Assembly: GCA_012841405.1 (NCBI GenBank)
Contig: DUUT01000073.1
Coordinates: 1 to 64,000 of the forward strand
Reading direction: 5' to 3'
Source: Chloroflexota bacterium
GTDB lineage: Bacteria > Chloroflexota > Anaerolineae > UBA1429
Length of the DNA: 64,000 nt
The notes below the pieces were generated by a model. It did not search any database. It was not told the origin of the DNA and worked only from the letters and a program-made list of their open reading frames with translations. Shown here in pieces: positions 1 to 64,000 of this stretch. How positions within the stretch are numbered: position 1 is the stretch's first letter; the number at the start of each line of letters is the position of its first letter. Made by a program: the position numbers and the translations under genes.

Positions 1-114
1 CCCGCCGATGGCGAAGGAGGTGTGTCGCGCCATCGGCTCATCAAACAGCAGCCGCCTGCCGTACCCCTGGACGGTCAGTTCCTCCACCAGCCGCCCGATC
101 CCGTTTCCGTTCAC
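1..114 (-). CDS. murB: UDP-N-acetylenolpyruvoylglucosamine reductase, N-terminal fragment (cut by window edge)
   Basis: Only about 38 codons lie in the window; the gene runs off the left edge. The visible N-terminus ends in MARHTSFAIGG, the characteristic start of the MurB FAD-binding domain, which reduces UDP-GlcNAc-enolpyruvate to UDP-MurNAc in the cytoplasm. The start chosen is a GTG whose GTGA overlaps the murC stop codon, the coupling seen at several joints of this cluster. Position directly after murC in a dcw operon supports the call. An internal ATG at the MARHT residue would leave too short a leader for the family. The ORF track misses the gene because of the truncation. Confidence 0.85.
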   Translation of the reverse strand, partial: MNGNGIGRLVEELTVQGYGRRLLFDEPMARHTSFAIGG

Positions 115-1511
115 ATCGCTTCCCTCGCTAGCCGCGCCAGCACGTCCTCACCGATGCGATAACCATCGCCGGCACCCAGCGTCAGCAGGACATCGCCGCT
201 CTCGAGGCGATCAAGCAGATAGGCAACCACCTGCTCCCGCCCACCGACATGGTGTACATTCGGGTGATCAATGGATGCTACAACCGTCTCCGGATGGATG
301 ATGGCCCGCTCGTGCGAGCGTGCAGCATACACGTCCGTCACGATCACTTGGTCCGCGTCGCCGAAACAGGCACCAAACTCATCGAGTAGGGCCGCAATCC
401 GACTGTAGGTGTGGGGTTCCCACACCGCCCAGATGCGGCGACCGTCGTAGCGCCCCCTGGCGGCCGCCAGCGTGGCGCGTATCTCGGTGGGATGGTGGGC
501 GTAATCGTCAACAATCGTGATCCCACCGCGCTCGCCCTTGACCTCAAAGTGCCGCAGCGCCCCTCGGAAGGTGGCCAGCGCCTCGCCCGCAACACGCCGC
601 TCGACGCCCAGTCGCTCCGCCGCCACCAGCGCCGCTGTGGCGTTCAACACGTTGTGGATGCCAGGCAAAACGAGATGGAACGTGCCCCACGTCTCTGCCC
701 CCCGTACCACCCGGAAGCGCATGCCGCCATCGGGCACCGGTTGGGCATCCACAGCGCGATAGTCGTTCCCGGCCTTCAGCCCATAGGTCACTGCGGGGGC
801 ACGGTTCGAGCGCTGCTGCGCGACGAGTTGGGCGAGCGCGACGCAGTCACTACAAGCGATGATGGCGCCGTCCGGCAGGACGCCATCGAGAAACCGGCCA
901 AAGGCTACACACAGCGCGTTCAGGTCCTGGTAACAGTCGGGGTGGTCCATCTCGACGTTGGTGACGATCGCCACATGGGGGCGCAACCCGAGAAACATGC
1001 CATCGTACTCGTCGGCCTCGATGACAAAGTGCGGCCCCGTGCCCACGCTCGCATTCGTGCCGAGATCAGACAGCACGCCCCCGACGATATACGTCGGTGA
1101 GCACCCCGCGCGTTCCAGGATGTAGGCCAGCATGCCCGTCGTGGTCGTCTTGCCGTGGGTGCCGGCCACGGCCACCCCCTTGTGACCGGCCATCAACCGC
1201 GGCATAAGCTCTTGCCGTCGCAACACCGGTAGGCCCGCCGCTCGCGCCGCCACCACCTCGGGGTTATCCTCGGGCACAGCCGACGACACCACCACGAGCT
1301 CGGCGCCGTCCACGTGTTCGGCGGCGTGCCCCTCATACGTGGCGATCCCCAGCGCTCCCAACGCTTGCGTGATGGGCGACGAACGCAGATCCGATCCCGT
1401 CACGCGGTGGCCGCGCATCGCCAGCACCCGGGCGATAGCCGACAGCCCGGCTCCACCGATGCCAATGAGATGCACGTGCTGCGGGAGGGCTGGTGCCCCG
1501 GACGATGCCAT
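111..1511 (-). CDS. murC: UDP-N-acetylmuramate--L-alanine ligase
   Basis: This cytoplasmic Mur ligase adds L-Ala to UDP-MurNAc using ATP. At 466 aa it has the family's usual length. Visible motifs are the N-terminal nucleotide-binding GIGGAG (about residues 17-22), the ATP-binding GTHGKTTTT (about 117-125), an EADEYDG segment, and the DDYAHHPTEI motif of the C-terminal ligase domain. The ATG start has a good AAGGAG ribosome site 6-7 bases upstream. It sits 12 bases after a CvpA-like membrane gene and its stop overlaps the murB start, so it is translated as part of the dcw operon. Confidence 0.97.
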   Translation of the reverse strand: MASSGAPALPQHVHLIGIGGAGLSAIARVLAMRGHRVTGSDLRSSPITQALGALGIATYEGHAAEHVDGAELVVVSSAVPEDNPEVVAARAAGLPVLRRQELMPRLMAGHKGVAVAGTHGKTTTTGMLAYILERAGCSPTYIVGGVLSDLGTNASVGTGPHFVIEADEYDGMFLGLRPHVAIVTNVEMDHPDCYQDLNALCVAFGRFLDGVLPDGAIIACSDCVALAQLVAQQRSNRAPAVTYGLKAGNDYRAVDAQPVPDGGMRFRVVRGAETWGTFHLVLPGIHNVLNATAALVAAERLGVERRVAGEALATFRGALRHFEVKGERGGITIVDDYAHHPTEIRATLAAARGRYDGRRIWAVWEPHTYSRIAALLDEFGACFGDADQVIVTDVYAARSHERAIIHPETVVASIDHPNVHHVGGREQVVAYLLDRLESGDVLLTLGAGDGYRIGEDVLARLAREAM

Positions 1512-1523
1512 GCCCCACTCCTT

Positions 1524-2078
1524 CTAGCGAGCGACCCGAGCGATGATGAGCAGCATGCTCAAGTACAACAATAGGCTCTGGCCAAACAGCACCGGCTGGC
1601 CCAGGAACGTCATCGGCAGATAGGCAATCAGGCCCTGGGCGAGCTCTGATAGCGCCGCCGTCGAGAACCCCAGTACCTCAATGGGATAGTCAAACTTGTG
1701 CATGTAGAACCAGATCGACCCGGCGATGAGATAGCCGTTCAGCAGGCCGGTCACCAGCCCCAGAACGACCCCTTGCGCGCCCTGCGGCGCCTGGCCACTG
1801 AACGACAGCGTCTCTCCCTGGTACGAGACGAACGCCACCGCCGCGACGACGAACACGAACAGCACACACTGCCAGAGGTCCCTCTCGGCCGCCGGAACCA
1901 CGTTGGTGCTCATCAGCCTGGCCATGCCCTTGTCGAGCTGCGGCTCGAACTGGCTCAGGAAGAACAGCAGGAACATGAGCACCGTCGTGACGCCAAGCTC
2001 TCGCAGAAAACCCCGCGCGACCCCGATAAGCGCAAACATCAGCACGATCGCGCCAAAGAACACCTCGATGGGGGCCAA
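1524..2078 (-). CDS. CvpA-like multi-pass membrane protein (copy 2)
   Basis: A 184-aa hydrophobic protein with about five predicted membrane helices. The N-terminus carries GVARGFLREL, matching the G-x-x-RG-x-x-REL signature near the start of CvpA/colicin V production-type proteins; the rest is not strongly diagnostic. It starts at a TTG preceded by AGGAGG at 5-base spacing, which decides the start. It lies between murG and murC, next to a similar protein (2108-2728), which suggests tandem duplication and a role in envelope or division. The function is not known from the sequence. CvpA membership is inference from a short motif and topology. Confidence 0.75.
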   Translation of the reverse strand: MAPIEVFFGAIVLMFALIGVARGFLRELGVTTVLMFLLFFLSQFEPQLDKGMARLMSTNVVPAAERDLWQCVLFVFVVAAVAFVSYQGETLSFSGQAPQGAQGVVLGLVTGLLNGYLIAGSIWFYMHKFDYPIEVLGFSTAALSELAQGLIAYLPMTFLGQPVLFGQSLLLYLSMLLIIARVAR

Positions 2079-2107
2079 GGAATCCTCCTATGGAGTGCGA
2101 TAAAGGG

Positions 2108-2728
2108 CTATTGTCGTCTCTCCGGCCCCGGCCCAGAGGCACTGTGCAAGCCGAAGGCGATCAGGATGGCGACGAGTGAGACCGCCACCAGGGCCGGCGT
2201 CTGGCCCCCGGTCAACACGTTGCGTATCCCTCCGCTCTGTACGGCGATGATGGCTCGCGGCGTAGGGAACACGAGCGGCACGAGGTAGTAGCACACCAGA
2301 AAGCCGTTAAGTGCCCCGGCCAACATGCCCAGGAGCCGCGGTAGGAAGGCATGGGGCGCCGCGACGCGACGCTGCCCCCACATAAAGGCCACCAGCACGA
2401 TGAGACAAAAGACCACGACCGACGCGGACGATACGTTCTCAGTCGCCTGCACGAGATCGGGCGTGGCGCCGATGCGCCGCCAGGCGACGCCGGGATCCTC
2501 GCCCGACAGCCCCACCTCGAGCGCATAGCGGCCGAGGCGGTACAGCCGGTTGATCTGTGGCGCCAGGGTGCGCGCCAGCCAACCCGACAGCAGCGCGCCG
2601 ATGCCGATCCCAACCATGGAGTGCAGCTCCCGGTGCACACCACGTTGCAGCCCAATAAAGCCAAAGGCCACCAGTGCCGTGCCCACGATGACGTACTGAT
2701 CGATGGTCCAGGTGACTGCGCCATCCAC
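2108..2728 (-). CDS. CvpA-like multi-pass membrane protein (copy 1)
   Basis: A 206-aa membrane protein starting at a GTG with an AGGGAG site upstream. The N-terminal helix is followed by GLQRGVHREL, the same G-x-x-RG-x-x-REL pattern as its neighbour, and three or four further hydrophobic segments follow. Between the first two segments lies an amphipathic stretch (about residues 60-105) that may be soluble. The pair is inserted between murG (60 bases upstream) and murC, so it is co-transcribed with peptidoglycan precursor genes. It may help organise the envelope, but no catalytic residues are recognisable. An unrelated hypothetical membrane protein is the alternative. Confidence 0.75.
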   Translation of the reverse strand: MDGAVTWTIDQYVIVGTALVAFGFIGLQRGVHRELHSMVGIGIGALLSGWLARTLAPQINRLYRLGRYALEVGLSGEDPGVAWRRIGATPDLVQATENVSSASVVVFCLIVLVAFMWGQRRVAAPHAFLPRLLGMLAGALNGFLVCYYLVPLVFPTPRAIIAVQSGGIRNVLTGGQTPALVAVSLVAILIAFGLHSASGPGPERRQ

Positions 2729-2788
2729 GGTACTCCCTTGCAGTGTGTGCCTGGCAAGGCCAGCGCTAAAGTAGGTGGTCAGAGAGCA

Positions 2789-3928
2789 TCACGCCGCGTC
2801 CCGTGCTCGCGAACCGGCCAGCTCTTCCAGGTGCTGCGCAATCGCCGCCGCCGCCCCCGGAACGGATGCCGCCTTGGCTGCCGCGGCCATGGCCCGCAGC
2901 CGCGGCGGATCGTCCAGCAATGCGCGCACCGTCGGTAACAGACGCACCTCGAGGTCGGCGTCCTCAACGACCACGGCTGCCCCTCGGCGGGCGAGATGGT
3001 CGGCGTTCACGTGCTGGTGCTGCCCCGCGTAGGGGTACGGCACGAGCACCGCCGGGAGACCCACCGCCGGGAACTCGCCCAGGGTCGCCGCCCCCGCACG
3101 CGCCACCACGAGATCACTCGCCACCAGCGCATCCGTCATGCGATCGTGCAAGTAGGCATAGGGGTGGTAGCGCTCCCGCAACGCCGGCGTCAGGGACTGG
3201 CGCACGGCCTCCGCTTCCGCATAATCCTGATGCCCCGTGACGTGCACCACGTAGACCCTCTCGAGGAGCGCCTGCAGCGCGCCGCGCGTCGCGCGGTTGA
3301 TGGTGCGTGCGCCTCGGCTCCCGCCGAACACTAACAGGACCTCGCCCTCCAGCGGCAAGGCCAGCGCCCGACGGGCGGCCTCCCGCGTCGTCTCGAACAA
3401 CGCGCGGCGCACGGGATAGCCCGTCACCACCACCTCGACCCCCGGCAGGTGCCTCCGCACCGCATCGAACGATACCGCCACACGGTCGGCCTGCCGAGAT
3501 AGCCAGCGCACCGCCAAGCCCGGCTCCATGTCCGGGAGGTAGATGAGCACGCGGCACCCCCCGCGCCGTGCCGCCAGCACCAATGGCACAGACACATAGC
3601 CCCCCGTGGCGAACACAACCTCAGGCCGGAACGACGCCACGAGGCGTTGCGCCTGCCGGTACCCACGCATCAGCCGCAGTACGCTGTGGGCCGCCTTGAG
3701 CGGGTTCGCACCGCGCAGCGCCCCCGCATCGATGGCATGGAACGCCATGGGGCCGGCGCCCGCATCCCCGCGCGTCACGATGCGCTCCTCGATGCTGTCG
3801 CGCTGGCCCACCCAGGCGACCGCTTCGAGGGGTGCCGATGGGGCCGCGCCGTTCCGCAGCGCCTCGATCACCGCCAGCGCCGGGTACACGTGCCCCCCCG
3901 TGCCGCCGCCCGTCACCAAGAGCCTCAT
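2789..3928 (-). CDS. murG: Undecaprenyldiphospho-muramoylpentapeptide beta-N-acetylglucosaminyltransferase
   Basis: MurG transfers GlcNAc from UDP-GlcNAc to lipid I at the inner face of the membrane, making lipid II. The protein (379 aa) begins with the hallmark GGGTGGHVYPALAV loop (about residues 7-20), has the second Gly-rich loop FGGSRGARTIN, and in the C-terminal Rossmann domain shows the donor-binding region ARAGAATLGE followed by PYPYAGQHQHVNA. The start is an ATG overlapping the ftsW stop by ATGA. This is the expected dcw order ftsW-murG; two membrane genes follow before murC. Confidence 0.96.
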   Translation of the reverse strand: MRLLVTGGGTGGHVYPALAVIEALRNGAAPSAPLEAVAWVGQRDSIEERIVTRGDAGAGPMAFHAIDAGALRGANPLKAAHSVLRLMRGYRQAQRLVASFRPEVVFATGGYVSVPLVLAARRGGCRVLIYLPDMEPGLAVRWLSRQADRVAVSFDAVRRHLPGVEVVVTGYPVRRALFETTREAARRALALPLEGEVLLVFGGSRGARTINRATRGALQALLERVYVVHVTGHQDYAEAEAVRQSLTPALRERYHPYAYLHDRMTDALVASDLVVARAGAATLGEFPAVGLPAVLVPYPYAGQHQHVNADHLARRGAAVVVEDADLEVRLLPTVRALLDDPPRLRAMAAAAKAASVPGAAAAIAQHLEELAGSRARDAA

Positions 3929-5106
3929 GAGCCCGCCCGCCCCTCAGAAGCGGCACCACGTTGCGAGATGTTGAGCAGAATGCCTGTGGAGGCCAACGTC
4001 GCCACGAGCGATGATCCCCCATAGCTCACGAACGGCAGCACCGTGCCCGTAAAGGGCACCGAGGCCGTGATCACCGAGATGTGCAGGATCGCCTGGAACA
4101 CGACCCAGGAGACGATCCCCACGGCGAGCAGCATGCCGTAGCTATCCGGCGCGTACCACGCGATGCGCATCCCGCGCCACGTCCACAGGGCATAGAGCCC
4201 GATCACCAGGCAGGTGCCCAAAAAGCCCAGCTCTTCACCGATGACGGCAAAGATACCATCGGTGTGCGGCGCATAGATGGCAAACTTTTGCTGGCTCTGG
4301 CCCAGGCCGATCCCCACCAGGCCGCCCTTGTTCAGCGCCGCCAGCGACTGGATCACCTGGAATCCCTGGCCCAGCGCATCGCTAAAGGGGCTCTGCAGCC
4401 ACACATCGACGCGTTCGGAGCGGTACGGTGCGGCGATGGCCACCACCCCCAGGGCCACCCCTCCCACCAAGAGCCCCAACAGCAGCTGCTTCATGTCGGC
4501 GCCCGCCGCAAAGAACATGGCCGTCGCCGTGGCCACCAGCAGCGCGGCAGTGGAAAAATCGGGTTGCAGCACGATGAGGCCCGCGATGGCGCCCAGCAGC
4601 AGGGCAAAGGGCACCAACCCCAGCTCCACCGCCCGCAGGTCCTCCCCGCGCGAGGCCAACCACACCGAGATGTACAATATCGCGCCCACCCGCGCCATCT
4701 CGGAGGGCTGCACCGAACCGTAAAAGATCCACCGCGTGGCCCCGCCCACCGTCTTGCCAACAAAGAACGTCAGGATGAGCAGCCCGACGGTCCCCAAGAG
4801 GATGCGCACCGCATGCGTGATAAAAAAGTGGTAATCGATGCGCGACAGCACGGCCATGGCCACCAGGCCCACACCGGCAAAGAGCGCCTGCCGCCGCACA
4901 AAGTGCGTCGGCCGCCCCTCATAGTCACCGCCCTCCATGAGGGCAAAGCCATACGACGCGCTGTAGACCATCACCAACCCGATGATGACCAGCGCCAGCG
5001 CGACGAGCACCAGGCCGAGGTCCGTCTTGACCACGCGCGTCGTGCGTGCCGCCCCTCCCACCGAGGGGGGTGCCGCCGTGGACGAACGCATGAAACCCAT
5101 GGCCAT
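3925..5106 (-). CDS. ftsW: Lipid II polymerase / division protein FtsW (SEDS family)
   Basis: A SEDS-family integral membrane glycosyltransferase with about ten helices that polymerises lipid II with the cognate transpeptidase. Family features are the N-terminal YSASYGFAL segment, GGATRWI, PSEMARVGAILYISVW, the PDFSTAAL motif and the C-terminal TGTVLPFVSYGGSSL block. I prefer the ATG whose TAATG overlaps the murD stop and has GAGGGAG upstream, giving about 393 aa. The ORF track starts six codons earlier at a GTG. Its cognate PBP is probably ftsI (9020-10747). RodA is the alternative name, but dcw context favours FtsW. Confidence 0.93.
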   Translation of the reverse strand: MAMGFMRSSTAAPPSVGGAARTTRVVKTDLGLVLVALALVIIGLVMVYSASYGFALMEGGDYEGRPTHFVRRQALFAGVGLVAMAVLSRIDYHFFITHAVRILLGTVGLLILTFFVGKTVGGATRWIFYGSVQPSEMARVGAILYISVWLASRGEDLRAVELGLVPFALLLGAIAGLIVLQPDFSTAALLVATATAMFFAAGADMKQLLLGLLVGGVALGVVAIAAPYRSERVDVWLQSPFSDALGQGFQVIQSLAALNKGGLVGIGLGQSQQKFAIYAPHTDGIFAVIGEELGFLGTCLVIGLYALWTWRGMRIAWYAPDSYGMLLAVGIVSWVVFQAILHISVITASVPFTGTVLPFVSYGGSSLVATLASTGILLNISQRGAASEGRAGS

Positions 5107-6569
5107 TAGGCTCCCTCGCTCCACGAGGTGACGAGCTCGCGGAACCGCTCCCCGCGCGCCTCGAAATCGCGAAACGCGTCAAAGCTCGTGCCGCCGGGCG
5201 ACAGCAGCACCACGTCCCCAGGGCACGCCAGCGCTGCAGCGCGCTCCACGGCGCGCTCCAAAGTCTCCTCGACGTGCAGTGCAATCGCCCCTTCGGCCCG
5301 GCGCTGCGCCATCGCCTCCCGCAGCACCCCCGCGATGAGCGGCGCGGCCTCACCGAATGCCACCACCGCTCGCGCCGTCTCGAGGGTCACCTCCGCCCAG
5401 GCCTCCCACGGGAGGTGCTTGTCCCGCCCACCAGCCAGCAGGATCACCGGCTCGCTGAAGGAGCGCAGCGCCGCCACGGCGCGCTCGGGCGAGGTGGCGA
5501 TCGAGTCGTTCACATAGGTGACACCGCGCCACGTGCGTACCACCTCCAATCGGTGCGGCACGCCCGAAAAGCGCATCGCCGCGGCACGTATCGCCTCGAG
5601 GTCAGCACCCGCCGCCATCGCACAGCACGCTGCCGTGAGCACATTCGCCAGGTTGTGCCGCCCGCGCAGCTGTACGGCGTCGGCGGTACAGAGCAGCCTT
5701 CCGCTCCCCGCGTAGCGCAGCATCAGCCGGTCGCCATCCAGGTATGCCCCCTGGGGCACCGCTCCGCTGAGGCTGAACCACAGCACCTCCGCCGCAGAGC
5801 GCGCCACGAGCGACCCACTGGTGGCGTCATCGGCGTTCAGCACCGCCCAATCGCCGGGCCGCTGAAAGGCGACGATGGTCGCCTTGGCCTCAGCATACTC
5901 AGCCATCGAGGCATGCCGATCCAGATGGTTCGGCGTGATGTTGGTGACCGCCGCCACGTGGGGGCTCCAGCCCATCGTGTCGATGGCGCGCGACGCCGCC
6001 GACCGCTGCTCCTCTACCGTCGGCGCCTGGTAATCGGGGGCGAACACCTCGAGCTGAAAGCTCGAGAGCTCCATGACCACCACCGTGGGGCGCTCATTCC
6101 CGAGCAGGCGCTCGATGAGCGGCGCACCGATGTTGCCGCCGACCCACACCGTGCGGCCGTCCTGCGCCAACATCTCCCCCGTCAGCGCCGTTGTCGTCGT
6201 CTTGCCGCTGGAACCGGTGATCGCCACCACCGGCGCGCCGACCATCTGCGTGAAGAGCCGGGGCTCGCTGCTGATGGGGATGCCGCGTTGCCGTGCATCG
6301 ACGACCACCGGCGCCGTGCGCGGCACCCCCGGGCTGATGAACAGCACATCCGCGCCCTCGAGATCGGGGCAGGGCGTCCCCAGGGCGAGCTGCACACCGC
6401 ACCCCTCCAAGGCGGCGACCGTCGCCCCCAGCGCTTCCCGCGGCTTGGCATCGCTCAGGGTGACACGGGCGCCGCACTGCGCCAAAAAGCGCGCCAGCGC
6501 GGTGCCCTCGCGTGCCGCGCCCACGATCGTCGCTCGCAACCCACGGAGGTCCGTCAGTGCGCCCGTCAC
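5106..6569 (-). CDS. murD: UDP-N-acetylmuramoylalanine--D-glutamate ligase
   Basis: The cytoplasmic ligase adding D-Glu to UDP-MurNAc-L-Ala. It shows an N-terminal Rossmann segment, the ATP P-loop GSSGKTTTTAL, ELSSFQLE, the NITPNHLDRH motif and NDSIATSPERAV of the C-terminal domain. At 487 aa it is longer than the usual ~450, mainly because of an extra stretch (APTVEEQRSAASRAIDT) just before the VTNITPNHLDRH strand. It starts at a GTG overlapping the mraY stop (GTGA) and ends TAATG into ftsW. The insertion is real in the reading frame and does not look like a frameshift. Confidence 0.95.
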   Translation of the reverse strand: MTGALTDLRGLRATIVGAAREGTALARFLAQCGARVTLSDAKPREALGATVAALEGCGVQLALGTPCPDLEGADVLFISPGVPRTAPVVVDARQRGIPISSEPRLFTQMVGAPVVAITGSSGKTTTTALTGEMLAQDGRTVWVGGNIGAPLIERLLGNERPTVVVMELSSFQLEVFAPDYQAPTVEEQRSAASRAIDTMGWSPHVAAVTNITPNHLDRHASMAEYAEAKATIVAFQRPGDWAVLNADDATSGSLVARSAAEVLWFSLSGAVPQGAYLDGDRLMLRYAGSGRLLCTADAVQLRGRHNLANVLTAACCAMAAGADLEAIRAAAMRFSGVPHRLEVVRTWRGVTYVNDSIATSPERAVAALRSFSEPVILLAGGRDKHLPWEAWAEVTLETARAVVAFGEAAPLIAGVLREAMAQRRAEGAIALHVEETLERAVERAAALACPGDVVLLSPGGTSFDAFRDFEARGERFRELVTSWSEGA

Positions 6570-7549
6570 GTCGCCGCCCCTAGCGCCACGCCGGCGGCGG
6601 CGGCTACGGCGGCCACGATCCAGAAGCGCTGCGTGATAGTAACCTCGGCCCAGCCACCGAGCTCGAAATGGTAGTGCAGCGGCGACATGCGCAGGATCCG
6701 CCGCCCCTCACCGTAGCGGCGCTTGGTGTACTTGAAATAGGCAACCTGCATCATGACCGAGACCGCCTCGGCGACAAAGACGATGCCGATGAGGGGCAGG
6801 AGGAGCCAGTGTCCGCTCAGCATGGCCACCATCACCAGCCCCGCCCCCAGCGCCAGCGAACCCGTATCTCCCATGAACAGCCGCGCCGGACGCACGTTGT
6901 ACCAGAGGAAGGCCAACAGGCTACCCACCACGGCCAGGCTGAACACGGCCAGGTCGCCCGCCGAGCCCGCCAGCAGGCCATAGGCGGCAAAGGCGATGGC
7001 CACCGTGCCCCCCGCCAGCCCGTCGAGCCCATCGGCGAAATTCACCGCGTTGGAAAAGAACACCATCAGCAGCGCCGCCACCGGGATGAACCAGGCGCCC
7101 ATGTCGATGTCTGTGCCGGTCAGAGGCACCACCATGGGGTGCTCCGCCAGACTCCAGTAGCCAACGAGCGCCACGAGGAGCGCCGCCGCCCACTGCCACC
7201 AGATCTTGTAGCGGGCCAGCCATCCCTCTCCGCCGCCAGCCCGGAGGCCCCGGACGTCGTCGTACGCCCCGAGGGCGCCAAAGCTCACCATGGCCAGCAG
7301 CAGGAGCGCCACACGCGTCTGGCCAGCCGCCACCTGGATCGCCCCCACCACGGTGATCCCTGCCAGGAAGTAGAGCCCCCCCATGGTCGCCGTGCCAGAC
7401 TTGACGCGATGCGTCTCGGGCTCGTCGTCGCGGATGTTCTTGCCGATGCCACGCGCCAGCAGCGCCCGGATCACGGCGGGGCCCAAGGGCACCAGCACGA
7501 GAAAGGTGAGCATCGCTACCAGTGCCGCCGTCGCGAGGTGGGGCGCCAT
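6566..7549 (-). CDS. mraY: Phospho-N-acetylmuramoyl-pentapeptide-transferase
   Basis: MraY attaches phospho-MurNAc-pentapeptide to undecaprenyl phosphate, forming lipid I in the membrane. The protein (327 aa) has about ten helices. Diagnostic motifs are DEPETHRVKSGTATMGG, NAVNFADGLDGLAGG, the metal-binding FMGDTGSLALG and the loop SPLHYHFELGGW. The ORF track extends 45 residues upstream, but that part overlaps murF in another frame. The real start is the ATG in TGATG, one base into the murF stop. Placement between murF and murD is canonical. Confidence 0.96.
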   Translation of the reverse strand: MAPHLATAALVAMLTFLVLVPLGPAVIRALLARGIGKNIRDDEPETHRVKSGTATMGGLYFLAGITVVGAIQVAAGQTRVALLLLAMVSFGALGAYDDVRGLRAGGGEGWLARYKIWWQWAAALLVALVGYWSLAEHPMVVPLTGTDIDMGAWFIPVAALLMVFFSNAVNFADGLDGLAGGTVAIAFAAYGLLAGSAGDLAVFSLAVVGSLLAFLWYNVRPARLFMGDTGSLALGAGLVMVAMLSGHWLLLPLIGIVFVAEAVSVMMQVAYFKYTKRRYGEGRRILRMSPLHYHFELGGWAEVTITQRFWIVAAVAAAAGVALGAAT

Positions 7550-9000
7550 CAGACCGCATCCTCCACCAGAGCGTCCACCAGGGCCTCGAGGCCCATACTG
7601 CGCGAGGCCTTGATGAGCACGTAATCGCCAGGGCGCAAGAGCGCCTCCAAGGCCCGCATCGCTTCTCCGGCACGGTAGCAACACCGCACCGCCGACGCGT
7701 CGAGCCCCACGGCGCGCGCGCCCTGGGCGATGCGCTGCGCCCGCACCCCGACGGTTAGCAGCACGTCCACCGCCTCAGCCGCTCGGCGCCCCACCTCGCG
7801 GTGCCCCTCGGCGTCATAGGCGCCCAGCTCGAGCATGTCCCCGAGCACCGCCACGCGCCGGCCCGGCAGGTCCTTGAGCACATCCAGGGCCGCCAGCATC
7901 GATGCCGGACTGGCGTTATAGGCGTCATCGAGCACCGTCGTGCCGCCACGCCCGCGCCGCGGAGTGAGCCGCAGCCCCTGTCCCTGGGCGAGCAGCCCGG
8001 CCTGGATCTGCTCCCAGCTCAGCCCCTGCACGAGCCCAATGGCGATGGCCGGCAAGGCCGCCATGACGGCATGCCGCCCCAGCGCCCGCAGGACGATATC
8101 ACGGTGAGGCTCCTGTCCGGCGCCCCGCACCGCCGACGTCGCCTCGGCGCGAAAGGTGACGCCCTCCAGCCCCTGCGCGGCGACGTCCGTCGCGCGTACG
8201 GCGTTCCCCACCTCCAGACCATAGGTGACGACGGAGGCCGGCGTCGCCGCCGCCATGGCGCGCACCCGCGCGTCATCACCGTTCAGCACCGCCCAGCCGT
8301 CCTCCGGCAGCGCCCGCACGAGCTCTTCCTTCGCCGTGGCGATGCGCGCGATGGTGCCCAGGCGCTCGAGGTGCGTCGGCCCCACGTTGGTCACCACGCC
8401 GATCGTGGGCTGGGCGATGGCGCACAGCGCGGCGATCTCGCCGAGGGCGTACATGCCCATCTCGAGGACGGCGCACTGATGGTGCGGCTCGAGCTCCATC
8501 AGCGTGAGGGGCAGGCCGATCTCGTTGTTGTGGTTCCCCTCGCTCTTGAGCGTCACCATGCCCTCGCGCAGAACCGCCGCGATCGCCTCCTTGGTCGTCG
8601 TCTTGCCGACGCTGCCCGTCACGCCAACGACCATCACATCAGGGCGCGCCGCGCGGCGGGCTCGCGCCCAGGCCTGCAGCGCCGCCAGTGCGTCCGATAC
8701 GATCACCTCCACCGGCGCCACGATCGGCCCCCCGGCCTCGCCCCGCCCGGTATCGATCCAGGCACCACCGGTCACCGGGCGCTCTACCAGCGCCGCCACG
8801 GCGCCGGCCGCAAAGGCCTGCGCGACATAGTCATGCCCGTCGACGCGCTCCCCCTTGAAAGCGACAAAGAGGCTGCCCGCGCTCGCCTGGCGCGAGTCAA
8901 TGCACACGCGCCGCACCATGACGTCCAGAGCCCCGGGGGTGCTCCCCAGGCCCGGCGCCAGGGCATCGAGCAGCTCGGCCAACGCGTACACGTGTTCCAC
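7549..9000 (-). CDS. murF: UDP-N-acetylmuramoyl-tripeptide--D-alanyl-D-alanine ligase
   Basis: MurF adds D-Ala-D-Ala to the UDP-MurNAc-tripeptide. Visible motifs are CIDSRQASAGSLFVAFKGERVDGHDY at the N-terminus, the ATP loop GVTGSVGKTTTKE, SEGNHNNEIGLPL, the VGPTHLERLG strand and LDDAYNASPASM. The ORF-track protein carries about 119 extra residues overlapping ftsI. Family alignment puts the start just before VYALAELLDAL, at the GTG near 9000 or the GTG at 8991; 8991 has better spacing from GGAAGG. No murE gene lies between it and ftsI, which is unusual for a dcw cluster. Confidence 0.93.
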   Translation of the reverse strand: MEHVYALAELLDALAPGLGSTPGALDVMVRRVCIDSRQASAGSLFVAFKGERVDGHDYVAQAFAAGAVAALVERPVTGGAWIDTGRGEAGGPIVAPVEVIVSDALAALQAWARARRAARPDVMVVGVTGSVGKTTTKEAIAAVLREGMVTLKSEGNHNNEIGLPLTLMELEPHHQCAVLEMGMYALGEIAALCAIAQPTIGVVTNVGPTHLERLGTIARIATAKEELVRALPEDGWAVLNGDDARVRAMAAATPASVVTYGLEVGNAVRATDVAAQGLEGVTFRAEATSAVRGAGQEPHRDIVLRALGRHAVMAALPAIAIGLVQGLSWEQIQAGLLAQGQGLRLTPRRGRGGTTVLDDAYNASPASMLAALDVLKDLPGRRVAVLGDMLELGAYDAEGHREVGRRAAEAVDVLLTVGVRAQRIAQGARAVGLDASAVRCCYRAGEAMRALEALLRPGDYVLIKASRSMGLEALVDALVEDAV

Positions 9001-9019
9001 CCTTCCGTGCGTGATGGCG

Positions 9020-10747
9020 TCAACCCGCCGTTGGCGGGATGCCGTAGTAATCGACGAGGAACTTGGCCATCTCGGCAAAGGCCGGCGCCGCCACCTCGAT
9101 GCCCCACTCGCCCCGCTGGGGCTTGTCAAAACGCACCAAGATGACGAAACGGGGGTCGGGAACCGGCCCGAACCCCACGTAGGATGCAATGACATCCGCG
9201 TTCTCATACCCCTCTGCATCGGGGATCCCCGCTGTGCCCGACTTGCCCGCGAGGCGGTACCCGGGCACCGTCGCCTGTTGCATGCCCATGGCGGTAGCGT
9301 CGGCCATGATCTCGACCAGCTGCTGGGCCACCTCCGACGAGAGCACCCGCCGCACACGGAACGGCTCGCGCCGCTCTACGTGCGCACCGTCATGCACCTC
9401 GGCCACGACGTAGGGCCGCATGAGCACCCCGTCGTTCGCGATGGCGCCATAGGCGGCGACCACCTGGATGGGCGTCACCGAGATGCCTTGGCCAAAGGCG
9501 TTGGTGCCCAAATCGGACATGTGCCATGCCGGGTTTCCCGGCACACGCATGATGCCCGGCACCTCGTGCATCAGGTCGATGCCCGTCACCTCGCCGAACC
9601 CAAACCGTCGGATGATCTCGTAGAAGCGCGTCGGGCCGAGCATGGCCGCCACGTGCGCCGCGCCCACGTTGCGCGAGTAGGCCAACAGCTCGGTCATGGT
9701 CGTCGGCCCGTGGGCCCTGCGATCGGCGTTGCGGATGCGCTGGTTACCGACAATGATCTCGCCGCGATCGTCATAGCTATCGGTAGGCCGAATGACGCGC
9801 GCCTCCAGCCCTGCCGCCAAGGTCAACGGCTTGAACACCGAGCCGGGCTCGTACAGCGCACTGACGGCCGTGTTCACGTACTGCTCGAGGGATTCGACGC
9901 GCCAGTACTCCCCCGGAGCATAGCTCGGGTAGTCGGCCATCGCCACGATGGCGCCGGTGCGCGGGTCCATAACGATGATGTTGCCCGCCTCCGCCTTGTA
10001 CCGCTCGATACCATCACGCAGAATATTCTCGGCGGCATACTGTACGTTGCGGTCGAGCGTCGACACGAGGTCGGTACCATCGCGGGCCGGCCGGTAGCCG
10101 CCCTGGGCCATCATGATCGGCTCGCCCCACGAGTCCGTGATGCCCCGCCACACCCCATCCTCTCCGCGCAGTTGGCGATCGTAGTAACGCTCCAGCCCAT
10201 ACTGCGGCTGCCCCTGCAAGTCCACGAACCCTACCACCGATGCCGCCAGTGCCCCGTCAGGGTAGACGCGTCGAAACCGCGCCTCGAGGCTGAACGCACT
10301 CACATCCAGGTCCTCGATCTGCTGCGCCACCCACACGGAATAGTCGTCCCCGAGCACCGCGTACTCGGTATTGGTCCTCGCCAGGGTCTCGGCGACCTCG
10401 GCCTCGGGCAAACCGAGAATCGCCGCGACCTGGGGCGTCAGCTGCTCACGCTGCCAGGGGGCCAACAGCTTGGGCGAGACGGCCACGCGGTACTGCACCG
10501 TCGAAGCCACCAAGTACTGGCCGTTGGCATCCAGGATGCAGCCCCGGGCTGCAGGAATCGTGTTGGGCCGGTCCATGTCCGAAAGGCTCAGAGCAATGAG
10601 CTCGTCATTCGGCAGCAACTGCCACCAGACGAGCCGCCCCAGCAAGACGAGGCCTATGGCGGCAAAGACCGCCACCAGCCAGGCGATACGCCGCTGCTGC
10701 CCCGTCCCTTGGAGATTGACCGCCATGGATGCCCCATCTGCCCGCAT
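9020..10747 (-). CDS. ftsI: Peptidoglycan D,D-transpeptidase FtsI (class B PBP)
   Basis: A class B penicillin-binding protein that cross-links septal peptidoglycan outside the membrane. It has a short cytoplasmic N-terminus and a membrane helix (about residues 20-42). A dimerisation domain follows, with NTIPAARGCILDANG. The transpeptidase domain has the catalytic SxxK in EPGSVFKPL (about 303-306), the SxN motif SRN and KSGTAG near the end. No PASTA domains follow. The exact start is uncertain: GTG 10753, ATG 10747 and ATG 10726 are in frame and none has a strong ribosome site. It follows the ftsL-like gene by about 35 bases. Confidence 0.92.
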   Translation of the reverse strand: MRADGASMAVNLQGTGQQRRIAWLVAVFAAIGLVLLGRLVWWQLLPNDELIALSLSDMDRPNTIPAARGCILDANGQYLVASTVQYRVAVSPKLLAPWQREQLTPQVAAILGLPEAEVAETLARTNTEYAVLGDDYSVWVAQQIEDLDVSAFSLEARFRRVYPDGALAASVVGFVDLQGQPQYGLERYYDRQLRGEDGVWRGITDSWGEPIMMAQGGYRPARDGTDLVSTLDRNVQYAAENILRDGIERYKAEAGNIIVMDPRTGAIVAMADYPSYAPGEYWRVESLEQYVNTAVSALYEPGSVFKPLTLAAGLEARVIRPTDSYDDRGEIIVGNQRIRNADRRAHGPTTMTELLAYSRNVGAAHVAAMLGPTRFYEIIRRFGFGEVTGIDLMHEVPGIMRVPGNPAWHMSDLGTNAFGQGISVTPIQVVAAYGAIANDGVLMRPYVVAEVHDGAHVERREPFRVRRVLSSEVAQQLVEIMADATAMGMQQATVPGYRLAGKSGTAGIPDAEGYENADVIASYVGFGPVPDPRFVILVRFDKPQRGEWGIEVAAPAFAEMAKFLVDYYGIPPTAG

Positions 10748-10782
10748 GCGCACACTCTGCGCGTCGTCGCCAACACCCCTGC

Positions 10783-11385
10783 CTACGGCTGCGAGACGCC
10801 CTCCAGGCCGAGAGCGCTATCATCTACCGGCGTCGCGATCCACGCCCGCATCTGTTCCACCAATCGCTCGACCAACCCGTGCGCGGGATCCTCGTGAGGC
10901 CCGTCTGCCGGGCCTGGCGCGTCGCCTCCCATCGGTGTCGCCTGCTCCACGGGCGCTGCGATGGGCTCCGTCGGTGTCGGCAGGGGATCGAACACCACGC
11001 GGTGGCGTCGCTCCCCGTCCGTGGCGTCGGGCATCGTATAGCCCCACTGCGCCCCGGCCTCCAGAACGCGCTCCAGTGACCCCAGCATGGCCACCTCGCC
11101 GCGCAGAGCAGTGATCTCGCGGTGTACGCGCTCCTTCTCGCGCTCGAGCACCCGGATCTCGTGCGCCAGAGAGGCTACCTCGCTCGCCTGCTGCAGGTAG
11201 AGCCATCCGCCCAATCCCACCAGCGTCAGCAGAACGGCAAAGAACGTCAGCGTGCGCACGTCCACGCGTATCAGCCCGGTCGCTCCCCTATCGCGTGGCC
11301 GCACAAAGAGGGGAGGCCCCTCGCGCCGATCGGGCGTTCTGCTGCGTCGCGCGCGTTCCGTGGTCCCCGTACCCGGCTCGTCCAT
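10783..11385 (-). CDS. FtsL/DivIC-like bitopic division protein
   Basis: A 200-aa protein with a Pro/Arg-rich cytoplasmic N-terminus of about 40 residues. One membrane helix (LTFFAVLLTLVGLGGWLYL) is followed directly by a leucine-heptad coiled coil (about residues 68-98) and a Pro-rich C-terminal tail. Topology, size and position between rsmH and ftsI are those of FtsL, which forms the FtsQLB complex activating FtsWI; the sequence itself is not strongly conserved in that family. The ATG lies 6 bases after the rsmH stop with AGAGGGG overlapping it. I leave the symbol blank because assignment rests mainly on topology and synteny. Confidence 0.8.
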   Translation of the reverse strand: MDEPGTGTTERARRSRTPDRREGPPLFVRPRDRGATGLIRVDVRTLTFFAVLLTLVGLGGWLYLQQASEVASLAHEIRVLEREKERVHREITALRGEVAMLGSLERVLEAGAQWGYTMPDATDGERRHRVVFDPLPTPTEPIAAPVEQATPMGGDAPGPADGPHEDPAHGLVERLVEQMRAWIATPVDDSALGLEGVSQP

Positions 11386-11391
11386 ACCCCT

Positions 11392-12366
11392 CTAGCCTGC
11401 CTCGGGCAGCCGCTCGGCCACGCGGAGCCGGGCACTGCGGCTGCGCGGGTTCCTGGCGATCTCGGCCTCTCCGGCCCGCACCGGCTTGCGCGTCACACGC
11501 CGGATCGTGGCCCGATGCCCGCACGTGCAGTAGGGCTGCCGTGGAGGACACACGCAGTCCGTCGCCTCGCGGGCCATGAACTGCTTGACGATGCGGTCCT
11601 CCAGCGAATGGAAGGCGATCACCGCCAGTCGGCCCCCCGGAGCCAGCAACGCCACCGCCTGGGGCAGCACGGCCTCCAGCGCCTCCAACTCGCCATTCAC
11701 GGCGATGCGCAGCGCCTGAAAGGTGCGCGTGGCAGGGTGGATGCGCCCGCCCCCCCCCACGGCATGGGCTACGGCGTCGGCCAGCTCGCGCGTCGTCCGT
11801 AGGGGGCGCGCCGCCACAATCGCCCGTGCCACCCGACGCGAGCGACGCTCCTCACCGTAGGTGTAGATGATGCGCGCCAGCTCTTCCTCGGGCCACGTGT
11901 TGACGATCGCTGCCGCGGTGGTGGGGGCGTCGGGCCCCATGCGCATATCCAGCGGCCCTTCCTGCTGGAACGAGAACCCCCGTTGCGCGTCGTCCAGCTG
12001 CAGTGACGAGACGCCCAGGTCGAGGAGCACGCCCTGCACGCCAGCGAATCCGTACCGCGCCGCGACCTCGGCCATAGCATCAAAGCGCGCCTGCACAAAC
12101 ACCACGCGCTCCCCATACTCGGCCAGGCGCTGTCGCGCCACGTCGAGCGCTTGCGGGTCGCGGTCAATCGCTAACAGGCGGCCATCCGGCGAAGCGTGCG
12201 CCAAAATGGATGCGGCATGCCCGCCCGCGCCCACCGTGCCATCGATATACAGACCACCCGGCTGCGGTTGCAGCCAGGCTATCGTCTCTTGCAGCAGCAC
12301 GGGAGTGTGCGCGCGCGCCGCCGTATCCGCAGACGCCGCCTCCGGCGCCACATCACCATCGGTCAA
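11392..12366 (-). CDS. rsmH: 16S rRNA (cytosine(1402)-N(4))-methyltransferase
   Basis: RsmH (MraW) methylates N4 of C1402 in 16S rRNA using S-adenosylmethionine. The protein (324 aa) shows [13 protein letters not shown], the SAM-binding [10 protein letters not shown], the [19 protein letters not shown] motif, the [14 protein letters not shown] strand and [12 protein letters not shown]. The start is a TTG preceded by AGAGGT at 6-base spacing. It lies 138 bases after mraZ, a gap in which I see no gene or strong signal. Second gene of the dcw operon. Confidence 0.96.
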
Positions 12367-12504
12367 GGCTCGACCTCTGTACCACGTACGCCGTCAACAG
12401 CCGACCGCCGACAGCACGTACTCGCCCGCCGCAGTCACCGGCAACGTGCACGCATTACCACCGTGGGTCCCACCGACGCTGTGGAGTCTTCTCGGCTGGG
12501 GCCC

Positions 12505-12936
12505 CTACACGCCCATTCTGGCAACATCCGCCAGGATGGCTTCCAGATTCTCCGAGTCCTCCTCGAGACTCTGGCGCCACCGTTCGGGATTCCACACCTC
12601 GATGTACGTGTTCAGCCCCACGACGACGGCCTCGTCCGTGATGCCCGCATAGTCGCGCAGGAACGAGGGCACGAGAATACGTCCCATCTTGTCGAGCGTG
12701 GCTTCGTGGGCACCGCCGAAAAGGCGTCGGGTGTAGGATCGCGCCGTCCGACTCGCGGTGGGCATTTGGGCGGCCCGCCGCGCTAGCGCGACCCACTCTT
12801 CCTGAGGGTAAATCACAAGACAGGGCTCTGCACCCCGCGTCACCACAAGGCCAGCCTCCAGCTCGCTGCGGAAGCGAGCCGGAATCGTCAGCCGGCCTTT
12901 CAAGTCGAGCGCGTGGGTGTATTCGCCCAAGAACAT
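12505..12936 (-). CDS. mraZ: Transcriptional regulator MraZ
   Basis: MraZ is a ring-forming DNA-binding protein that autoregulates the dcw operon. The 143-aa protein has the two expected SpoVT/AbrB-like halves: N-terminal GEYTHALDLKGRLTIPARFR and the second copy EATLDKMGRILVPSFLRDY. The ORF track adds 35 residues; I start at the ATG of MFLGEY, with CGAGGAG about 11 bases upstream. A strong promoter and three direct repeats fitting a MraZ operator lie about 100-140 bases upstream. First gene of the cluster. Confidence 0.95.
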   Translation of the reverse strand: MFLGEYTHALDLKGRLTIPARFRSELEAGLVVTRGAEPCLVIYPQEEWVALARRAAQMPTASRTARSYTRRLFGGAHEATLDKMGRILVPSFLRDYAGITDEAVVVGLNTYIEVWNPERWRQSLEEDSENLEAILADVARMGV

Positions 12937-13035
12937 TGCGGTGGGAGCTCCTCGAGAGTGCTCTGGAGCAGATTCTCTCTGGGCTTGGCGGGGCGTCCTG
13001 TGGCTTGGAGCACGCCACTTCCTGACATTCGTCCC

Positions 13036-13060
13036 CACCATTCGCCACCATTATACACCA
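13036..13060 (-). promoter_or_regulatory. Putative MraZ operator: three TGGTG direct repeats
   Basis: Read on the minus strand, TGGTG occurs three times (13060-13056, 13050-13046, 13040-13036), separated by exactly five bases each. MraZ is known to bind short TGGGN-type direct repeats spaced about one helical turn apart upstream of its own gene. The repeats overlap the spacer and -10 of the mra promoter, so binding should repress. The motif is seen directly; the assignment to MraZ is inference. Confidence 0.75.
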
Positions 13061-13078
13061 CGCTGCTACACTTGCCAA
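13050..13078 (-). promoter_or_regulatory. Promoter of the mraZ/dcw operon
   Basis: A vegetative sigma promoter on the minus strand: -35 TTGGCA (13078-13073), a 17-base spacer and a perfect -10 TATAAT (13055-13050). The predicted transcript starts near 13043, giving a leader of roughly 107 bases before mraZ. Confidence 0.8.
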
Positions 13079-13269
13079 GATGCTAGTCTCGTTTTGGATC
13101 GGTTTTGTTACGATCTGTCCCTGCTTTCTGCCGCAGCGCCAGCGCAGTTACAGATCTCGGCCGACGACCACCACAACATATAGTATCATACCCCGAAATC
13201 GCATCTAGGGCTAGTATCACGAATGGCGAGGCGCCATGCGTAAAGATCCTGTGAATTTCCGTTTACCTT

Positions 13270-13278
13270 TGTGGATAA
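13270..13278 (-). promoter_or_regulatory. Perfect DnaA-box 9-mer
   Basis: TTATCCACA on the minus strand (TGTGGATAA on plus), the bacterial DnaA-box consensus, lies in the AT-richer stretch between the sugar-isomerase gene and the mra promoter. I see no second box nearby, so this is not an origin; it could be a regulatory DnaA site or chance. Confidence 0.4.
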
Positions 13279-13323
13279 CTCGCGTCGCGCTGAGGTAGGC
13301 GATGGGGATCGGCGGACGTGGAG

Positions 13324-14163
13324 CTAGACCAGGTCCGACGTGGCGCCTGCGCTGTGCGCGCGCACAAACGCCACGAGCCGGTGCAGACGCCGCACGGCCT
13401 CTCGGGGGGACCAAAAGGCCAGCGCCATGAACGAGATCTCGGCGGTGACGCTCCCCTGGTAGCCATCCGCCTGGAGGCGCGCCACCAGAGGCGCCAGGTC
13501 CAGGCAGCCATCGCCGGGGAGCTGGTGATGCGACCAAACAATATCCACGAGCGGGGGGTGCCAGGGGAGGTGCAGGGGCCGCAGATCGCTCAGGTGAATG
13601 TTCACCAGCCGCTCGCGCATGGCGTCATAGGTCTCGAGGAGATCGAAACCCGCCGTGCCAGCGTGGCACGTGTCCAAGGTGAGATCGAGATCGTAGCGCC
13701 GCGCACACGCCACCAGATCCGCCGGGCGGCTGACAACGCCCTGCTCCTCACGCCGACCGTATGCGCCGGGGTTCTCCAGCGCCAGCCGCGTACCTGTGCC
13801 CTCGGCCAGGCGCTGCGCGGCCTCCAAGGCGCGCAGCCAGCGCTGCGCCGCGGGCTCGTCCCAGCGCTTGGCCGCGGGGGCGTGAAACACCACCGTGGGG
13901 ACGCCTAACGCCACCGCCGCCCGCGTCGCTTCGATCACCCGCGCGGGGCCACCGCCCGACGTGCTGAAGGAAAAGAGGGTCTGGTGCACGGTGGGGATGG
14001 CCAGGCCATAGCGCTCGGCCGCACGGCGCACCGGTGTGGTGCCCCGCAGCCACACTTCGGGGCACATCACCAGCTCAATGGCCTCGTAGCCCGCTTCGGC
14101 GGCAAGGCGCATCGCCGTCGCCAGCGGGTACATGGGGAGGCAGGCCGTCGATAGGCTCAGCAC
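13324..14163 (-). CDS. Sugar phosphate isomerase/epimerase family protein (xylose isomerase-like TIM barrel)
   Basis: A 279-aa soluble protein with the AP-endonuclease-2/xylose-isomerase-like TIM-barrel pattern. The N-terminal strand STACLPMYPLATAMRLAAEAGYEAIEL is followed by a metal-ligand ALENPGAYG strand, LDTCHAG, VNIHLSDL and a C-terminal TAEISF strand. These provide the Glu/Asp/His residues that usually bind a divalent metal. The substrate cannot be read from sequence. The GTG start overlaps the nadD stop by seven bases, so it is coupled to obgE-nadD, though no metabolic link is obvious. Confidence 0.82.
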   Translation of the reverse strand: MLSLSTACLPMYPLATAMRLAAEAGYEAIELVMCPEVWLRGTTPVRRAAERYGLAIPTVHQTLFSFSTSGGGPARVIEATRAAVALGVPTVVFHAPAAKRWDEPAAQRWLRALEAAQRLAEGTGTRLALENPGAYGRREEQGVVSRPADLVACARRYDLDLTLDTCHAGTAGFDLLETYDAMRERLVNIHLSDLRPLHLPWHPPLVDIVWSHHQLPGDGCLDLAPLVARLQADGYQGSVTAEISFMALAFWSPREAVRRLHRLVAFVRAHSAGATSDLV

Positions 14164-14828
14164 GATGGCGCGCTAGCGCGCGTCCTTTCATCGCGATAGA
14201 GCTGATGGTCGTAAATGTAGGCCTCCACCGAGGCCGGCACCAGGTAGCGGATCGGCATCCCCGCCCGCACGCGCTCGCGCAGCTCGGTCGACGAAATATC
14301 CAACCGCACGGTATCGATCACCTCACTCGCCTGGGTGACTCCCGGGATCGCGCGCTCGAGTGCTGGCCAGTCCGGCACGTATCCCGGCCGGGTGACCACG
14401 ACGAGGCGCGCCAACCGCACGATGGCGTCTGGGCGCCGCCAGTGCACGAGCGTCTCCAACGAGTCCATTCCCAGGATAAAGTACAGCTCCACCCGGCCGC
14501 ACGCTGTGTGCAGCGCCTCGAGCGTATCGACGGTGTACGATGGTCCCTCGCGATCCAGCTCGATGCGCGAGACGGCAAAGTGTGCATTGTCGGCGATGGC
14601 CAGCGACACCATGCGGTAGCGATCCTCGCCGCTGGCGCAGGTGTTGCCCAGCTTGAGTGGCGACACGCGTGCCGGCACGAACAGCACCTCATCGAGGGCT
14701 AGCCGCACGCGCGCCTCCTCAGCGATGGCAAGATGGCCGATGTGAATGGGATCGAACGTCCCGCCCATGACGCCCAGGCGAACGGGGCGCGTCGTGTGTT
14801 GATGTTGGCTGGTGTGGGTCCCCGTCAT
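14157..14828 (-). CDS. nadD: Nicotinate-nucleotide adenylyltransferase
   Basis: NadD adenylates nicotinate mononucleotide in NAD biosynthesis. At 223 aa it has the nucleotidyltransferase motif GGTFDPIHIGHLAIAEEA near the N-terminus (the HxGH active site), the GMDSLETLVHWRR segment and the C-terminal ISSTELRERVRAG motif. The N-terminus has about 16 extra residues rich in Thr/His/Gln before the first strand, so a later start is possible, but ATG 14828 is the only clear one. It follows obgE by 12 bases, a very common gene pair. Confidence 0.93.
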   Translation of the reverse strand: MTGTHTSQHQHTTRPVRLGVMGGTFDPIHIGHLAIAEEARVRLALDEVLFVPARVSPLKLGNTCASGEDRYRMVSLAIADNAHFAVSRIELDREGPSYTVDTLEALHTACGRVELYFILGMDSLETLVHWRRPDAIVRLARLVVVTRPGYVPDWPALERAIPGVTQASEVIDTVRLDISSTELRERVRAGMPIRYLVPASVEAYIYDHQLYRDERTRASAPSC

Positions 14829-14840
14829 GGTCTCCTGGCG

Positions 14841-16100
14841 CTATTGCCACTCCAATTCGATATCGCCGATCAGCACGGTGTCGCCCAGCTCGACGCCCGC
14901 CTGCTCGAGCCGGGTCGCGATCCCCCGGGCCGACAGTATGCGCTCGAAACGCTCCGCCGCCTCGTAGGAGGGCCAATCCGTCATCTGGGCAAGCCGCTCA
15001 ATCTCTTCACCGGCCACACGAAAGACGCCGGGTGCTTCCTTGGTGATGGTCACCTCGGTGCTCTCCCTCTCGTGGGGGCGAAAGACAAAGACCTCTTTCG
15101 GCGGCTCCTCAGCGGGGAGTGCCGCCAGGCTCTCGGCGACGGCGCGCATCAGAGCCTGCACCCCCTCGCCGGTTACCGCCGAGATGCCATAGACCGTACC
15201 CGCCTCCGCACCGATCGCGTTCCGCAGCGCGCGCAGCTTGTCCGCCGCATCGGTGAGGTCCATCTTGTTGAGGGCCACGATCTGCGGCTTGGCTGCCAGC
15301 TCGGGGCTGTGCGCGGCCAGCTCGGCGTTAATGGCCCGGTAATCGGCCACGGGATCAGGGCTGGCGCCATCCACCAGGTGTACGAGGAGGCGCGTGCGCG
15401 CCACGTGGCGCAGGAACTGGATCCCTAGGCCGGCTCCCTCGTGGGCGCCCTCGATGAGCCCCGGAATATCGGCCAGCACGAACGTGTCGCCGTCCACCTC
15501 CACCACGCCCAGCGTGGGGGTCAGCGTCGTAAAGGGATAGTCGGCTATCTTGGGGCGGGCGGCGCTCACCACCGAGAGCAGGGTAGATTTGCCGGCGTTG
15601 GGCTTGCCCACGATACCCACATCGGCGATCAGGCGCAGCTCCAGCACCAACCGTCGCTCTTGCCCCGGCTCCCCACGCTCGGCAAAGCGGGGCGTCTGCC
15701 GCGTCGAGCTCTTGAACGCCTCGTTGCCGCGGCCACCGCGGCCGCCGCGCGCCACCAGGAGCGTGCTCCCGGGCGCCGTCAGATCGCCGACGAGCTCACC
15801 GGTGTCGGCATCACGCACGATGGTGCCTGGGGGCACATCGATGTACAGGTCATCCCCCTTGGCCCCCTGCTGGCTCTTCCCCTGGCCGTGCACGCCGTTC
15901 CCCGCTCGGTAGTGCCGCTGGCGGGCGAGAGCCACGAGGCTGTTGAGGTGCGGGTTCACACGCAGGTAGACGCTGCCCCCCGCCCCCCCATTCCCCCCGT
16001 TGGGGCCACCAAAGGGGACGTAGGGCTCCCGGCGAAAGCTCACGGCGCCGTTGCCGCCCCTGCCGGCGCGCACCTCGATCCATACCTCATCGTAGAACAA
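14841..16100 (-). CDS. obgE: GTPase ObgE/CgtA
   Basis: Obg is an essential ribosome-associated GTPase for 50S maturation and stress signalling. It shows the Gly-rich Obg fold ([23 protein letters not shown]), then G1 [12 protein letters not shown]3 DIPGL and G4 NKMD, and a C-terminal OCT-type domain ([17 protein letters not shown]). The ORF track starts at GTG 16124, but family alignment (M-F-x-DE-v) and the GAGAGG site nine bases upstream favour TTG 16100, giving 419 aa. It heads the obgE-nadD-isomerase operon with its own candidate promoter. Confidence 0.95.
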
Positions 16101-16180
16101 TGCCACACACCTCTCTATTCGCACAACAGCGAGAGCTCTTGCCCGGCAGAGCCGGACCCGCTCTCGCCTCTTCTACGTCA

Positions 16181-16209
16181 AGGATACCCCGGCTCCCCGG
16201 GGGTGTCAA
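16181..16209 (-). promoter_or_regulatory. Candidate promoter of obgE-nadD operon
   Basis: On the minus strand a perfect -35 TTGACA (16209-16204), a 17-base spacer and -10 TATCCT (16186-16181). It would start transcription near 16174, about 75 bases before the TTG start of obgE. Confidence 0.55.
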
Positions 16210-16484
16210 GGGTCATGGTTCCCCGACGGTGTCGCCCCACGGGCCCGTTTGCACACCGGCATCCCACACGCAGCGAGCCGGCGTGCGCTGCCCCATGCGC
16301 CGCTCCAGAGGGTATACCCAGTAGCAATAGCATCCGTCCCTTTGACTTTTCGTGTCCTGCTCGCTTTGATGCCGCGCGGTGCATGCACCATGCTGGTCTT
16401 CAGGCCTTCAATGGTACGCAGTGCGCCCAAGTTGATCAGGCATGCATCCTGTTCCGCCGTATGCAGGCCCAGCACGCAGCGCCT
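16210..16484. other. Intergenic stretch between divergent obgE and cold-shock promoters
   Basis: About 275 bases with no supported gene; short ORFs here are not conserved-looking. A perfect 10-bp palindrome GGGTATACCC lies at 16310-16319. I see nothing else convincing. Confidence 0.5.
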
Positions 16485-16513
16485 TTGACAAAGGGTTAAC
16501 GCTATGCTAGTAT
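16485..16513 (+). promoter_or_regulatory. Promoter of the cold-shock gene
   Basis: Perfect -35 TTGACA (16485-16490), 17-base spacer, -10 TAGTAT (16508-16513). Predicted start near 16520 leaves a leader of about 190 bases before the ATG, the long leader typical of cspA-type mRNAs. Confidence 0.75.
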
Positions 16514-16530
16514 GTTAACGGTTGGTTAAC
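16495..16530. repeat. Three GTTAAC palindromes around the csp promoter
   Basis: GTTAAC occurs at 16495-16500 (between -35 and -10), 16514-16519 (just after -10) and 16525-16530. AT-rich hexamers are rare in this GC-rich window, so three in 36 bases straddling a promoter suggest an operator. The binding protein is unknown. Confidence 0.45.
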
Positions 16531-16710
16531 AGAGCGTTTCCAGCACCGAGGTTGTCGCGAGTCATCTCCCGTGTGGGTCTCCCGGCGTGACCCTCACGGT
16601 TTTTTTGACCAACCCAGACAGGACTTCCTCGGCATCGGGCGCGACGCTGAGTAGCCACCACTACTGGCGGCCGGACAATGTCGCGGCATTCTTGTAAGGA
16701 GGACGGTACG

Positions 16711-16968
16711 ATGGCAGAGCGAACCACGGGCAGAGTCAAGTGGTTCAGTCGCGTCAAGGGCTACGGGTTCATCGTCCCAGACGGCAGCGAAGCAACCAAG
16801 GACGTGTTCGTACACTTCTCGGCAATCCGTGGTGAGGGTTTCCGCAACCTCGACGAGGGCCAACTCGTCGAATTCACCATCGAGGACACTCCCAAGGGTC
16901 CCCAGGCCGCCGATGTCGTGGCACTCGACCAGGGACAGAGCTACGAGCCCGACCTTCCGACCTGGTAG
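16711..16968 (+). CDS. Cold-shock domain protein (CspA family)
   Basis: An 85-aa single cold-shock-domain protein that binds single-stranded RNA/DNA. RNP1-like KGYGFIVPD and RNP2-like VFVHFSAI are intact, preceded by GRVKWFSR. The C-terminus has about 15 extra residues ([15 protein letters not shown]) beyond the minimal fold. The ORF track begins 11 codons early; ATG 16711 has TAAGGAGG nine bases upstream. It is monocistronic, with its own promoter and a long leader, and converges on mnmG. Confidence 0.93.
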
Positions 16969-17005
16969 GTTTGGCACCTGACGGCACCAACTGAAAACGA
17001 AAACC

Positions 17006-18949
17006 CTATGGATCCCGTCGAGGTGTCTCGACGGGATCTTGACGTCCGCGCAGGTACACCAACAACGCGGCGACGTCCGCGGGATTGACCCCTGCGATGC
17101 GCGCCGCCTGTCCCACCGTCGCCGGCCGATGCCGCGACAGCCGCTCGCGGGCCTCCGTGCACATGCCCATCACCTTGCCATAGTCCAGGCTCTCGGGAAT
17201 GCGCCGCCCCTCCAGCCGACGCGCCCGCTCCACCTGCCGGCGCTGCTTGTCGATATAGCCGGCGTAGCGCACCTCCAGCGCCACCTGCTCGGCGACCCCT
17301 TCTGCGAGCGCGCTCTCCGGAGGCGCCAACAGCCGCACCGCCGCATAGGACGCCCCCGGCCGCCGCAGGTACTGGAGCGCTGATACCGGCGCCTCGATGG
17401 GGTCACAACCCAGCGCCCGCAGCGTCGCGTTCACCTCCGGATCGGGGCGCAGGGTGACGCGCTCGAGCCGTCGCAGCTCGCTGTTGATGGCGCGCTGCTT
17501 CTCCACCACCGCCGTGTGCCTTTCGTCGCTCACGAGACCAACCCGCCAGCCCACCGGTGTGAGGCGCAGATCCGCGTTGTCATGCCGCAGCAGCAGGCGA
17601 TACTCGGCCCGCGACGTGAGCATGCGGTACGGCTCGCGGATCTCTTTGGTGATCAGGTCGTCTATGAGCACGCCGAGGTAGGCTTGTTCTCGCCCCAGCA
17701 CCAGGGGCTCCTCGTCACGGGCATGGCGGGCAGCGTTGATGCCCGCCAAGAGGCCCTGTGCCGCCGCCTCCTCATACCCCGACGTGCCATTGATCTGCCC
17801 GGCGAGATACAGCCCGTGCACGCGACGCGTCTCGAGGGACGCCCTGATCTGGTACGAGGGCACATAGGCGTATTCGATGGCATAGCCCGGCCGCACGATC
17901 TCGGCCTCGGCGAGTGCAGGGATGCTGTGCAGCATCGCGCGCTGCACGTCCCACGGCATCCCCGTGAAGAACCCCTGGACGTACACCTCGCGCGTGGCCC
18001 ACCCCTCGGGTTCCAGAAAGAGCTGGTGCGCATCCTTGTGGGCAAAGCGCACAACCTTTTCCTCGATGGAGGGGCAGTAGCGCGGCCCGATAGCGTCCGG
18101 CTCGCCGGTCACGACAGGGGAGCGGTGCAGGTTCTCGCGCACGATGCGATGGGTCTCGGTGGTGGTGTGCAACAGATAGCAGGGCACCTGAGGGCGCCAC
18201 GCCGTCTGGTGCGCGATAGGGTACGCGGGGTTGATCGGCAGGAGCAGCGGCTGCGGCGGGCACGCGTCAAAGGAGAAGTAGAGCGGCTCATCACTGCCGA
18301 ACTGGGGCTTGGTGAGCTCGTAGCGCACGGTGCGCGCATCTACCCGCGGGGGCGTGTTCGTTTGGAGGCGCCCCATCTCAAAGCCCAAGTCCCGCAGCGA
18401 CCGCGCCAAGCCGCGCGCCGAGGACTCGCCCGCGCGCCCCCCCGCCAGGCAGTGCTCGCCGCGCAGGACGCGGCCGTCGAGGAACGTACCGCTGCACACC
18501 ACCACCGCCCGGGCGGACAGCGTCTCGCCATGGTCGAGGCACACCCCCTCGATGCGATCGCCGCGCACGAGCAACGCCTCGACCTGGCCCTGGAGCAGGC
18601 TCAGGTTCGGCGTCGCCTCGAGGGTGTGCTTCATCTGCAGCGCGTAGAGATGTTTATCCGCCTGGGCCCGCAGCGCCTGCACCGCCGGTCCCTTGGAGAT
18701 GTTGAGCATGCGCACCTGGATAAAGGTCCGATCGATGGTGCGCGCCATCTCGCCGCCCAGGGCATCGATCTCCCGCACCAGATGCCCCTTGGCGGGCCCG
18801 CCAATGCTGGGGTTGCACGGCATCTGCGCGACGAGATCTAGATTCATGGTCACCAGGAGCGTGCGTCGCCCCATGCGTGCCGCCGCCAGCGCCGCTTCAC
18901 ACCCCGCGTGCCCCGCCCCAACCACGATGACGTCGAATACCCGTCCCAT
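17006..18949 (-). CDS. mnmG: tRNA uridine-5-carboxymethylaminomethyl modification enzyme MnmG (GidA)
   Basis: MnmG, with MnmE, installs the 5-carboxymethylaminomethyl group on wobble U34 of tRNAs, using FAD. The protein (647 aa, family length) begins with the FAD-binding VIVVGAGHAGCEAALAAARMG. It has the MPCNPSIGGPAKGHLVREIDALGG motif, the FTGMPWDVQRAMLHSIP region, INGTSGYEEAAAQGLLAGINAA, and the C-terminal helical domain (ESLDYGKV). The last ten codons (DPVETPRRDP) form a perfect 12-bp stem-loop at the DNA level. MnmE is not in the window. Its start follows the Nudix stop by 37 bases. Confidence 0.96.
   Translation of the reverse strand: MGRVFDVIVVGAGHAGCEAALAAARMGRRTLLVTMNLDLVAQMPCNPSIGGPAKGHLVREIDALGGEMARTIDRTFIQVRMLNISKGPAVQALRAQADKHLYALQMKHTLEATPNLSLLQGQVEALLVRGDRIEGVCLDHGETLSARAVVVCSGTFLDGRVLRGEHCLAGGRAGESSARGLARSLRDLGFEMGRLQTNTPPRVDARTVRYELTKPQFGSDEPLYFSFDACPPQPLLLPINPAYPIAHQTAWRPQVPCYLLHTTTETHRIVRENLHRSPVVTGEPDAIGPRYCPSIEEKVVRFAHKDAHQLFLEPEGWATREVYVQGFFTGMPWDVQRAMLHSIPALAEAEIVRPGYAIEYAYVPSYQIRASLETRRVHGLYLAGQINGTSGYEEAAAQGLLAGINAARHARDEEPLVLGREQAYLGVLIDDLITKEIREPYRMLTSRAEYRLLLRHDNADLRLTPVGWRVGLVSDERHTAVVEKQRAINSELRRLERVTLRPDPEVNATLRALGCDPIEAPVSALQYLRRPGASYAAVRLLAPPESALAEGVAEQVALEVRYAGYIDKQRRQVERARRLEGRRIPESLDYGKVMGMCTEARERLSRHRPATVGQAARIAGVNPADVAALLVYLRGRQDPVETPRRDP
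17011..17038. terminator. Stem-loop terminator inside the 3' end of mnmG
   Basis: GATCCCGTCGAG-gtgt-CTCGACGGGATC is a perfect 12-bp hairpin overlapping the last ten codons of mnmG. On the minus strand it is followed by catagggTTTTcgTTTT, a broken T-tract fitting an mnmG terminator. It also lies about 40 bases past the stop of the convergent cold-shock gene and may block antisense read-through. Confidence 0.65.
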
Positions 18950-18986
18950 GCGATGATTCCATTCCGTTCGTGCCGGTCACGCCGGC

Positions 18987-19568
18987 TTAACCCGTGCCCA
19001 AGACCTCACCGACAACCCGGTGCACCGAGGCGCGGAAACGCCCCCAGTCGCGCCACGCCGGCGGCATCGCCTCGAGCGCGTCCGCCAGGGCCACGACGTC
19101 GGCAAGCGACACGTCGCGAAAGCCGGTGATGGCCTCGCTATCGTCGGCCACGCGCAGCGTCCCGCCGCGTTCCTCCAGCAGGAACAGGTAGGAGGTAAAC
19201 GCGATCGCGTTACCACCTCGCACAAAGTGGTGCTGTACGATGGCCAAGAACGCTTCCACCTCCACCGTGAGGCTCGTCTCCTCGGCGGTCTCGCGGAGCA
19301 CCGCCTTGCCGAGGTCCTCCCCCGGCTTGATGCCGCCGGAGGGGAGGCGATACGTCCCCGCGGGGTAGAACGCCTTGGTGTGCACCAGGTAGCAGCCACT
19401 GCGGCGGCGCAGCAGGAGCACCACCTCGCCAGCACGCTGGCGACGCACCGTCTGCCAGTACACCCACGAGGCCGCATTCACCTCGTGCCGTACCGTACGC
19501 ACCGCCGGAACGCCCCACCGCTCCATGGCCTCTGCCACTCCCCGCACGTGGCCCTGCGATCCCTGCAC
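18987..19568 (-). CDS. Nudix hydrolase family protein
   Basis: A Nudix-fold pyrophosphohydrolase. The full Nudix box is visible as GGIKPGEDLGKAVLRETAEETSL (G-x5-E-x7-REUxEE), preceded by a YLVHTKAFYPAGTYRLPSG strand. The substrate cannot be told. The ORF track starts at ATG 19607, but that ATG overlaps the TATAAT box of a good promoter, so translation more likely begins at GTG 19568, 12 bases after GGAAGGAG. It precedes mnmG in the same orientation and is divergent from the ECF sigma gene. Confidence 0.85.
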   Translation of the reverse strand: MQGSQGHVRGVAEAMERWGVPAVRTVRHEVNAASWVYWQTVRRQRAGEVVLLLRRRSGCYLVHTKAFYPAGTYRLPSGGIKPGEDLGKAVLRETAEETSLTVEVEAFLAIVQHHFVRGGNAIAFTSYLFLLEERGGTLRVADDSEAITGFRDVSLADVVALADALEAMPPAWRDWGRFRASVHRVVGEVLGTG

Positions 19569-19605
19569 CCCGTGTGCTCGCTCCTTCCTGTGAATGTGAG
19601 AGTTC

Positions 19606-19634
19606 ATTATAGCATGCCCCTATAACGCACCCAA
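19606..19634 (-). promoter_or_regulatory. Promoter of Nudix-mnmG
   Basis: Minus strand: -35 TTGGGT (19634-19629), 17-base spacer, extended -10 TGCTATAAT (TATAAT at 19611-19606). Its -35 is one base from the -35 of the divergent sigma promoter. Confidence 0.7.
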
Positions 19635-19635
19635 C

Positions 19636-19664
19636 TTGAGACCACATCCCCAACATGCTATGAT
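19636..19664 (+). promoter_or_regulatory. Promoter of the ECF sigma operon
   Basis: -35 TTGAGA (19636-19641), 17-base spacer, extended -10 TGCTATGAT (TATGAT 19659-19664). This is a vegetative-type promoter, not an ECF autoregulated one; leader about 125 bases to ATG 19796. Confidence 0.7.
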
Positions 19665-19795
19665 GAACGCCACCCATCGTGCCCCAACGATGTTGTGTCT
19701 CCCCAAGACGTGGCGGCGCCGTGGCCTTGCCTGTGCCACCTGCGAATAAACGGGATCGCTGCGGCGTCTATAGTGCAGAGAGAACCACCAGCATC

Positions 19796-20338
19796 ATGGT
19801 AGATGAGCGCGGCCTCGAGGATGCCCTGATTCGCAGTGCCGCCGCCGGGAACGTGGGCGCCTTCTCGCAGCTGGTGCGCGCGTATCGTCTCCAGGTGGTG
19901 CGCACGGCCTACGGCATCCTGGGCTCCGTGACAGAAGCCGACGATGTGGCCCAAGAGGCGTTCATCAAGGCCTGGGAAAGCCTGCCCGACTTGAGGCAGC
20001 GCTCCACCTTTCGGACGTGGCTGTTCCGCATCACCGTCAACACCGCCATCGATGCCGTGCGTCGTCGCCGGCCAGAGCCTCCACTCGACGAGACCATGTC
20101 GGGAGAGTACGAGGCGCCGGAGGAGGCGACGATACGACGCGATATACGCGAGCGTGTGCAGGCCGCCATTCGCGACCTTCCTCCCGCGGCCCGGGCCACG
20201 CTGATACTGCGTGAGTACGAGCAGTTGTCCTATCGCGAGATTGCGGCCGTGCTCGAGATACCCATCGGCACCGTCATGTCCCGGCTGAGCTACGCCCGCC
20301 AACTCCTCAGGGAGCGGCTCACAGCGGACGATCGTTGA
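19796..20338 (+). CDS. ECF-family RNA polymerase sigma factor (sigma-70 family)
   Basis: A 180-aa alternative sigma factor. Region 2 is seen in YGILGSVTEADDVAQEAFIKAWESL and FRTWLFRITVNTAIDAVRRRR. Region 4 is RDLPPAARATLILREYEQLSYREIAAVLEIPIGTVMSRLSYARQLL, whose helix-turn-helix reads -35 elements. The first ATG of the conserved reading frame (MVDERG) is used instead of the ORF-track start 39 codons earlier. The next gene encodes a zinc-binding anti-sigma protein, so this is a classical regulated pair. The signal is unknown; a candidate ECF-type promoter lies ahead of the translin operon. Confidence 0.94.
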   Translation: MVDERGLEDALIRSAAAGNVGAFSQLVRAYRLQVVRTAYGILGSVTEADDVAQEAFIKAWESLPDLRQRSTFRTWLFRITVNTAIDAVRRRRPEPPLDETMSGEYEAPEEATIRRDIRERVQAAIRDLPPAARATLILREYEQLSYREIAAVLEIPIGTVMSRLSYARQLLRERLTADDR

Positions 20339-20371
20339 TCGCCCTGGGCGCCATCGGCATAGGGAGGGATC

Positions 20372-21007
20372 GTGGACCATCCCAGTGAGATCCAGCTCCA
20401 CCGCTACCTCGATCGCGAGTTGAGCGTAGAGGAGCAGGAACGCATCGCCGCACACCTCGTGACCTGTGCCACGTGCCGCGCGCGCGTGGATGCCTACGCG
20501 CATCTCGGCGCGCTGCTCCGTGCCTCCCTGCCTGACCCGGCGGCATTCGCTCCGGTGGGCGAGACCTGGCGCAGCATCGCGGGGCGCCTGCAACCACGAC
20601 CAAGCCCGCGCTGGCCGCTCCTGCCCCTCCTGCCACCGTTCCTGCTGGCGGCCATCGGCACGGTGGCGCAGGTCGCGCTCGCCCTCATCGTCACGACGTT
20701 CGCTCTCAGTGCGTGGGGGCTGGTACCGGCGCCGGCCACCGTGATGGCCGGTGGGATCCATGCGATCCTCGGCCACCCCTGGCTGGAGGGCTCCCTCTAC
20801 GCGTGGCTCGGCTGGTCCAGCGTGGAGGTGGTTCAGGCGGCGACCACGCGGTGGCAGGCGCTGCACACCGCCGCTCAGCACGTCATCATCTTGGGGGCGG
20901 TCATCCTCGCCCCGGCGGCGGCCCTCGGTGTCGTGGCCGTGCTCGATTTGGTCTGGGCGATCTGCTGGCCGGGCGCTGCCCGGCGTGAGACAGAAGGAGG
21001 CATGTGA
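20372..21007 (+). CDS. Zinc-binding anti-sigma factor, membrane anchored
   Basis: A 211-aa protein whose N-terminus has the ZAS-type anti-sigma motif H-x3-C-x2-C (AAHLVTCATC) preceded by HRYLDRELSVEEQERI. It then has a linker and two or more hydrophobic segments (about residues 85-115 and 165-200), so the sigma-binding domain is cytoplasmic and membrane tethered. The start is a GTG 34 bases after the sigma stop, behind AGGGAGG. It probably sequesters the upstream sigma. The region between the membrane segments may sense the signal. Confidence 0.85.
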   Translation: MDHPSEIQLHRYLDRELSVEEQERIAAHLVTCATCRARVDAYAHLGALLRASLPDPAAFAPVGETWRSIAGRLQPRPSPRWPLLPLLPPFLLAAIGTVAQVALALIVTTFALSAWGLVPAPATVMAGGIHAILGHPWLEGSLYAWLGWSSVEVVQAATTRWQALHTAAQHVIILGAVILAPAAALGVVAVLDLVWAICWPGAARRETEGGM

Positions 21008-21009
21008 CA

Positions 21010-22005
21010 ATGGATTACGGGAGGATCTTCCGACGCGCCCTCGGGATTATGTGGCGCCACAAAGTCCTGTGGCTCTTTGGAATCGCCGCGGCGCTCTTCA
21101 GTAGCGGGTATGGCAGCGGGAATGCCTCGAGCGTTGCGCAATATCGGATGGATCAGGGGGATCTCGGAGCTCTGGGTAGGATGTTTCCCTTTGGCGCCGA
21201 CTTTTCCCGGGCGATCCCCATCATCCTGGCGATCATTGGTGCCGTACTCCTCTTCGCCATCGTGCTGTGGATTGTGGGCATCATCGTGCGCTACACCAGC
21301 CTGGGCGCCCTCATCGGTGGCGTCGATGAGGTCGAGCGCACCGAAGACACCACGTTTCGCTCGAGCCTGAACCGTGGCTGGCGCAACCTCTTGCCGCTGT
21401 TCGCTATCGATCTGCTCATCAGCCTCGCCACCTCGGTCGTGGTCATCGCGATTATCCTACTGGCGATCGCGGGCGGCGCCTTCGCCCTCGTCCCGGCCAT
21501 CGTGCTCGCTGGCAATGGCGGCAGTAACGCCGTCGCCATCCTGTGGGGCCTCGGCGTGGGGCTCATCGTGCTCGTGGGGATCATTGCCGTCAGCATCATC
21601 GTCTCGGCCATCGTGACCCTCGTGCGCGAGCTCGCCTTCCGTGCCCGCATCCTAGAGAACCAAGGCGTGTTCGACGCGCTAGGCGGCGCCTTCCGCCTGA
21701 TCCGCTCACGCCTGAAGGAGGTGCTCATCGTCTGGCTGCTGCTCGTGGCCATTGACCTAGCCCTCAGTGTGCTGTTCATTCCTATCGCCATCATCGGTGC
21801 CGTGGGGCTCGTCAGCCCCGTCCTGGCGGCGCTCGCCATCACCGAGTCAGTTGCCGTGGCGCTGATCATCGGCCTGCCACTCTTGCTCTTCTTCATCCTC
21901 GTGACCGCCGTTTTCGGTGGCATCTACCTCACCTACAGGTCGACGGTGTGGACGCTCGCCTATCGCGAGCTCCGCAGCGACCACCTGGTGGCCGAGGCGG
22001 TCTGA
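21010..22005 (+). CDS. Multi-pass membrane protein of the sigma/anti-sigma operon
   Basis: A 331-aa protein with about six long hydrophobic segments and an N-terminal amphipathic segment (YGRIFRRALGIMWRHKVLWLFG). No catalytic motif is recognisable. The charged loop VDEVERTEDTTFRSSLNRGWRNLL between helices resembles bacterial glycerophosphoryl-type or DUF-class membrane proteins only loosely. The ATG at 21010 is preferred over the ORF-track GTG because GGAGG is nine bases upstream. It starts two bases after the anti-sigma stop. It may take part in the signalling or be an envelope protein co-expressed with it. Confidence 0.8.
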   Translation: MDYGRIFRRALGIMWRHKVLWLFGIAAALFSSGYGSGNASSVAQYRMDQGDLGALGRMFPFGADFSRAIPIILAIIGAVLLFAIVLWIVGIIVRYTSLGALIGGVDEVERTEDTTFRSSLNRGWRNLLPLFAIDLLISLATSVVVIAIILLAIAGGAFALVPAIVLAGNGGSNAVAILWGLGVGLIVLVGIIAVSIIVSAIVTLVRELAFRARILENQGVFDALGGAFRLIRSRLKEVLIVWLLLVAIDLALSVLFIPIAIIGAVGLVSPVLAALAITESVAVALIIGLPLLLFFILVTAVFGGIYLTYRSTVWTLAYRELRSDHLVAEAV

Positions 22006-22034
22006 ACCGGGCTCACCATCCACCGATAGCAGCA

Positions 22035-22070
22035 ACCGGCGCGTTCCCCCTGCGTGGGGAACGCGCCGGT
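22035..22070. terminator. Strong bidirectional terminator between convergent operons
   Basis: A perfect 15-bp stem ACCGGCGCGTTCCCC / GGGGAACGCGCCGGT with a 6-base loop, followed on the plus strand by CTCTTGTC. It lies between the sigma operon and the convergent peptidase gene. Confidence 0.8.
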
Positions 22071-22101
22071 CTCTTGTCGTCGGGATAGCCGTGCAGGCGC
22101 G

Positions 22102-23184
22102 TCAGGCGCCAGGCCGCAGGCAAGCGAGCACAATACGCGCCGTGCTGACCATATCCGCCAGGGCCACATGTTCCTCACAGGTGTGCACCTCGGCCATGCC
22201 ACAGCTGATCTGCACCGTGGCGACGCCGGCGGCGTTGAACACGTTGGCGTCCGATCCCCCACCCGTGGCCACCATGATCGGCTCGATACCCACAGACCGC
22301 ATCGCACCGGTCACCAGGGCGACCACCGGGTCCTCCGCACCGAGCCGGTACGGATCGTACTGCCGCGTCACCTCAATATCCACCCGTGCGCCGTTGGCCT
22401 GTGCCCGCTCCTCGAGTGCGCGCACCATGGCCTCCGTCTGCGTCTGCAGCTTGGCCTCGCTGCGGCTACGCGCCTCTCCCTGGATCTCTACCCGATCGGG
22501 CACGATGTTGGTGGCCGTGCCCCCAGCAATGATGCCGATGTTGGCTGTCGTCTCTTCGTCGATGCGGCCCAAGGGCATGGCGGCGATCGCCTCGGCCGCG
22601 ACGCGAATGGCGTTGAGGCCCAACTCGGGGTTGGCGCCGGCATGGGCCATCTTGCCATGTACCGTCGCTTGCAGCGCATTCTGCGACGGCGCCGAGACGA
22701 CGACCGTGCCCTGTTCGCCGCCGTGGTCCAGGCCGATGCCCATGCGCGCACGAAGCTGTGAGGTATCGAACGCCTTGGCCCCCTCGAGCCCCACCTCCTC
22801 TCGCACGGTGAAGAGGACGTCTACCGGCCGGTGCGCGTCCTCGCCCTCCGTGAGGCACCGCAGCACCTCGAGGATCACCGCGACCCCGGCCTTGTCATCA
22901 GCCCCCAGGATGGTGGTGCCATCGCTGTAGACGACACCATCGCGCACCACGGGGGTGACGTTCTCACAGGGGCCGACGGTGTCCATGTGGGCCGTCAAGA
23001 GGAGGGGCTCCCCCACACCGTCGAGGCGCGACAGCAAGTTCCCCGCCGCGTCACGCTCTACCGCCATCCCCAGCGCCGTCAATACGGCCGCGATGGCATC
23101 GGCGACCGGTCCCTCGCCTCCCGATGGACTGGAGATGCGCGCCAGGTCGAGGAACTGGTTCAGCAGTCTGCTCTCGTCGATCAT
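22102..23184 (-). CDS. M20/M25/M40-family metallopeptidase (tripeptidase T-like)
   Basis: A 360-aa zinc peptidase with the two-domain M20 plan. Metal and catalytic residues appear in LLLTAHMDTVGP (HxD), GADDKAG (bridging Asp), FTVREEVGLEGA (Glu-Glu), GLDHGG and a C-terminal CGMAEVHTCEEH. The lid/dimerisation domain lies at about residues 175-280. The pattern resembles PepT or PepV-like aminopeptidases more than succinyl-diaminopimelate desuccinylase, but substrate is not certain. Its ATG overlaps the recN stop (ATGA), making it last in the hisS-nadK-recN operon, an association with no obvious functional reason. Confidence 0.88.
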   Translation of the reverse strand: MIDESRLLNQFLDLARISSPSGGEGPVADAIAAVLTALGMAVERDAAGNLLSRLDGVGEPLLLTAHMDTVGPCENVTPVVRDGVVYSDGTTILGADDKAGVAVILEVLRCLTEGEDAHRPVDVLFTVREEVGLEGAKAFDTSQLRARMGIGLDHGGEQGTVVVSAPSQNALQATVHGKMAHAGANPELGLNAIRVAAEAIAAMPLGRIDEETTANIGIIAGGTATNIVPDRVEIQGEARSRSEAKLQTQTEAMVRALEERAQANGARVDIEVTRQYDPYRLGAEDPVVALVTGAMRSVGIEPIMVATGGGSDANVFNAAGVATVQISCGMAEVHTCEEHVALADMVSTARIVLACLRPGA

Positions 23185-24935
23185 GTCGGCTGTGGCTCCT
23201 TTGTATGCCTCGGATTCGTCTGCGCCAACAACTCGCGAGCGCTGCGCCGCGTGCTCTCGGTAGCAGCCCCGCCGAGCATGAGGGCCAGCTCACCCACGCG
23301 TTCGGCGGGAGAGAGCGCTTGCACCACCGACTGGGTGCGCCCGCCCACGATGGTCTTTTCGACGCGCAGATGCCGCTCCCCATAGCTCGCCATCTGTGCC
23401 AGGTGCGTCACGCAGAACACCTGGTGCTTACGCGACAGGTCCCACAGCTTGTGCCCGACGATCCGGCCCGTACGCCCCCCGATGCCGGCATCGATCTCAT
23501 CAAAGATGAGCGTCGGCACGGGGTCGGCGGCGGAAAGGGCCGTCTTGAGCGCCAGCATCAACCGCGACGTCTCACCCCCCGACGCCGTGCTGGCCAAGGG
23601 CTTGGGATCCTCGCCGGGGTTCGGGGCGATAAGGAACTCGACGCGGTCGATACCGGCGGTGTCAAAGGCTACCCGGCGTCCGTCGAGCTCGAGGCCGTCG
23701 GCCGCCTCGACCCGATCCATCGCCACCATGAAGCGGGCATGCTCCATACCGAGATCCTTCAGCTCGGCCTCGACCTGCGCCGTCAGCGCCGCGGCCGCCG
23801 CCCGGCGCGCGGCGCTGAGCTCCTCTGCCAACACGCCGAGCTCGCTGAGCAGCGCGGCCTCGGCCTTGTGTAGCTCTACCTGGCGCTCCTCACTGTGGCT
23901 GATGCCATCCAGCTCTTCCTGCGCCCGGTCGGCGAACGCCAACACCTCGGCGATGGTATCGCCGTACTTGCGTTTGAGGTTGTTGAGTAGGTCGATGCGC
24001 TCCTCGACCTGCTCGAGACGCTCCGGGTCGTAGGCGATCTCGTCCCGATAGACGCGCATGGTGCGCGCCAGCTCCTCGAGTTGGTAGAGGGCCGTCTCGG
24101 CCACCTGGCTCTGCTCCTCGAGGGTATCGTCCAGCTTTTGCAGGGCGGTCAGATGCTCCACCACCTCCCCGAGCTGATCGACGACCGAGGCCTGGCGCTC
24201 CTCCCCCTCGAACAGCAGCGCATAGACCGAATCAGCCAGCAGCTTGAGCTTTTCTGCGTTCGCCAGCAAGGTGCGTTCGCGGCGCAACGCCTCTTCCTCG
24301 TCAGGGTGCAGCTTGGCGGCGCGAATTTCGTCCACCTGGAAGGTCAGCAAATCCACGCGCCGCGCCAGCTCCCGCGCATCGCGTTGGAGGGCACGCAACG
24401 CCTGCCGCACCTCGCGCAAGCGCCCCACCACAGAGGCCACGGCGGCGCGTTGCGCCTCCAACCCACCGTAGCGATCGAGCAAGGTCACGTGCCGCCGCGG
24501 TTGCAGCAGCGTCAGTTGATCTCCCTGGCCGTGGATATCGATCAGGTGCCGCCCAAGGTCCCGTAGGACGCTCTGCGTCACAGCACGCCCGTTGACGCGG
24601 GCGCTGCTGCGCCCCCCGGCGGTCACCTCGCGCCGAATGATCAGCTCACCCGCCGCCAACTCGGCATCGTCCAACAGGCCGAGGGCGCCAAACTCGTCCT
24701 GCAGCGCCTCCAGCGTCTCTGGCTCGAGCTGGAACACTCCCTCGACGACCGTGCTCGGCGCGCCCGTTCGTACCAGCTCGGTCGAGGCCCGCGCGCCGAG
24801 GAGCAGGCTCACGGCGTCAATAATGATCGACTTGCCCGTGCCCGTTTCGCCCGTTAGCACATTGAACCCGGCGCTGAACTGCAGCTGCAGGTGGTCGATG
24901 ATCGCCAGGTTCCATATCGATAGCTCAACCAGCAA
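23181..24935 (-). CDS. recN: DNA repair protein RecN
   Basis: RecN is an SMC-like ATPase acting early in double-strand break repair. The 584-aa protein has the Walker A GETGTGKSIIIDAVSLLLG near the N-terminus. Long coiled-coil arms follow (about 150-370). The C-terminal half holds the ABC signature ASGGETSRLMLALK and Walker B PTLIFDEIDAGIGG. The ORF track starts six codons upstream; TTG 24935 matches the family start (M-L-x-x-L-x-I-x-N-x-A-I-I-D) and has GGAGG seven bases before it. Confidence 0.95.
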   Translation of the reverse strand: MLVELSIWNLAIIDHLQLQFSAGFNVLTGETGTGKSIIIDAVSLLLGARASTELVRTGAPSTVVEGVFQLEPETLEALQDEFGALGLLDDAELAAGELIIRREVTAGGRSSARVNGRAVTQSVLRDLGRHLIDIHGQGDQLTLLQPRRHVTLLDRYGGLEAQRAAVASVVGRLREVRQALRALQRDARELARRVDLLTFQVDEIRAAKLHPDEEEALRRERTLLANAEKLKLLADSVYALLFEGEERQASVVDQLGEVVEHLTALQKLDDTLEEQSQVAETALYQLEELARTMRVYRDEIAYDPERLEQVEERIDLLNNLKRKYGDTIAEVLAFADRAQEELDGISHSEERQVELHKAEAALLSELGVLAEELSAARRAAAAALTAQVEAELKDLGMEHARFMVAMDRVEAADGLELDGRRVAFDTAGIDRVEFLIAPNPGEDPKPLASTASGGETSRLMLALKTALSAADPVPTLIFDEIDAGIGGRTGRIVGHKLWDLSRKHQVFCVTHLAQMASYGERHLRVEKTIVGGRTQSVVQALSPAERVGELALMLGGAATESTRRSARELLAQTNPRHTKEPQPT

Positions 24936-24980
24936 TGCCACCCTCCATGTCACCAGGGCTGCAAGCCGGAACCCATCGCT

Positions 24981-25529
24981 TTACCGCAAGCGCGCCACCG
25001 CCGCGCCGATTGCCAGCACCGCGAACAGGATGCTGTTGAGGTTCAACAGCGACGCCACGAGCACCAGCGCGTTGGCCGGCAGCGCCAGCCCGCCAGAGGC
25101 CACCATGCGCAGCACCACGGGTCCCGCCAGCGCGCCGAGGGCGATACACACGCCGGTGATGATCTGCACCGGCCGACCGCGCTTGCGCCTGGCGCGCAGC
25201 ACGGCCTCGGCGATGATCCCGCCGGCAGGAATCGAGAGGAACACGGTGAAAAAGAGGCCGGCCTGCGTCGCCAGTGCCCCCGCGACGAGCGAGACCGCCA
25301 AGGCTACGATGGCAATGATCGGGTAATCCTGGGGAGCCAACACGTAGAGGGGCGAGCGGCCACGCCGTGCACACGTGGGGCAGCGTAACCCCACCGGGGT
25401 GCGGATCGCGCATTTCGTGCAGATCGGATCCAGGCACCGGCTACAGCGAATCAGGGTCTCGGTACGCGGATGGTTCACGCAGTAGATGATTTCCTGAGGA
25501 TCTATGGTATCGGTCCCTGATCCGGCCAT
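24981..25529 (-). CDS. Zinc-finger (B-box-like) membrane protein
   Basis: A 182-aa protein. Residues about 15-52 carry a cysteine/histidine cluster (CVNHP, CSRCLDPICTKCAI, CPTCARRG) typical of the B-box-like zinc domain found at the N-terminus of many bacterial membrane proteins. Four hydrophobic segments follow, split by the basic loop RARRKRGRP. The ATG has CGGAG upstream and the gene overlaps the end of nadK by 28 bases. The role is unknown, perhaps a scaffold whose zinc domain binds a protein or nucleic acid at the membrane. Confidence 0.85.
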   Translation of the reverse strand: MAGSGTDTIDPQEIIYCVNHPRTETLIRCSRCLDPICTKCAIRTPVGLRCPTCARRGRSPLYVLAPQDYPIIAIVALAVSLVAGALATQAGLFFTVFLSIPAGGIIAEAVLRARRKRGRPVQIITGVCIALGALAGPVVLRMVASGGLALPANALVLVASLLNLNSILFAVLAIGAAVARLR

Positions 25530-26347
25530 CGCAGTCTCCGCAGCACAGTTTCGTAAAAGTAGCCATCAGTACCAAAGCGGATGAACTTGGCGGTCACCTC
25601 GCTCTGTGTGCAGTGCACCTCGTCGCCGGGCGCGAGGTCCACATCCGTCTGCCCATCCACCGTCAGGACGGCATCGTCCCCCTTGATGAGGCGCAAACGC
25701 AACACGCGATCGGCCGGAATCACGATCGCGTGCGCCACCGCCAGATGCGCCGCCACGGGGGTAACGGCCAGGCAGTCGACATCCGGGGCGATGATCGGCC
25801 CCCCCGCCGAGAGGCAATAGGCGGTGCTACCGGTCGGCGTCGAGACGATAATGCCATCGGCGGTCTGGGTCATCACATAGTGGTCATCCACATCCACCGA
25901 GATGCGCACGGCCCGCGAGGTACGCCCGCGCCCCATAAAGGCGTCATTGATGGCGTCCCCCACCAGGAGCCGCTGCCCGTCGCGATACACCTCGGCGTGG
26001 AGCATCATGCGCTCCTCGAGCAGATAGTCACCCTCCAGCACGCGCGGAATGGCGCTATGGATCTCGCTCGGCTCTACCTCGGCCAGAAACCCCAGGCGCC
26101 CGAGGTTCACGCCTAGGATCGGCACCCCCGCCGGAGACACGGCGTGAACGGCGTGGACGATGGTACCATCGCCGCCCAGCGTGATGAGCAGGTCCAGGGA
26201 GGTCGCCGCCTCGCCTAACGCCTGTTCGTCCTCGGCCGATCCCTGCCATACGGCCACACCGTGTCGGTCGAGCACCTCGTGCACCGTATGTGCCAGACGC
26301 CGCGACTCGACCCGGCTCGGCTGGTAGAGAATCCCCACGCGCTGCAT
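25502..26347 (-). CDS. nadK: NAD(+)/NADH kinase
   Basis: NadK phosphorylates NAD to NADP. The catalytic GGDGT motif (LLITLGGDGTIVHAVH), the following NLGRLGFLAEV and the TPTGSTAYCLSAGGPI motif are all visible. The C-terminus folds as the usual beta-rich domain. The ORF track gives 479 aa because it fuses an overlapping hisS shadow. The ATG at 26347, two bases after the hisS stop and six after GAGG, yields 281 aa, the normal length. Confidence 0.95.
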   Translation of the reverse strand: MQRVGILYQPSRVESRRLAHTVHEVLDRHGVAVWQGSAEDEQALGEAATSLDLLITLGGDGTIVHAVHAVSPAGVPILGVNLGRLGFLAEVEPSEIHSAIPRVLEGDYLLEERMMLHAEVYRDGQRLLVGDAINDAFMGRGRTSRAVRISVDVDDHYVMTQTADGIIVSTPTGSTAYCLSAGGPIIAPDVDCLAVTPVAAHLAVAHAIVIPADRVLRLRLIKGDDAVLTVDGQTDVDLAPGDEVHCTQSEVTAKFIRFGTDGYFYETVLRRLRWPDQGPIP

Positions 26348-26349
26348 CG

Positions 26350-27618
26350 TCAGCCTCGTGCCAGGTAACGCGTGAGCGTCGCCACCACGTCGGATTGCGG
26401 TATCAGCTCGGGGGAGGCATCGCTGCGCATGTCCTGGATGCGCACCTGTCCGCTGGCCAGCTCCTCCTCGCCAAGGATAACGGCGTAGGCCACCTGGCTG
26501 CGATTCGCGCTGCGGAGCTGGGCCCGCAGGCTCCGATCGCCAAACCCGATCACGGCACGGATACCGCTCTCGCGCAGCTCGTTCAACAGCTGCAAGGCGC
26601 GCACCTTGGCCTCCTGGCCAATGGTCACCAGCGCCACCTGCGGCCTTGGCAGCTCGGGCACCTGGATCCCTTGTTCCTTCATTAGCAACACCAGGCGCTC
26701 CATGCCCGAACCGAAGCCGATCCCCGGGGTGGGGCTGCCGCCCAGCTCCTCGGCGAGGCCGTCGTAGCGCCCTCCGCCGCAGACCGCGTTCTGTGCGCCG
26801 ATGCCCTGCGCCCACACCTCGAACACCGTCTTGGTGTAGTAATCGAGCCCCCGCACGAGGCGGTGGTTCATGGTGTAGGGCCGGTCCAGGGCATCGAGGT
26901 AGCGGCGCAACAGCGCGAGGTGCTCGGCACACTCCTCGCACAAATAGTCGGTGATGTGTGGCGCCGCCTCAATGATCGGCTGGCACCCCTCGACCTTGCA
27001 GTCCAACAGGCGCAACGGGTTGCGCTCGAGCCTCCGCCGGCAATCCGCACAGATCTCGGTCTCGTGCTGCCGGTAATACTCCACCAGCACCCGGAGATAG
27101 TTCGGGCGGCACTTGGGGCAACCGGTGCTGTTGAGCTGAAAGTTCAGCCCCTGAAACCCGATCCGCGAGAACAGCTCCCAGGCAACGGACATGACCTCAA
27201 GGTCCACCGCCGGATCCTGCTCGCCGATGCACTCGATGTCGAACTGGGTGTGCTGGCGGTAGCGCCCCGCCTGCACCCGCTCGTAGCGAAAGATGGGGCC
27301 GAGGGTGTAGAGCTTGACCGGCTGCGGCAGCGTCTTCATACCGTGCTGCACGTAGGCCCGCACGATCCCCGCGGTAAACTCGGGGCGCAGGGTGATATCG
27401 CGCCCGCCCTTGTCGATGAACGAGTACATCTCCTTGTCGACGATGTCGGTGCCCTCGCCCACGCCGCGGACATAGAGCGGCGTCTCCTCAAAGATGGGCA
27501 CGTCGATGCGCCGATAGTCGAACAGCGCCGTCACTTCAGCAATCTTGGCGCGCAGGAATTCCCAGTAGGGCTGATCCTCGGGAAGGATATCGATGGTACC
27601 ACGGGGTGCGACGTACAA
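26350..27618 (-). CDS. hisS: Histidine--tRNA ligase
   Basis: Class II aminoacyl-tRNA synthetase charging tRNA-His. It is 422 aa with motif 2 around LGPIFRYERVQAGRYRQHTQFDIE, the histidine-specific LVRGLDYYTKTVFEV and CGGGRYDGL motifs, and a C-terminal anticodon-binding domain (PQVALVTIG). An internal CPKCRPN/CADCRRR cysteine cluster in the insertion domain may bind zinc. The start is a TTG behind AGGAGG at seven-base spacing. It leads the hisS-nadK-recN-peptidase operon from a promoter only about 25 bases upstream, so there is no room for a T-box. Confidence 0.96.
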   Translation of the reverse strand: MYVAPRGTIDILPEDQPYWEFLRAKIAEVTALFDYRRIDVPIFEETPLYVRGVGEGTDIVDKEMYSFIDKGGRDITLRPEFTAGIVRAYVQHGMKTLPQPVKLYTLGPIFRYERVQAGRYRQHTQFDIECIGEQDPAVDLEVMSVAWELFSRIGFQGLNFQLNSTGCPKCRPNYLRVLVEYYRQHETEICADCRRRLERNPLRLLDCKVEGCQPIIEAAPHITDYLCEECAEHLALLRRYLDALDRPYTMNHRLVRGLDYYTKTVFEVWAQGIGAQNAVCGGGRYDGLAEELGGSPTPGIGFGSGMERLVLLMKEQGIQVPELPRPQVALVTIGQEAKVRALQLLNELRESGIRAVIGFGDRSLRAQLRSANRSQVAYAVILGEEELASGQVRIQDMRSDASPELIPQSDVVATLTRYLARG

Positions 27619-27649
27619 CCTTGGCCTCCTGGCATGCTATATCAGGGTG

Positions 27650-27678
27650 ATTATAGCCAATTGGGGGCGCCGAGTCCA
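27650..27678 (-). promoter_or_regulatory. Promoter of the hisS operon
   Basis: Minus strand: -35 TGGACT (27678-27673), 17-base spacer, perfect -10 TATAAT (27655-27650); predicted leader about 25 bases. Confidence 0.7.
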
Positions 27679-27935
27679 CCGCTCACCGCTTCGCGTGATC
27701 ACCACGGCGCGCCGCCGACCGAGGTCGCGATGCAGGGAGAGGAAGCGCACACCGCCGCCCTCCGTCGTCCCGAGCGTAGCGAGCAAGGGACCTTGGGTCA
27801 CACGAGAATGCCGCCATTGCCGCCACTGCCCCTCTCCCCGCCTCCTGCGGGAAGAGGGGGGCGTGATGTAGCATACCGTCTCGTGGTGGGGATGAGAGCC
27901 CGCGCAGGCGGGCTTGACCATCGGAGCGCTGGGTC
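27679..27935. other. Intergenic region with hairpins and a possible interspersed repeat
   Basis: No gene is supported. The stretch around 27760-27815 (CGTCCCGAGCGTAGCGAGC then AGGGACCTTGGGTCAC) resembles short repeats dispersed in many environmental genomes. Only one copy is visible here. Next to it is a long imperfect hairpin (CCCCTCT...AGAGGGG). Confidence 0.35.
27897..27914. terminator. Hairpin downstream of the nuclease operon
   Basis: AGCCCGC-GCAG-GCGGGCT, a 7-bp perfect stem about 20 bases past the stop of the nuclease-half gene. The T-tract is weak on either strand. Confidence 0.45.
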
Positions 27936-28502
27936 TTAACCCGCGGTGAACGTTCGGCCGCGCCTCATTGCGTCCCCGAGCGCCTCGCCGCACACCTCCT
28001 GGTAGCCACAGGAGCGACAGCGCGCCGGGTCATCGTGGCTGCGCGGGAGGTCGTCCGACCGCAGGGCGCAGCGCATCTCGTCCATCACTGCCAAGAGGCG
28101 CTCATGGAGGGGATCGTCATAGGGGATGCGAAAGGCCTGGTCGCGATAGTGCAGCAGCCCGTGGGGCGGAGGCCGCCCTTCCACTTCCTCCACCAGGAGG
28201 CAGTAGGCGGCCAGCTGGAGCACATCGCCCTCGTAGGGGCGCGCCGCGCGTCGGCTGGGCTTGACCTCGACGGGGATCGTATCGTTCCCCACACGCACTA
28301 GGTAGTCCGGCTTGCCGGCGAGGCGCCAGTGGCGGGCAAACAGGGGGCGGCACGCCTCCCAGCCCTCGGTGTCGGCATAGATGACCTCCCCCTTTGGTAG
28401 GCCCGTCCGCCGCTCCATGGCGCGGGAGCGCGCCCAGAGCACGTAGGCCAGCCCAGCCACGATGACCAGGGCCAGGAGCAGGCCAAGCTGCCAGGCGCTC
28501 AT
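27936..28502 (-). CDS. Membrane-anchored Cas4/RecB-like nuclease, C-terminal half
   Basis: A 188-aa protein with one N-terminal membrane helix (about residues 5-23) followed by the basic RSRAMERR, so the rest should be cytoplasmic. It holds the PD-(D/E)XK core: D66 in GKPDYLV, E79 and K81 in PVEVKPSR, then Q96-x3-Y100 of the RecB-family motif. C162-x2-C165-x5-C171 is the C-terminal cysteine triad that binds 4Fe-4S in Cas4/AddB-type nucleases. The N-terminal cysteine motif of such enzymes is missing here but occurs in the small gene at 29342. The ATG overlaps the transpeptidase stop (ATGA). No CRISPR or cas genes are present. Confidence 0.8.
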   Translation of the reverse strand: MSAWQLGLLLALVIVAGLAYVLWARSRAMERRTGLPKGEVIYADTEGWEACRPLFARHWRLAGKPDYLVRVGNDTIPVEVKPSRRAARPYEGDVLQLAAYCLLVEEVEGRPPPHGLLHYRDQAFRIPYDDPLHERLLAVMDEMRCALRSDDLPRSHDDPARCRSCGYQEVCGEALGDAMRRGRTFTAG

Positions 28503-29245
28503 CGCCACTCGTCGAGGTAGGGATCCGAGACGGTGAAGGGCACGCCGATCGGGTTCCACTCCAGCAGCCAGAGGGCGTCTTCCGGCGCAACGCGTATGCA
28601 GCCGTGGGAGGAGGGGCGTACCCCTAACGCGTCGCGATCCTGGTATACCTTTTCGCCGTGCTCGTCATAGGTGTACGGGAGTCCATGGAGATAGATCCCA
28701 CCGACCGAGTGGAACAGGTACCAGGCGTTATCCTGATGGGTACCAAAGGAGTAGAACGTCTCCACGTACACCCCCACCTCGCCACTGGCGGCCGGCGTGT
28801 ACATGCCCGCGGTGGGCTTGCCGGTGCTGCAGGGGATCGCACGCAGCAGCTCCCCGTGCTCAAAGAGGTAGACGTGCTGGCTGCGCTGATCGATATAGAT
28901 GTAGCGCGCCAGGTCCGGCCGCGTGTCAAAGGGGTACGGCGTCGCCGTAGGCGAAGGCGTCATCGTCGCCGTGGGAGAGGGGGTCGCCGTACGTGTCGGG
29001 CGCGGCGTGGCGCTCGGCGGAATTGCCGTGGGGGTGAGCGTCACCGCCAGCGTGGCCGTGGCGGCAGACTTGGCCACGACGGAGGGCGTCACCACCGTGC
29101 TGACGCGCGCCACCTCTGGTGAGGCCACCTCTGGTGAGGCCGCCTCGAGCTGTGGCCGCGGTACGGCACACAGGGCCGACACCGCCACCAGCGTCAGGCC
29201 GATGACGAGCGCCCACTCCCGACGGTTCATCGTCTCCATGGTCAT
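28499..29245 (-). CDS. L,D-transpeptidase (YkuD domain), membrane-anchored
   Basis: A 248-aa envelope protein. The N-terminal signal/anchor helix (about residues 8-28) is followed by a low-complexity linker of about 90 residues rich in Thr/Pro (with a duplicated ASPEV and TPSPTAT units) and then a YkuD domain. The catalytic motif is SSHGCIRV, with the upstream histidine in YLHGLPYTYD. Such enzymes make 3-3 peptidoglycan cross-links or anchor proteins. The start is the first of three close ATGs behind GGGGAGG. It lies between the two halves of a nuclease-like protein and is translationally coupled to the second. Confidence 0.9.
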   Translation of the reverse strand: MTMETMNRREWALVIGLTLVAVSALCAVPRPQLEAASPEVASPEVARVSTVVTPSVVAKSAATATLAVTLTPTAIPPSATPRPTRTATPSPTATMTPSPTATPYPFDTRPDLARYIYIDQRSQHVYLFEHGELLRAIPCSTGKPTAGMYTPAASGEVGVYVETFYSFGTHQDNAWYLFHSVGGIYLHGLPYTYDEHGEKVYQDRDALGVRPSSHGCIRVAPEDALWLLEWNPIGVPFTVSDPYLDEWR

Positions 29246-29341
29246 CCATCCTCCCCCCGACGCTCGAGCCACCGGGTGCCGAGCATCTGGAGGTCTATCT
29301 CGTCGGTCCCGCACGGGCTGAACGCCCGCCGATCAACGCGT

Positions 29342-29614
29342 CTACCGAGGCCCGCCCATCAATGAGCCGATGAGCACAACGGCCAAGACGACGGCCACGA
29401 GGGCCAGCCGTCTCGCCCAGGCGGCTTGCCGCGCACCCACCCGCACCTCGTGGCCATGCGCGCCGTGCCGGCGGCGGCCAGCCGCCAGCGCCGACCGGTT
29501 CTGCGGCGCTACGCCGCACACGCGCTGCAACCACCAGGCCCTGGCGCAGTACGCGTACCGCCCGATCTCGCTGGCGGTGAGCGTATCGCCCCCTGGTGAG
29601 CGCCGGGAAGACAC
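29342..29614 (-). CDS. Small membrane protein with Cas4-like N-terminal cysteine motif (nuclease N-terminal half)
   Basis: A 90-aa protein. Residues about 14-35 (SEIGRYAYCARAWWLQRVCG) match the S-x-I-x-x-Y-x-x-C-x-R-x-W-x-L segment at the N-terminus of Cas4 and other RecB-type iron-sulfur nucleases, with C23 as the cluster ligand. A GRRRHGAHGHE segment follows (H50/H53/H55), recalling the G-x-x-x-H step before the nuclease core. One C-terminal membrane helix (about 69-86) follows ARR, so the domain is cytoplasmic. It has no catalytic core of its own. The GTG start lies two bases after the translin stop behind GAGGGG. The gene at 27936 supplies the missing part; association is inferred. Confidence 0.7.
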   Translation of the reverse strand: MSSRRSPGGDTLTASEIGRYAYCARAWWLQRVCGVAPQNRSALAAGRRRHGAHGHEVRVGARQAAWARRLALVAVVLAVVLIGSLMGGPR

Positions 29615-29616
29615 CG

Positions 29617-30273
29617 TTAGCGCCCCTCGTCGAGGCGCTTTTCCAGGGCCTGGAGCCTCTCCTGTAGGCGCTCCTGACGGACGGCGATGGTCAGATCGCC
29701 CCGCGTGCGCTCCGTCACCCCGCGCACCATGTCCGTCGTACGCCGGAGCCCGCCGGTCATCGAATCGGCGAAATCCATCGTCACCAGGTGGGTATAGATG
29801 TCGTCCATGATCGACAGCATGCGCTCCGCTTCCTCCACGTCACCGCGGCGGATGCTGTCAAGAGCAAAGCGGCGCATCTCGCCCGCCGCCTCGCCCAGGC
29901 CATTCAGGTAGGCCGGGTACTCGATCCCCAGCACATCGGGGTCGGGATACGTCTCGCCGGTCACCACGGCAACGACAATAGCGGCCTCGGCGAGCTCCTT
30001 CATGGCGTCCTGCACGTACCCGGCATAGTAGATGTCCGAGTAGGTGCGCGCCTCGCCGACCATCTCGGCGGCCGCCGCCTGCGCCTCGGCCAGGAGCGCG
30101 CGGGCGTGATCGAACTCGTGGCGGTGTGCCGCACGGATACAGTTGGCACAGAAGCGTATCATGCTACGCGACCGCTGTAGCGCCCGATCGCGAATGTCGC
30201 TCTTGCGCGTCAGATCGGCGCGGATGCGCTCGATGATACCCTCCAGCTCCCCTCCGAAATCCGTCGCCCCCAT
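29617..30273 (-). CDS. Translin family protein
   Basis: A 218-aa all-helical protein with the translin-family pattern. The N-terminal helix (IIERIRADLTRKSDIRDRALQRSRSMIRFCANCIRAAHR) is followed by a central helix (SDIYYAGYVQDAMKELAEAAIV), then GIEYPAYLNGLGEAAGEMRRFALD and a C-terminal IMDDIYTHL segment. Translins bind ssDNA/RNA and form barrel oligomers, and related family members are RNases in eukaryotes. Prokaryotic homologues are little studied. The C-terminus adds a coiled-coil tail. It is the first gene of the operon with the split nuclease and L,D-transpeptidase, which may point to a shared nucleic-acid function. Confidence 0.85.
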   Translation of the reverse strand: MGATDFGGELEGIIERIRADLTRKSDIRDRALQRSRSMIRFCANCIRAAHRHEFDHARALLAEAQAAAAEMVGEARTYSDIYYAGYVQDAMKELAEAAIVVAVVTGETYPDPDVLGIEYPAYLNGLGEAAGEMRRFALDSIRRGDVEEAERMLSIMDDIYTHLVTMDFADSMTGGLRRTTDMVRGVTERTRGDLTIAVRQERLQERLQALEKRLDEGR

Positions 30274-30294
30274 CTCGCCTCCTGTCCTTTAGGA

Positions 30295-30320
30295 CGATCC
30301 ATGCCCGGGAGCGGTTCCCC
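30295..30320 (-). promoter_or_regulatory. Candidate ECF-type promoter of the translin operon
   Basis: Minus strand GGAAC (30320-30316), 17-base spacer, CGTC (30298-30295). This is the common ECF-sigma pattern. It would give a leader of about 14 bases before the translin ATG, which has AGGAGG upstream. No vegetative promoter was seen here. Confidence 0.4.
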
Positions 30321-30392
30321 CGCTAGGGCGTTCCACCCCGGGGCGGAAGCCGCGCGACCGCCGCGCACAGCGTCTCCGCGGCGACCGTGCCC

Positions 30393-30530
30393 CTAGGCCG
30401 TGTTTTCAGGACGCACCCGACACAGAAACGATGTCGCCCCGAGCGTAAGCGAGGAGCCCTGACGCCCATCGACAAGGTTTCTCGCCACACTCAGCACGAC
30501 GCTGTGGCCCTTTCTCCAAACACTACCTAG
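30393..30530 (+). repeat. CTAG-ended dispersed repeat, copy A (138 bp)
   Basis: It begins CTAGGCCGTGTTTTC and ends AAACACTACCTAG, imperfect terminal inverted repeats, with an internal GAAACGATGTCG ... CGACAAGGTTTC inverted repeat. The right CTAG contains the TAG stop codon of the gene ending at 30527. It is the same length as copy C and visibly similar throughout. Confidence 0.85.
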
Positions 30531-31879
30531 TCCGCCGGCTGAAAGCTGATCCAGGTCAGCTTGCCCCACTCGCCTGCGACATCCAGCGGCGTCGACGGGA
30601 GATCGGCCAGACTGATCGTATAGGTCACCGGGTTCGCCAGACCATCGAAGGAGAACTGCCCCTGCCCGTCACTAATGGACGTGACCGACCAGTCCCACGC
30701 GCGGATCGTCACCGCCACGCCACCTACGCCGATCCCCTGCTCATCCAGCACATGGCCACGGATGAACATCTGCTGCGAACCGATCTCCTCCGAGCGCACC
30801 ACCCGGCCCACATACGTCCCCGCAGGCGTCGGTGTCCCCGCATCGAGGGCGCCTGGCGTGAGCGATACCGTCGGCGTCAGCGCTCGCGCCACGCAGTGGG
30901 CAGCGGCGTCATCATGCATACGCGACAGCGAGTCGCTCGCTACGAGATCGAGCGCTAGGGCATACTGCTCCTCGGCCCCGCACCAGTCCTGGGCAGCGGC
31001 CAACTGCTCGCCCAGCGCCTCCCGGGCTTCCGCCAGGCGCAGACGCACATCGCAGTACGCCGGGTCGAGGTCATGGACCCGGGCCAGGTTGTCGATGACC
31101 AGGGCCCAATCGGTATCCCAGTACGAGAGTCCGGTGATATAGTGTGTGGCAAGAGTTCTGGCTCGCGTCACGCGTTCCTCATCCGGCTGGATCAACAACG
31201 CGCGGTCGAACAGGCGCAGCGCCTCGGTGATGCGCTCCTGTGCCACGAGCTGCTGGCCACTCTGGTACAGCGCCTCGAACAGCAGACGGTCCACCTCTTC
31301 GCGGCGATAGGTGGGGTTCGCGGCCAACAGGCGGTCCGCCGTACCAAACACGGTTGGCCAGTCCTCGCGCTCGTACGCCTCTGTCATCTCGTTCAGATAG
31401 GCGGCGCACATCTCGTCCTGGAGCTGCGAGGTCGGCACAGGGAGCCCCTCCAAGCGCTCCTGCGCCGCCTCGAGGCCCTGTCTCGCCTCCTCGAGGCTGG
31501 GATCCAGCTGCAGCGCCATGCCAAACTCGGCGACGGCAAGCTCGTACTCCTGCTGGTTCAGGTGGGTGGTGCCCCGCGCCAGGTGCTCCGCCGCAGCCTC
31601 GCGGGCCGCGGCCTGCCGATCGCGCAACCCCATGTGCACCGCGCCGATACCGAGCCCCACCACCGCCAGGAAGGCCAGCCCGGCCAAGATCAGCACCGTC
31701 ATCGTACGCCTGCACCCCTCGGGGCGTCGCTCCGCGGTGCGGTGCTCCTCAATCGCAAAGGGCGGGCGTTCCACCGAGGCGGCCGGCCGCGCCACCGCCG
31801 CTGTCGTCACCTTTTGGCCGCAGTGTGGGCAAAAGAGCGCCCGGCCGCGGATTGCTTTGCCACACGTGGGGCAGTTCAT
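30527..31879 (-). CDS. Zinc-ribbon, TPR and carboxypeptidase-regulatory-like domain membrane protein
   Basis: A 450-aa protein with four parts. An N-terminal double-CxxC zinc ribbon (CPTCGKAIRGRALFCPHCGQ) comes first, then a basic linker and one membrane helix (about 60-83). A helical TPR-like region (about 95-320) includes HLNQQEYELAVAEFGMALQLDPSLEEA. A C-terminal beta domain follows (VLDEQGIGVGGVAVTIRAWDW...), typical of the carboxypeptidase regulatory-like fold. The zinc ribbon is cytoplasmic and the TPR/beta parts extracytoplasmic by topology. Function unknown. It follows the PEGA lipoprotein gene by 18 bases and is probably co-transcribed. Its stop lies at the end of repeat copy A. Confidence 0.85.
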   Translation of the reverse strand: MNCPTCGKAIRGRALFCPHCGQKVTTAAVARPAASVERPPFAIEEHRTAERRPEGCRRTMTVLILAGLAFLAVVGLGIGAVHMGLRDRQAAAREAAAEHLARGTTHLNQQEYELAVAEFGMALQLDPSLEEARQGLEAAQERLEGLPVPTSQLQDEMCAAYLNEMTEAYEREDWPTVFGTADRLLAANPTYRREEVDRLLFEALYQSGQQLVAQERITEALRLFDRALLIQPDEERVTRARTLATHYITGLSYWDTDWALVIDNLARVHDLDPAYCDVRLRLAEAREALGEQLAAAQDWCGAEEQYALALDLVASDSLSRMHDDAAAHCVARALTPTVSLTPGALDAGTPTPAGTYVGRVVRSEEIGSQQMFIRGHVLDEQGIGVGGVAVTIRAWDWSVTSISDGQGQFSFDGLANPVTYTISLADLPSTPLDVAGEWGKLTWISFQPAD

Positions 31880-31897
31880 CCCTACTCCCTCAGAGCG

Positions 31898-33952
31898 TCA
31901 GATTTCGTATGCCATGACGATCCGCCCTCGGGCATCCTCTACGCGCACGGTGACGGGCCGCGCCTCCGCGGCGTCGTCGAGGGATACGAGTTCCCTGTAC
32001 GGCACGTCCGGTCGCACAACGACCTCACGGGTGGCGACGGAGCGCTCGCCCTGGAGCACACGCACCGTCCATCGGCGCTCACCGATGGCGCCGATGGTGA
32101 CGCGCACCGCCGCCCCCTCGCGCGCCGCCGTCAGCGTGCCCTCGGCACCGGCGATCGAGGGGCCACCCGTACCCGCAATGGCGTACCACGTCTCGCCCCA
32201 CGTCACGCTCGCCCCGGGGCCCAGGGTCACATCGTCCCAGAAGGTGGGGCTCAGGCCACTCCACATCTCGACGTACTGCGAGCCATCGTCGGTGTAGGCG
32301 CGCGAATCCCCGAATCCCAACCCAAAGGCGAACAGCTTGTTTCCACGCACGATCTCCGGCGGAAAGACGCGCACCATCCCGAGCTCGGTCGCCTCATCAT
32401 AGACCGCCGTGTACGGGGCCAGCAGGTTGGGGGCAAAGAACCCCAAGTAATCGCGCCAGTTGGCATAGTGGCTCATATCGATGCCGGCATGCACCGGCCA
32501 GGCCATGGTACCGTGGGCATCGGGCAGTGAGCCATCGCCGCGGCTGTGCACAATCACCGTGTCCGTCGGGTAGTAAAAGCGGAGCGACGCCTGCACGCCA
32601 TGGGCACCCGGCGAAAGCATGGCGTTGGTCCAGTACTGCAGGGCCCGCGCTTCACCGTGGGGGTTGTGCAGCGTGGTCCGCACGGTAAACCCCGCCTCTC
32701 CCGGTCGAAGGGTAACCTCGACGCGCGCCTGAACGCCGCGCGAGCGCTCCTCGATCGCCATGGTCGCCGTGGCGCTACCGTCCGCTCCCTGCGATACGAC
32801 GGTATCCCACGGCTCGGCGGTCACATAGCCGTGCTCATTCACTGGCAGGCAGAACTCGATGCCACCCACCGCCAGCCACCAGCCCTGATCCTCCGGCCCC
32901 CAGTGCGTCGGCTTGATGGCGCGGTTGTTATAGAGCAGATCCTGCCCCGTGGGCAGGTAGCGTACCTGGTAGATGCGCCCGCCCAGCTCTGGCAGGAACG
33001 TCAGTTCGAGGTAGGCGTTGCGCAGGCGCAGTACGCGATACGTACGCGGGCGCGGAGCACCGACGCGGTCACGGTGCAGCAGTGGATAGGGGTGCCCGGC
33101 CGCCTCATCGGTGTAGAGCGCCTCCTCATAGGCGTAGGTGTCGATGGTCATCTCGCCCCAGGTGGCCACGACGGGCTGCAGCGCCGCTGTGGGCAGCGCC
33201 GTCGGGCGAGATGCTGCTACGGCGGTCGCCTCAGGGCTCGGCGTGCCCGCCGAGGCGACGGCGGTGGCGGTGGGCATCGCCGCCTCAGGGGATGCCACGG
33301 CAGTGGCGGCCTCTACCGCGACCACGGCCCGGGCCTCGCCGGCATTCCCGGCGGCGTCCCACGCCTCGACGATGACGTCGTGGCGCCCCGCCGCCAGGGT
33401 GCGCGTGTCCACGTTGAAGCGCAGCGTCCGCTCCTCCACCTCGTGCAGCACCGCACCGTCTACGCGGAGCACCATACGCACAACGCGGTCATTGTCGTCC
33501 GCTTGCGCCGACACCTTGAGCCCCTCATCGGCACGGACGCGCTCAGGCAACGCGGCGAGCGTGACGCGCGGCGCGGCCATGTCGCGCAGCGTCTCGGACA
33601 CGGTAACCTTGCGGCTGGCCTCTGCTGTCACCTCGACGGTGATCGGCTCGTACCCCTCCGCAGCGATACGCACCGTATAGGTGCCGGGCGACACGGTGAG
33701 GCGTTGGGGGCTCGTACCTTGGGAATCACCGTTCAGCGAGATGGAGGCGCCTTCGGGGCTGGTCAGGACCTCGATCACCCCCAGGATGGGCGTCGCCGGG
33801 GAGCCCGTCGCTATCGGCGTGTGAGAAGCCCTGCGCGAGGCGCACCCCAACAGCCCGCCCAAAAGCCAGAGCGCCGCCAGACAGCGGCTCACAGATAGCA
33901 GCGGCGGCATGGGGGGGTGCGCACGGTCGGCCTGGGTCGCTGTCGTGACCAT
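31898..33952 (-). CDS. PEGA-domain lipoprotein with DUF5107-like C-terminal domain
   Basis: A large secreted protein (684 aa from ATG 33952). A lipoprotein signal ends in LLGGLLGC. A PEGA domain follows (SPEGASISLNGDSQGTSPQRLTVSPGTYTVRIAAEGYEP), then an Ig-like region (VRADEGLKVSAQADDND...) and an Ala/Thr/Pro-rich linker. The C-terminal half has the DUF5107 pattern (NAYLELTFLPELGGRIYQVRY..., WWLAVGGIEFCLPVNEHG), related to carbohydrate-binding mutarotase-like folds. ATG 33952 sits seven bases after TATAAT, so the mRNA may be leaderless; ATG 33910 is the alternative but lacks a ribosome site. Probably binds or processes glycans on the cell surface. Confidence 0.85.
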   Translation of the reverse strand: MVTTATQADRAHPPMPPLLSVSRCLAALWLLGGLLGCASRRASHTPIATGSPATPILGVIEVLTSPEGASISLNGDSQGTSPQRLTVSPGTYTVRIAAEGYEPITVEVTAEASRKVTVSETLRDMAAPRVTLAALPERVRADEGLKVSAQADDNDRVVRMVLRVDGAVLHEVEERTLRFNVDTRTLAAGRHDVIVEAWDAAGNAGEARAVVAVEAATAVASPEAAMPTATAVASAGTPSPEATAVAASRPTALPTAALQPVVATWGEMTIDTYAYEEALYTDEAAGHPYPLLHRDRVGAPRPRTYRVLRLRNAYLELTFLPELGGRIYQVRYLPTGQDLLYNNRAIKPTHWGPEDQGWWLAVGGIEFCLPVNEHGYVTAEPWDTVVSQGADGSATATMAIEERSRGVQARVEVTLRPGEAGFTVRTTLHNPHGEARALQYWTNAMLSPGAHGVQASLRFYYPTDTVIVHSRGDGSLPDAHGTMAWPVHAGIDMSHYANWRDYLGFFAPNLLAPYTAVYDEATELGMVRVFPPEIVRGNKLFAFGLGFGDSRAYTDDGSQYVEMWSGLSPTFWDDVTLGPGASVTWGETWYAIAGTGGPSIAGAEGTLTAAREGAAVRVTIGAIGERRWTVRVLQGERSVATREVVVRPDVPYRELVSLDDAAEARPVTVRVEDARGRIVMAYEI

Positions 33953-33959
33953 GGCGGGC

Positions 33960-33988
33960 ATTATAGTGGACATGGTGGGGGCTGTCCA
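33960..33988 (-). promoter_or_regulatory. Promoter of the PEGA lipoprotein operon
   Basis: Minus strand: -35 TGGACA (33988-33983), 17-base spacer, perfect -10 TATAAT (33965-33960). Transcription is expected at or within a base or two of ATG 33952, that is, leaderless. Confidence 0.75.
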
Positions 33989-34050
33989 ACCTCGCCAGCC
34001 TAGGCTACGCCGTCCTTCGGGCAGCCGCGTGGTGTGGCCCTTACGTCTCC

Positions 34051-34079
34051 TTGGCCCCCTCGCGCGCACATGCTATAAT
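34051..34079 (+). promoter_or_regulatory. Promoter of the TPR protein gene
   Basis: -35 TTGGCC (34051-34056), 17-base spacer, extended -10 TGCTATAAT (TATAAT 34074-34079). Leader of about 80 bases; divergent from the lipoprotein promoter. Confidence 0.75.
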
Positions 34080-34166
34080 GCGGCCTGTCAATGTCCACCA
34101 TCGGCGCTAGCGCCGCGGCTCGCCCTGGCCATCCCGCGGTTGACCCTGGCAACGGAACACGCAACC

Positions 34167-35285
34167 ATGTACCTCCGCCCGTGGAGACCACGCAAGAAGC
34201 GACGGCTCTGGATCTGGCTCCTCTGCCTGGCGATCGCGTTTTCCGTCTCGTGGAGCCTCTATAGCAAGCAGCAGGATTTCGTTGCGCGCGTCCGTGGACC
34301 GCTGCCTACACCCACACCCACCGAGATTAGCGCTCGCGAGTACCTGGACGTCGGAGACGCCGCCTTTTTGGACGGCCGGCTCAACGATGCCGCCCACGCC
34401 TACAGCCGAGCGACCGAGCTCGACCCCACGCTGGCGCCCGCATACTCCCGATGGGCCCGTGTCCTCGTGTACCGCCGCCGTACCGAGGAGGCCGTGCGCA
34501 TCGCCCGTCGCGCCGTCGAGATCGATTCCAACTCGCCAGAGAGCCACGCCATCCTGTGTATGGCCCTCGACTGGAACGGACAGATCGTCGAGGCCGTGGC
34601 CGCGGGGATCAAGGCGACCACCGTCGACCCCGAGTACGCCCTGGGCTATGCCTACCTCGCCGAGGCGTACGGCGACCAGGGACGCCCCTACGATGCCATG
34701 GACCTGGCTCAGCGGGCCATGGAGCTGGATGGCGAGGATCCCCTCGTGCGGCGCAACATGGGCTATGCCTACGAGCTGAGCGGAAGGTACCACGACGCCA
34801 TCGCCGAGTACCAAGCCCTCCTCGAGGAGTACCCCAACCTCGGGTTCGTCTACCTCGACATCGGGCGCAACTATCGCGTCCTGGAGAACCTCAACGGCGC
34901 CGCCGAGGCGTTCAAGCGCGCCACCGAGGTCGACCCGGGCGATGCGCTCGCGCATGTGCTCTATGGGTCCGTCGTCTATGCGCAGGGGGATTATGTCGAG
35001 GCGACCCAGGCGTTCCAGACCGCGGTGGAGATCGATCCCGAGTACGGCGTCGCCCACGCCAGGCTCGGGTTGGCCTACTATATGCGGCGTAACTGGGAGG
35101 ATGCCATCGTGCACCTCGAGCGAGGGATCAACCTCGGCGACCGTGCCGAGGAGAACCTCGTCATTCTCGGGCTGTGCCTGTCGTACCTCGACGAGTGCGA
35201 CCGCGCCATTCACTGGTTCGAAGAGGCGCTCGAGATCAACCCCTCCTCCCCCCTCGCCCACCAGGGCTTGGCCAGTTGCCGGTAG
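34167..35285 (+). CDS. Membrane-anchored tetratricopeptide-repeat protein
   Basis: A 372-aa protein starting MYLRPWRPRKKRRLW. It has a basic N-terminus, one membrane helix (about residues 15-33), a short PTPTPTE linker and then about eight TPR units filling the rest (for example AEAYGDQGRPYDAMDLAQRAMELDGEDP and GLAYYMRRNWEDAIVHLERGI). The ORF track extends 86 codons upstream through the promoter; that part is not coding. TPR domains are protein-protein scaffolds, here outside the membrane. It is divergent from the PEGA lipoprotein and may be functionally related, but no partner is known. Confidence 0.9.
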   Translation: MYLRPWRPRKKRRLWIWLLCLAIAFSVSWSLYSKQQDFVARVRGPLPTPTPTEISAREYLDVGDAAFLDGRLNDAAHAYSRATELDPTLAPAYSRWARVLVYRRRTEEAVRIARRAVEIDSNSPESHAILCMALDWNGQIVEAVAAGIKATTVDPEYALGYAYLAEAYGDQGRPYDAMDLAQRAMELDGEDPLVRRNMGYAYELSGRYHDAIAEYQALLEEYPNLGFVYLDIGRNYRVLENLNGAAEAFKRATEVDPGDALAHVLYGSVVYAQGDYVEATQAFQTAVEIDPEYGVAHARLGLAYYMRRNWEDAIVHLERGINLGDRAEENLVILGLCLSYLDECDRAIHWFEEALEINPSSPLAHQGLASCR

Positions 35286-35311
35286 CCCCCGTGCGCGTAG
35301 CACGCCGGGGC
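35285..35311 (+). terminator. Stem-loop after the TPR gene
   Basis: GCCCC-CGTGC-gcgta-GCACG-cc-GGGGC, ten base pairs with a 2-base bulge directly after the TPR stop codon. There is no T-tract, so the termination role is uncertain. Confidence 0.35.
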
Positions 35312-35366
35312 CTGCCCGTGCGCATTCCATGAGACGTCCTTAACGACAAGGTATACGGTACATACG

Positions 35367-35594
35367 ATGAAGCGTTCTTCCTCTCGACCCGATCGGCGAC
35401 AGATGGCCCTCTGGATCCTCAGCGTGATCATCGTGACGAGCATGCTCTGCAGCTACCTCATCACCATCCGCCCACCCCGTCAGCCGATCGAACCGACGCC
35501 ACCGCCCATGACCATCGTTCCACGCGATACCGATACACCCGTCCCCGCTGCACCGGCGCCCTCGGAGACGTCCACGCAGACACCGGCGCCCTGA
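35367..35594 (+). CDS. Small bitopic membrane protein with Pro/Thr-rich tail
   Basis: A 75-aa protein: basic N-terminus (MKRSSSRPDRRQ), one membrane helix (about residues 12-33), then a Pro/Thr-rich extracytoplasmic tail (TPPPMTIVPRDTDTPVPAAPAP). The composition is like the Thr/Pro linkers of other secreted proteins in the window, which supports it being real. There is no recognisable domain and no strong ribosome site (AAGG about 13 bases upstream). It lies 81 bases after the TPR gene in the same orientation. Confidence 0.6.
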   Translation: MKRSSSRPDRRQMALWILSVIIVTSMLCSYLITIRPPRQPIEPTPPPMTIVPRDTDTPVPAAPAPSETSTQTPAP

Positions 35595-35763
35595 TCGCCC
35601 TCACGCCGCACCGCCACGTCGGGTGACGGGAGCCGCCATCGCTCCGCTCCCGGCAAAAAGCGGCCCAAGGCCTGGCGATACAGGCAACCACACTCTGTAC
35701 CGCGAGGCCCTGGGCCGCGCCCGCATGGCGGGCATCTCATCCCAGCGGGGCGCACCCTATCGG

Positions 35764-37974
35764 CTAGAAGGCGTGCCGCGCACCCACCGCCATCTGCTGT
35801 TGAATCTGCTCCACCGACGGGATGAACGCCTGTTCCAGCACCCGTGACACCATGCTGGGGACGTCGGGCGCCGTGACGTGTCCCACGGGGCAGTCGAGGT
35901 AATCAAAGAACCGCTCCTGCACCTCATCCGCGATGCGCGCACCGAGGGTCAGGCTGCGCGGCCCCTCCTCCACGATGAGCAGGCTGCCCGTCTTGATGAG
36001 CGAGCGGCCGATCGCCTCATAGTCCATCCCGATATAGTCGAGCGTGCGCAGGTCGATGACCTCGGCACGGATGCCCTCGGCCGCCAGCGCCTCCGCGGCC
36101 TGCAGGCACTTGGCCACTCCGGTGAGGTAGGTAAGCACAGTGACGTCGGTTCCCTCGCGCACCACACGCGCCTTGCCATAGGGCACATAGTAGTCCAACG
36201 GGTGCCCGCCATCGATCCCCTCGGCCGGAACCTCGCCGGGGCTGTCGTAGAGCATGCCGTGCTCCAGCATCAGCACGGGGTCCTCAAAGCGCATCGCCGT
36301 GTTGAACATGCCCACATAGTCAAAGGCGTTGGACGGCGCCATGATGCGCCACCCGGAGAACTGGGCAAAGAACGAGCCCGGGTCCATCGAGTGCTGCCCG
36401 CCGTAGCCAAAACCGATGGCCACGCGGGTACGCACGATGAGCGGAAAGCTGATGTTGCCACCGTACATGTGGCGCAGCTTGCCAATCTGGTTAAAGAGCT
36501 GGTCCGACGCCATGAGGGCAAAATCGGGGAACATGACCTCAACCACCGGGCGCATCCCGACGGATGCCGCGCCGCCCGCCATGCCGATAAAGCCCGTCTC
36601 CGAGATGGGTGTGTTGATGAGGCGCTCGGGGAACACCTCCTTGATGCCCCGTGTCGCCTGGTAGGCGCCTCCCCGCAGGTTGGCCACTTCCTCTCCAAGC
36701 ACGATCACGCGCTCGTCGCGCTCCATGGCGCGCCGCGTCGCCCCCGCGATGGCCCCCACGTAGGCCATCGGCGTGGTCGCATCTACATCCTCACGCTCAA
36801 TAAAGCGCACCCCCTCGAACACATCCTCCTCACAGCGCACGTCGCGCGTCAGCGACTCGAGGGGCGGCCACTTGGCGGCGGGGATGACACGCACCGTGTC
36901 CCCAGCGCTGCCCTCACGCTCCTCCGTGCAGAACGCCACCGCCGCATCGATGGAGGCACGCGCCAGGTCGCGCAGCTGCTGCAGCTCGCCGGCGGACATC
37001 AGCCCCGCTGCGATCAGGCGCTGGGGAAAGGTCTCGATCGGGTCGCGCTCACGCCACTCCGCTTCCTCGTCCTTGCTGCGGTAGCCAAAAGCGCTGCCGG
37101 GGAGCCGACCGGCATGGTGAAAGTGCCGGTAGGTCTTGGCCTCGATAAAGAACGGGTGGGGGTTGCTCCGCATCGCCTCGGCCGCCTCGCGGATCGCGAT
37201 GTACATCGCCAGCGGGTCCATGCCATCCACGATGAGGCTGTCGATACCGTACCCCAGGCTCCGCAGCGCCAGGTCCTCGATGCACGAGGACTCGGGCGTA
37301 CCGGTGCCCACGGCGTAAAAGTTGTTCTCCACCAGGTAGAGGATGGGGACGTCCCACAGGGCGGCCATGTTGGCCACCTCGTGGAAGCAGCCCTGGTTGA
37401 TGGCGCCATCACCGAACACGGACACTACCACCGTGTCACGTCCCCGCAGCTTCTCGGCCCACGCGGCGCCCGTCGCCAAGGGAATGCCGCCACCGACGAT
37501 GGCGTTGCTCCCCAGGTTGCCCGAGGCGGCATCGTAGAGGTGCATGGAGCCACCGCGTCCCCGGCACCATCCCTCGTACAGACCCATGATCTCGGCGAGG
37601 GTGCGGTTGACGGCATCCTGTACCGGGGCTGTCACGCCGTGCTGCAAGGGGCGATAGCCGTCTGGCGCATAGTACATGACCGCCTTGGAGACAAAGTGCC
37701 CATGGGCGCGGTGCGTCGAGCCCACCATGTCGCCCTTGCGCAAGGCCACGGCCATACCGGCCGCCACCGCCTCCTGCCCCACGCTCGTGTGCGCGGGCCC
37801 GTGGATCAGGTCGGCATCCTTGAGGTCCAGCACCGCCATCTCGAAATCGCGCACCAGAAAGAGGAGAAACGCCATGCGCTCCAGCTCGGCGCGATCCGTC
37901 GCTCTCAGGTCGCTCGCGTCAACCTCCAGCGCGTGACACGCCGCCGGCGGCCGTTGCTCGATGCGTCTACTCAT
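35764..37974 (-). CDS. Fused 2-oxoacid dehydrogenase E1 component (alpha-beta), TPP-dependent
   Basis: A 736-aa single chain combining E1-alpha and E1-beta of a pyruvate/acetoin/branched-chain dehydrogenase. The alpha part (about 1-340) has the TPP-binding motif GDGAINQGCFHEVANMAALWDVPILYLVENN, and HTSVGQEAVAAGMA. After a linker the beta part (about 405-736) shows GEEVANLRGGAYQATRGI, FPERLINTPISETGFIGMAGGAA and the C-terminal transketolase domain. The start is the ATG of MSRRIEQ; the ORF track runs 48 codons further into repeat copy B. No E2 or E3 gene is nearby, so the partner complex must be encoded elsewhere. Acetoin-type substrate is only a guess. Confidence 0.9.
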   Translation of the reverse strand: MSRRIEQRPPAACHALEVDASDLRATDRAELERMAFLLFLVRDFEMAVLDLKDADLIHGPAHTSVGQEAVAAGMAVALRKGDMVGSTHRAHGHFVSKAVMYYAPDGYRPLQHGVTAPVQDAVNRTLAEIMGLYEGWCRGRGGSMHLYDAASGNLGSNAIVGGGIPLATGAAWAEKLRGRDTVVVSVFGDGAINQGCFHEVANMAALWDVPILYLVENNFYAVGTGTPESSCIEDLALRSLGYGIDSLIVDGMDPLAMYIAIREAAEAMRSNPHPFFIEAKTYRHFHHAGRLPGSAFGYRSKDEEAEWRERDPIETFPQRLIAAGLMSAGELQQLRDLARASIDAAVAFCTEEREGSAGDTVRVIPAAKWPPLESLTRDVRCEEDVFEGVRFIEREDVDATTPMAYVGAIAGATRRAMERDERVIVLGEEVANLRGGAYQATRGIKEVFPERLINTPISETGFIGMAGGAASVGMRPVVEVMFPDFALMASDQLFNQIGKLRHMYGGNISFPLIVRTRVAIGFGYGGQHSMDPGSFFAQFSGWRIMAPSNAFDYVGMFNTAMRFEDPVLMLEHGMLYDSPGEVPAEGIDGGHPLDYYVPYGKARVVREGTDVTVLTYLTGVAKCLQAAEALAAEGIRAEVIDLRTLDYIGMDYEAIGRSLIKTGSLLIVEEGPRSLTLGARIADEVQERFFDYLDCPVGHVTAPDVPSMVSRVLEQAFIPSVEQIQQQMAVGARHAF

Positions 37975-38031
37975 GCCACACCCCTTCGTTGCTGTTCGAT
38001 GCCTCGTATCAACCGCTACAGGCAGCCTCGG

Positions 38032-38183
38032 CCAGGTAACGTTTGGGAAAAGGGCCACCGCGTCCTTCCGAGCGCGGCGAGAAACCTCGCGACGAGAACC
38101 CTCGTCGATGGGCGTCAAGCCCCTCGCCTACGCTCGGGGCGACACCGCTTCTCCGTCGGGCGCGTTTTCCAGTCACGGCCTAG
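38032..38183 (-). repeat. CTAG-ended dispersed repeat, copy B (inverted, ~152 bp)
   Basis: Inverted relative to copies A and C. It carries an extra ~14 bases near CGACGAGAACCCTCG. Its CTAGGCCGTG end at 38180-38183 supplies the TAG stop of the VOC gene; the other end is decayed (CCAGGTAACGTTTGG). Confidence 0.8.
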
Positions 38184-38614
38184 TCTTGGGGCAGGATCTC
38201 GCGAATCTCGCACACCTCGTACTCGACGCCACGGAAATAGGCGACGAACACGCCCGGTCGGATCTCGAGCGCCTCGCCCAGGAACTCGATGCCGCGATCC
38301 TTCAGCGCCTGGTACGTTGCCCAGAAATCCTTGACGAGGAAGCCAATGTGAATCAGGCCATAGTCGCTCTGCTGGTGATCGGGCCGCAGCTCACGCCCCT
38401 TGGGGTAGTGATAGTCGAACAGCTCGAGCACATTGTCACCGAACTTCATGTGAACGATGCGCACGCGCGTCCCCTCGACGCCAATGAGCCGCGCCATGGG
38501 CGTGTCAAACTCGCGGTCGAACACCTTTTCCATGCCGACCACGTCCTGGTAAAAGGCGATCGCCTTGTCCATGTCCTTCACGCTCATGGCCACGTGATCC
38601 ATGCGTTCGAACAT
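38180..38614 (-). CDS. VOC (glyoxalase/bleomycin resistance) family protein
   Basis: A 144-aa vicinal-oxygen-chelate protein with two beta-alpha-beta-beta-beta modules: MDHVAMSVKDMDKAIAFYQDVVGM at the N-terminus and YGLIHIGFLVKDFWATYQAL in the middle. Candidate metal ligands are His (DHV), Glu (LELFDYH), His (IHIGF) and Glu near the C-terminus (YEVCEI). Substrate is unknown; methylglyoxal-type lyase or epimerase are options. It begins two bases after the alcohol dehydrogenase stop and so shares its mRNA. Confidence 0.88.
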   Translation of the reverse strand: MFERMDHVAMSVKDMDKAIAFYQDVVGMEKVFDREFDTPMARLIGVEGTRVRIVHMKFGDNVLELFDYHYPKGRELRPDHQQSDYGLIHIGFLVKDFWATYQALKDRGIEFLGEALEIRPGVFVAYFRGVEYEVCEIREILPQD

Positions 38615-38616
38615 CG

Positions 38617-39660
38617 CTAGGCCTCCATGTCGATGAGTACCTTGACCACCTCACCCCGGCGCATCATGGCAAAGCCCTCCTCCCAGTCCTCGAGGGGGAT
38701 GATGGCGCTCACGAGTTGTCGCAGCTTGTCGGCCTCTTCCCGTTCCGCCGCGAGTGCCTTTTCCCAGCTGCTCGGGGGTGAGCTAAAGCAGCCAGCGAGG
38801 TCGATCTCTTTGTAGAGCAGCGTGTTCCACGGGATGGGGGTCGTCTCCGGGCCGATGAGGCCGATGAGGACGGCCCGCCCCGTCTTTTTCACCAGATCGA
38901 TCCCCTGGGTGATCGCCGCCCCCGATCCGGAGCACTCGATCCAGGTGTCCACGCCCACGCCGCCGGTCAGGTCCATGACCACATCACGCAGCGATTCCTC
39001 CTGCACGTTGACGGTGCAGCTGGCCCCCATGGCGTGGGCCAGGGGAAAACGCTTCTCCACATCCATGGCGGTGCCCGACACGATGATCGGCCCAGCACCG
39101 AGGCGGCTCGCCCAGATAGTGGCCATCAACCCCATGGTGGCCGCCCCCGAGATGAGCACGCTCTGGCCCGACGTCAGGTTGCCGCGCTCGATCACACAGT
39201 GCGCGGAGATGGCGAACGGCTCGGTGACGCCGGCAACCTCCCACGGAATCCCATCGGGAAGGGCATGGACCAGCCACGCCGGCAGCGTCAGGTACTCGGC
39301 AAAGGCGCCGTGGTACTTGCTTCCCAGGGCCAGCTTGTGGTCGCAGATGTGGGGCTTGCCCGCCCGGCACAGCGAACAGACACCGCAAGCGCCGGTGTGC
39401 AGCTCCCCCACCACCCTGTCGCCCACCGACCAGCGGTCGCGCACACCTTCGCCCACGGCGACGATGGTGCCACAGTACTCGTGACCCATCACCACGGGCG
39501 GCGTGTTGGGGAACTCGTCCGCCTCGATGTGCAGGTCGGTGCCGCAGATACCACAGTACTTGACGCGGATGAGTACTTCGTCGGCCTCGGGCTGACGCAC
39601 GGGGACATCGCGCACCCCCACGTTACCCTTGCCGGCCGCGTACTTGACGAGTGCCCTCAT
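38617..39660 (-). CDS. Zinc-dependent alcohol/polyol dehydrogenase (MDR family)
   Basis: A 347-aa medium-chain dehydrogenase like sorbitol or threonine dehydrogenases. Catalytic zinc ligands appear in KYCGICGTDLH and MGHEYCG; the structural zinc cluster is GACGVCSLCRAGKPHIC. The NAD-binding part has SGAATMGLMATIWA in place of the classic GxGxxG, with A at the second glycine. The ORF track starts 41 codons too early; ATG 39660 has GAGGTG upstream. It belongs to a set of dehydrogenases (SDR, Ldh2 type) suggesting sugar-alcohol or sugar-acid breakdown. Confidence 0.9.
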   Translation of the reverse strand: MRALVKYAAGKGNVGVRDVPVRQPEADEVLIRVKYCGICGTDLHIEADEFPNTPPVVMGHEYCGTIVAVGEGVRDRWSVGDRVVGELHTGACGVCSLCRAGKPHICDHKLALGSKYHGAFAEYLTLPAWLVHALPDGIPWEVAGVTEPFAISAHCVIERGNLTSGQSVLISGAATMGLMATIWASRLGAGPIIVSGTAMDVEKRFPLAHAMGASCTVNVQEESLRDVVMDLTGGVGVDTWIECSGSGAAITQGIDLVKKTGRAVLIGLIGPETTPIPWNTLLYKEIDLAGCFSSPPSSWEKALAAEREEADKLRQLVSAIIPLEDWEEGFAMMRRGEVVKVLIDMEA

Positions 39661-39828
39661 GCGCCACACCTCTCGTAAGAATTTCGTGTTGTACAGGATC
39701 CCATGGAAAGCCGAGGAGCGCTGAGCTCCGAGGTAACCGGTGCGCTGTGGCAGGCTCTGGCCCGCAGTGCGGGGCCTCGTCACAGCCCGTGTTGCCCCTA
39801 TCGCCGCGCAGCTGCGGCTCGGCCTGGA

Positions 39829-40893
39829 TCACCCGGGAAAGGGCACGCCGTAGCGCTGCCCCAGTTCACTCAGCTCCCCGTACAGCCCGGGGTCGATGGG
39901 GATCCCCTCCGCGCGCCGTTGGGCGCGGCGCTCCCCCTCGACCTCGCCGGGATAGTAGACACGCGAGAACCCCTCCGCGGGCGGCACCTGGTGCAGCTCT
40001 GCGATCATCTCGCCAAGGCGCCGCTTGAATGTGGCCAGGGGCATGAGCCGCTTCACGTCGAGGGCCAGGATAAAGTGCCCCAGCTCACGCCGTGCGCCCA
40101 TCTCGCCGTACATCCTGTTGATGTGCGGTCCCCAGGGCATACCGGTGAGCACACTGGAAAAGATGCCGATGATCATCGCCAGGCCACTCCCCTTGGGCCC
40201 GGCGATGGGATGCAGCCCCGCGATGGCGTTCGGATCAGTGGTCGGGTTGCCCGCGGCATCCAGGCCCCAGTCCGGGGGAATCTCGCGCCCCTCACGCTTG
40301 GCCAGTTCGATGCGCCCGTACGGGATGGACGTGGTGGCCATGTCCAGAATGACGGGAATGCCATCCGTCGGAAAGCCGATGGCGATGGGGTTGGTGCCAA
40401 AGAACGCCGTGCGTCCTCCGAAGGGGATGAGGAAGGGGTCCGTATCGGTCATCGCCATGCCGATATAGCCGTTGGATACCAGGCGATTGATGTAGAACGC
40501 CGCCATGCCAAAATGGCTCGAGTTGCGAATGGCGATGGCCCCGCTGCCGCTCTCCTCCGCCAGACGCATCGCCTCGTCGCAGGCCCGCCAGGTGACTACG
40601 TGTCCGAGGCCATCGCCACCGTCCACGATCCCCAGCGAGGGGGCGCACCGTTCAAAGGTGATCTCGGGCCGCGCCTTGATCGTGCCGTTATTCAGGCGCC
40701 GCACATAGTGGGCCAGGCGCACCACGCCGTGGCTGTCGACGCCCGACAGGTTCGCCATGGTGAGGCAATCCGCCACCACCGCCGCGTCGTCGGTCGGCAC
40801 CCCCACGGCGGTAAGCACGCGCTGCACGAAGGAACAAAGCTGCTCGTACGGTACGGTCCGCGTCGATGCGTGTGCTGTGGTCACTGGTTTCAC
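39829..40893 (-). CDS. Malate/L-lactate/ureidoglycolate dehydrogenase (Ldh2 family)
   Basis: A 354-aa NAD(P)-dependent oxidoreductase of the Ldh2 family (MDH/ComC/AllD type), unrelated to Rossmann-fold dehydrogenases. Typical segments are SGVDSHGVVRLAHY, the active-site histidine in IRNSSHFGMAAFY, FFGTNPIAIGFP, and GPKGSGLAMIIGIFSSVL near the C-terminal third. The exact substrate (malate, lactate, 2,3-diketogulonate, ureidoglycolate) cannot be read. The GTG start overlaps the SDR stop (GTGA). The three dehydrogenases in one direction suggest a single catabolic route. Confidence 0.9.
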   Translation of the reverse strand: MKPVTTAHASTRTVPYEQLCSFVQRVLTAVGVPTDDAAVVADCLTMANLSGVDSHGVVRLAHYVRRLNNGTIKARPEITFERCAPSLGIVDGGDGLGHVVTWRACDEAMRLAEESGSGAIAIRNSSHFGMAAFYINRLVSNGYIGMAMTDTDPFLIPFGGRTAFFGTNPIAIGFPTDGIPVILDMATTSIPYGRIELAKREGREIPPDWGLDAAGNPTTDPNAIAGLHPIAGPKGSGLAMIIGIFSSVLTGMPWGPHINRMYGEMGARRELGHFILALDVKRLMPLATFKRRLGEMIAELHQVPPAEGFSRVYYPGEVEGERRAQRRAEGIPIDPGLYGELSELGQRYGVPFPG

Positions 40894-41633
40894 CCCATGT
40901 ACAAGCCGCCGTTGATGTCCACCACAATCCCTGTGACGTATGCCGAGAGCGCTGAGGCGAGGAACAGCACCACGTTGGCCACATCCTCAGGCGTCCCCAG
41001 CCGCCTCAGGGGGATGCCGCTCGTGTACGACTCTTCATGGCCCGAAATCTGCTTACGCACCGGATCCGTGGCGATGATGCCCGGGGCGATGGCGTTGGCG
41101 GTGATGCCGTACGGCCCGCCCTCTTTGGCCAGGGTGCGCGTCAGTCCGAGGAGCCCCGCCTTGGAGGCAGCGTAGTGGATGCCCGCCTCGATGCCGCCAA
41201 CGCGAGCCGCGAGCGAGGAAGCGTTGATGATGCGACCTCCCCCACGACGCTTCATCCCTTCCATCAGCCCCTGGCAGAGGAGGAAGGGCCCGCGCAGGTT
41301 GACATCGATCACCGTGTCCCACTCTTCCGCCGTCACCGCTCCGATGCCCTGGCGGTACGAGATAATACCGGCGTTGTTAAAGAGAATGTCCACCCCACCG
41401 TACTCGGCTGTGATGGTGGCGCACGTCTCCGCCACGCTCATAGGGTCGCCGAGATCACAGGCCAGTGCAGCAGCGTTGCGCAGCTCGGCAGCCACCTCCT
41501 CGGCGCCGGGGAGGTTGATGTCGGCGATGACCACGCGCGCGCCCGCTCTGGAGAGCAGCGTCGCCGAGGCCTTGCCGATGCCCCCCGCGCCACCTGTCAC
41601 GAGCGCCGTCTTGCCCGAGAGATCGATGCGCAT
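40890..41633 (-). CDS. SDR-family oxidoreductase (3-oxoacyl-ACP reductase-like)
   Basis: A 247-aa short-chain dehydrogenase: cofactor loop TGGAGGIGKASA, NNAG, catalytic Ser in INASSLAARVG and the YAASK motif (IHYAASKAGLLGLTRTLA). ADINLPG after beta-2 suggests NAD(H). It begins a catabolic operon from its own promoter, with AAGGAGG six bases before the ATG. Substrate unknown; context with polyol-type dehydrogenases argues against fatty-acid synthesis. Confidence 0.92.
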   Translation of the reverse strand: MRIDLSGKTALVTGGAGGIGKASATLLSRAGARVVIADINLPGAEEVAAELRNAAALACDLGDPMSVAETCATITAEYGGVDILFNNAGIISYRQGIGAVTAEEWDTVIDVNLRGPFLLCQGLMEGMKRRGGGRIINASSLAARVGGIEAGIHYAASKAGLLGLTRTLAKEGGPYGITANAIAPGIIATDPVRKQISGHEESYTSGIPLRRLGTPEDVANVVLFLASALSAYVTGIVVDINGGLYMG

Positions 41634-41662
41634 AGCTCAACCCTCCTTGGATGCGTAGCGCA

Positions 41663-41692
41663 ACGATACCCGCCCTCTCCCCCACCTGTCAA
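41663..41692 (-). promoter_or_regulatory. Promoter of the dehydrogenase operon
   Basis: Minus strand: perfect -35 TTGACA (41692-41687), 18-base spacer, -10 TATCGT (41668-41663); leader about 22 bases before the SDR ATG. Confidence 0.6.
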
Positions 41693-41738
41693 GTGGCGGG
41701 TCGTGATGTGCACGCCGCATGCTCTGCTGCCTCCGACG

Positions 41739-41766
41739 TTGACAGCACGCGGCGAGAGGGTAGAAT
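41739..41766 (+). promoter_or_regulatory. Promoter of the membrane protein gene at 41803
   Basis: Perfect -35 TTGACA (41739-41744), 16-base spacer, -10 TAGAAT (41761-41766); leader about 30 bases. Confidence 0.7.
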
Positions 41767-41802
41767 GGCGGGCACCCTCAGTCGCTGACCAGGAGGCGCC
41801 CC

Positions 41803-42549
41803 TTGCCCTTCGCGGACCTCACGCAAGACCAACTCCAGGCCCTTTCTGCCGGAGCCGCCTATCTGGCGGCGTATCTGCTGGCTTCCATCGGCGCGTGGCA
41901 AGCCATGCGCAGGCTGCGCGCCCACCATACGCCCCTCTCGGTGGGCCTGAGGCACTGGACACACTGGCAATCCCTCGCTCGATTCGCCGGCCTGCTCCTC
42001 TCGGTCGGCTACCCGTACGCCATGGTGCTCACCGCGGCCTTTTCCGCCGGTGACGTGGGGCTCACGCCGGTGGACTGGCCCACGGCGCTGCCATGGGCCG
42101 TCACCCTCGTGGTGGGCGGCGCTGTGTGGATCGGCTTGCTGTGGGGCTCTCACCGGCGCCGCACCGGCACGGCCGGGCCTGGCCGCCCTTGGTTGGCCAT
42201 CGTCATCGATAGCCTCACTAGCGAGGGCACAGCCGCCATCGCCCGGGGAGCACTCATTCCCCTCGTTGGCACCTACTGGGGCATCTGGCTCGCGCCCGTC
42301 GTCAAGATGCTCGCGGCGCGGGCCAATCCGTACGTTCGCGCCCGGCTGCGCCAGGTCGGCGAGCGCGAGGCGCTCTTTCTCGGCGGGGCACTGGATTGGT
42401 TCGCCGCCGTGGTGTTCGCCTTTGGGGCCGGAATCTGGGGCGCCCTCGCCGCTCGCTTGCTAGGCGCCCTCGCCGCCCGGGCAGCGATGCGTCTCGCTGC
42501 CCGGCGCCTGCCGACAGCCCCGTCGGAAGAGGCCTCGCCCGCAGCATGA
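41803..42549 (+). CDS. Multi-pass membrane protein of unknown function
   Basis: A 248-aa protein with about five hydrophobic segments (around residues 13-33, 60-80, 100-118, 145-165 and 195-225) separated by Arg-rich loops, ending in an Ala-rich cytoplasmic tail. No conserved motif known to me is visible; the middle part (SLTSEGTAAIARGALIPLVGTYWGIWLAPVVKML) is the most distinctive. It starts at a TTG six bases after AGGAGG. It is monocistronic, with its own promoter and a strong terminator. The pattern is that of an orphan membrane protein. Confidence 0.82.
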   Translation: MPFADLTQDQLQALSAGAAYLAAYLLASIGAWQAMRRLRAHHTPLSVGLRHWTHWQSLARFAGLLLSVGYPYAMVLTAAFSAGDVGLTPVDWPTALPWAVTLVVGGAVWIGLLWGSHRRRTGTAGPGRPWLAIVIDSLTSEGTAAIARGALIPLVGTYWGIWLAPVVKMLAARANPYVRARLRQVGEREALFLGGALDWFAAVVFAFGAGIWGALAARLLGALAARAAMRLAARRLPTAPSEEASPAA

Positions 42550-42569
42550 GGGCCACAGCGCCAACGCAA

Positions 42570-42603
42570 AAAGGGGTGGTACCCATCCGGGTACCACCCC
42601 TTT
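42570..42603. terminator. Strong bidirectional terminator
   Basis: Perfect 15-bp stem AAAGGGGTGGTACCC-atcc-GGGTACCACCCCTTT between convergent genes, with short A and T runs on its flanks. Confidence 0.85.
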
Positions 42604-42641
42604 CATTCCTCTCCCGATGCCTGGCGCTGCGGATCACGGCC

Positions 42642-42935
42642 TCAGCCGATGATCAACGCCAGGGCCACCAGAATAGCAAACATCGCTGCCGCGAGCACGC
42701 CGATGCGTTTCAGATCGCCGAGCACGTAGCGGTACTCGCCGGCATAGTCGGGTTCCTGGCCGGTGGACCGCTGCTCGGCTGCCGGGGCTTCCGCACGAAC
42801 GGGCTGCATCACGAGTGACGCCGCCTCCGGTGGCGCTGCCGCTCCCGGCGCTGCTGTCTGCCCTCGCACCGCGCGCCTCTGCGCGCTGCTCCGTCGTCGC
42901 GCCGCCGAAGAACGGCGCCCTCGTCTCTTGGCCAT
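42642..42935 (-). CDS. Small membrane protein with basic N-terminus
   Basis: A 97-aa protein: very basic N-terminal 25 residues (MAKRRGRRSSAARRRSSAQRR), an Ala/Pro-rich middle, then DYAGEYRYVLGDLKRIGVLAAAMFAILVALALIIG with a single C-terminal membrane helix. It is tail-anchored in topology, with the basic region cytoplasmic and possibly bound to nucleic acid or membrane lipids. The start is at MAKRRG, since the ORF-track start at 43001 lies inside the promoter. It has its own strong promoter and shares a terminator with the opposing gene. Function unknown. Confidence 0.75.
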   Translation of the reverse strand: MAKRRGRRSSAARRRSSAQRRAVRGQTAAPGAAAPPEAASLVMQPVRAEAPAAEQRSTGQEPDYAGEYRYVLGDLKRIGVLAAAMFAILVALALIIG

Positions 42936-42999
42936 GGGTTTCACTCTCTTCTGCGTCCGTACCGCAATGGCGCCCCCCGTACACTGCCTTGACGGCCCC

Positions 43000-43027
43000 A
43001 TTATAGTGCCGCCCAGTGAGGGGTCAA
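43000..43027 (-). promoter_or_regulatory. Promoter of the small membrane protein gene
   Basis: Minus strand: -35 TTGACC (43027-43022), 16-base spacer, perfect -10 TATAAT (43005-43000); leader about 58 bases to ATG 42935. Confidence 0.75.
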
Positions 43028-43039
43028 GAGCCGTTGCGT

Positions 43040-44497
43040 CTATCCCTTGATTACGCCGAGGGGTCGCGTCCGCGCCACCCTGCGGGCCAAGCCCGCGGCG
43101 TGCACCACCTGGACCACCTGCTCGAGGTCCTTGTACGCCATGGGCGCCTCATCGGCCAGCCCGGCCATGCTGCCGGCACGCACGACGACGCCCTCCGCCT
43201 CCAGCTCGGAGCGCAGCTGCTGCCCGCGCACCGCGCGCTTGGCTTGGCCGCGGCTCATGACGCGCCCCGCGCCATGGCAGGTGCTCCCGAACGTCTCCTC
43301 CATGGCGCGCTCGGTGCCCACGAGGACGTACGAGCCCGAGCCCATATCGCCCGGGATCAACACCGGCTGGCCGAGACGGCGCCACGGCGCGGGCACCTCC
43401 GGCCGTCCCGGCCCAAAGGCTCGCGTGGCGCCCTTGCGGTGCACACACAGGCGCATCGTGCGCCCCTCCACCGTGTGCTCCTCGATCTTGGCAATGTTGT
43501 GGCACACGTCATAGAGCACCTCGAGGTTGGCCGGCGGGAGCTTGCCCGCCAGGACGCGCTCAAACGTCTCGCGCACCAGGTGGGTGATGACCTGGCGATT
43601 CGCCCACGCATAGTTGGCGGCACAGGCCATTGCCGTGAGATACTGCCGTCCCTCCGGGGAATCGAGCGGCGCGCAGACGAGCTCGCGATCGGGGAGCGTG
43701 ATGCCATACTTGGACGAGGCCCGCTGCATCTGCCGTATGGCGTCGCTGCACACCTGATGGCCAAGCCCGCGCGACCCGCAGTGGATCCACACCGTGATCC
43801 GCCCCGGCACCAACCCCCAGGCGCCGGCCACTGCCTCGTCGTACACCTCGACGATCTCGTCCACCTCGAGAAAGTGGTTACCGGATCCCAGGCTGCCGAG
43901 CTGGTTGCGCCCCCGATCCTGTGCGCGGGCGCTCACCGCAGCGGCGTCCGCCTGCGGCATCCGGCCACCATCCTCCGTATGCTCGAGGTCGCGCGATGTC
44001 GCCTGCCCGCTGCGCAGGGCCCACTCGGAGCCCTGCTCGAGCACGCGCCGCAGCTCGCGATCCGTCAGGTGAGCGCCACGAGAGGCGCCAACGCCCGTGG
44101 GAACGGCCGCATACAGCGCGCTCATCACCTCCTGCATGTAGGGCCGGATCGCCTCCGCCTCGATGGTCGAGGTCAGCAGGCGCACGCCGCAGTTGATATC
44201 GTACCCGACGCCGCCTGGCGAGATGACGCCATCCGGAAGCGCCGTCGCCGCCACCCCGCCGATGGGGAACCCATACCCCTGGTGCACATCAGGCATCGCG
44301 AGGGCATGCCCCACGATCCCGGGTAGCGTGGTAGTGTTGACCAACTGCTCGAGCGAGCGATCGGCCAGGGCCATCTCGAGGATCCGCTCATCGGCATAGA
44401 TACGCCCCGGCACGCGCATGTCGCCGCGCCACCCCTTGGGCACCTCCCACAGGAAGGAGGACAACCTCTTCAGATCCTGCTTTCTGACCATGACCAT
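43040..44497 (-). CDS. rtcB: RNA-splicing ligase RtcB
   Basis: RtcB joins RNA 2',3'-cyclic phosphate or 3'-phosphate ends to 5'-OH ends using GTP and Mn2+. At 485 aa it is of normal length. Metal and guanylation motifs are seen: DVHQGYGFPIGGVAAT, GGVGYDINCGVR, SLGSGNHFLEV, HCGSRGLGHQ and TCHGAGRVMSR with the guanylated His. No RtcA, RtcR or archease gene is adjacent. Instead it follows ribF at the end of the nusA-infB operon by about 73 bases, in the same direction, which suggests a translation/RNA-maintenance role. Confidence 0.95.
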   Translation of the reverse strand: MVMVRKQDLKRLSSFLWEVPKGWRGDMRVPGRIYADERILEMALADRSLEQLVNTTTLPGIVGHALAMPDVHQGYGFPIGGVAATALPDGVISPGGVGYDINCGVRLLTSTIEAEAIRPYMQEVMSALYAAVPTGVGASRGAHLTDRELRRVLEQGSEWALRSGQATSRDLEHTEDGGRMPQADAAAVSARAQDRGRNQLGSLGSGNHFLEVDEIVEVYDEAVAGAWGLVPGRITVWIHCGSRGLGHQVCSDAIRQMQRASSKYGITLPDRELVCAPLDSPEGRQYLTAMACAANYAWANRQVITHLVRETFERVLAGKLPPANLEVLYDVCHNIAKIEEHTVEGRTMRLCVHRKGATRAFGPGRPEVPAPWRRLGQPVLIPGDMGSGSYVLVGTERAMEETFGSTCHGAGRVMSRGQAKRAVRGQQLRSELEAEGVVVRAGSMAGLADEAPMAYKDLEQVVQVVHAAGLARRVARTRPLGVIKG

Positions 44498-44570
44498 CCC
44501 TCCGGTGACGCCCCTGCGGTAACGCTTTCCCCGTGGCGCCTTTCCGATAAAGCCTCCGTCTCGTGCGTCC

Positions 44571-45506
44571 CTATGTGCCGGTCTCCGTCATCCCGACGAT
44601 CGTTCGCGCGGCGACGACGTCGCGGGCAATCTGTGCCGCCAACGCGGCCGGGCTGTCGAAACGCTCCTCCGGGCGCAACCACTCGATGAAGGCGACCTCC
44701 ATCGTACGGCCGTAGAGATCGCCCTCATAGTCGAGCAGGTGCACCTCGAGGGTGCGCTCTCCGGCATCAAAGCTCGGCCGCACCCCGATGTTGGCAACGC
44801 CGCCATGGCGACCATCCTCCAGCACCGCTTGCACCACATAGACGCCATCGCGAGGTACGGCCCGGGTAGGGTCCACCGGCAGATTCGCCGTGCGAAAGCC
44901 CAGGGCCCGTCCGCGCTGCGCGCCAGTCGCCACGGTACCGCTGAGGGTGTAGGGCCGCCCCAGAAGGCGCTCGGCCTCTCGGACGTCTCCCTTCATGAGC
45001 AGGTTGCGGATGCGTGTGCTGCTAATCGGCCGCCCATCGTCCAGGAGGGGCTCGATGATGCGCAGCGCAAATCCCGCCTCGGTGGCCAGCTCCTGCAGGC
45101 GATCGGTCGTCCCCTCGCGCCCTCGTCCCATGGTAAAGCCGGTCCCCACCCACAGCTCGGCCATGCGCAGCCCGCGGACGAGGTCATCCACCAGCTCCGC
45201 GGCCGACGTCTCGGCCAGCGCGCGGGTAAAAGCGAGCTGCACGAGGATGTCCACGCCCATGGCCGCGAGCAGCGCAGCGCGCTCTTCGGGCGCGCTGAGA
45301 TAGCGGGGCGGGCGTTCGGGGTCTAGGACGGCCCGCGGGTGAGGGTAGAAGGTCAACGCCGCGCTGAGCCGCTCCGTGGCTCGGGCGCGCTGTACGACCT
45401 GGTGGATGAGGTGTTGGTGCCCGCGGTGGATGCCATCAAACGTCCCGATGGTCACCACGGTGTCGTTCGCGGGAGGTAGCTCAGCAAGATTGTGTTGGAT
45501 GCGCAT
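44571..45506 (-). CDS. ribF: Bifunctional riboflavin kinase / FAD synthetase
   Basis: RibF makes FMN from riboflavin and then FAD. The N-terminal adenylyltransferase shows TIGTFDGIHRGHQHLI with the HxGH-like site and ISSTRIRNLL. The C-terminal flavokinase has GRALGFRTANLPVDP and the late GVANIGVRPSFD and LEVHLLDYEGDLYG motifs. The real start is the ATG of MRIQHN (311 aa), not the ORF-track start 21 codons earlier. It follows truB by 29 bases, a widely conserved pair. No FMN riboswitch-like leader was noticed. Confidence 0.95.
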   Translation of the reverse strand: MRIQHNLAELPPANDTVVTIGTFDGIHRGHQHLIHQVVQRARATERLSAALTFYPHPRAVLDPERPPRYLSAPEERAALLAAMGVDILVQLAFTRALAETSAAELVDDLVRGLRMAELWVGTGFTMGRGREGTTDRLQELATEAGFALRIIEPLLDDGRPISSTRIRNLLMKGDVREAERLLGRPYTLSGTVATGAQRGRALGFRTANLPVDPTRAVPRDGVYVVQAVLEDGRHGGVANIGVRPSFDAGERTLEVHLLDYEGDLYGRTMEVAFIEWLRPEERFDSPAALAAQIARDVVAARTIVGMTETGT

Positions 45507-45535
45507 CGCATTGCCGTACCCTGTAGAGTAGGGCG

Positions 45536-46423
45536 CTATGCCCCCTGGAGCACCTTGTGCGGCCTCCACAGGCCGCTCTCGGGATCATAGCGCACCAGCG
45601 CGAGGAGCTGTCCATCCGGATCCAGGACCGCTGCCTCTGAGCCCTCCCCATCCACCGACAGCGACGCCGGTTGGCCGTGCGTCAGGCGATGGGTGGCGGC
45701 GCTATCGGCCGTTGCCTGGGGTAGGTGCTGCACGGCCACGCGCGCGTCGTACAGGCGCTCACGCCAGGCGCCCGTCTCGCGCCGCGCCAGCAGCCACTCG
45801 AGGTCAACGGCGTCCTCCACGGTGAACGCGCCTACCGCCGTGCGCCGCAGCGCCGCCAGATGCGCGCCCACGCCAACGGCCTGGCCCACATCGTGAGCGA
45901 GCGCCCGCACATAGGTACCCTTGGAGCAGTGGATGCGCACCGTGAGGTCGGGTGGGCTCCAGCGCTCCACGACGAGGCTATAGACCTCGACGCGGCGCGC
46001 AGCGCGCTCTACCGTGACCCCGCGCCGCGCCAGCCGATAGAGCGGCTGCCCCTTGCGCTTGAGCGCCGAGTACATCGGCGGTACCTGGTCGATCGCGCCG
46101 GTGAACCGCGGCAGCTGGGCCTCAATCTGGGCGCGATCGAGCCCGTCGATGGGGCGCCGCTCCTCCACCTCACCGTCGGCGTCCCACGTCGTCGTCGTGA
46201 CGCCAAAGCGAATCGTCGCCTGGTAGCGCTTGTCGGCGCCGGCCAGGTACTCGATCAAGCGAGTGGCCTTGCCAAGGCACACCACCAGCACACCGGTGGC
46301 CATCGGGTCCAGCGTGCCGGCATGCCCGACGCGCACCTTGGGCACCAGCCGCCGCACCCGGGCGACGACGTCATGAGAGGTGAGCCCCGTGGGTTTGTCG
46401 ATGTTGAGGATCCCCGCGTTCAT
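45536..46423 (-). CDS. truB: tRNA pseudouridine(55) synthase
   Basis: TruB isomerises U55 in the T-loop of tRNAs. The 295-aa protein has the N-terminal GILNIDKPTGLTSHDVVARVR, the catalytic Asp in GHAGTLDPMATGVL and the RIHCSKGTYVRALAHDVG motif, followed by a PUA-like C-terminus. It is in its usual place between nrnA and ribF in the infB operon. The 89-base gap to nrnA holds no recognised element. Confidence 0.95.
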   Translation of the reverse strand: MNAGILNIDKPTGLTSHDVVARVRRLVPKVRVGHAGTLDPMATGVLVVCLGKATRLIEYLAGADKRYQATIRFGVTTTTWDADGEVEERRPIDGLDRAQIEAQLPRFTGAIDQVPPMYSALKRKGQPLYRLARRGVTVERAARRVEVYSLVVERWSPPDLTVRIHCSKGTYVRALAHDVGQAVGVGAHLAALRRTAVGAFTVEDAVDLEWLLARRETGAWRERLYDARVAVQHLPQATADSAATHRLTHGQPASLSVDGEGSEAAVLDPDGQLLALVRYDPESGLWRPHKVLQGA

Positions 46424-46512
46424 CCTTTACGCCCTTGATGGCAGCCCCACCGGCCCGCAAGACGCAGAGAACGCAGTCGGATGCAACGTGAGCCCTGGGC
46501 GCGCATCGTTCG

Positions 46513-47547
46513 CTACGCTCCAGAGTGGCCCGCGTCGTCCACACCCCTCCGCGTTCCCCCCCCCGCGGCTGTGGTTTTTTCGGTCATCGATTGGCGCAGG
46601 GCGTTCAGCACCAGCGCCTGCGCCTCTGGCAGGGAGGCCTCCAGGAGGCACCCCGCCGCCTGCCGATGCCCACCGCCGCCGAGGGACAGCGCCACGGCGG
46701 CCACGTCCACCCGCGGAGCGGAACGCAGGCTCACGTCGACAACGCCGGGGCGCAGCTCGCGGAACACGACGGCCACCTCGGCGTCGCGCACGGTGCTCAG
46801 CAGATTAGAGAGGCCTTCCGTCGCCGACGGCGCTGCGCCGACGCGCTCCAGATCCTCCTGGGACACACTCACCCAGATGACGCCATCCTCCAGGTGCACG
46901 TCCGACAGGGCGAGCCCCCAAACGCGCAGCATCGTGGATGACCGGCTGCGGAATACCGCATCCATGATGTCGCCCAGCGATGCGCCCGCGTTCACCAGCG
47001 TCACGGCCGTCTGCAGCGCATGCGCGTCGGTCGATCGCGTGCGAAAGCCGCGGGTATCGGTAATCAGCCCCGTCAGCAGGCAGGTGGCGATGACGTCATC
47101 CAGGGGGATTCCCATGGTGGTGACGAGCTCGAGCACCAACTGACACGTCGCCGCCCGTTCCTCGACCCAGTTCACATCACCATAGCGCAGGTTGGTGGTG
47201 TGGTGGTCGATCACCACCAGCGGCACCTCGTGGCGTGCGTCCTCCGGATAGATGGCGCCGATACGCGCCGTGTCGCTGGTGTCCACCACCACCATGACGT
47301 CCTCGTCCACGCGCCACCGCGCGACGAACTCCTCGCTCCCCGGCAGGAAGCGCAGGCTCGCCGGCACCTCGTCGGCGCAGGCCACGGTGCAGAGCGTACC
47401 GCGCCGGCGCAGCGCCCACGCCAGCCCCAAGGCCGAGCCTATGGCATCGCCATCCGGCTCGATGTGGGCGACGATGAGCACGCGCTCAGCGCCCTCAAGA
47501 AGCGTCTGAATCTGCTCCCTCGCCCCGCTCATCATCCGTCTGCTCAC
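46513..47547 (-). CDS. nrnA: DHH/DHHA1 phosphoesterase (bifunctional oligoribonuclease/PAP phosphatase NrnA-like)
   Basis: A cytosolic phosphoesterase degrading nanoRNA and 3'-phosphoadenosine 5'-phosphate. Motifs in order: IVAHIEPDGDAIGSALGLA, VVDTSDTARIG, the DHH motif in VVIDHHTTNL, and LITDTRGFRTRSTD; the DHHA1 domain has LGGGGHRQAAGCLLEA. It is 344 aa with a short Gly/Arg-rich C-terminal extension. The start (ATG 47547 or ATG 47532) overlaps the rbfA end by about 40-50 bases, an unusually long overlap. The location rbfA-nrnA-truB is the typical one. Confidence 0.93.
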   Translation of the reverse strand: MSRRMMSGAREQIQTLLEGAERVLIVAHIEPDGDAIGSALGLAWALRRRGTLCTVACADEVPASLRFLPGSEEFVARWRVDEDVMVVVDTSDTARIGAIYPEDARHEVPLVVIDHHTTNLRYGDVNWVEERAATCQLVLELVTTMGIPLDDVIATCLLTGLITDTRGFRTRSTDAHALQTAVTLVNAGASLGDIMDAVFRSRSSTMLRVWGLALSDVHLEDGVIWVSVSQEDLERVGAAPSATEGLSNLLSTVRDAEVAVVFRELRPGVVDVSLRSAPRVDVAAVALSLGGGGHRQAAGCLLEASLPEAQALVLNALRQSMTEKTTAAGGGTRRGVDDAGHSGA

Positions 47548-47893
47548 TCTCGGTGATATCCCTGAGGATCGCCTCGATCCGCTCTCCGTGCTGCCACGAG
47601 TTGTCCACGCGAAACTCGAGCTCGGGGGTGAAGCGCCAGTGCAGCGACTGTCCCAGCCGCTGCCGCAGGAAGGGCTTGGCGCTCTCCAGGCCCGCCAGGC
47701 CCTCGTGCAGCGCCTCCTCCCCCTCGTAACAGGACACGTAAACGCGTGCGATACGCCGATCCGCCGTCAGCTCGACGTCGGTGATGATAACATCCGCCAC
47801 CCGTGGGTCGCGCACGGCATTCCGCAACAGCAGGGTGAGCTCTTGTTGGATAAACACACCCGCTCGCTCTCGACGATAGGGCTTTTTCATCAC
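47495..47893 (-). CDS. rbfA: 30S ribosome-binding factor
   Basis: RbfA binds the 30S subunit during 16S 5'-end maturation and cold adaptation. The 132-aa KH-like protein shows RRERAGVFIQQELTLLLRNAVRDPRV, ELTADRRIARVYVS and the RFTPELEFRVDNSWQHGERIEAIL segment. The acidic tail (SEQTDDERGEGADSDAS) is encoded in the region overlapping nrnA. It lies 24 bases after infB. Confidence 0.94.
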   Translation of the reverse strand: MMKKPYRRERAGVFIQQELTLLLRNAVRDPRVADVIITDVELTADRRIARVYVSCYEGEEALHEGLAGLESAKPFLRQRLGQSLHWRFTPELEFRVDNSWQHGERIEAILRDITESEQTDDERGEGADSDAS

Positions 47894-47917
47894 GAACCTC
47901 GCCGGTAAAGCGACAAC

Positions 47918-49933
47918 CTACTTGACCTGTTCGCGCGTATAGAATTCGAGGATGTCGTCCGGCTGCACGTCGTTAAAGCCGTCGATCCCCACACCGCACT
48001 CCATGCCGGTCGACACCTCGCGGACGTCCTCGGTGTAGCGCTTGAGCGAGCTCACGCGTCCCTCGTGGAGGATCTGGTCGCCGCGCCGCACGCGCACCTG
48101 CGCGTTGCGCAGCGCCTTGCCCTCGGTCACCTGCGCTCCGGCAACCTTGCCCACACGCGGGATACTAAAGACCTCACGGACGATGGCCTTGCCCTGCTCC
48201 ACGTTCACGTACTCGGGAGCGAGCATGCCCGTCAGTGCCAGTTGCACATCCTCGATGAGGCGGTAGATCACCTCGTAGGTCTTGATGCTGACGTGCTCCG
48301 CCTCGGCCAGCCGTTGAGCCGATGGCTCGACCCCGACATTAAAGCCGAGGATAATCGCCTGGGAGGCCACGGCCAGCATCACATCCGACTCGGCGACGTT
48401 GCCGACGCCCTCATGGATAAACTTGACCCGCAAGTCGCCGACGTCCAGCTTGTCCAACGAGTTCCGGATCGGCTCCAGGCTGCCCTGGACATCCGCTTTG
48501 AGGATGAGGTTCAGCGACTGCACGGCGCCCTCCTGGGCGCGCTCATAGATCTGGTCCAGCGTCAACCCGCTCACGGGCTGCGCCTCGGCCTGCTGCGCAG
48601 CCTGGGCACGCTCCTCGGCGCGAGCGCGCGCCTCGCGCTCGCTCGGCAGCACCTCAAAGATGTCCCCTGCCTCGGGGACGTCCCGCAAGCCAATCACGAC
48701 CACCGGCGTCGAGGGGCCCGCGCGACGGATCCGCCGTCCCTGATAGTCCGTCATGGCGCGAATCTTGCCATAGGTGTGGCCCACCAGCAGCGCATCGCCG
48801 GTGTTCAGCACGCCGTCCTGCACCAGCAGCGTGGCGGTGGACCCGCGCGAGCGGTCGAGACGCCCTTCGATGACCACGCCCTGGGCAGGCCCCTTGGGCT
48901 TGGCCTTGAGTTCGGCCAGCTCTGCCACCAGCAGGATCATCTCCAGCAGCGTGTCGATGCCCGTCTTTTGCTTGGCCGAGACGGGCACACAGATGACATC
49001 GCCGCCCCAATCCTCGACCACCAGGCCGACATCCGCGAGCTGCTGCTTCACAAAGTCGGGGTTGGCGGTGGCCAGGTCGATCTTGTTCAGCGCCACGATG
49101 ATGGGCACCTGCGCCGCGCGAGCGTGGTCAATCGCCTCGCGCGTCTGCGGCTGGACCCCATCATCCGCCGCGACGACGAGCACGGCAATATCCGTCACGC
49201 TGGCGCCTCGGGCCCGCATCGCCGTAAACGCCTCGTGGCCGGGCGTATCCAAAAAGGTGACCTGCCGCTCTCCAACCGGCACCTGGTAGGCACCGATGTG
49301 CTGGGTGATGCCCCCCGCCTCTTGTGCCTGCACGTGCGTGGCACGGATGGCGTCCAACAGCGACGTCTTGCCGTGGTCCACGTGGCCGAGCACCGTCACC
49401 ACCGGTGGGCGCTCACGCAGCTCTTTTTGCTCCTCGGCAGTGTACTCGCGTCGACGCACTGCCGGAGTCTCGACCTCCTCCGGCTCCTCAGGCTCCGGAA
49501 CCTCCATCTCTTTGACGGTGTAGCCCATATCCTCAGCGACGATCGCCGCCGTATCATAGTCGATGAGCTGGTTGATGTTGGCCATGATGCCCGCGTTCAT
49601 CAGTTCCTTGATGAGATCGATCGGGCTGCGCCCCATGGCATCGGCCAGATCACGCACGGTAATCGCTTCGGGGAGCTCGAGTTCCTTGGGTGCGGCGCGA
49701 GAGGGCTCGGGTTGCCGCTGCGCAGGGGCCACGCGCTGCTGATCCCGTGCGGGCGCGGTGCTTCCGCCGCCAGGACGCGATCCCCGCTGCCCGCCACCGC
49801 CTCGCGATCGATTGCCACTCGGGCGAGCCCCCGATCGGGGCCCGCGTCCCCCGCCGGAGCGCGCCTGCAAGGCGCCAGATGAAGCGCCCTTGGCGCGATA
49901 CGCGCTCTTCTTACGGTTGTTGCGTATGTTCAT
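47918..49933 (-). CDS. infB: Translation initiation factor IF-2
   Basis: IF-2 is the GTPase that brings fMet-tRNA to the 30S subunit. The 671-aa protein is short for the family. A basic Gly/Arg/Ser-rich N-terminus (about 1-105) is followed by one IF2_N module ([26 protein letters not shown]). The G domain has [19 protein letters not shown] and NKID. Domains II-IV follow, ending with [12 protein letters not shown]. The start is the ATG of MNIRNN; the ORF track extends through non-coding leader. The 361-base gap upstream to ylxR is unusual. Confidence 0.96.
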
Positions 49934-50294
49934 AGTGTGCCCCTCTCTCTGTACAGACTTGGCATGAGCCGGCGGGGATCCGTCACAGCCGACACGGCCA
50001 CGCGAGCACCACCGGAGCGCGATACGCCCACGATGACTCGGAAGCCTATCTACCAGTCCTATACGCTTTGGTGTAGAAACCGGGCCAGTTCGTAGCCAGA
50101 CAGCCGTGAGGGGGCTATTCGGGGGAGCAACCAACACCCTGGGGCCTGTGGAACCTGCAAAGGTACCAACTCACAGCGCAACCATGGTAGTTCCCCCCGG
50201 CAACATAGCTGATCCTACGTCTGTGTGGCTTCCCATCCCACTGGTCAACACGATGGTCCTCTGGTTCCGCTCGTGTCGTGCAGAGCGCCTCACG
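49934..50294. other. Unusually long gap between rnpM/ylxR and infB
   Basis: These genes are normally adjacent or separated only by an L7Ae-like ylxQ. Here 361 bases hold no convincing ORF on either strand, no tRNA and no clear terminator or promoter. ylxQ is absent. A structured leader for infB is possible but I cannot support one. Confidence 0.5.
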
Positions 50295-50627
50295 CTACTC
50301 TCGCGCCGCCTCTCGCGCCGCATCCGGATCGTCGGGCGGTAGCTCCGCTGTCATGTGCTCCATCGCGTAGGCCTCGATCATGGCTCGGTCCTCAGCGGAT
50401 AGCTCGATCTTGAGCGCACGCTCAAACTGCTTGCGGGCCAGTGCATCCAGCCAGCACTGTCTGCTATCGCACACATAGGAGCCGCGACCCGGCATTTTGC
50501 CCGTCGGATCGATCACCACACGCCCATCGGTCGTACGCACAACCCGATAGAGCTCCCGCTTGGTGAGCACACGCCGACACCCAATGCAGGTGCGTTGGGG
50601 TTGACGCCTCGAGCGTTTAGCAGGCAT
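50295..50627 (-). CDS. rnpM: YlxR/RnpM family protein (DUF448)
   Basis: A 110-aa nucleic-acid-binding protein of the YlxR family, reported as a modulator of RNase P in Bacillus. The family signature TCIGCRRVLTKRELYRVVRT, followed by DPTGKMPGRGSYVC and CWLDALARKQFERAL, is complete. The C-terminus adds about 20 acidic residues. It lies 78 bases after nusA in the classic nusA-ylxR-infB order. Confidence 0.92.
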   Translation of the reverse strand: MPAKRSRRQPQRTCIGCRRVLTKRELYRVVRTTDGRVVIDPTGKMPGRGSYVCDSRQCWLDALARKQFERALKIELSAEDRAMIEAYAMEHMTAELPPDDPDAAREAARE

Positions 50628-50705
50628 GGTCCTACACCCTATCCAAGAACATGGGTCCGGCCGACGCCCGGCCTTGCGGCGGGCTGTGCGGCCGGACCCA
50701 CGGTG

Positions 50706-52295
50706 TTAGCTCCAATCCTCGTCGTCTTCCCATGCGCCGCGGCGGCTCGGCTTGCGCTTCTTGCGGGCCACCACACGGCCCAGGCGCTCGTCATACTCGA
50801 GGATGCGCTGCCGCCCCTTCTTGTCACGCGAACGACGGCGCTCCTCCTCTTCGTCGTCTTCCTCCTCGAACACAGGCGGGGGAGCCTCCCAGCCTTCGGG
50901 CGCGGCGAGCTCGGGCTCGTCCTCCTCTGCCGGGGCTGTGGCCTGCGCCTCCTCGGCCTCTTTGGCATATTCGACGTCTTCGCCCTCTGCCACCGCCGCC
51001 TCGCCCGCGAGCGGAGCGTCCTCAGCCTCGGAAGCCTCTACGGCCTCGTCCTCGGGCCGAGTCTCCTCAGACTCGAGCGCCTCCTCCGGCGCCCACGCGT
51101 CCACGGGCAGGTCGCCCGCCTCGAGCTCGATATCCTCGTCCTCGAGCCCCGCCTCCGCCGCTGCCAACAGCTCGGCCGCAGCGCGACGGGCCTCCTCACG
51201 CGCCTCCGCGCGCTGGGCGGCCTCGAGGGCCTCCGCAGCGAGCCGCTCCGCCTCCTCGGCGGCTTCGGTCTCGCTGCGGATGTCAATCCGCCAGCCCGTC
51301 AGCTTGGCCGCCAACCGTGCATTCTGCCCCTCACGGCCAATGGCCAGGGACAGCGACCGATCCGGCACGACGACCTTGGCCGTCTTTTCTTCCTCGTTCA
51401 GGTAGACCGAGACGACCTTGGCCGGGCTGAGGGCATTGGCGATGAACTCCTGGACGTCCGCCGCCCAGGGAACAACATCGATTTTCTCACCACTCAGTTC
51501 GTTGACAATGTTCTGGATACGCACGCCGCGCATCCCCACGCACGATCCCACGGGATCGACGCCGGGCTGAAGGGCAGCCACGGCCACCTTGGACCGCGAC
51601 CCCGCCTCCCGCGCAATCGCCTTGACCTCGACGGCCCCATTAAAGATCTCGGGGACCTCGAGCTCCAGCAGGCGCCGCAGCAATCCGCGATGCGTACGCG
51701 ACACCGTGATCTGCGGCCCGTGGCCGGTCCGTTCGACCTCGACCACATAGACCCGCAGACGCTGGTTGAAGCGGTACTGCTCGCCAGGAATCTGCTCGGA
51801 GCGAGGCAGTAGAGCCTCCGCCTTGCCCAGGCTCAGCGTGACGTTCTGCGACCGCGAGTCAATGTTGCGAACGACGCCGTTGACGATCTCGCCAGAGCGA
51901 TCGGCGTACTCGAGGTACACCGAGTCGCGCTCCGCCTCACGGATCCGCTGCATAATGACCTGCTTGGCCGTCTGTGCGGCGATGCGGCCAAAGTTGCGCG
52001 GCTTGACCTCGATATCCACAAACTCGCCGATCTCGGCGTCGGGCCGGATCGCGCGGGCCGCATCCAGGGTCATCTCGATGCCATCGTCCTCGACCTCTTC
52101 CACGACCTGCTTCTTGATGAACACACGGGCTTGCCCCGAGTGCGGATCGAGCGTCACGTCGATATTCTGGTTGGCGCCATAGTTGCGCTTGTATGCCGAA
52201 ATCAGGGCAGCCTCGATCGCCTCGAGGATGACCTCGGGTGCGAGGTTGCGGTCTGAACAGAGCTGAGTGATGGCGATCTCGAACTCACTCTTCAT
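50706..52295 (-). CDS. nusA: Transcription termination/antitermination protein NusA
   Basis: NusA binds RNA polymerase and modulates pausing, termination and antitermination. The 529-aa protein has the N-terminal RNAP-binding domain ([13 protein letters not shown]...), an S1 domain ([24 protein letters not shown]), two KH domains including [29 protein letters not shown] and [21 protein letters not shown], and then about 175 residues of Glu/Ala-rich tail ending in a basic patch. The start is the ATG at 52295; the ORF-track extension includes the leader hairpin. The acidic tail exceeds what firmicute-type NusA has. Confidence 0.95.
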
Positions 52296-52339
52296 GTAAC
52301 CCGGAAACCTCCTGAATGCAGCCAAGAGCGCCACAATAA

Positions 52340-52364
52340 GAAAAGTGGGGAGCGCCCACTTTTC
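52340..52364 (-). terminator. Attenuator-like hairpin in the nusA leader
   Basis: Perfect 10-bp stem GAAAAGTGGG-cgctc-CCCACTTTTC read in the nusA direction, followed by TTATTG, so the RNA 3' side is U-rich (UUUUCUUAUU). It begins about 15 bases after the predicted start site and ends about 45 bases before the nusA ATG. This position suits autogenous control by NusA. Confidence 0.65.
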
Positions 52365-52385
52365 GTAAAACAACAGTTCGCTGAG

Positions 52386-52414
52386 AGTATATCACGTCTC
52401 AAGGTGAAAGGCAA
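52386..52414 (-). promoter_or_regulatory. Promoter of the nusA-infB operon
   Basis: Minus strand: -35 TTGCCT (52414-52409), 17-base spacer, -10 TATACT (52391-52386). The start near 52379 gives an 84-base leader holding the attenuator-like hairpin. Confidence 0.7.
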
Positions 52415-52419
52415 GTGAC

Positions 52420-52446
52420 GGCGGGCCACGCATAACGTGGCCCGCC
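52420..52446 (-). terminator. proS terminator hairpin abutting the nusA promoter
   Basis: GGCGGGCCACG-cataa-CGTGGCCCGCC, an 11-bp perfect stem just past the proS stop. It is followed in the proS direction by CACTTGCCTTT, which is also the -35 region of the nusA promoter. Confidence 0.7.
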
Positions 52447-52451
52447 CGGCG

Positions 52452-54182
52452 TCACGCCTCGGCCGGCATGGCCGGGTCCGCCCTGAGCGTCGCGTCGATC
52501 GCCGCTTCCACCTCATCCGCAGGCACGAGGCGACGATCCGCCTCCCACCGTGCCTTGAGCTCGAACTGCTGGTTGGCCAGCGTGCGACGGCTCACCGTCA
52601 CACGGACGGGAATGCCGATCAGATCGGCGTCGTTGAACTTGACGCCGGCGCTCTCGGCCCGGTCATCGTAGAGCACCTCATAGCCGCCGCGCCGCAACCG
52701 CTCATACAGCGCATCCGCGGCCGCCGATACCTCCCCATCGTTGCTGCCCAACGACACGATGTGCACCTGGAACGGCGCCACGCTCGTCGGCCAGATGATC
52801 CCCTTGTCATCGTGGTGCTGCTCGATGATGCAGGCCAACAGGCGCCCGGTGCCGATACCATAGGAGCCCATCACGACGGGACGGGCCACACCGTCGCGGT
52901 CCAAAAAGTCGGCCCCCACCGCCGTGCTGTAGGTGGTACCCAGCTTGAAGAGGTGGCCGACCTCAATCCCACGGGAGAGCGTCAGCAACTCACCACAGTT
53001 GACGCAGCGATCCCCTTCGCGAGCCAGGGCAATGTCGCCCACGGCCTCCACCGCAAAGTCGCGGGGGTAGTTCACGTTGCGGTAGTGGTAGCCCGCCTCA
53101 TTGGCGCCCGCCACCGCGTTGTTCACGGTAGTGATCGAGTCATCGGCGATGACACGCACCCCAGAGAGGCCGATGGGTGAGGCATACCCCGCCACGATAC
53201 CGGCGGCCTGCAGCTCTTCGTCCGTGGAGGGGTGCAGCTCTTCGCCGCCCACCATGTTGGCCAACTTGGTGGGGTTGACGTCCAGGTCACCGCGGATCAC
53301 GGCAAAGATCACCTCCCCCGCCGAGGTGCTGTAGAACACGGCCTTGTACGTCTGCCGCGTCTCGACGCCGAGAAGCGCCGCCACCGCCTCGATGGTGGTC
53401 GTGCCCGGCGTGGCGACCTTTTCCAGGGGAGCCTCCACCTCACGGGGCCCTTCGCCCTTGACAAACACGGCCTTTTCCGCGTTGGCCGCATAGCGACAGT
53501 GCGGGCAGAGCACCAGAGTGTCCTCCCCCGCTGCGGTCACGACCATGAACTCGTGCGATACCGACCCGCCCATGATGCCCGTATCCGCCTCGACGGCAAG
53601 CGCCTCGACACCACAGCGGGCGAAAATCCTCTCGTACGCCCGATAGATGCTCGGGTAAAAGGCGTCCAGGCTCTCAAAGTCGGCATGAAAGCTGTAGGCG
53701 TCCTTCATGATGAACTCGCGGACGCGCACCAGCCCCCCCCGCGAGCGCGGCTCATCGCGGAACTTGGTCTGAATCTGGTACATCATCTGGGGGAGCTGGC
53801 GGTACGAGTTGATCTCCTGACGCGCCAGATCCGTGGCCACTTCCTCATGGGTCATGGCCAGCACCATGTCGTGGTTCCCACGATCCTTAAAACGCACCAA
53901 TGCCGGGCCGGGCGCCGGCGCGTCGTACCTGCCCGTAGCGCGCCAGATATCCGCCGGGTGCACCACCGGCATCAACAACTCTTGGCCATCGATGGCGTCC
54001 ATCTCCTCACGCATGATCTGCTCAATCTTGCGCAGGACACGCCAACCGATCGGCAGATAGCTATAGATCCCCGCCGCCAACTGGCGGATCAGCCCGGCGC
54101 GCAGCGAGAGCTGATGACTGACCAGCTCGGCGTCCGAGGGGTTTTCGCGCAACGTACGGCCAAAGAGGGTCGAAAAGCGCAT
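52452..54182 (-). CDS. proS: Proline--tRNA ligase
   Basis: Class II synthetase charging tRNA-Pro. The 576-aa protein is the bacterial type with an editing insertion. It shows GIYSYLPIGWRVLRKIEQIMREEM and the motif 2 region TKFRDEPRSRGGLVRVREFIMKDAYSFH. The INS domain (about 235-390) has the GDLDVNPTKLANMVGG pattern, and CVNCGELL is a possible zinc pair. SYGIGTGRLLACIIEQHHD is motif 3 and leads to the anticodon-binding domain. The start is the ATG of MRFSTLF behind GAGGAGG; the ORF track begins 31 codons early. Confidence 0.96.
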   Translation of the reverse strand: MRFSTLFGRTLRENPSDAELVSHQLSLRAGLIRQLAAGIYSYLPIGWRVLRKIEQIMREEMDAIDGQELLMPVVHPADIWRATGRYDAPAPGPALVRFKDRGNHDMVLAMTHEEVATDLARQEINSYRQLPQMMYQIQTKFRDEPRSRGGLVRVREFIMKDAYSFHADFESLDAFYPSIYRAYERIFARCGVEALAVEADTGIMGGSVSHEFMVVTAAGEDTLVLCPHCRYAANAEKAVFVKGEGPREVEAPLEKVATPGTTTIEAVAALLGVETRQTYKAVFYSTSAGEVIFAVIRGDLDVNPTKLANMVGGEELHPSTDEELQAAGIVAGYASPIGLSGVRVIADDSITTVNNAVAGANEAGYHYRNVNYPRDFAVEAVGDIALAREGDRCVNCGELLTLSRGIEVGHLFKLGTTYSTAVGADFLDRDGVARPVVMGSYGIGTGRLLACIIEQHHDDKGIIWPTSVAPFQVHIVSLGSNDGEVSAAADALYERLRRGGYEVLYDDRAESAGVKFNDADLIGIPVRVTVSRRTLANQQFELKARWEADRRLVPADEVEAAIDATLRADPAMPAEA

Positions 54183-54217
54183 GAACGGCCTCCTCACTGG
54201 GTGCGGTGTGACACCCG

Positions 54218-54245
54218 AGTATACAGCATCCCCGCTGCGGCGCAA
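54218..54245 (-). promoter_or_regulatory. Promoter of proS
   Basis: Minus strand: -35 TTGCGC (54245-54240), 16-base spacer, -10 TATACT (54223-54218); leader about 28 bases. Its -35 lies one base from the divergent MBL promoter's -35. Confidence 0.5.
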
Positions 54246-54246
54246 C

Positions 54247-54275
54247 TTGACCCCACCCCTTAGGAACCATACCAT
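54247..54275 (+). promoter_or_regulatory. Promoter of the MBL hydrolase gene
   Basis: -35 TTGACC (54247-54252), 17-base spacer, -10 TACCAT (54270-54275); leader about 26 bases. Confidence 0.55.
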
Positions 54276-54307
54276 GGATACCAGCCGGCTGCATCCAGGA
54301 GGTTGCC

Positions 54308-54949
54308 ATGATCGTCCGCACCCTCGAGGTGGGCATGTTGCGCACCAACTGCTACCTCGTGGTCTCAGAGGCCTCGCACGAGTCCGCCATCATCGATCCC
54401 GGTGGTGACGCTGCCGCCATCCTCGACGCCCTCGATGCGCTGGGCGCGACGGCGCAGGTGATCCTGCTCACCCACTACCACTTTGACCATATCATGGCGG
54501 TACCTGACCTCGTGCGCCAGACGGGGGCCCCGGTGGCGATCCACGAAGCCGAGGCGGAGCTGCTGGCCCGGCCACCGACCCTCTTTCGCCTGGCCCAACC
54601 CGACACACCGCGCCTTACGGCCGATCGGCTCTTGCGTGATGGCGACACCATCACGATCGGCGCCGACACGCTGCGCGTGCTGCACACGCCGGGGCACTCT
54701 CCTGGGGGTGTCTCCTACTATGCGGCGGAGGAGGGGGTCGTCTTTGTTGGGGATGCCCTCTTTGCCGAGGGCGTGGGGCGCACCGACTTTCCGGGCAGCA
54801 GCGGCGCCCAGCTCGTGCGCAGCATCCGCGAGCGCCTGTTCACCCTGCCCGATGATACCGTCGTCTATCCGGGGCACGGCCCTGCGACGACCATCGGCCA
54901 CGAGCGGCGCGCCAACCCATGGGTGGGTGATCGCCGGGGGGCATACTAG
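54308..54949 (+). CDS. MBL-fold metallo-hydrolase (glyoxalase II-like)
   Basis: A 213-aa metallo-beta-lactamase-fold enzyme. Zinc ligands: HYHFDH (HxHxDH), His in TPGHSPGGVSYY, Asp in VFVGDALFAEGVGRTDFPG and the final His in VYPGHGPATTIGHERRANPW. The GHGPATTIGxER-NP ending is that of glyoxalase II-like bacterial proteins; true thioesterase activity is not proven. The ATG has AGGAGG six bases upstream. Its TAG stop is part of the CTAG that begins repeat copy C, which separates it from the convergent PstS-like gene. Confidence 0.93.
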   Translation: MIVRTLEVGMLRTNCYLVVSEASHESAIIDPGGDAAAILDALDALGATAQVILLTHYHFDHIMAVPDLVRQTGAPVAIHEAEAELLARPPTLFRLAQPDTPRLTADRLLRDGDTITIGADTLRVLHTPGHSPGGVSYYAAEEGVVFVGDALFAEGVGRTDFPGSSGAQLVRSIRERLFTLPDDTVVYPGHGPATTIGHERRANPWVGDRRGAY

Positions 54950-55083
54950 GCCGTGTCTCAAGAATGCACCCGACGGAGGAACGATGTCGCCCCGCGCGTA
55001 CGCGGGGGGCCTCGACGCCCATCGCCAAGGTTTCTTGCCACGCTCAGAACGGCGCTGTGGCCCTCTTTTCACACACTACCTAG
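54946..55083 (+). repeat. CTAG-ended dispersed repeat, copy C (138 bp)
   Basis: CTAGGCCGTGTCTC at the left, CACACTACCTAG at the right. The left CTAG holds the TAG stop of the MBL gene and the right CTAG holds the stop of the convergent lipoprotein gene. Exactly the same length as copy A, with GATGTCGCCCCG and GCTGTGGCCCT shared. Confidence 0.88.
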
Positions 55084-55955
55084 CCCGGCAGGCTATAGCG
55101 CCGCTCGATGACGTGTCGCCCCCGATTCCCCCGTGCGTGGTTGATCCACCGCTGCGCTTCGCGCGGGGCGTCGGGGGTGGTGAGGAATACCAGGGGATAG
55201 CCGAGGGGATAGCGACCCGACCGGATCTCGGCCGCCGTCGGACGGTGCTCATCGATGGCTACCACCCGTACCCGATCGTCCACATAGGCATTCGAGACGT
55301 AACCGATGGCGCCGGGGTGCTCGGCCACATACTCGATCACAGCACGATCGTGGGGAACGATGATAGCGAACGACGAGACGCCGGTATCGCCCATGATGAC
55401 GCGCTCAAACACGGCACGCCCCAGCGATTCGGGCGTGTGCACGAGCACCTCCACGGCCTCGTCGGCGCCTCCGAGCTCATCCCAGCGCAGGTATTCCCCG
55501 GCATAGAGCGCCGCCAGCTGCCCCGCCGACAGCGTGTGGATCCCCACGCTGGGGTGCACGACCACCGCCACGGCATCGAGCGCCAGGACCTCGGCGCCCG
55601 GGCCTCCGCCCTCGTCCGCGGGCGTCGCCGGGTCAACGCCCACGACGGCGACATCCGCCTGCCCCGTAGCGAGGAGGTCCTGAGCCACCGCCGACCCCAC
55701 CGGCACCACATCGAACGATGTCCGTGGGCTCAGCCGGCCATACTCTGCCACCAGTTCGGACACCAAGGGCAGCGACGCCCAGCAGGCCGCCACACGCACG
55801 AGGGCCGGCTCGTCGGTCACCTCCGCCGCCTCTTCTCCCAACCCCACCAACGGTCCCGAGACTCCCTGACAGCCGCCGCCGATCAGGCCGGCGAGGATCG
55901 TCGCCAGCACGAGGAATCGGGCGGAACGCGCCCAGAGATGGGAGAGGCCGTTCAT
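55080..55955 (-). CDS. PstS-like phosphate-binding lipoprotein
   Basis: A 291-aa substrate-binding protein with a signal peptide ending at a GGGC cysteine (a slightly atypical lipobox: Gly at -3 to -1). The mature part follows the PstS/PBP-like fold: VAACWASLPLVSELVAEYGRLSPRTSFDVVPVGSAVAQDLLATGQADVAVVG, then a middle VVHPSVGIHTLSAGQLAALYAGE and PGAIGYVSNAYVDD near the end. No pstCAB transporter genes adjoin it, so it may be a solitary binding or sensing protein. It starts nine bases after uppP. Confidence 0.88.
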   Translation of the reverse strand: MNGLSHLWARSARFLVLATILAGLIGGGCQGVSGPLVGLGEEAAEVTDEPALVRVAACWASLPLVSELVAEYGRLSPRTSFDVVPVGSAVAQDLLATGQADVAVVGVDPATPADEGGGPGAEVLALDAVAVVVHPSVGIHTLSAGQLAALYAGEYLRWDELGGADEAVEVLVHTPESLGRAVFERVIMGDTGVSSFAIIVPHDRAVIEYVAEHPGAIGYVSNAYVDDRVRVVAIDEHRPTAAEIRSGRYPLGYPLVFLTTPDAPREAQRWINHARGNRGRHVIERRYSLPG

Positions 55956-55964
55956 CGGCGCTCC

Positions 55965-56774
55965 TCAGCGGATAAAGGTGATGACCAACGTGAGTAGACC
56001 AAACCCCCAGCAGTACAGGGCAAAGGCATAGAGAGGCCGCTTGCGCAAAAAACCGAGCAGGAACCCAATAGCGGCGTATCCGGCCAGGAAGGCCACCACG
56101 AACCCTGCCCCCAAATTCAGGAGCTGCGTCGGTTCGATGCCGACACGAATCAGCTTGATGATCTGCAGGCCGGCCGCGCCGGCGATGATAGGGATCACCA
56201 TCAGGAACGAAAAGCGCGCGGCATCCTCTCGCTGCAACCCCCGCAGCAATCCCCCGGCAATCGTGGTGCCCGACCGGGACAACCCCGGGGCAATGGCCAT
56301 GGCTTGCGCCAGCCCGATCCAGATAGCATCACGCCAGCTGGCCTGCTGGAGCGGGCGAGAATGCTGCCCGATGCGCTCGCTGGCAACCAACAGCCCCCCG
56401 GTGACGAGGAGCAGGAGCGCCACCGCTCGCGGCGAGCCAAAGAGCGCCTCGAAATAGTCCTCCGCCAGGTAACCGAGCACCGCGCCGGGGATCGTGCTCA
56501 GCACGATTAGCCAGCCTAGGCGTTCCTCGGGCAGGGCCAGGTTGCGCCGTCGCACACTCCTCCACCACCCCCGCACCACGATCTCGATCTCCCGGCGCAT
56601 GTAGAGCAGCACCGCTAGCAGGGTGCCGAGGTGGAGCACCGAGTCGAACGCCAAGCCGGGGTTTGACCACCCCAGCAGCCACGGAACGATGACGAGGTGC
56701 GCGGAGCTACTCACCGGCAGGAACTCGGTGGCCCCCTGCAGGAGGCCTAACAGCATCGCTTGGAGAACGTTCAC
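55965..56774 (-). CDS. uppP: Undecaprenyl-diphosphate phosphatase
   Basis: UppP (BacA) regenerates undecaprenyl phosphate for peptidoglycan and other envelope polymers. The family signature LLGLLQGATEFLPVSSSAHL is at the N-terminus and the second motif SRSGTTIAGGLLRGLQREDAARFSFLMVIPIIAGA in the C-terminal half. Eight or so helices are predicted. GTG 56774 (269 aa) with GGAGG five bases before it fits the family start; the ORF-track GTG is six codons earlier. It lies between repeat copy D and the PstS-like gene. Confidence 0.95.
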   Translation of the reverse strand: MNVLQAMLLGLLQGATEFLPVSSSAHLVIVPWLLGWSNPGLAFDSVLHLGTLLAVLLYMRREIEIVVRGWWRSVRRRNLALPEERLGWLIVLSTIPGAVLGYLAEDYFEALFGSPRAVALLLLVTGGLLVASERIGQHSRPLQQASWRDAIWIGLAQAMAIAPGLSRSGTTIAGGLLRGLQREDAARFSFLMVIPIIAGAAGLQIIKLIRVGIEPTQLLNLGAGFVVAFLAGYAAIGFLLGFLRKRPLYAFALYCWGFGLLTLVITFIR

Positions 56775-56795
56775 GAGGCCCTCCATTCCCACGTT

Positions 56796-56934
56796 CTACG
56801 TAGTGTTTGGAAAACGGGCCCCACAGCATCGTTCTCAGCAGGGCGAGAAACCTTGTCGATGGGCCTCAAGGCCCGTCGCGTACGCTTGGGCGACATCGTT
56901 TCTACGTCGGATGCGTTTTCGAAGCACGACCTAG
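56796..56934 (-). repeat. CTAG-ended dispersed repeat, copy D (inverted, 139 bp)
   Basis: The left end is CTACGTAGTGTTTGG (one change from CTAGGTAGTGTTTGG) and the right end ...GCACGACCTAG, whose CTAG is the stop codon of tgt. Internal GAGAAACCTTGTCGATGGGC and GGGCGACATCGTTTC form the inner inverted repeat. Confidence 0.82.
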
Positions 56935-58133
56935 CCGGCAGACCGGCGCCAGGCCTGGCGATTCCTTTCTCGTGCCTTGGCGTCGGCCACGCGGTAGCGC
57001 TGGTGAAAGGCCTCGCGGAAGGTAGGGTACCGGCCCTCTTTGATGGCCTGGCGGATATCGTTCATCAGAGTCAGCATAAAGTGCACGTTGTGTACCGTAC
57101 CCAGGTGCAACCCAAGCATCTCTTTGGCAACGAACAGATGGCGCAGATATGCTCGGGTGAACGTCTGACAGGTAGAGCAGGCGCACCCATCTTCGATGGG
57201 CTGTCTATCCTCGGCATAGACGGCGTTACGGATGTTGAGCCGCCCATCGCGCGTCAACAGGGCGCCATTGCGTGCCAGGCGCGTCGGCAGCACGCAGTCA
57301 AAGATGTCGACCCCCCGCGCGACACCCTCCACGAGATCCTCCGGCGACCCCACCCCCATGAGGTAACGGGGGCGATCTCGCGGAAGCAGCGGGACGACGA
57401 CGTCCAACATGGCGTGCATCTCTTCTTTCGATTCGCCCACACTCAGCCCGCCGATGGCGTAGCCCGGAAAGCCCAAAGCCGTCAGGGTGCGGGCGCTCTC
57501 CGCCCGCAGATCGGCAAAAACGCCCCCCTGCACGATGCCAAATAGCGCCTGGTCACGCCGTCGGTGCGCCTCGAGGCTGCGCGCAGCCCACAGATGCGTG
57601 CGGCGCAGCGCCTCCACGTTGTAGGCATAGTCGTCGGGCACGGTGCACTCGTCCAACACCATGGCGATGTCCGAGCCCAACTGCTCCTGAATCGCCGCCA
57701 CCTTTTCGGGCGTAAAGCGGTGCTCCGAGCCATCGATGTGCGAGCGGAACGTGACGCCGTCATCATCCACCCGCCGCAGGTCCCTCAGGCTGAACACCTG
57801 GAACCCGCCGCTATCCGTGAGGATGGGACCATCCCACCCCATGAACTGGTGCAGTCCCCCAAGGCGCTCGATGCGCTCAGCGCCGGGGCGCAGGTAGAGG
57901 TGGTAGGTGTTCGCCAGAATCATGGTCGCGCCGACCTCGCGCAGGTCGCGCGGCGAGAGGGCCTTGACGGTGGCCTGCGTCCCCACCGGGCAGAACACCG
58001 GTGTCGGCAGGTCACCATGGGGGGTGTGCAGCACCCCGAGGCGGGCTCGCGTAGCGGTATCCTCGGCGAGGAGCGTGTATGAAACGGCGTCGTTGGTCGG
58101 GCGAGGCGTAGCCTCGGGACGTATCACAGTCAT
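56931..58133 (-). CDS. tgt: Queuine tRNA-ribosyltransferase
   Basis: Tgt exchanges guanine for preQ1 at position 34 of Asn, Asp, His and Tyr tRNAs. The 400-aa protein shows TPVFCPVGTQATVKAL, ILANTYHLYLRPG, the ILTDSGGFQVFSL motif with the general-base Asp, GGLSVGESKEEMHAML, FDCVLPTRLARNG and the zinc site CSTCQTFTRAYLRHL. A -10 TATCAT lies six bases before the ATG, suggesting a leaderless mRNA. No other queuosine genes are nearby. The stop coincides with the end of repeat copy D. Confidence 0.96.
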   Translation of the reverse strand: MTVIRPEATPRPTNDAVSYTLLAEDTATRARLGVLHTPHGDLPTPVFCPVGTQATVKALSPRDLREVGATMILANTYHLYLRPGAERIERLGGLHQFMGWDGPILTDSGGFQVFSLRDLRRVDDDGVTFRSHIDGSEHRFTPEKVAAIQEQLGSDIAMVLDECTVPDDYAYNVEALRRTHLWAARSLEAHRRRDQALFGIVQGGVFADLRAESARTLTALGFPGYAIGGLSVGESKEEMHAMLDVVVPLLPRDRPRYLMGVGSPEDLVEGVARGVDIFDCVLPTRLARNGALLTRDGRLNIRNAVYAEDRQPIEDGCACSTCQTFTRAYLRHLFVAKEMLGLHLGTVHNVHFMLTLMNDIRQAIKEGRYPTFREAFHQRYRVADAKARERNRQAWRRSAG

Positions 58134-58139
58134 AGAGGG

Positions 58140-58168
58140 ATGATACCACAGCCGTCAGGGGCTCACAA
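58140..58168 (-). promoter_or_regulatory. Promoter of tgt (predicted leaderless)
   Basis: Minus strand: -35 TTGTGA (58168-58163), 17-base spacer, extended -10 TGGTATCAT (TATCAT 58145-58140). Transcription should begin at about the A of the tgt ATG (58133). Confidence 0.55.
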
Positions 58169-58225
58169 ACTACGGGCGCTCGCCCGTCCCGCCGCGCAGG
58201 GGGCGGGTACGCACTCGCGCGGCAC

Positions 58226-58365
58226 CCAGGGGGTGTTTGGAAAACCCACCCGCTGGTGAAACGGTGTCGCCCCGAGCGTCAGCGAGGGAGGGGCCTTGAC
58301 GCCATCGCCAAGGTTTCTCGCCCCGCTCGGAACGACGCTGTGGCCCTTTGCCAACCACCACCGAG
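58226..58365 (+). repeat. CTAG-ended dispersed repeat, copy E (decayed ends)
   Basis: Same orientation and length as copy A, with the conserved core ACGGTGTCGCCCCGAGCG and GACGCTGTGGCCCTTTG. The ends read CCAGG and CGAG instead of CTAG, so this looks like an older copy. It lies between the FmdB gene and tgt. Confidence 0.72.
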
Positions 58366-58393
58366 GCGCCGCACCGCGACGGCCGAACCGTAC

Positions 58394-58633
58394 CTAGTGG
58401 TGGTGGTTGCAGGTGGCGCACCCGCCGGACGCGCAACCGGCGCAGCCGCCACCACCGACCCGCGTCGTCGTGCCGTCGCTCCCCTTGCTAAAGCTGGCGA
58501 ACGTCGACACCTTGCGCCGGGTGTCGATTCCCTGGCATTCGGGGCAGGGTGCGGCATCATCAGCGCGCGAAAAGGGGCGCAGCAGCTCAAAGGTGACGTC
58601 GCAGTGTGGGCAGTTGTACTCGTATAGGGGCAT
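58394..58633 (-). CDS. FmdB-family zinc-ribbon protein
   Basis: A 79-aa small zinc-ribbon protein of the FmdB family. The N-terminal MPLYEYNCPHCDVTFELL and CPECQ pair make a C4 zinc site. A Gly/Ser linker then leads to an unusual tail with CAGCASGGCATCNHHH, four more cysteines and three histidines, a likely second metal-binding patch. Family function is unclear (regulatory role proposed for formamidase systems). It follows the aminotransferase gene by 94 bases in the same direction. Confidence 0.9.
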   Translation of the reverse strand: MPLYEYNCPHCDVTFELLRPFSRADDAAPCPECQGIDTRRKVSTFASFSKGSDGTTTRVGGGGCAGCASGGCATCNHHH

Positions 58634-58727
58634 ACGAACACCTCATCGCCGAATCAGGACCTGAGTCCGATTGTACATCCACCGCAGGTCGCGGTCAAAG
58701 CTACCGAGCCCTGTGCCCCAACCCTCG

Positions 58728-59960
58728 CTACGCCATGTGCACCTTGATGACCTCCGCGAGGCGACGGATCCCCTCGCGGATCGTCTCCGGCGGCATGCAG
58801 GCGAAGGAGAGGCGCAGGGTATTTGCGCCACCACCATCCACGTAAAAGGGACCACCGGGCACAAAGGCCACCTTGCGCGCGGCGGCGTCCTTGAGCAGCG
58901 CCACGGCATCCATCCCTTCGGGAAGGACGACCCAGAGGAAGAGGCCGCCCGCGGGGTGCGTGTGGCGCACTCCCTCGGGAAAGTGCTCCGCGATGGCCTC
59001 CAGCATGGCATCGCGGCGCACCCGATAGGTATCGCGGATACGCTGCACCTGCGCCGGCAACCAGCCCCGCCGGATGAACTCGCTGGCCATCGCCTGCCCC
59101 AGGGCGCTGGTGTGCAGGTCGGCGCCCTGCTTGGCCATCACGAACTGCTGGGCCAGGTCCCCCGGGCACACCGCCCAGGAGACGCGCAGCCCAGGCGCCA
59201 GTGTCTTGGAGAAGGAACCGAGATAGATGACGTTGCCCTTGACGTAGGCCCCGGCGACGGCGTTCTCGGGAAAGCGTTCGGCGTCCAGAGCAGCCAGCGA
59301 CGGGAGGGGCTCCCCCTCATAGCGCAACTGCCCGTAGGGGTCGTCCTCTACGATGGGCACGCCATAGTGGTCAGCGATCTCGACCACCCGGCGACGGCGC
59401 TCTAAGGACATGGTGACGCCGGCAGGGTTGTGGAACGTGGGCAGCAGGTACGCGAACTTGGGTTTCGTCTCCTGCACCAAGCGCTCAAATTCGTCGACGC
59501 ACAGGCCCTCGTCATCGACGGGTACCCCTACCAACCGGGGGCCATACGCCATGAACGACTGCAGCGCCCCGAGAAACGTCGGGCTCTCGACGAGCACCGT
59601 GTCGCCCTCGTCGAGAAAGAGGCGTCCCACAAGGTCCAGCGCCTGTTGCGAGCCGCTGCTAATGGCAATGTTGTCCATGGACGCCGGGATGCCTGCCTCG
59701 CACATCATCTCCGCGAGCTGCACGCGGAGCGGCGGAAAGCCATCGGTGAGGCCGTACTGCAGCGAGTCCTGCGGGGCCTCGGTGAGCACGTGGTGGGCCA
59801 CCGCATCCAACTGGTCGATGGGAAAGACCCCCGCGTCGGGCCAGCCCCCCGCCATTGAGATGGTATCGGGCGACTGGGCGACTTTGAGGATCTCGCGGAT
59901 CACGGACGTGGTCATCCACTCCAAGCGCCGCGCGTACTGGGCCTGCCAGTTCGTCGTCAT
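58728..59960 (-). CDS. PLP-dependent aminotransferase, class I/II fold (2-aminoadipate/MocR-type domain)
   Basis: A 410-aa fold-type I aminotransferase resembling LysN/2-aminoadipate and valine-pyruvate type enzymes. Markers are ISMAGGWPDAGVFP, ISSGSQQALDLVGRLF, YLLPTFHNPAGVTMSLERRR, VEDDPYGQLRYEG and the PLP lysine in IYLGSFSKTLAPGLRVSW. The C-terminus has GGLFLWVVLPEG. The start is the ATG of MTTNWQ with AAGGAG upstream; the ORF track adds 78 residues of shadow. No MocR-type DNA-binding domain is present. Amino donor unknown. Confidence 0.92.
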   Translation of the reverse strand: MTTNWQAQYARRLEWMTTSVIREILKVAQSPDTISMAGGWPDAGVFPIDQLDAVAHHVLTEAPQDSLQYGLTDGFPPLRVQLAEMMCEAGIPASMDNIAISSGSQQALDLVGRLFLDEGDTVLVESPTFLGALQSFMAYGPRLVGVPVDDEGLCVDEFERLVQETKPKFAYLLPTFHNPAGVTMSLERRRRVVEIADHYGVPIVEDDPYGQLRYEGEPLPSLAALDAERFPENAVAGAYVKGNVIYLGSFSKTLAPGLRVSWAVCPGDLAQQFVMAKQGADLHTSALGQAMASEFIRRGWLPAQVQRIRDTYRVRRDAMLEAIAEHFPEGVRHTHPAGGLFLWVVLPEGMDAVALLKDAAARKVAFVPGGPFYVDGGGANTLRLSFACMPPETIREGIRRLAEVIKVHMA

Positions 59961-59986
59961 GAGCAGGTACTCCTTATCGGTGTGAG

Positions 59987-60937
59987 CTAGGACGTTGGAC
60001 GAGCCGGCGGCGCTGCCGGAGTAGCTCCCTCGCTCGAGACGAGCGCGAGCCCGGCGAGCAGGAGCGGTGCCCCCAGCCACAGCGTTGGCGGGGGCGCCTC
60101 GTTGAGCACTAGGAACGCCAGAGCGCTGGCACCGATCGGCTCTCCGAGGATGGCCAGAGTCACCACCAGCGGGGAGACGCGCGCCAGCGCCCAATTAAAG
60201 ACAGAGTGGCCGAACACCTGCGGCACCAGCGCCAGGAGCGCCAGCACCACCATGGTCTGCCGATCATACCCCAAAAGCGGTTGCCGCGCAATCAGGCACC
60301 CCGCCACGAGCGCCATCGCCGCCACGCCGTAGCATGGCCAGACGTACGCCGATGTGGACAGCCGGCGGCGCAGGCGCTGCCCCAACAGGAGATACGTCGC
60401 CATGGCGAGCGCCCCGAGGAGGGCGAGGGCGTCGCCCAGCAGCGCCCTGCCCGACAGCTGCAGGTCGCCATAGCCAATGATCACACCGCCGGCCACGGCC
60501 ACGCCGATGGCCGCCCAACGCCGCCGAGAGACGCGCTCCCCGAGGAAAAAGTGGGACGCCAGCCCCACCCAGATGGGCGTCGCCGTCACCAGCACCACCG
60601 AGCTCGCCACCGAGGTATACATCAGGGAGGCGTTCCAGGCCGCAAAGTGCGTCGCCAGGGCAAGCCCTGACAGCACCAGGCGCAGGGTGTCGCCGCGCCC
60701 CAACGATGACGCCGCCCGCCAGAAACGCGGCAGCGACCATGGGGTGAGGATCAGAGTCGCCAATCCCAGGCGCCAGGCCCCCACCACCAACGGTGGAGCG
60801 CTCGCCAGGCGGATCAGCACCGATGCCGTCGAGAGGGCCAGAATACCCCCGGCGAGAGCACCCCAGGGCAGGCGCTGCGGGGAGCTATCGCTCCGCGCGA
60901 TCACCGCGGGCTCGTGGCCCGCTACCGGCTGGTCCAC
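59987..60937 (-). CDS. EamA/DMT-family transporter
   Basis: A 316-aa membrane protein with ten predicted helices in two repeats of the drug/metabolite transporter fold. The first EamA half contains VVGAWRLGLATLILTPW and ALATHFAAWNASLMYTSVASSVVLV; the second includes YGVAAMALVAGCL and VFGHSVFNWALARVSPLVVTLAILGEPIGASALAFLVLNE. Such carriers export or import metabolites or amino acids. It lies in the operon enoyl-CoA hydratase-transporter-aminotransferase, so the cargo may be an amino acid or its oxoacid. The start is a GTG nine bases after the hydratase stop. Confidence 0.9.
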   Translation of the reverse strand: MDQPVAGHEPAVIARSDSSPQRLPWGALAGGILALSTASVLIRLASAPPLVVGAWRLGLATLILTPWSLPRFWRAASSLGRGDTLRLVLSGLALATHFAAWNASLMYTSVASSVVLVTATPIWVGLASHFFLGERVSRRRWAAIGVAVAGGVIIGYGDLQLSGRALLGDALALLGALAMATYLLLGQRLRRRLSTSAYVWPCYGVAAMALVAGCLIARQPLLGYDRQTMVVLALLALVPQVFGHSVFNWALARVSPLVVTLAILGEPIGASALAFLVLNEAPPPTLWLGAPLLLAGLALVSSEGATPAAPPARPTS

Positions 60938-60946
60938 CGAGCCCCC

Positions 60947-61732
60947 TCAGCGATCCTGGAACACGGGCTGTCGCTTCTCAAGAAAGGCTCGCGTCCCCTC
61001 GCGCCAATCCTCGTTCTCACACAGCAGCCCAAAGCTCTCCGCTTCCGCCTTGAGCCCGGCCTCTGCCCCCTGACGCTCGCCCACGCGCACGGCGCGCAGC
61101 ATCGCGGCCATCACCGGCCCGCTCAGCGCGGCCATCCGACCAGCCAGCGTCAACGCCTCCTGCAGCACGGTGCCATCGGGCACGACGCGATTCACCAGGC
61201 CCCACGCCTCCGCCTGGCGCGCCGAGATGCGCGCCCCCGTGAGCAGCATCTCCAGCGCCCGCCCCTGCCCCACGAGGCGCGGCAAGCGCTGCGTCGCTCC
61301 CCAGCCTGCCGACACGCCGATGAGAATCTCAGGGCTACCCAGCTCGGTCGTCTCTTCGGCCAGGCGGATGTGGCACGCCATGGCCAGCTCGCTGCCGCCG
61401 CCCAACACCAGCCGCCCATTGATCGCCGCGATCACCGGCTTTTCGGCATCGGCGATGGCGTTGCACAGCGCCTGCCCCCTGTCGGCAAAGGTCCGCGCGC
61501 TGTGACAGTCACCGAGCTCGGCGAGCTCGCGGATGTCCGCGCCGGCACTAAAGAACCTCCCCGCGCCCGTGAGGATGATCACCTTCACCTCGGGATTGGC
61601 CAGCGCGGCGGACAAGGCGCCTTGTAGCGCCTCCAGCACCGCCAGGCTCAGGGCGTTCGCCGGGGGATGATCGATGGTCAGCACGGCGATGCGCGCATCG
61701 ACCGTGGTGTGAACCAGCGGCTGTTCGCTCAT
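60947..61732 (-). CDS. Enoyl-CoA hydratase/isomerase family protein
   Basis: A 261-aa crotonase-fold protein. The oxyanion-hole segments AGRFFSAGADIRELAEL and AINGRLVLGGGSELAMACHIRLA are intact; SPEILIGVSAGWGATQRLPRLVG carries one expected Glu near the N-terminal side, while the second catalytic Glu position reads as Gly/Ala, so it could be an isomerase or another crotonase. The start at MSEQPLV has GGAGGAG eight bases upstream. First gene of its operon, divergent from mutL. Confidence 0.92.
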   Translation of the reverse strand: MSEQPLVHTTVDARIAVLTIDHPPANALSLAVLEALQGALSAALANPEVKVIILTGAGRFFSAGADIRELAELGDCHSARTFADRGQALCNAIADAEKPVIAAINGRLVLGGGSELAMACHIRLAEETTELGSPEILIGVSAGWGATQRLPRLVGQGRALEMLLTGARISARQAEAWGLVNRVVPDGTVLQEALTLAGRMAALSGPVMAAMLRAVRVGERQGAEAGLKAEAESFGLLCENEDWREGTRAFLEKRQPVFQDR

Positions 61733-61771
61733 ATCGGATCCTCCTCCGCGACGCGACGTGCATGATGCCCG

Positions 61772-61801
61772 ATGATAGCACCGCCCCGCCGCATCGGTCA
61801 A
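61772..61801 (-). promoter_or_regulatory. Promoter of the enoyl-CoA hydratase operon
   Basis: Minus strand: -35 TTGACC (61801-61796), 18-base spacer, extended -10 TGCTATCAT (TATCAT 61777-61772). Confidence 0.65.
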
Positions 61802-61848
61802 CCAGCCGGTCAGCACGTTGGCCCCGCCTACCGCTCACGTGCCTGACG

Positions 61849-61857
61849 TGGTACAAT
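61849..61857 (+). promoter_or_regulatory. Extended -10 element upstream of mutL
   Basis: TGGTACAAT (extended -10, TACAAT at 61852-61857) without a recognisable -35; the leader to the mutL ATG would be about 30 bases. Confidence 0.4.
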
Positions 61858-61894
61858 CAGGCCTACGAAACGTACACGGAAGGCACGGAACCGC

Positions 61895-63649
61895 ATGCCC
61901 ATTCGCCTCTTGCCGCCGGAGGTGGCCGACAAGATCGCCGCCGGCGAAGTGATCGAGCGCCCCGTATCGGTGGCCAAGGAGCTCGTGGAGAACGCCCTCG
62001 ATGCCGGCGCCGATGACATCCGCATAGAGGTCGTCCAGGGGGGACGACGCCTCATTCGCGTGAGCGACAACGGCTGCGGGATCCCAGCCGCCGAGGTCGA
62101 GCTGGCCTTCTCACGGCATGCCACCAGCAAGCTCTCCTCGGCCGACGACCTCTACCGCGTCCAGACGCTGGGCTTTCGCGGTGAGGCGCTGGCGAGCATG
62201 GCCGCCGTCTCGCGCCTCACCCTCACCACGCGCCCCGCCGATGAGGAGGCGGGATCACTGGTACGTGTCGAGGGCGGGCAGATCATCGACCGCGAGGCGC
62301 TCGGGCGCCCCGTCGGCACCACCGTCCTGGTGGAGAACCTGTTCTTCAATACCCCGGCGAGGCTCAAGTTCCTGCGCTCCGATGCCACCGAGGCCGGCCA
62401 CATCGCGCGCCTGGCCAGCAGCTACGCCTTGGCCTACGCCGATCGGCGCATCACCCTGCAGAACAACGGCCGCCTCGTGCTGCGCACCACGGGCACCGGC
62501 GCCCTGCTGGACGCCATCATTGCCATCTATGGCCTCGATGTGGCCGAGCAGACGCTCATCGTGCCCCCGAGCGAGTCGCCCGGCGGCATTCGCGTCTCGG
62601 GCATCATCGGCGCGCCGTCCGTGCACCGCCCGAATCGTCAGGACATCGTCCTCTTTGTGAATCGCCGCTGGGTGCAGAACACCTCGCTGAACGTGGCAGC
62701 CTCGGACGCCTACCGTACCCTGCTGCCCAACGGCCGCTTCCCCCTCGTGATCCTGCACATCGAGCTGCCACCGGAAGACGTGGACGTCAACATTCACCCC
62801 ACCAAGCGCGAGGTGCGCTTTCGCCATGCCCGCGATGTCTTTGCCGCCGTGCAACGCACGGTCCGCAGCACTCTCATGGCGCACCACCCCATCCCCGTGT
62901 CGCCGCCGGAGTACGGCGGCCCGGCCTCCGGCGGCGGCACGTGGCAGCGACGGGAGGCATTGGCCCACCTGCAACGCCCCGCGCCCGAGCAATCCCACCT
63001 GGCCATGGACATGTACCGGCCGGGGGATCGCCCCAGCGACACGGGGCCCTTTGTGGTCCCCGAGACGCCGCCCGAGCGCCTGCCCATGCTGCGGGTGCTC
63101 GGCCAAGTCGCCCAGACCTATATCATTGCCGAGGGCCCCGGCGGCATGTACCTCATCGATCAGCACGCCGCCCACGAGCGCATCCGCTACGAGGAGCTGC
63201 GGGCCCAACGCGAGCGCATGGGCATCGCCACGCAAGAGCTCCTCGATCCCCTGCCTATCGAGCTAAGCCCCCAGCAAGCGACGCTGCTGGAGGCCCACAC
63301 GGCGACGCTGGCCACGTTCGGCGTGGCGATAGAGCCCTTTGGCGGCAACACCTATCTCGTCAAACGCGTGCCCGCCGGCCTGGCCGATGGAGACATCATC
63401 GCTGCGGTCATGGAGCTCCTCGATGCCGCCGCCCAGGGCGGCGAGGCGTTCTCCTGGGAGGACCAGATCCTCATCACCCTCTCGTGCCACACCGCCGTGC
63501 GCGCCGGCAGGACGCTGTCCATCGAGGAGCAGCGCGATCTGGTTCGGCAGCTCGAGCGTGCCGTCTTGCCCCACACCTGCCCCCACGGCCGCCCGACGAT
63601 GATCCACCTGAGCCAGGCGCAGCTGGAAAAAGAGTTCGGTCGCCGCTAG
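61895..63649 (+). CDS. mutL: DNA mismatch repair protein MutL
   Basis: MutL couples mismatch recognition by MutS to strand incision. The 584-aa protein has the GHKL ATPase motifs (KIAAGEVIERPVSVAKELVENALDAGA, DNGCGIP, TLGFRGEALASMAAVS), a linker of about 60 residues, and a C-terminal domain with the endonuclease motif DQHAAHERIRYEE (DQHA-x2-E-x4-E). SCHTAVRAG and CPHGRPTMIHL near the end are the accompanying metal-binding motifs. This marks a nicking-competent MutL, typical where MutH is absent. MutS is not in the window. Confidence 0.96.
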   Translation: MPIRLLPPEVADKIAAGEVIERPVSVAKELVENALDAGADDIRIEVVQGGRRLIRVSDNGCGIPAAEVELAFSRHATSKLSSADDLYRVQTLGFRGEALASMAAVSRLTLTTRPADEEAGSLVRVEGGQIIDREALGRPVGTTVLVENLFFNTPARLKFLRSDATEAGHIARLASSYALAYADRRITLQNNGRLVLRTTGTGALLDAIIAIYGLDVAEQTLIVPPSESPGGIRVSGIIGAPSVHRPNRQDIVLFVNRRWVQNTSLNVAASDAYRTLLPNGRFPLVILHIELPPEDVDVNIHPTKREVRFRHARDVFAAVQRTVRSTLMAHHPIPVSPPEYGGPASGGGTWQRREALAHLQRPAPEQSHLAMDMYRPGDRPSDTGPFVVPETPPERLPMLRVLGQVAQTYIIAEGPGGMYLIDQHAAHERIRYEELRAQRERMGIATQELLDPLPIELSPQQATLLEAHTATLATFGVAIEPFGGNTYLVKRVPAGLADGDIIAAVMELLDAAAQGGEAFSWEDQILITLSCHTAVRAGRTLSIEEQRDLVRQLERAVLPHTCPHGRPTMIHLSQAQLEKEFGRR

Positions 63650-63735
63650 GCTCCCTGAAACTCCCGGCGGGCGCGTGCGTATAGAGGGTGAATCCAGCCG
63701 AAAACACGCACCGCGAGGGCGGAGGGAGTCGCTCC

Positions 63736-64000
63736 ATGGAACGCTTGTATCGCAGCGAGACCGATCGTGTCATTGCAGGAGTGTGTGGTGGGCTCGGCGC
63801 GTACCTGCGCATCGACCCGCTCATCCTACGCATTCTGTTCGTCGTTCTGGCGATGGTGAACGGCATCGGGCTGTTCGTCTATCTCGTCCTGTGGATCGTC
63901 GTACCCTCGTCCGACGCTGTGCAAGCGCAGCAGGACGAGATGATCCGCCACAACGTGAACGAGATTGGCGCCCGGGCCCGCGCCTTTGGGCAGGAGGCGC
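63736..64000 (+). CDS. PspC-domain membrane protein (cut by window edge)
   Basis: The first 88 codons of a gene running off the right edge. The N-terminus is a PspC domain: MERLYRSETDRVIAGVCGGLGAYLRIDPLILRILFVVL, with two membrane helices (about residues 30-57). It is followed by a helical stretch (QAQQDEMIRHNVNEIGARARAF) likely to be coiled coil. PspC proteins take part in membrane-stress responses. GGAGGGAG lies upstream of the ATG. It starts 86 bases after mutL and may be co-transcribed. Confidence 0.9.
   Translation, partial: MERLYRSETDRVIAGVCGGLGAYLRIDPLILRILFVVLAMVNGIGLFVYLVLWIVVPSSDAVQAQQDEMIRHNVNEIGARARAFGQEA

Follow-up and report, generated by a model that had tools for sequence, protein, structure and literature searches.

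Directly upstream of nusA, this Chloroflexota genome carries an extended -10 promoter followed at a short distance by a terminator-like hairpin with a GUGGG/CCCAC core, and both elements are real and strongly conserved. Together they probably constitute a promoter-proximal transcription attenuator, through which NusA would limit the expression of its own operon, nusA-ylxR-infB, by negative feedback; we class the device as a rimP-less, compact and phylum-wide variant of the known NusA-autoregulated attenuator.

Organization of the nusA locus

In the window (i.e., the whole stretch of 64,000 nucleotides that was analysed), the genes concerned are all situated on the minus strand in the order proS, a gap of 156 bases, nusA, ylxR and infB. 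The upstream gene proS (52452..54182) was recognized by its Pfam domains tRNA-synt_2b, tRNA_edit and HGTP_anticodon together with the list of open reading frames, its start codon being chosen by homology. The 529 aa of NusA (50706..52295, ATG at 52295) comprise NusA_N, S1 and KH domains and a long acidic tail, and the sequence AGGAGG (52308..52313, minus strand) is the probable ribosome-binding site. The tail (50706-51300, minus strand) is of low complexity and exhibits a short basic stretch at its end; the NusA open frames of the relatives are likewise long (about 470-757 aa). Domain matches identify ylxR (DUF448; 50295..50627) as the second and infB (IF-2; 47918..50137, start codon uncertain) as the third gene of the operon. 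The gap contains no rimP gene between the hairpin and nusA, which lies directly downstream, as the preliminary description had stated.

The nusA promoter consists of a -35 element TTGCCT (52409..52414) and a -10 element TATACT with a preceding TG (52386..52391; both minus strand), separated by 17 bp. It matches the consensus at 9 of 12 positions, and one such site was found against 0.2 expected in shuffled sequences. From the position of the promoter, transcription is predicted to start near 52379.

Downstream of the promoter follows a perfect inverted repeat of 10 bp, the attenuator hairpin GAAAAGUGGG-CGCUC-CCCACUUUUC (52340..52364, minus strand), which is supported by sequence, folding, conservation and covariation. 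The T-stretch directly after the stem reads UUUUCUUAUU in the window, the consensus being UUUUCUUNUU; it forms an interrupted U-tract (UUUUC-UUAUU), the distal part of which (52335..52339, minus strand) is identified by the conserved tail, taken from one genome per family. The release point is predicted to lie about 45 nt from the start, and the corresponding early transcript of 45 nt folds with -15.0 kcal/mol (z -4.3). Conservation is the main evidence against a chance arrangement of hairpin and promoter, the folding score being secondary. Neither an antiterminator nor a sensor structure is visible in the leader. An outer stem around the terminator (CAGC/GCUG in the window, others at loci L008 and L015) was considered and rejected as a general feature; the outer-stem duplexes reach on average -10.1 kcal/mol with their own partner vs -9.1 kcal/mol with mismatched ones, and 11 of 83 fall below p 0.1.

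A second, GC-rich hairpin, GGCGGGCCACG-TTATG-CGTGGCCCGCC (52420..52446, minus strand), is situated just after proS. It is very stable (52446-52420: -27.4 kcal/mol, z -6.8), is followed by GUCACUUGCCUUUCACC instead of a U-run, and its role is uncertain. The -35 element begins 5 bases past it, which had led to the proposal that the downstream tract of a proS terminator doubles as the -35 of nusA. This proposal was not upheld: the hairpin lacks a U-run and is not conserved, and the juxtaposition is local to this genome. Of 89 class relatives, only 9 showed proS ahead of nusA (some regions being too short to tell), and these share no hairpin after proS; in G010, a member of the same family, a GC hairpin is likewise found after proS. 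Since the upstream gene varies while promoter and hairpin stay, a terminator/-35 sharing with proS is not supported as part of the device, and the proS terminator was rejected as its conserved partner.

Conservation in the class and the phylum

The position of NusA could be determined in 95 of 100 class relatives, and the DNA upstream of it was read. Of the 90 class regions examined, 83 contain the motif AGUGGG...CC[CG]ACU ahead of nusA; one of the remaining seven is interrupted by a contig end. The spacer of the best promoter measures 17 bp in 74 of these 83 motif-bearing regions, the -35 element begins with TTG in nearly all and continues with C in 56, and TG precedes the -10 element in 71; the promoter score favours consensus letters, the TTGC form and the short distance between promoter and stem not being built into it. 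This distance (-10 to stem start) has a median of 30 bases and, though short in the class, varies among relatives. For the class, a stop RNA of about 45-50 nt is predicted, its median length being 49 nt when the whole U-tract is included. The claim that a nusA promoter and a terminator-like hairpin are compactly placed before nusA is thus borne out, on the minus strand, by sequence, folding and conservation.

With further Chloroflexota included, 160 of 178 genomes without RimP, and 74 of 80 families, carry GUGGG...CCCAC in front of nusA. A contig of Ornatilinea apprima (L272) likewise contains the motif. A lack of conservation had been named in advance as evidence against a regulatory hairpin, and the opposite was found. 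Taking one genome per family, the loops are 4 to 12 bases long, 59 of the 74 being distinct; the tail next to the stem retains its consensus, and the sequence farther out is near background. Outside the core, the first pair is A-U in 68 families, C-G in four and G-U in two, and the covariation at pairs 1 and 3 exceeds that in all 2000 shuffles; the shuffles ignore relatedness, so that this result is to be read as support and not as a probability. Changed core pairs with the structure kept occur as CUGGG/CCCAG (G152 and G183) and as GUCGG/CCGAC (G083); these genomes were picked for their pairing and therefore illustrate rather than prove the point.

The lineages f11, f52 and f78 possess a different hairpin or none before nusA, which means that the GUGGG form is not indispensable. 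In family f11 (L078/G090, L084/G024, L085/G059), GGGGCGC..GCGCCCC followed by UGUGUUGUU replaces the GUGGG form before nusA.

Concerning whole genomes, AAGUGGG...CCCACUU occurs in 86 of the 100 scanned, nearly always once and, among the matches listed, mostly at nusA. As the stem is found about once per genome and mostly at this gene, the other terminators of these genomes hardly use it.

Absence of rimP

The RimP family (PF02576) was found neither in the genome studied nor in any of the 100 class relatives, in a search in which 10 of 14 control genomes were positive. In the phylum sample, RimP is present in 15 of 121 genomes belonging to four families (f47, f57, f60, f82), where it is encoded near nusA; in about 88% of the Chloroflexota sampled it was not found. 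A RimP too diverged for the model might still be encoded somewhere in the genome, none being situated between leader and nusA.

The rimP-bearing Chloroflexota were considered as carriers of the GUGGG form and rejected, since it precedes rimP in 0 of 15. Two f57 genomes (L124/G190, L125/G111) exhibit a TATACT box and then GGGCC..GGCCC with UUUUUCUUUU just before rimP, possibly the ancestral form of the leader. The simplest reading would be that the leader stayed in place while rimP was lost. With the leader on nusA in genomes where RimP was not found, NusA and not RimP is indicated as its conserved partner.

Comparison with known leaders

The device is most similar to the rimP-leader of Naville & Gautheret 2010, a short terminator of the form GGGc...gCCC with a T-stretch at rimP-nusA-infB operons, for which no antiterminator is visible and NusA was named the best candidate regulator; the question of whether the leader is read by RimP or by NusA was not decided there (PMC2965389). 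Both share a G-rich 5' arm and a C-rich 3' arm with a GGG/CCC core and a subsequent U-stretch (here in the window and in 160/178 genomes), as well as the position at the head of an operon holding nusA and infB, the lack of a visible antiterminator and NusA as the proposed regulator. Despite this similarity there are some differences. The loop-side c-g pair is found in only 2 of 74 families, and the window has GGGC...CCCC; the authors, however, write this pair in lower case, so that the requirement may not be strict (PMC2965389). Furthermore, the distance to the promoter is very short here and, the genome having yielded no rimP, the leader stands immediately 5' of nusA instead of opening a rimP-nusA-infB operon ahead of rimP. 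Our literature search found no description of the leader in Chloroflexota.

In Bacillus subtilis, NusA is autoregulated through NusA-stimulated termination in its own leader (PMC12288461). The arrangement corresponds to the one described here, with a terminator(-like) hairpin between the promoter and the NusA operon and with NusA feedback, the latter being proposed here; the NusA dependence is experimental in B. subtilis and inferred in the present case, and the likeness concerns arrangement. The leader of the B. subtilis rimP operon is also reported to be longer, about 180 nt (PMC2965389), whereas about 45-50 nt lead to the stop point here. The rimP-nusA operon of Streptococcus agalactiae is similarly compact: a predicted intrinsic terminator stops transcription 31 nt past the start, and the short and the long RNA share their start (PMC4448216). 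There, however, rimP is the first gene, and the likeness again concerns arrangement.

The Rfam family RF01770 (rimP) also represents, in curated form, the leader of this type of operon, but its model spans 102 positions and gives no match in the genome studied even at E up to 10. Scanning the window with Rfam yielded no match at the gathering score and only unrelated weak matches in E-value mode. The RF01770 model misses the short, widely spread GUGGG hairpin, which represents a gap in the library.

NusG-dependent terminators are characterized by distal interruptions of the U-tract together with terminal A-U pairs, the interruptions being typical also of NusA-dependent ones, and an NT dipeptide of NusG has been linked to pausing (PMC8060035). 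The present locus has the distal interruption, the terminal A-U pairs and a NusG with the NT dipeptide; such features (including an NT or HT dipeptide of NusG) are enriched in, not exclusive to, the group of terminators stimulated by NusA or NusG.

Occurrence in other phyla

In named genomes, a scan for the exact pattern returned at least 80 loci, many of them without nusA nearby, as expected for a scan of this kind. Among the matches listed, two groups can be distinguished by the distance to nusA, with the pattern either directly before the gene or about 460-570 bases before it. The direct group among these matches comprises Chloroflexota and records titled Phycisphaerales, Planctomycetota, Brocadiaceae, Spartobacteria, Opitutae and Pelagibacteraceae, the far group, again by record titles, Clostridiales, Neomarinimicrobiota, Deltaproteobacteria, Rokuibacteriota, Calditrichaeota, Muproteobacteria and Gammaproteobacteria. 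RimP could be detected in all 6 genomes checked from the far group vs 0 of 7 from the direct group (non-Chloroflexota). The direct loci in genomes that yielded no RimP are L229, L236, L237, L239, L244, L249 and L212, under Pelagibacteraceae, Spartobacteria, Planctomycetota, Opitutae, Brocadiaceae and Phycisphaerales titles.

It was also considered whether Planctomycetota, as a further phylum poor in rimP, possess the leader almost universally. The suggestion was rejected since the motif is patchy: motif and U-run are found at about 5 of 30 nusA loci, and RimP scores above the cut-off in 7 of 40 genomes.

Probable mechanism and alternative explanations

RNA polymerase starting near 52379 would transcribe the GUGGG/CCCAC hairpin within about 40 nt. 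At the interrupted U-tract, it would either stop and release an RNA of about 45 nt or continue into nusA; polymerase-bound NusA, probably with the help of NusG, would favour hairpin formation and release, such that a high NusA level would result in less nusA mRNA. The preliminary description had named the hairpin, about 40 nt into the transcript, as a plausible target of NusA feedback. To this are now added its phylum-wide conservation and the precedents elsewhere, as well as two points that had escaped that description, namely the published attenuator family and the apparent absence of rimP from the whole genome and class. The analysis shows the anatomy, the conservation of promoter and hairpin, the covariation and the apparent lack of rimP, whereas termination itself, its dependence on NusA and the feedback are what we infer.

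The elements themselves, a promoter, a hairpin and a U-tract, need no regulator, and with no antiterminator or sensor in sight they might form a constitutive attenuator, which terminates a fixed share of the transcripts and keeps operon output low without NusA feedback. This is rather unlikely: a plain terminator needs no particular stem, and here the stem is almost invariant and about unique per genome, and NusA feedback is documented at the same place in B. subtilis (PMC12288461). A conserved stem sequence is also what a binding site for another protein would exhibit, and with ylxR and infB in the operon, YlxR, IF-2 or a ribosomal protein might read the hairpin and control termination or translation of the operon. 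The literature found reports no such reader for the leader, and NusA is documented in B. subtilis (PMC12288461), which makes a different protein improbable; RimP itself is an unlikely reader given its apparent absence.

It is still less probable that the hairpin, which would be situated near the 5' end of the full-length mRNA, protects or processes nusA mRNA instead of terminating transcription, as the conserved U-rich tail directly 3' of the stem serves termination and not protection, and as termination has been observed at the equivalent site of S. agalactiae (PMC4448216). The perfect 10-bp inverted repeat just past the promoter would also suit a DNA operator bound by a repressor dimer. However, a half-site spacing of 4 to 12 bases and a variable distance to the promoter could hardly be tolerated by a dimer site, and the conserved tail is one-sided; the variable loop length favours an RNA hairpin, on account of which the operator reading, of very slight probability, was dropped.

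The preferred reading, attenuation with NusA feedback, can tentatively be carried further. The stem is near-invariant beyond what a terminator needs, which suggests, as a hypothesis, that it is read specifically. The GUGGG/CCCAC duplex could conceivably be a sequence-specific signal for NusA-bound RNA polymerase in many phyla, i.e., an autoregulatory address that stays with nusA after the loss of rimP and is unused by the ordinary terminators of the same genome, a doubtful but possible extension.

Implications

The type of attenuator is known from other bacteria; here it is situated directly on nusA without a detected rimP. The rimP-less genomes with the hairpin on nusA constitute a natural deletion experiment, in which RimP drops out and NusA becomes the strongest candidate. 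Should the stem be recognized in a specific manner, sequence swaps that preserve the pairing should weaken the control. For the Chloroflexota, the finding adds a proposed compact feedback module with a clear promoter.
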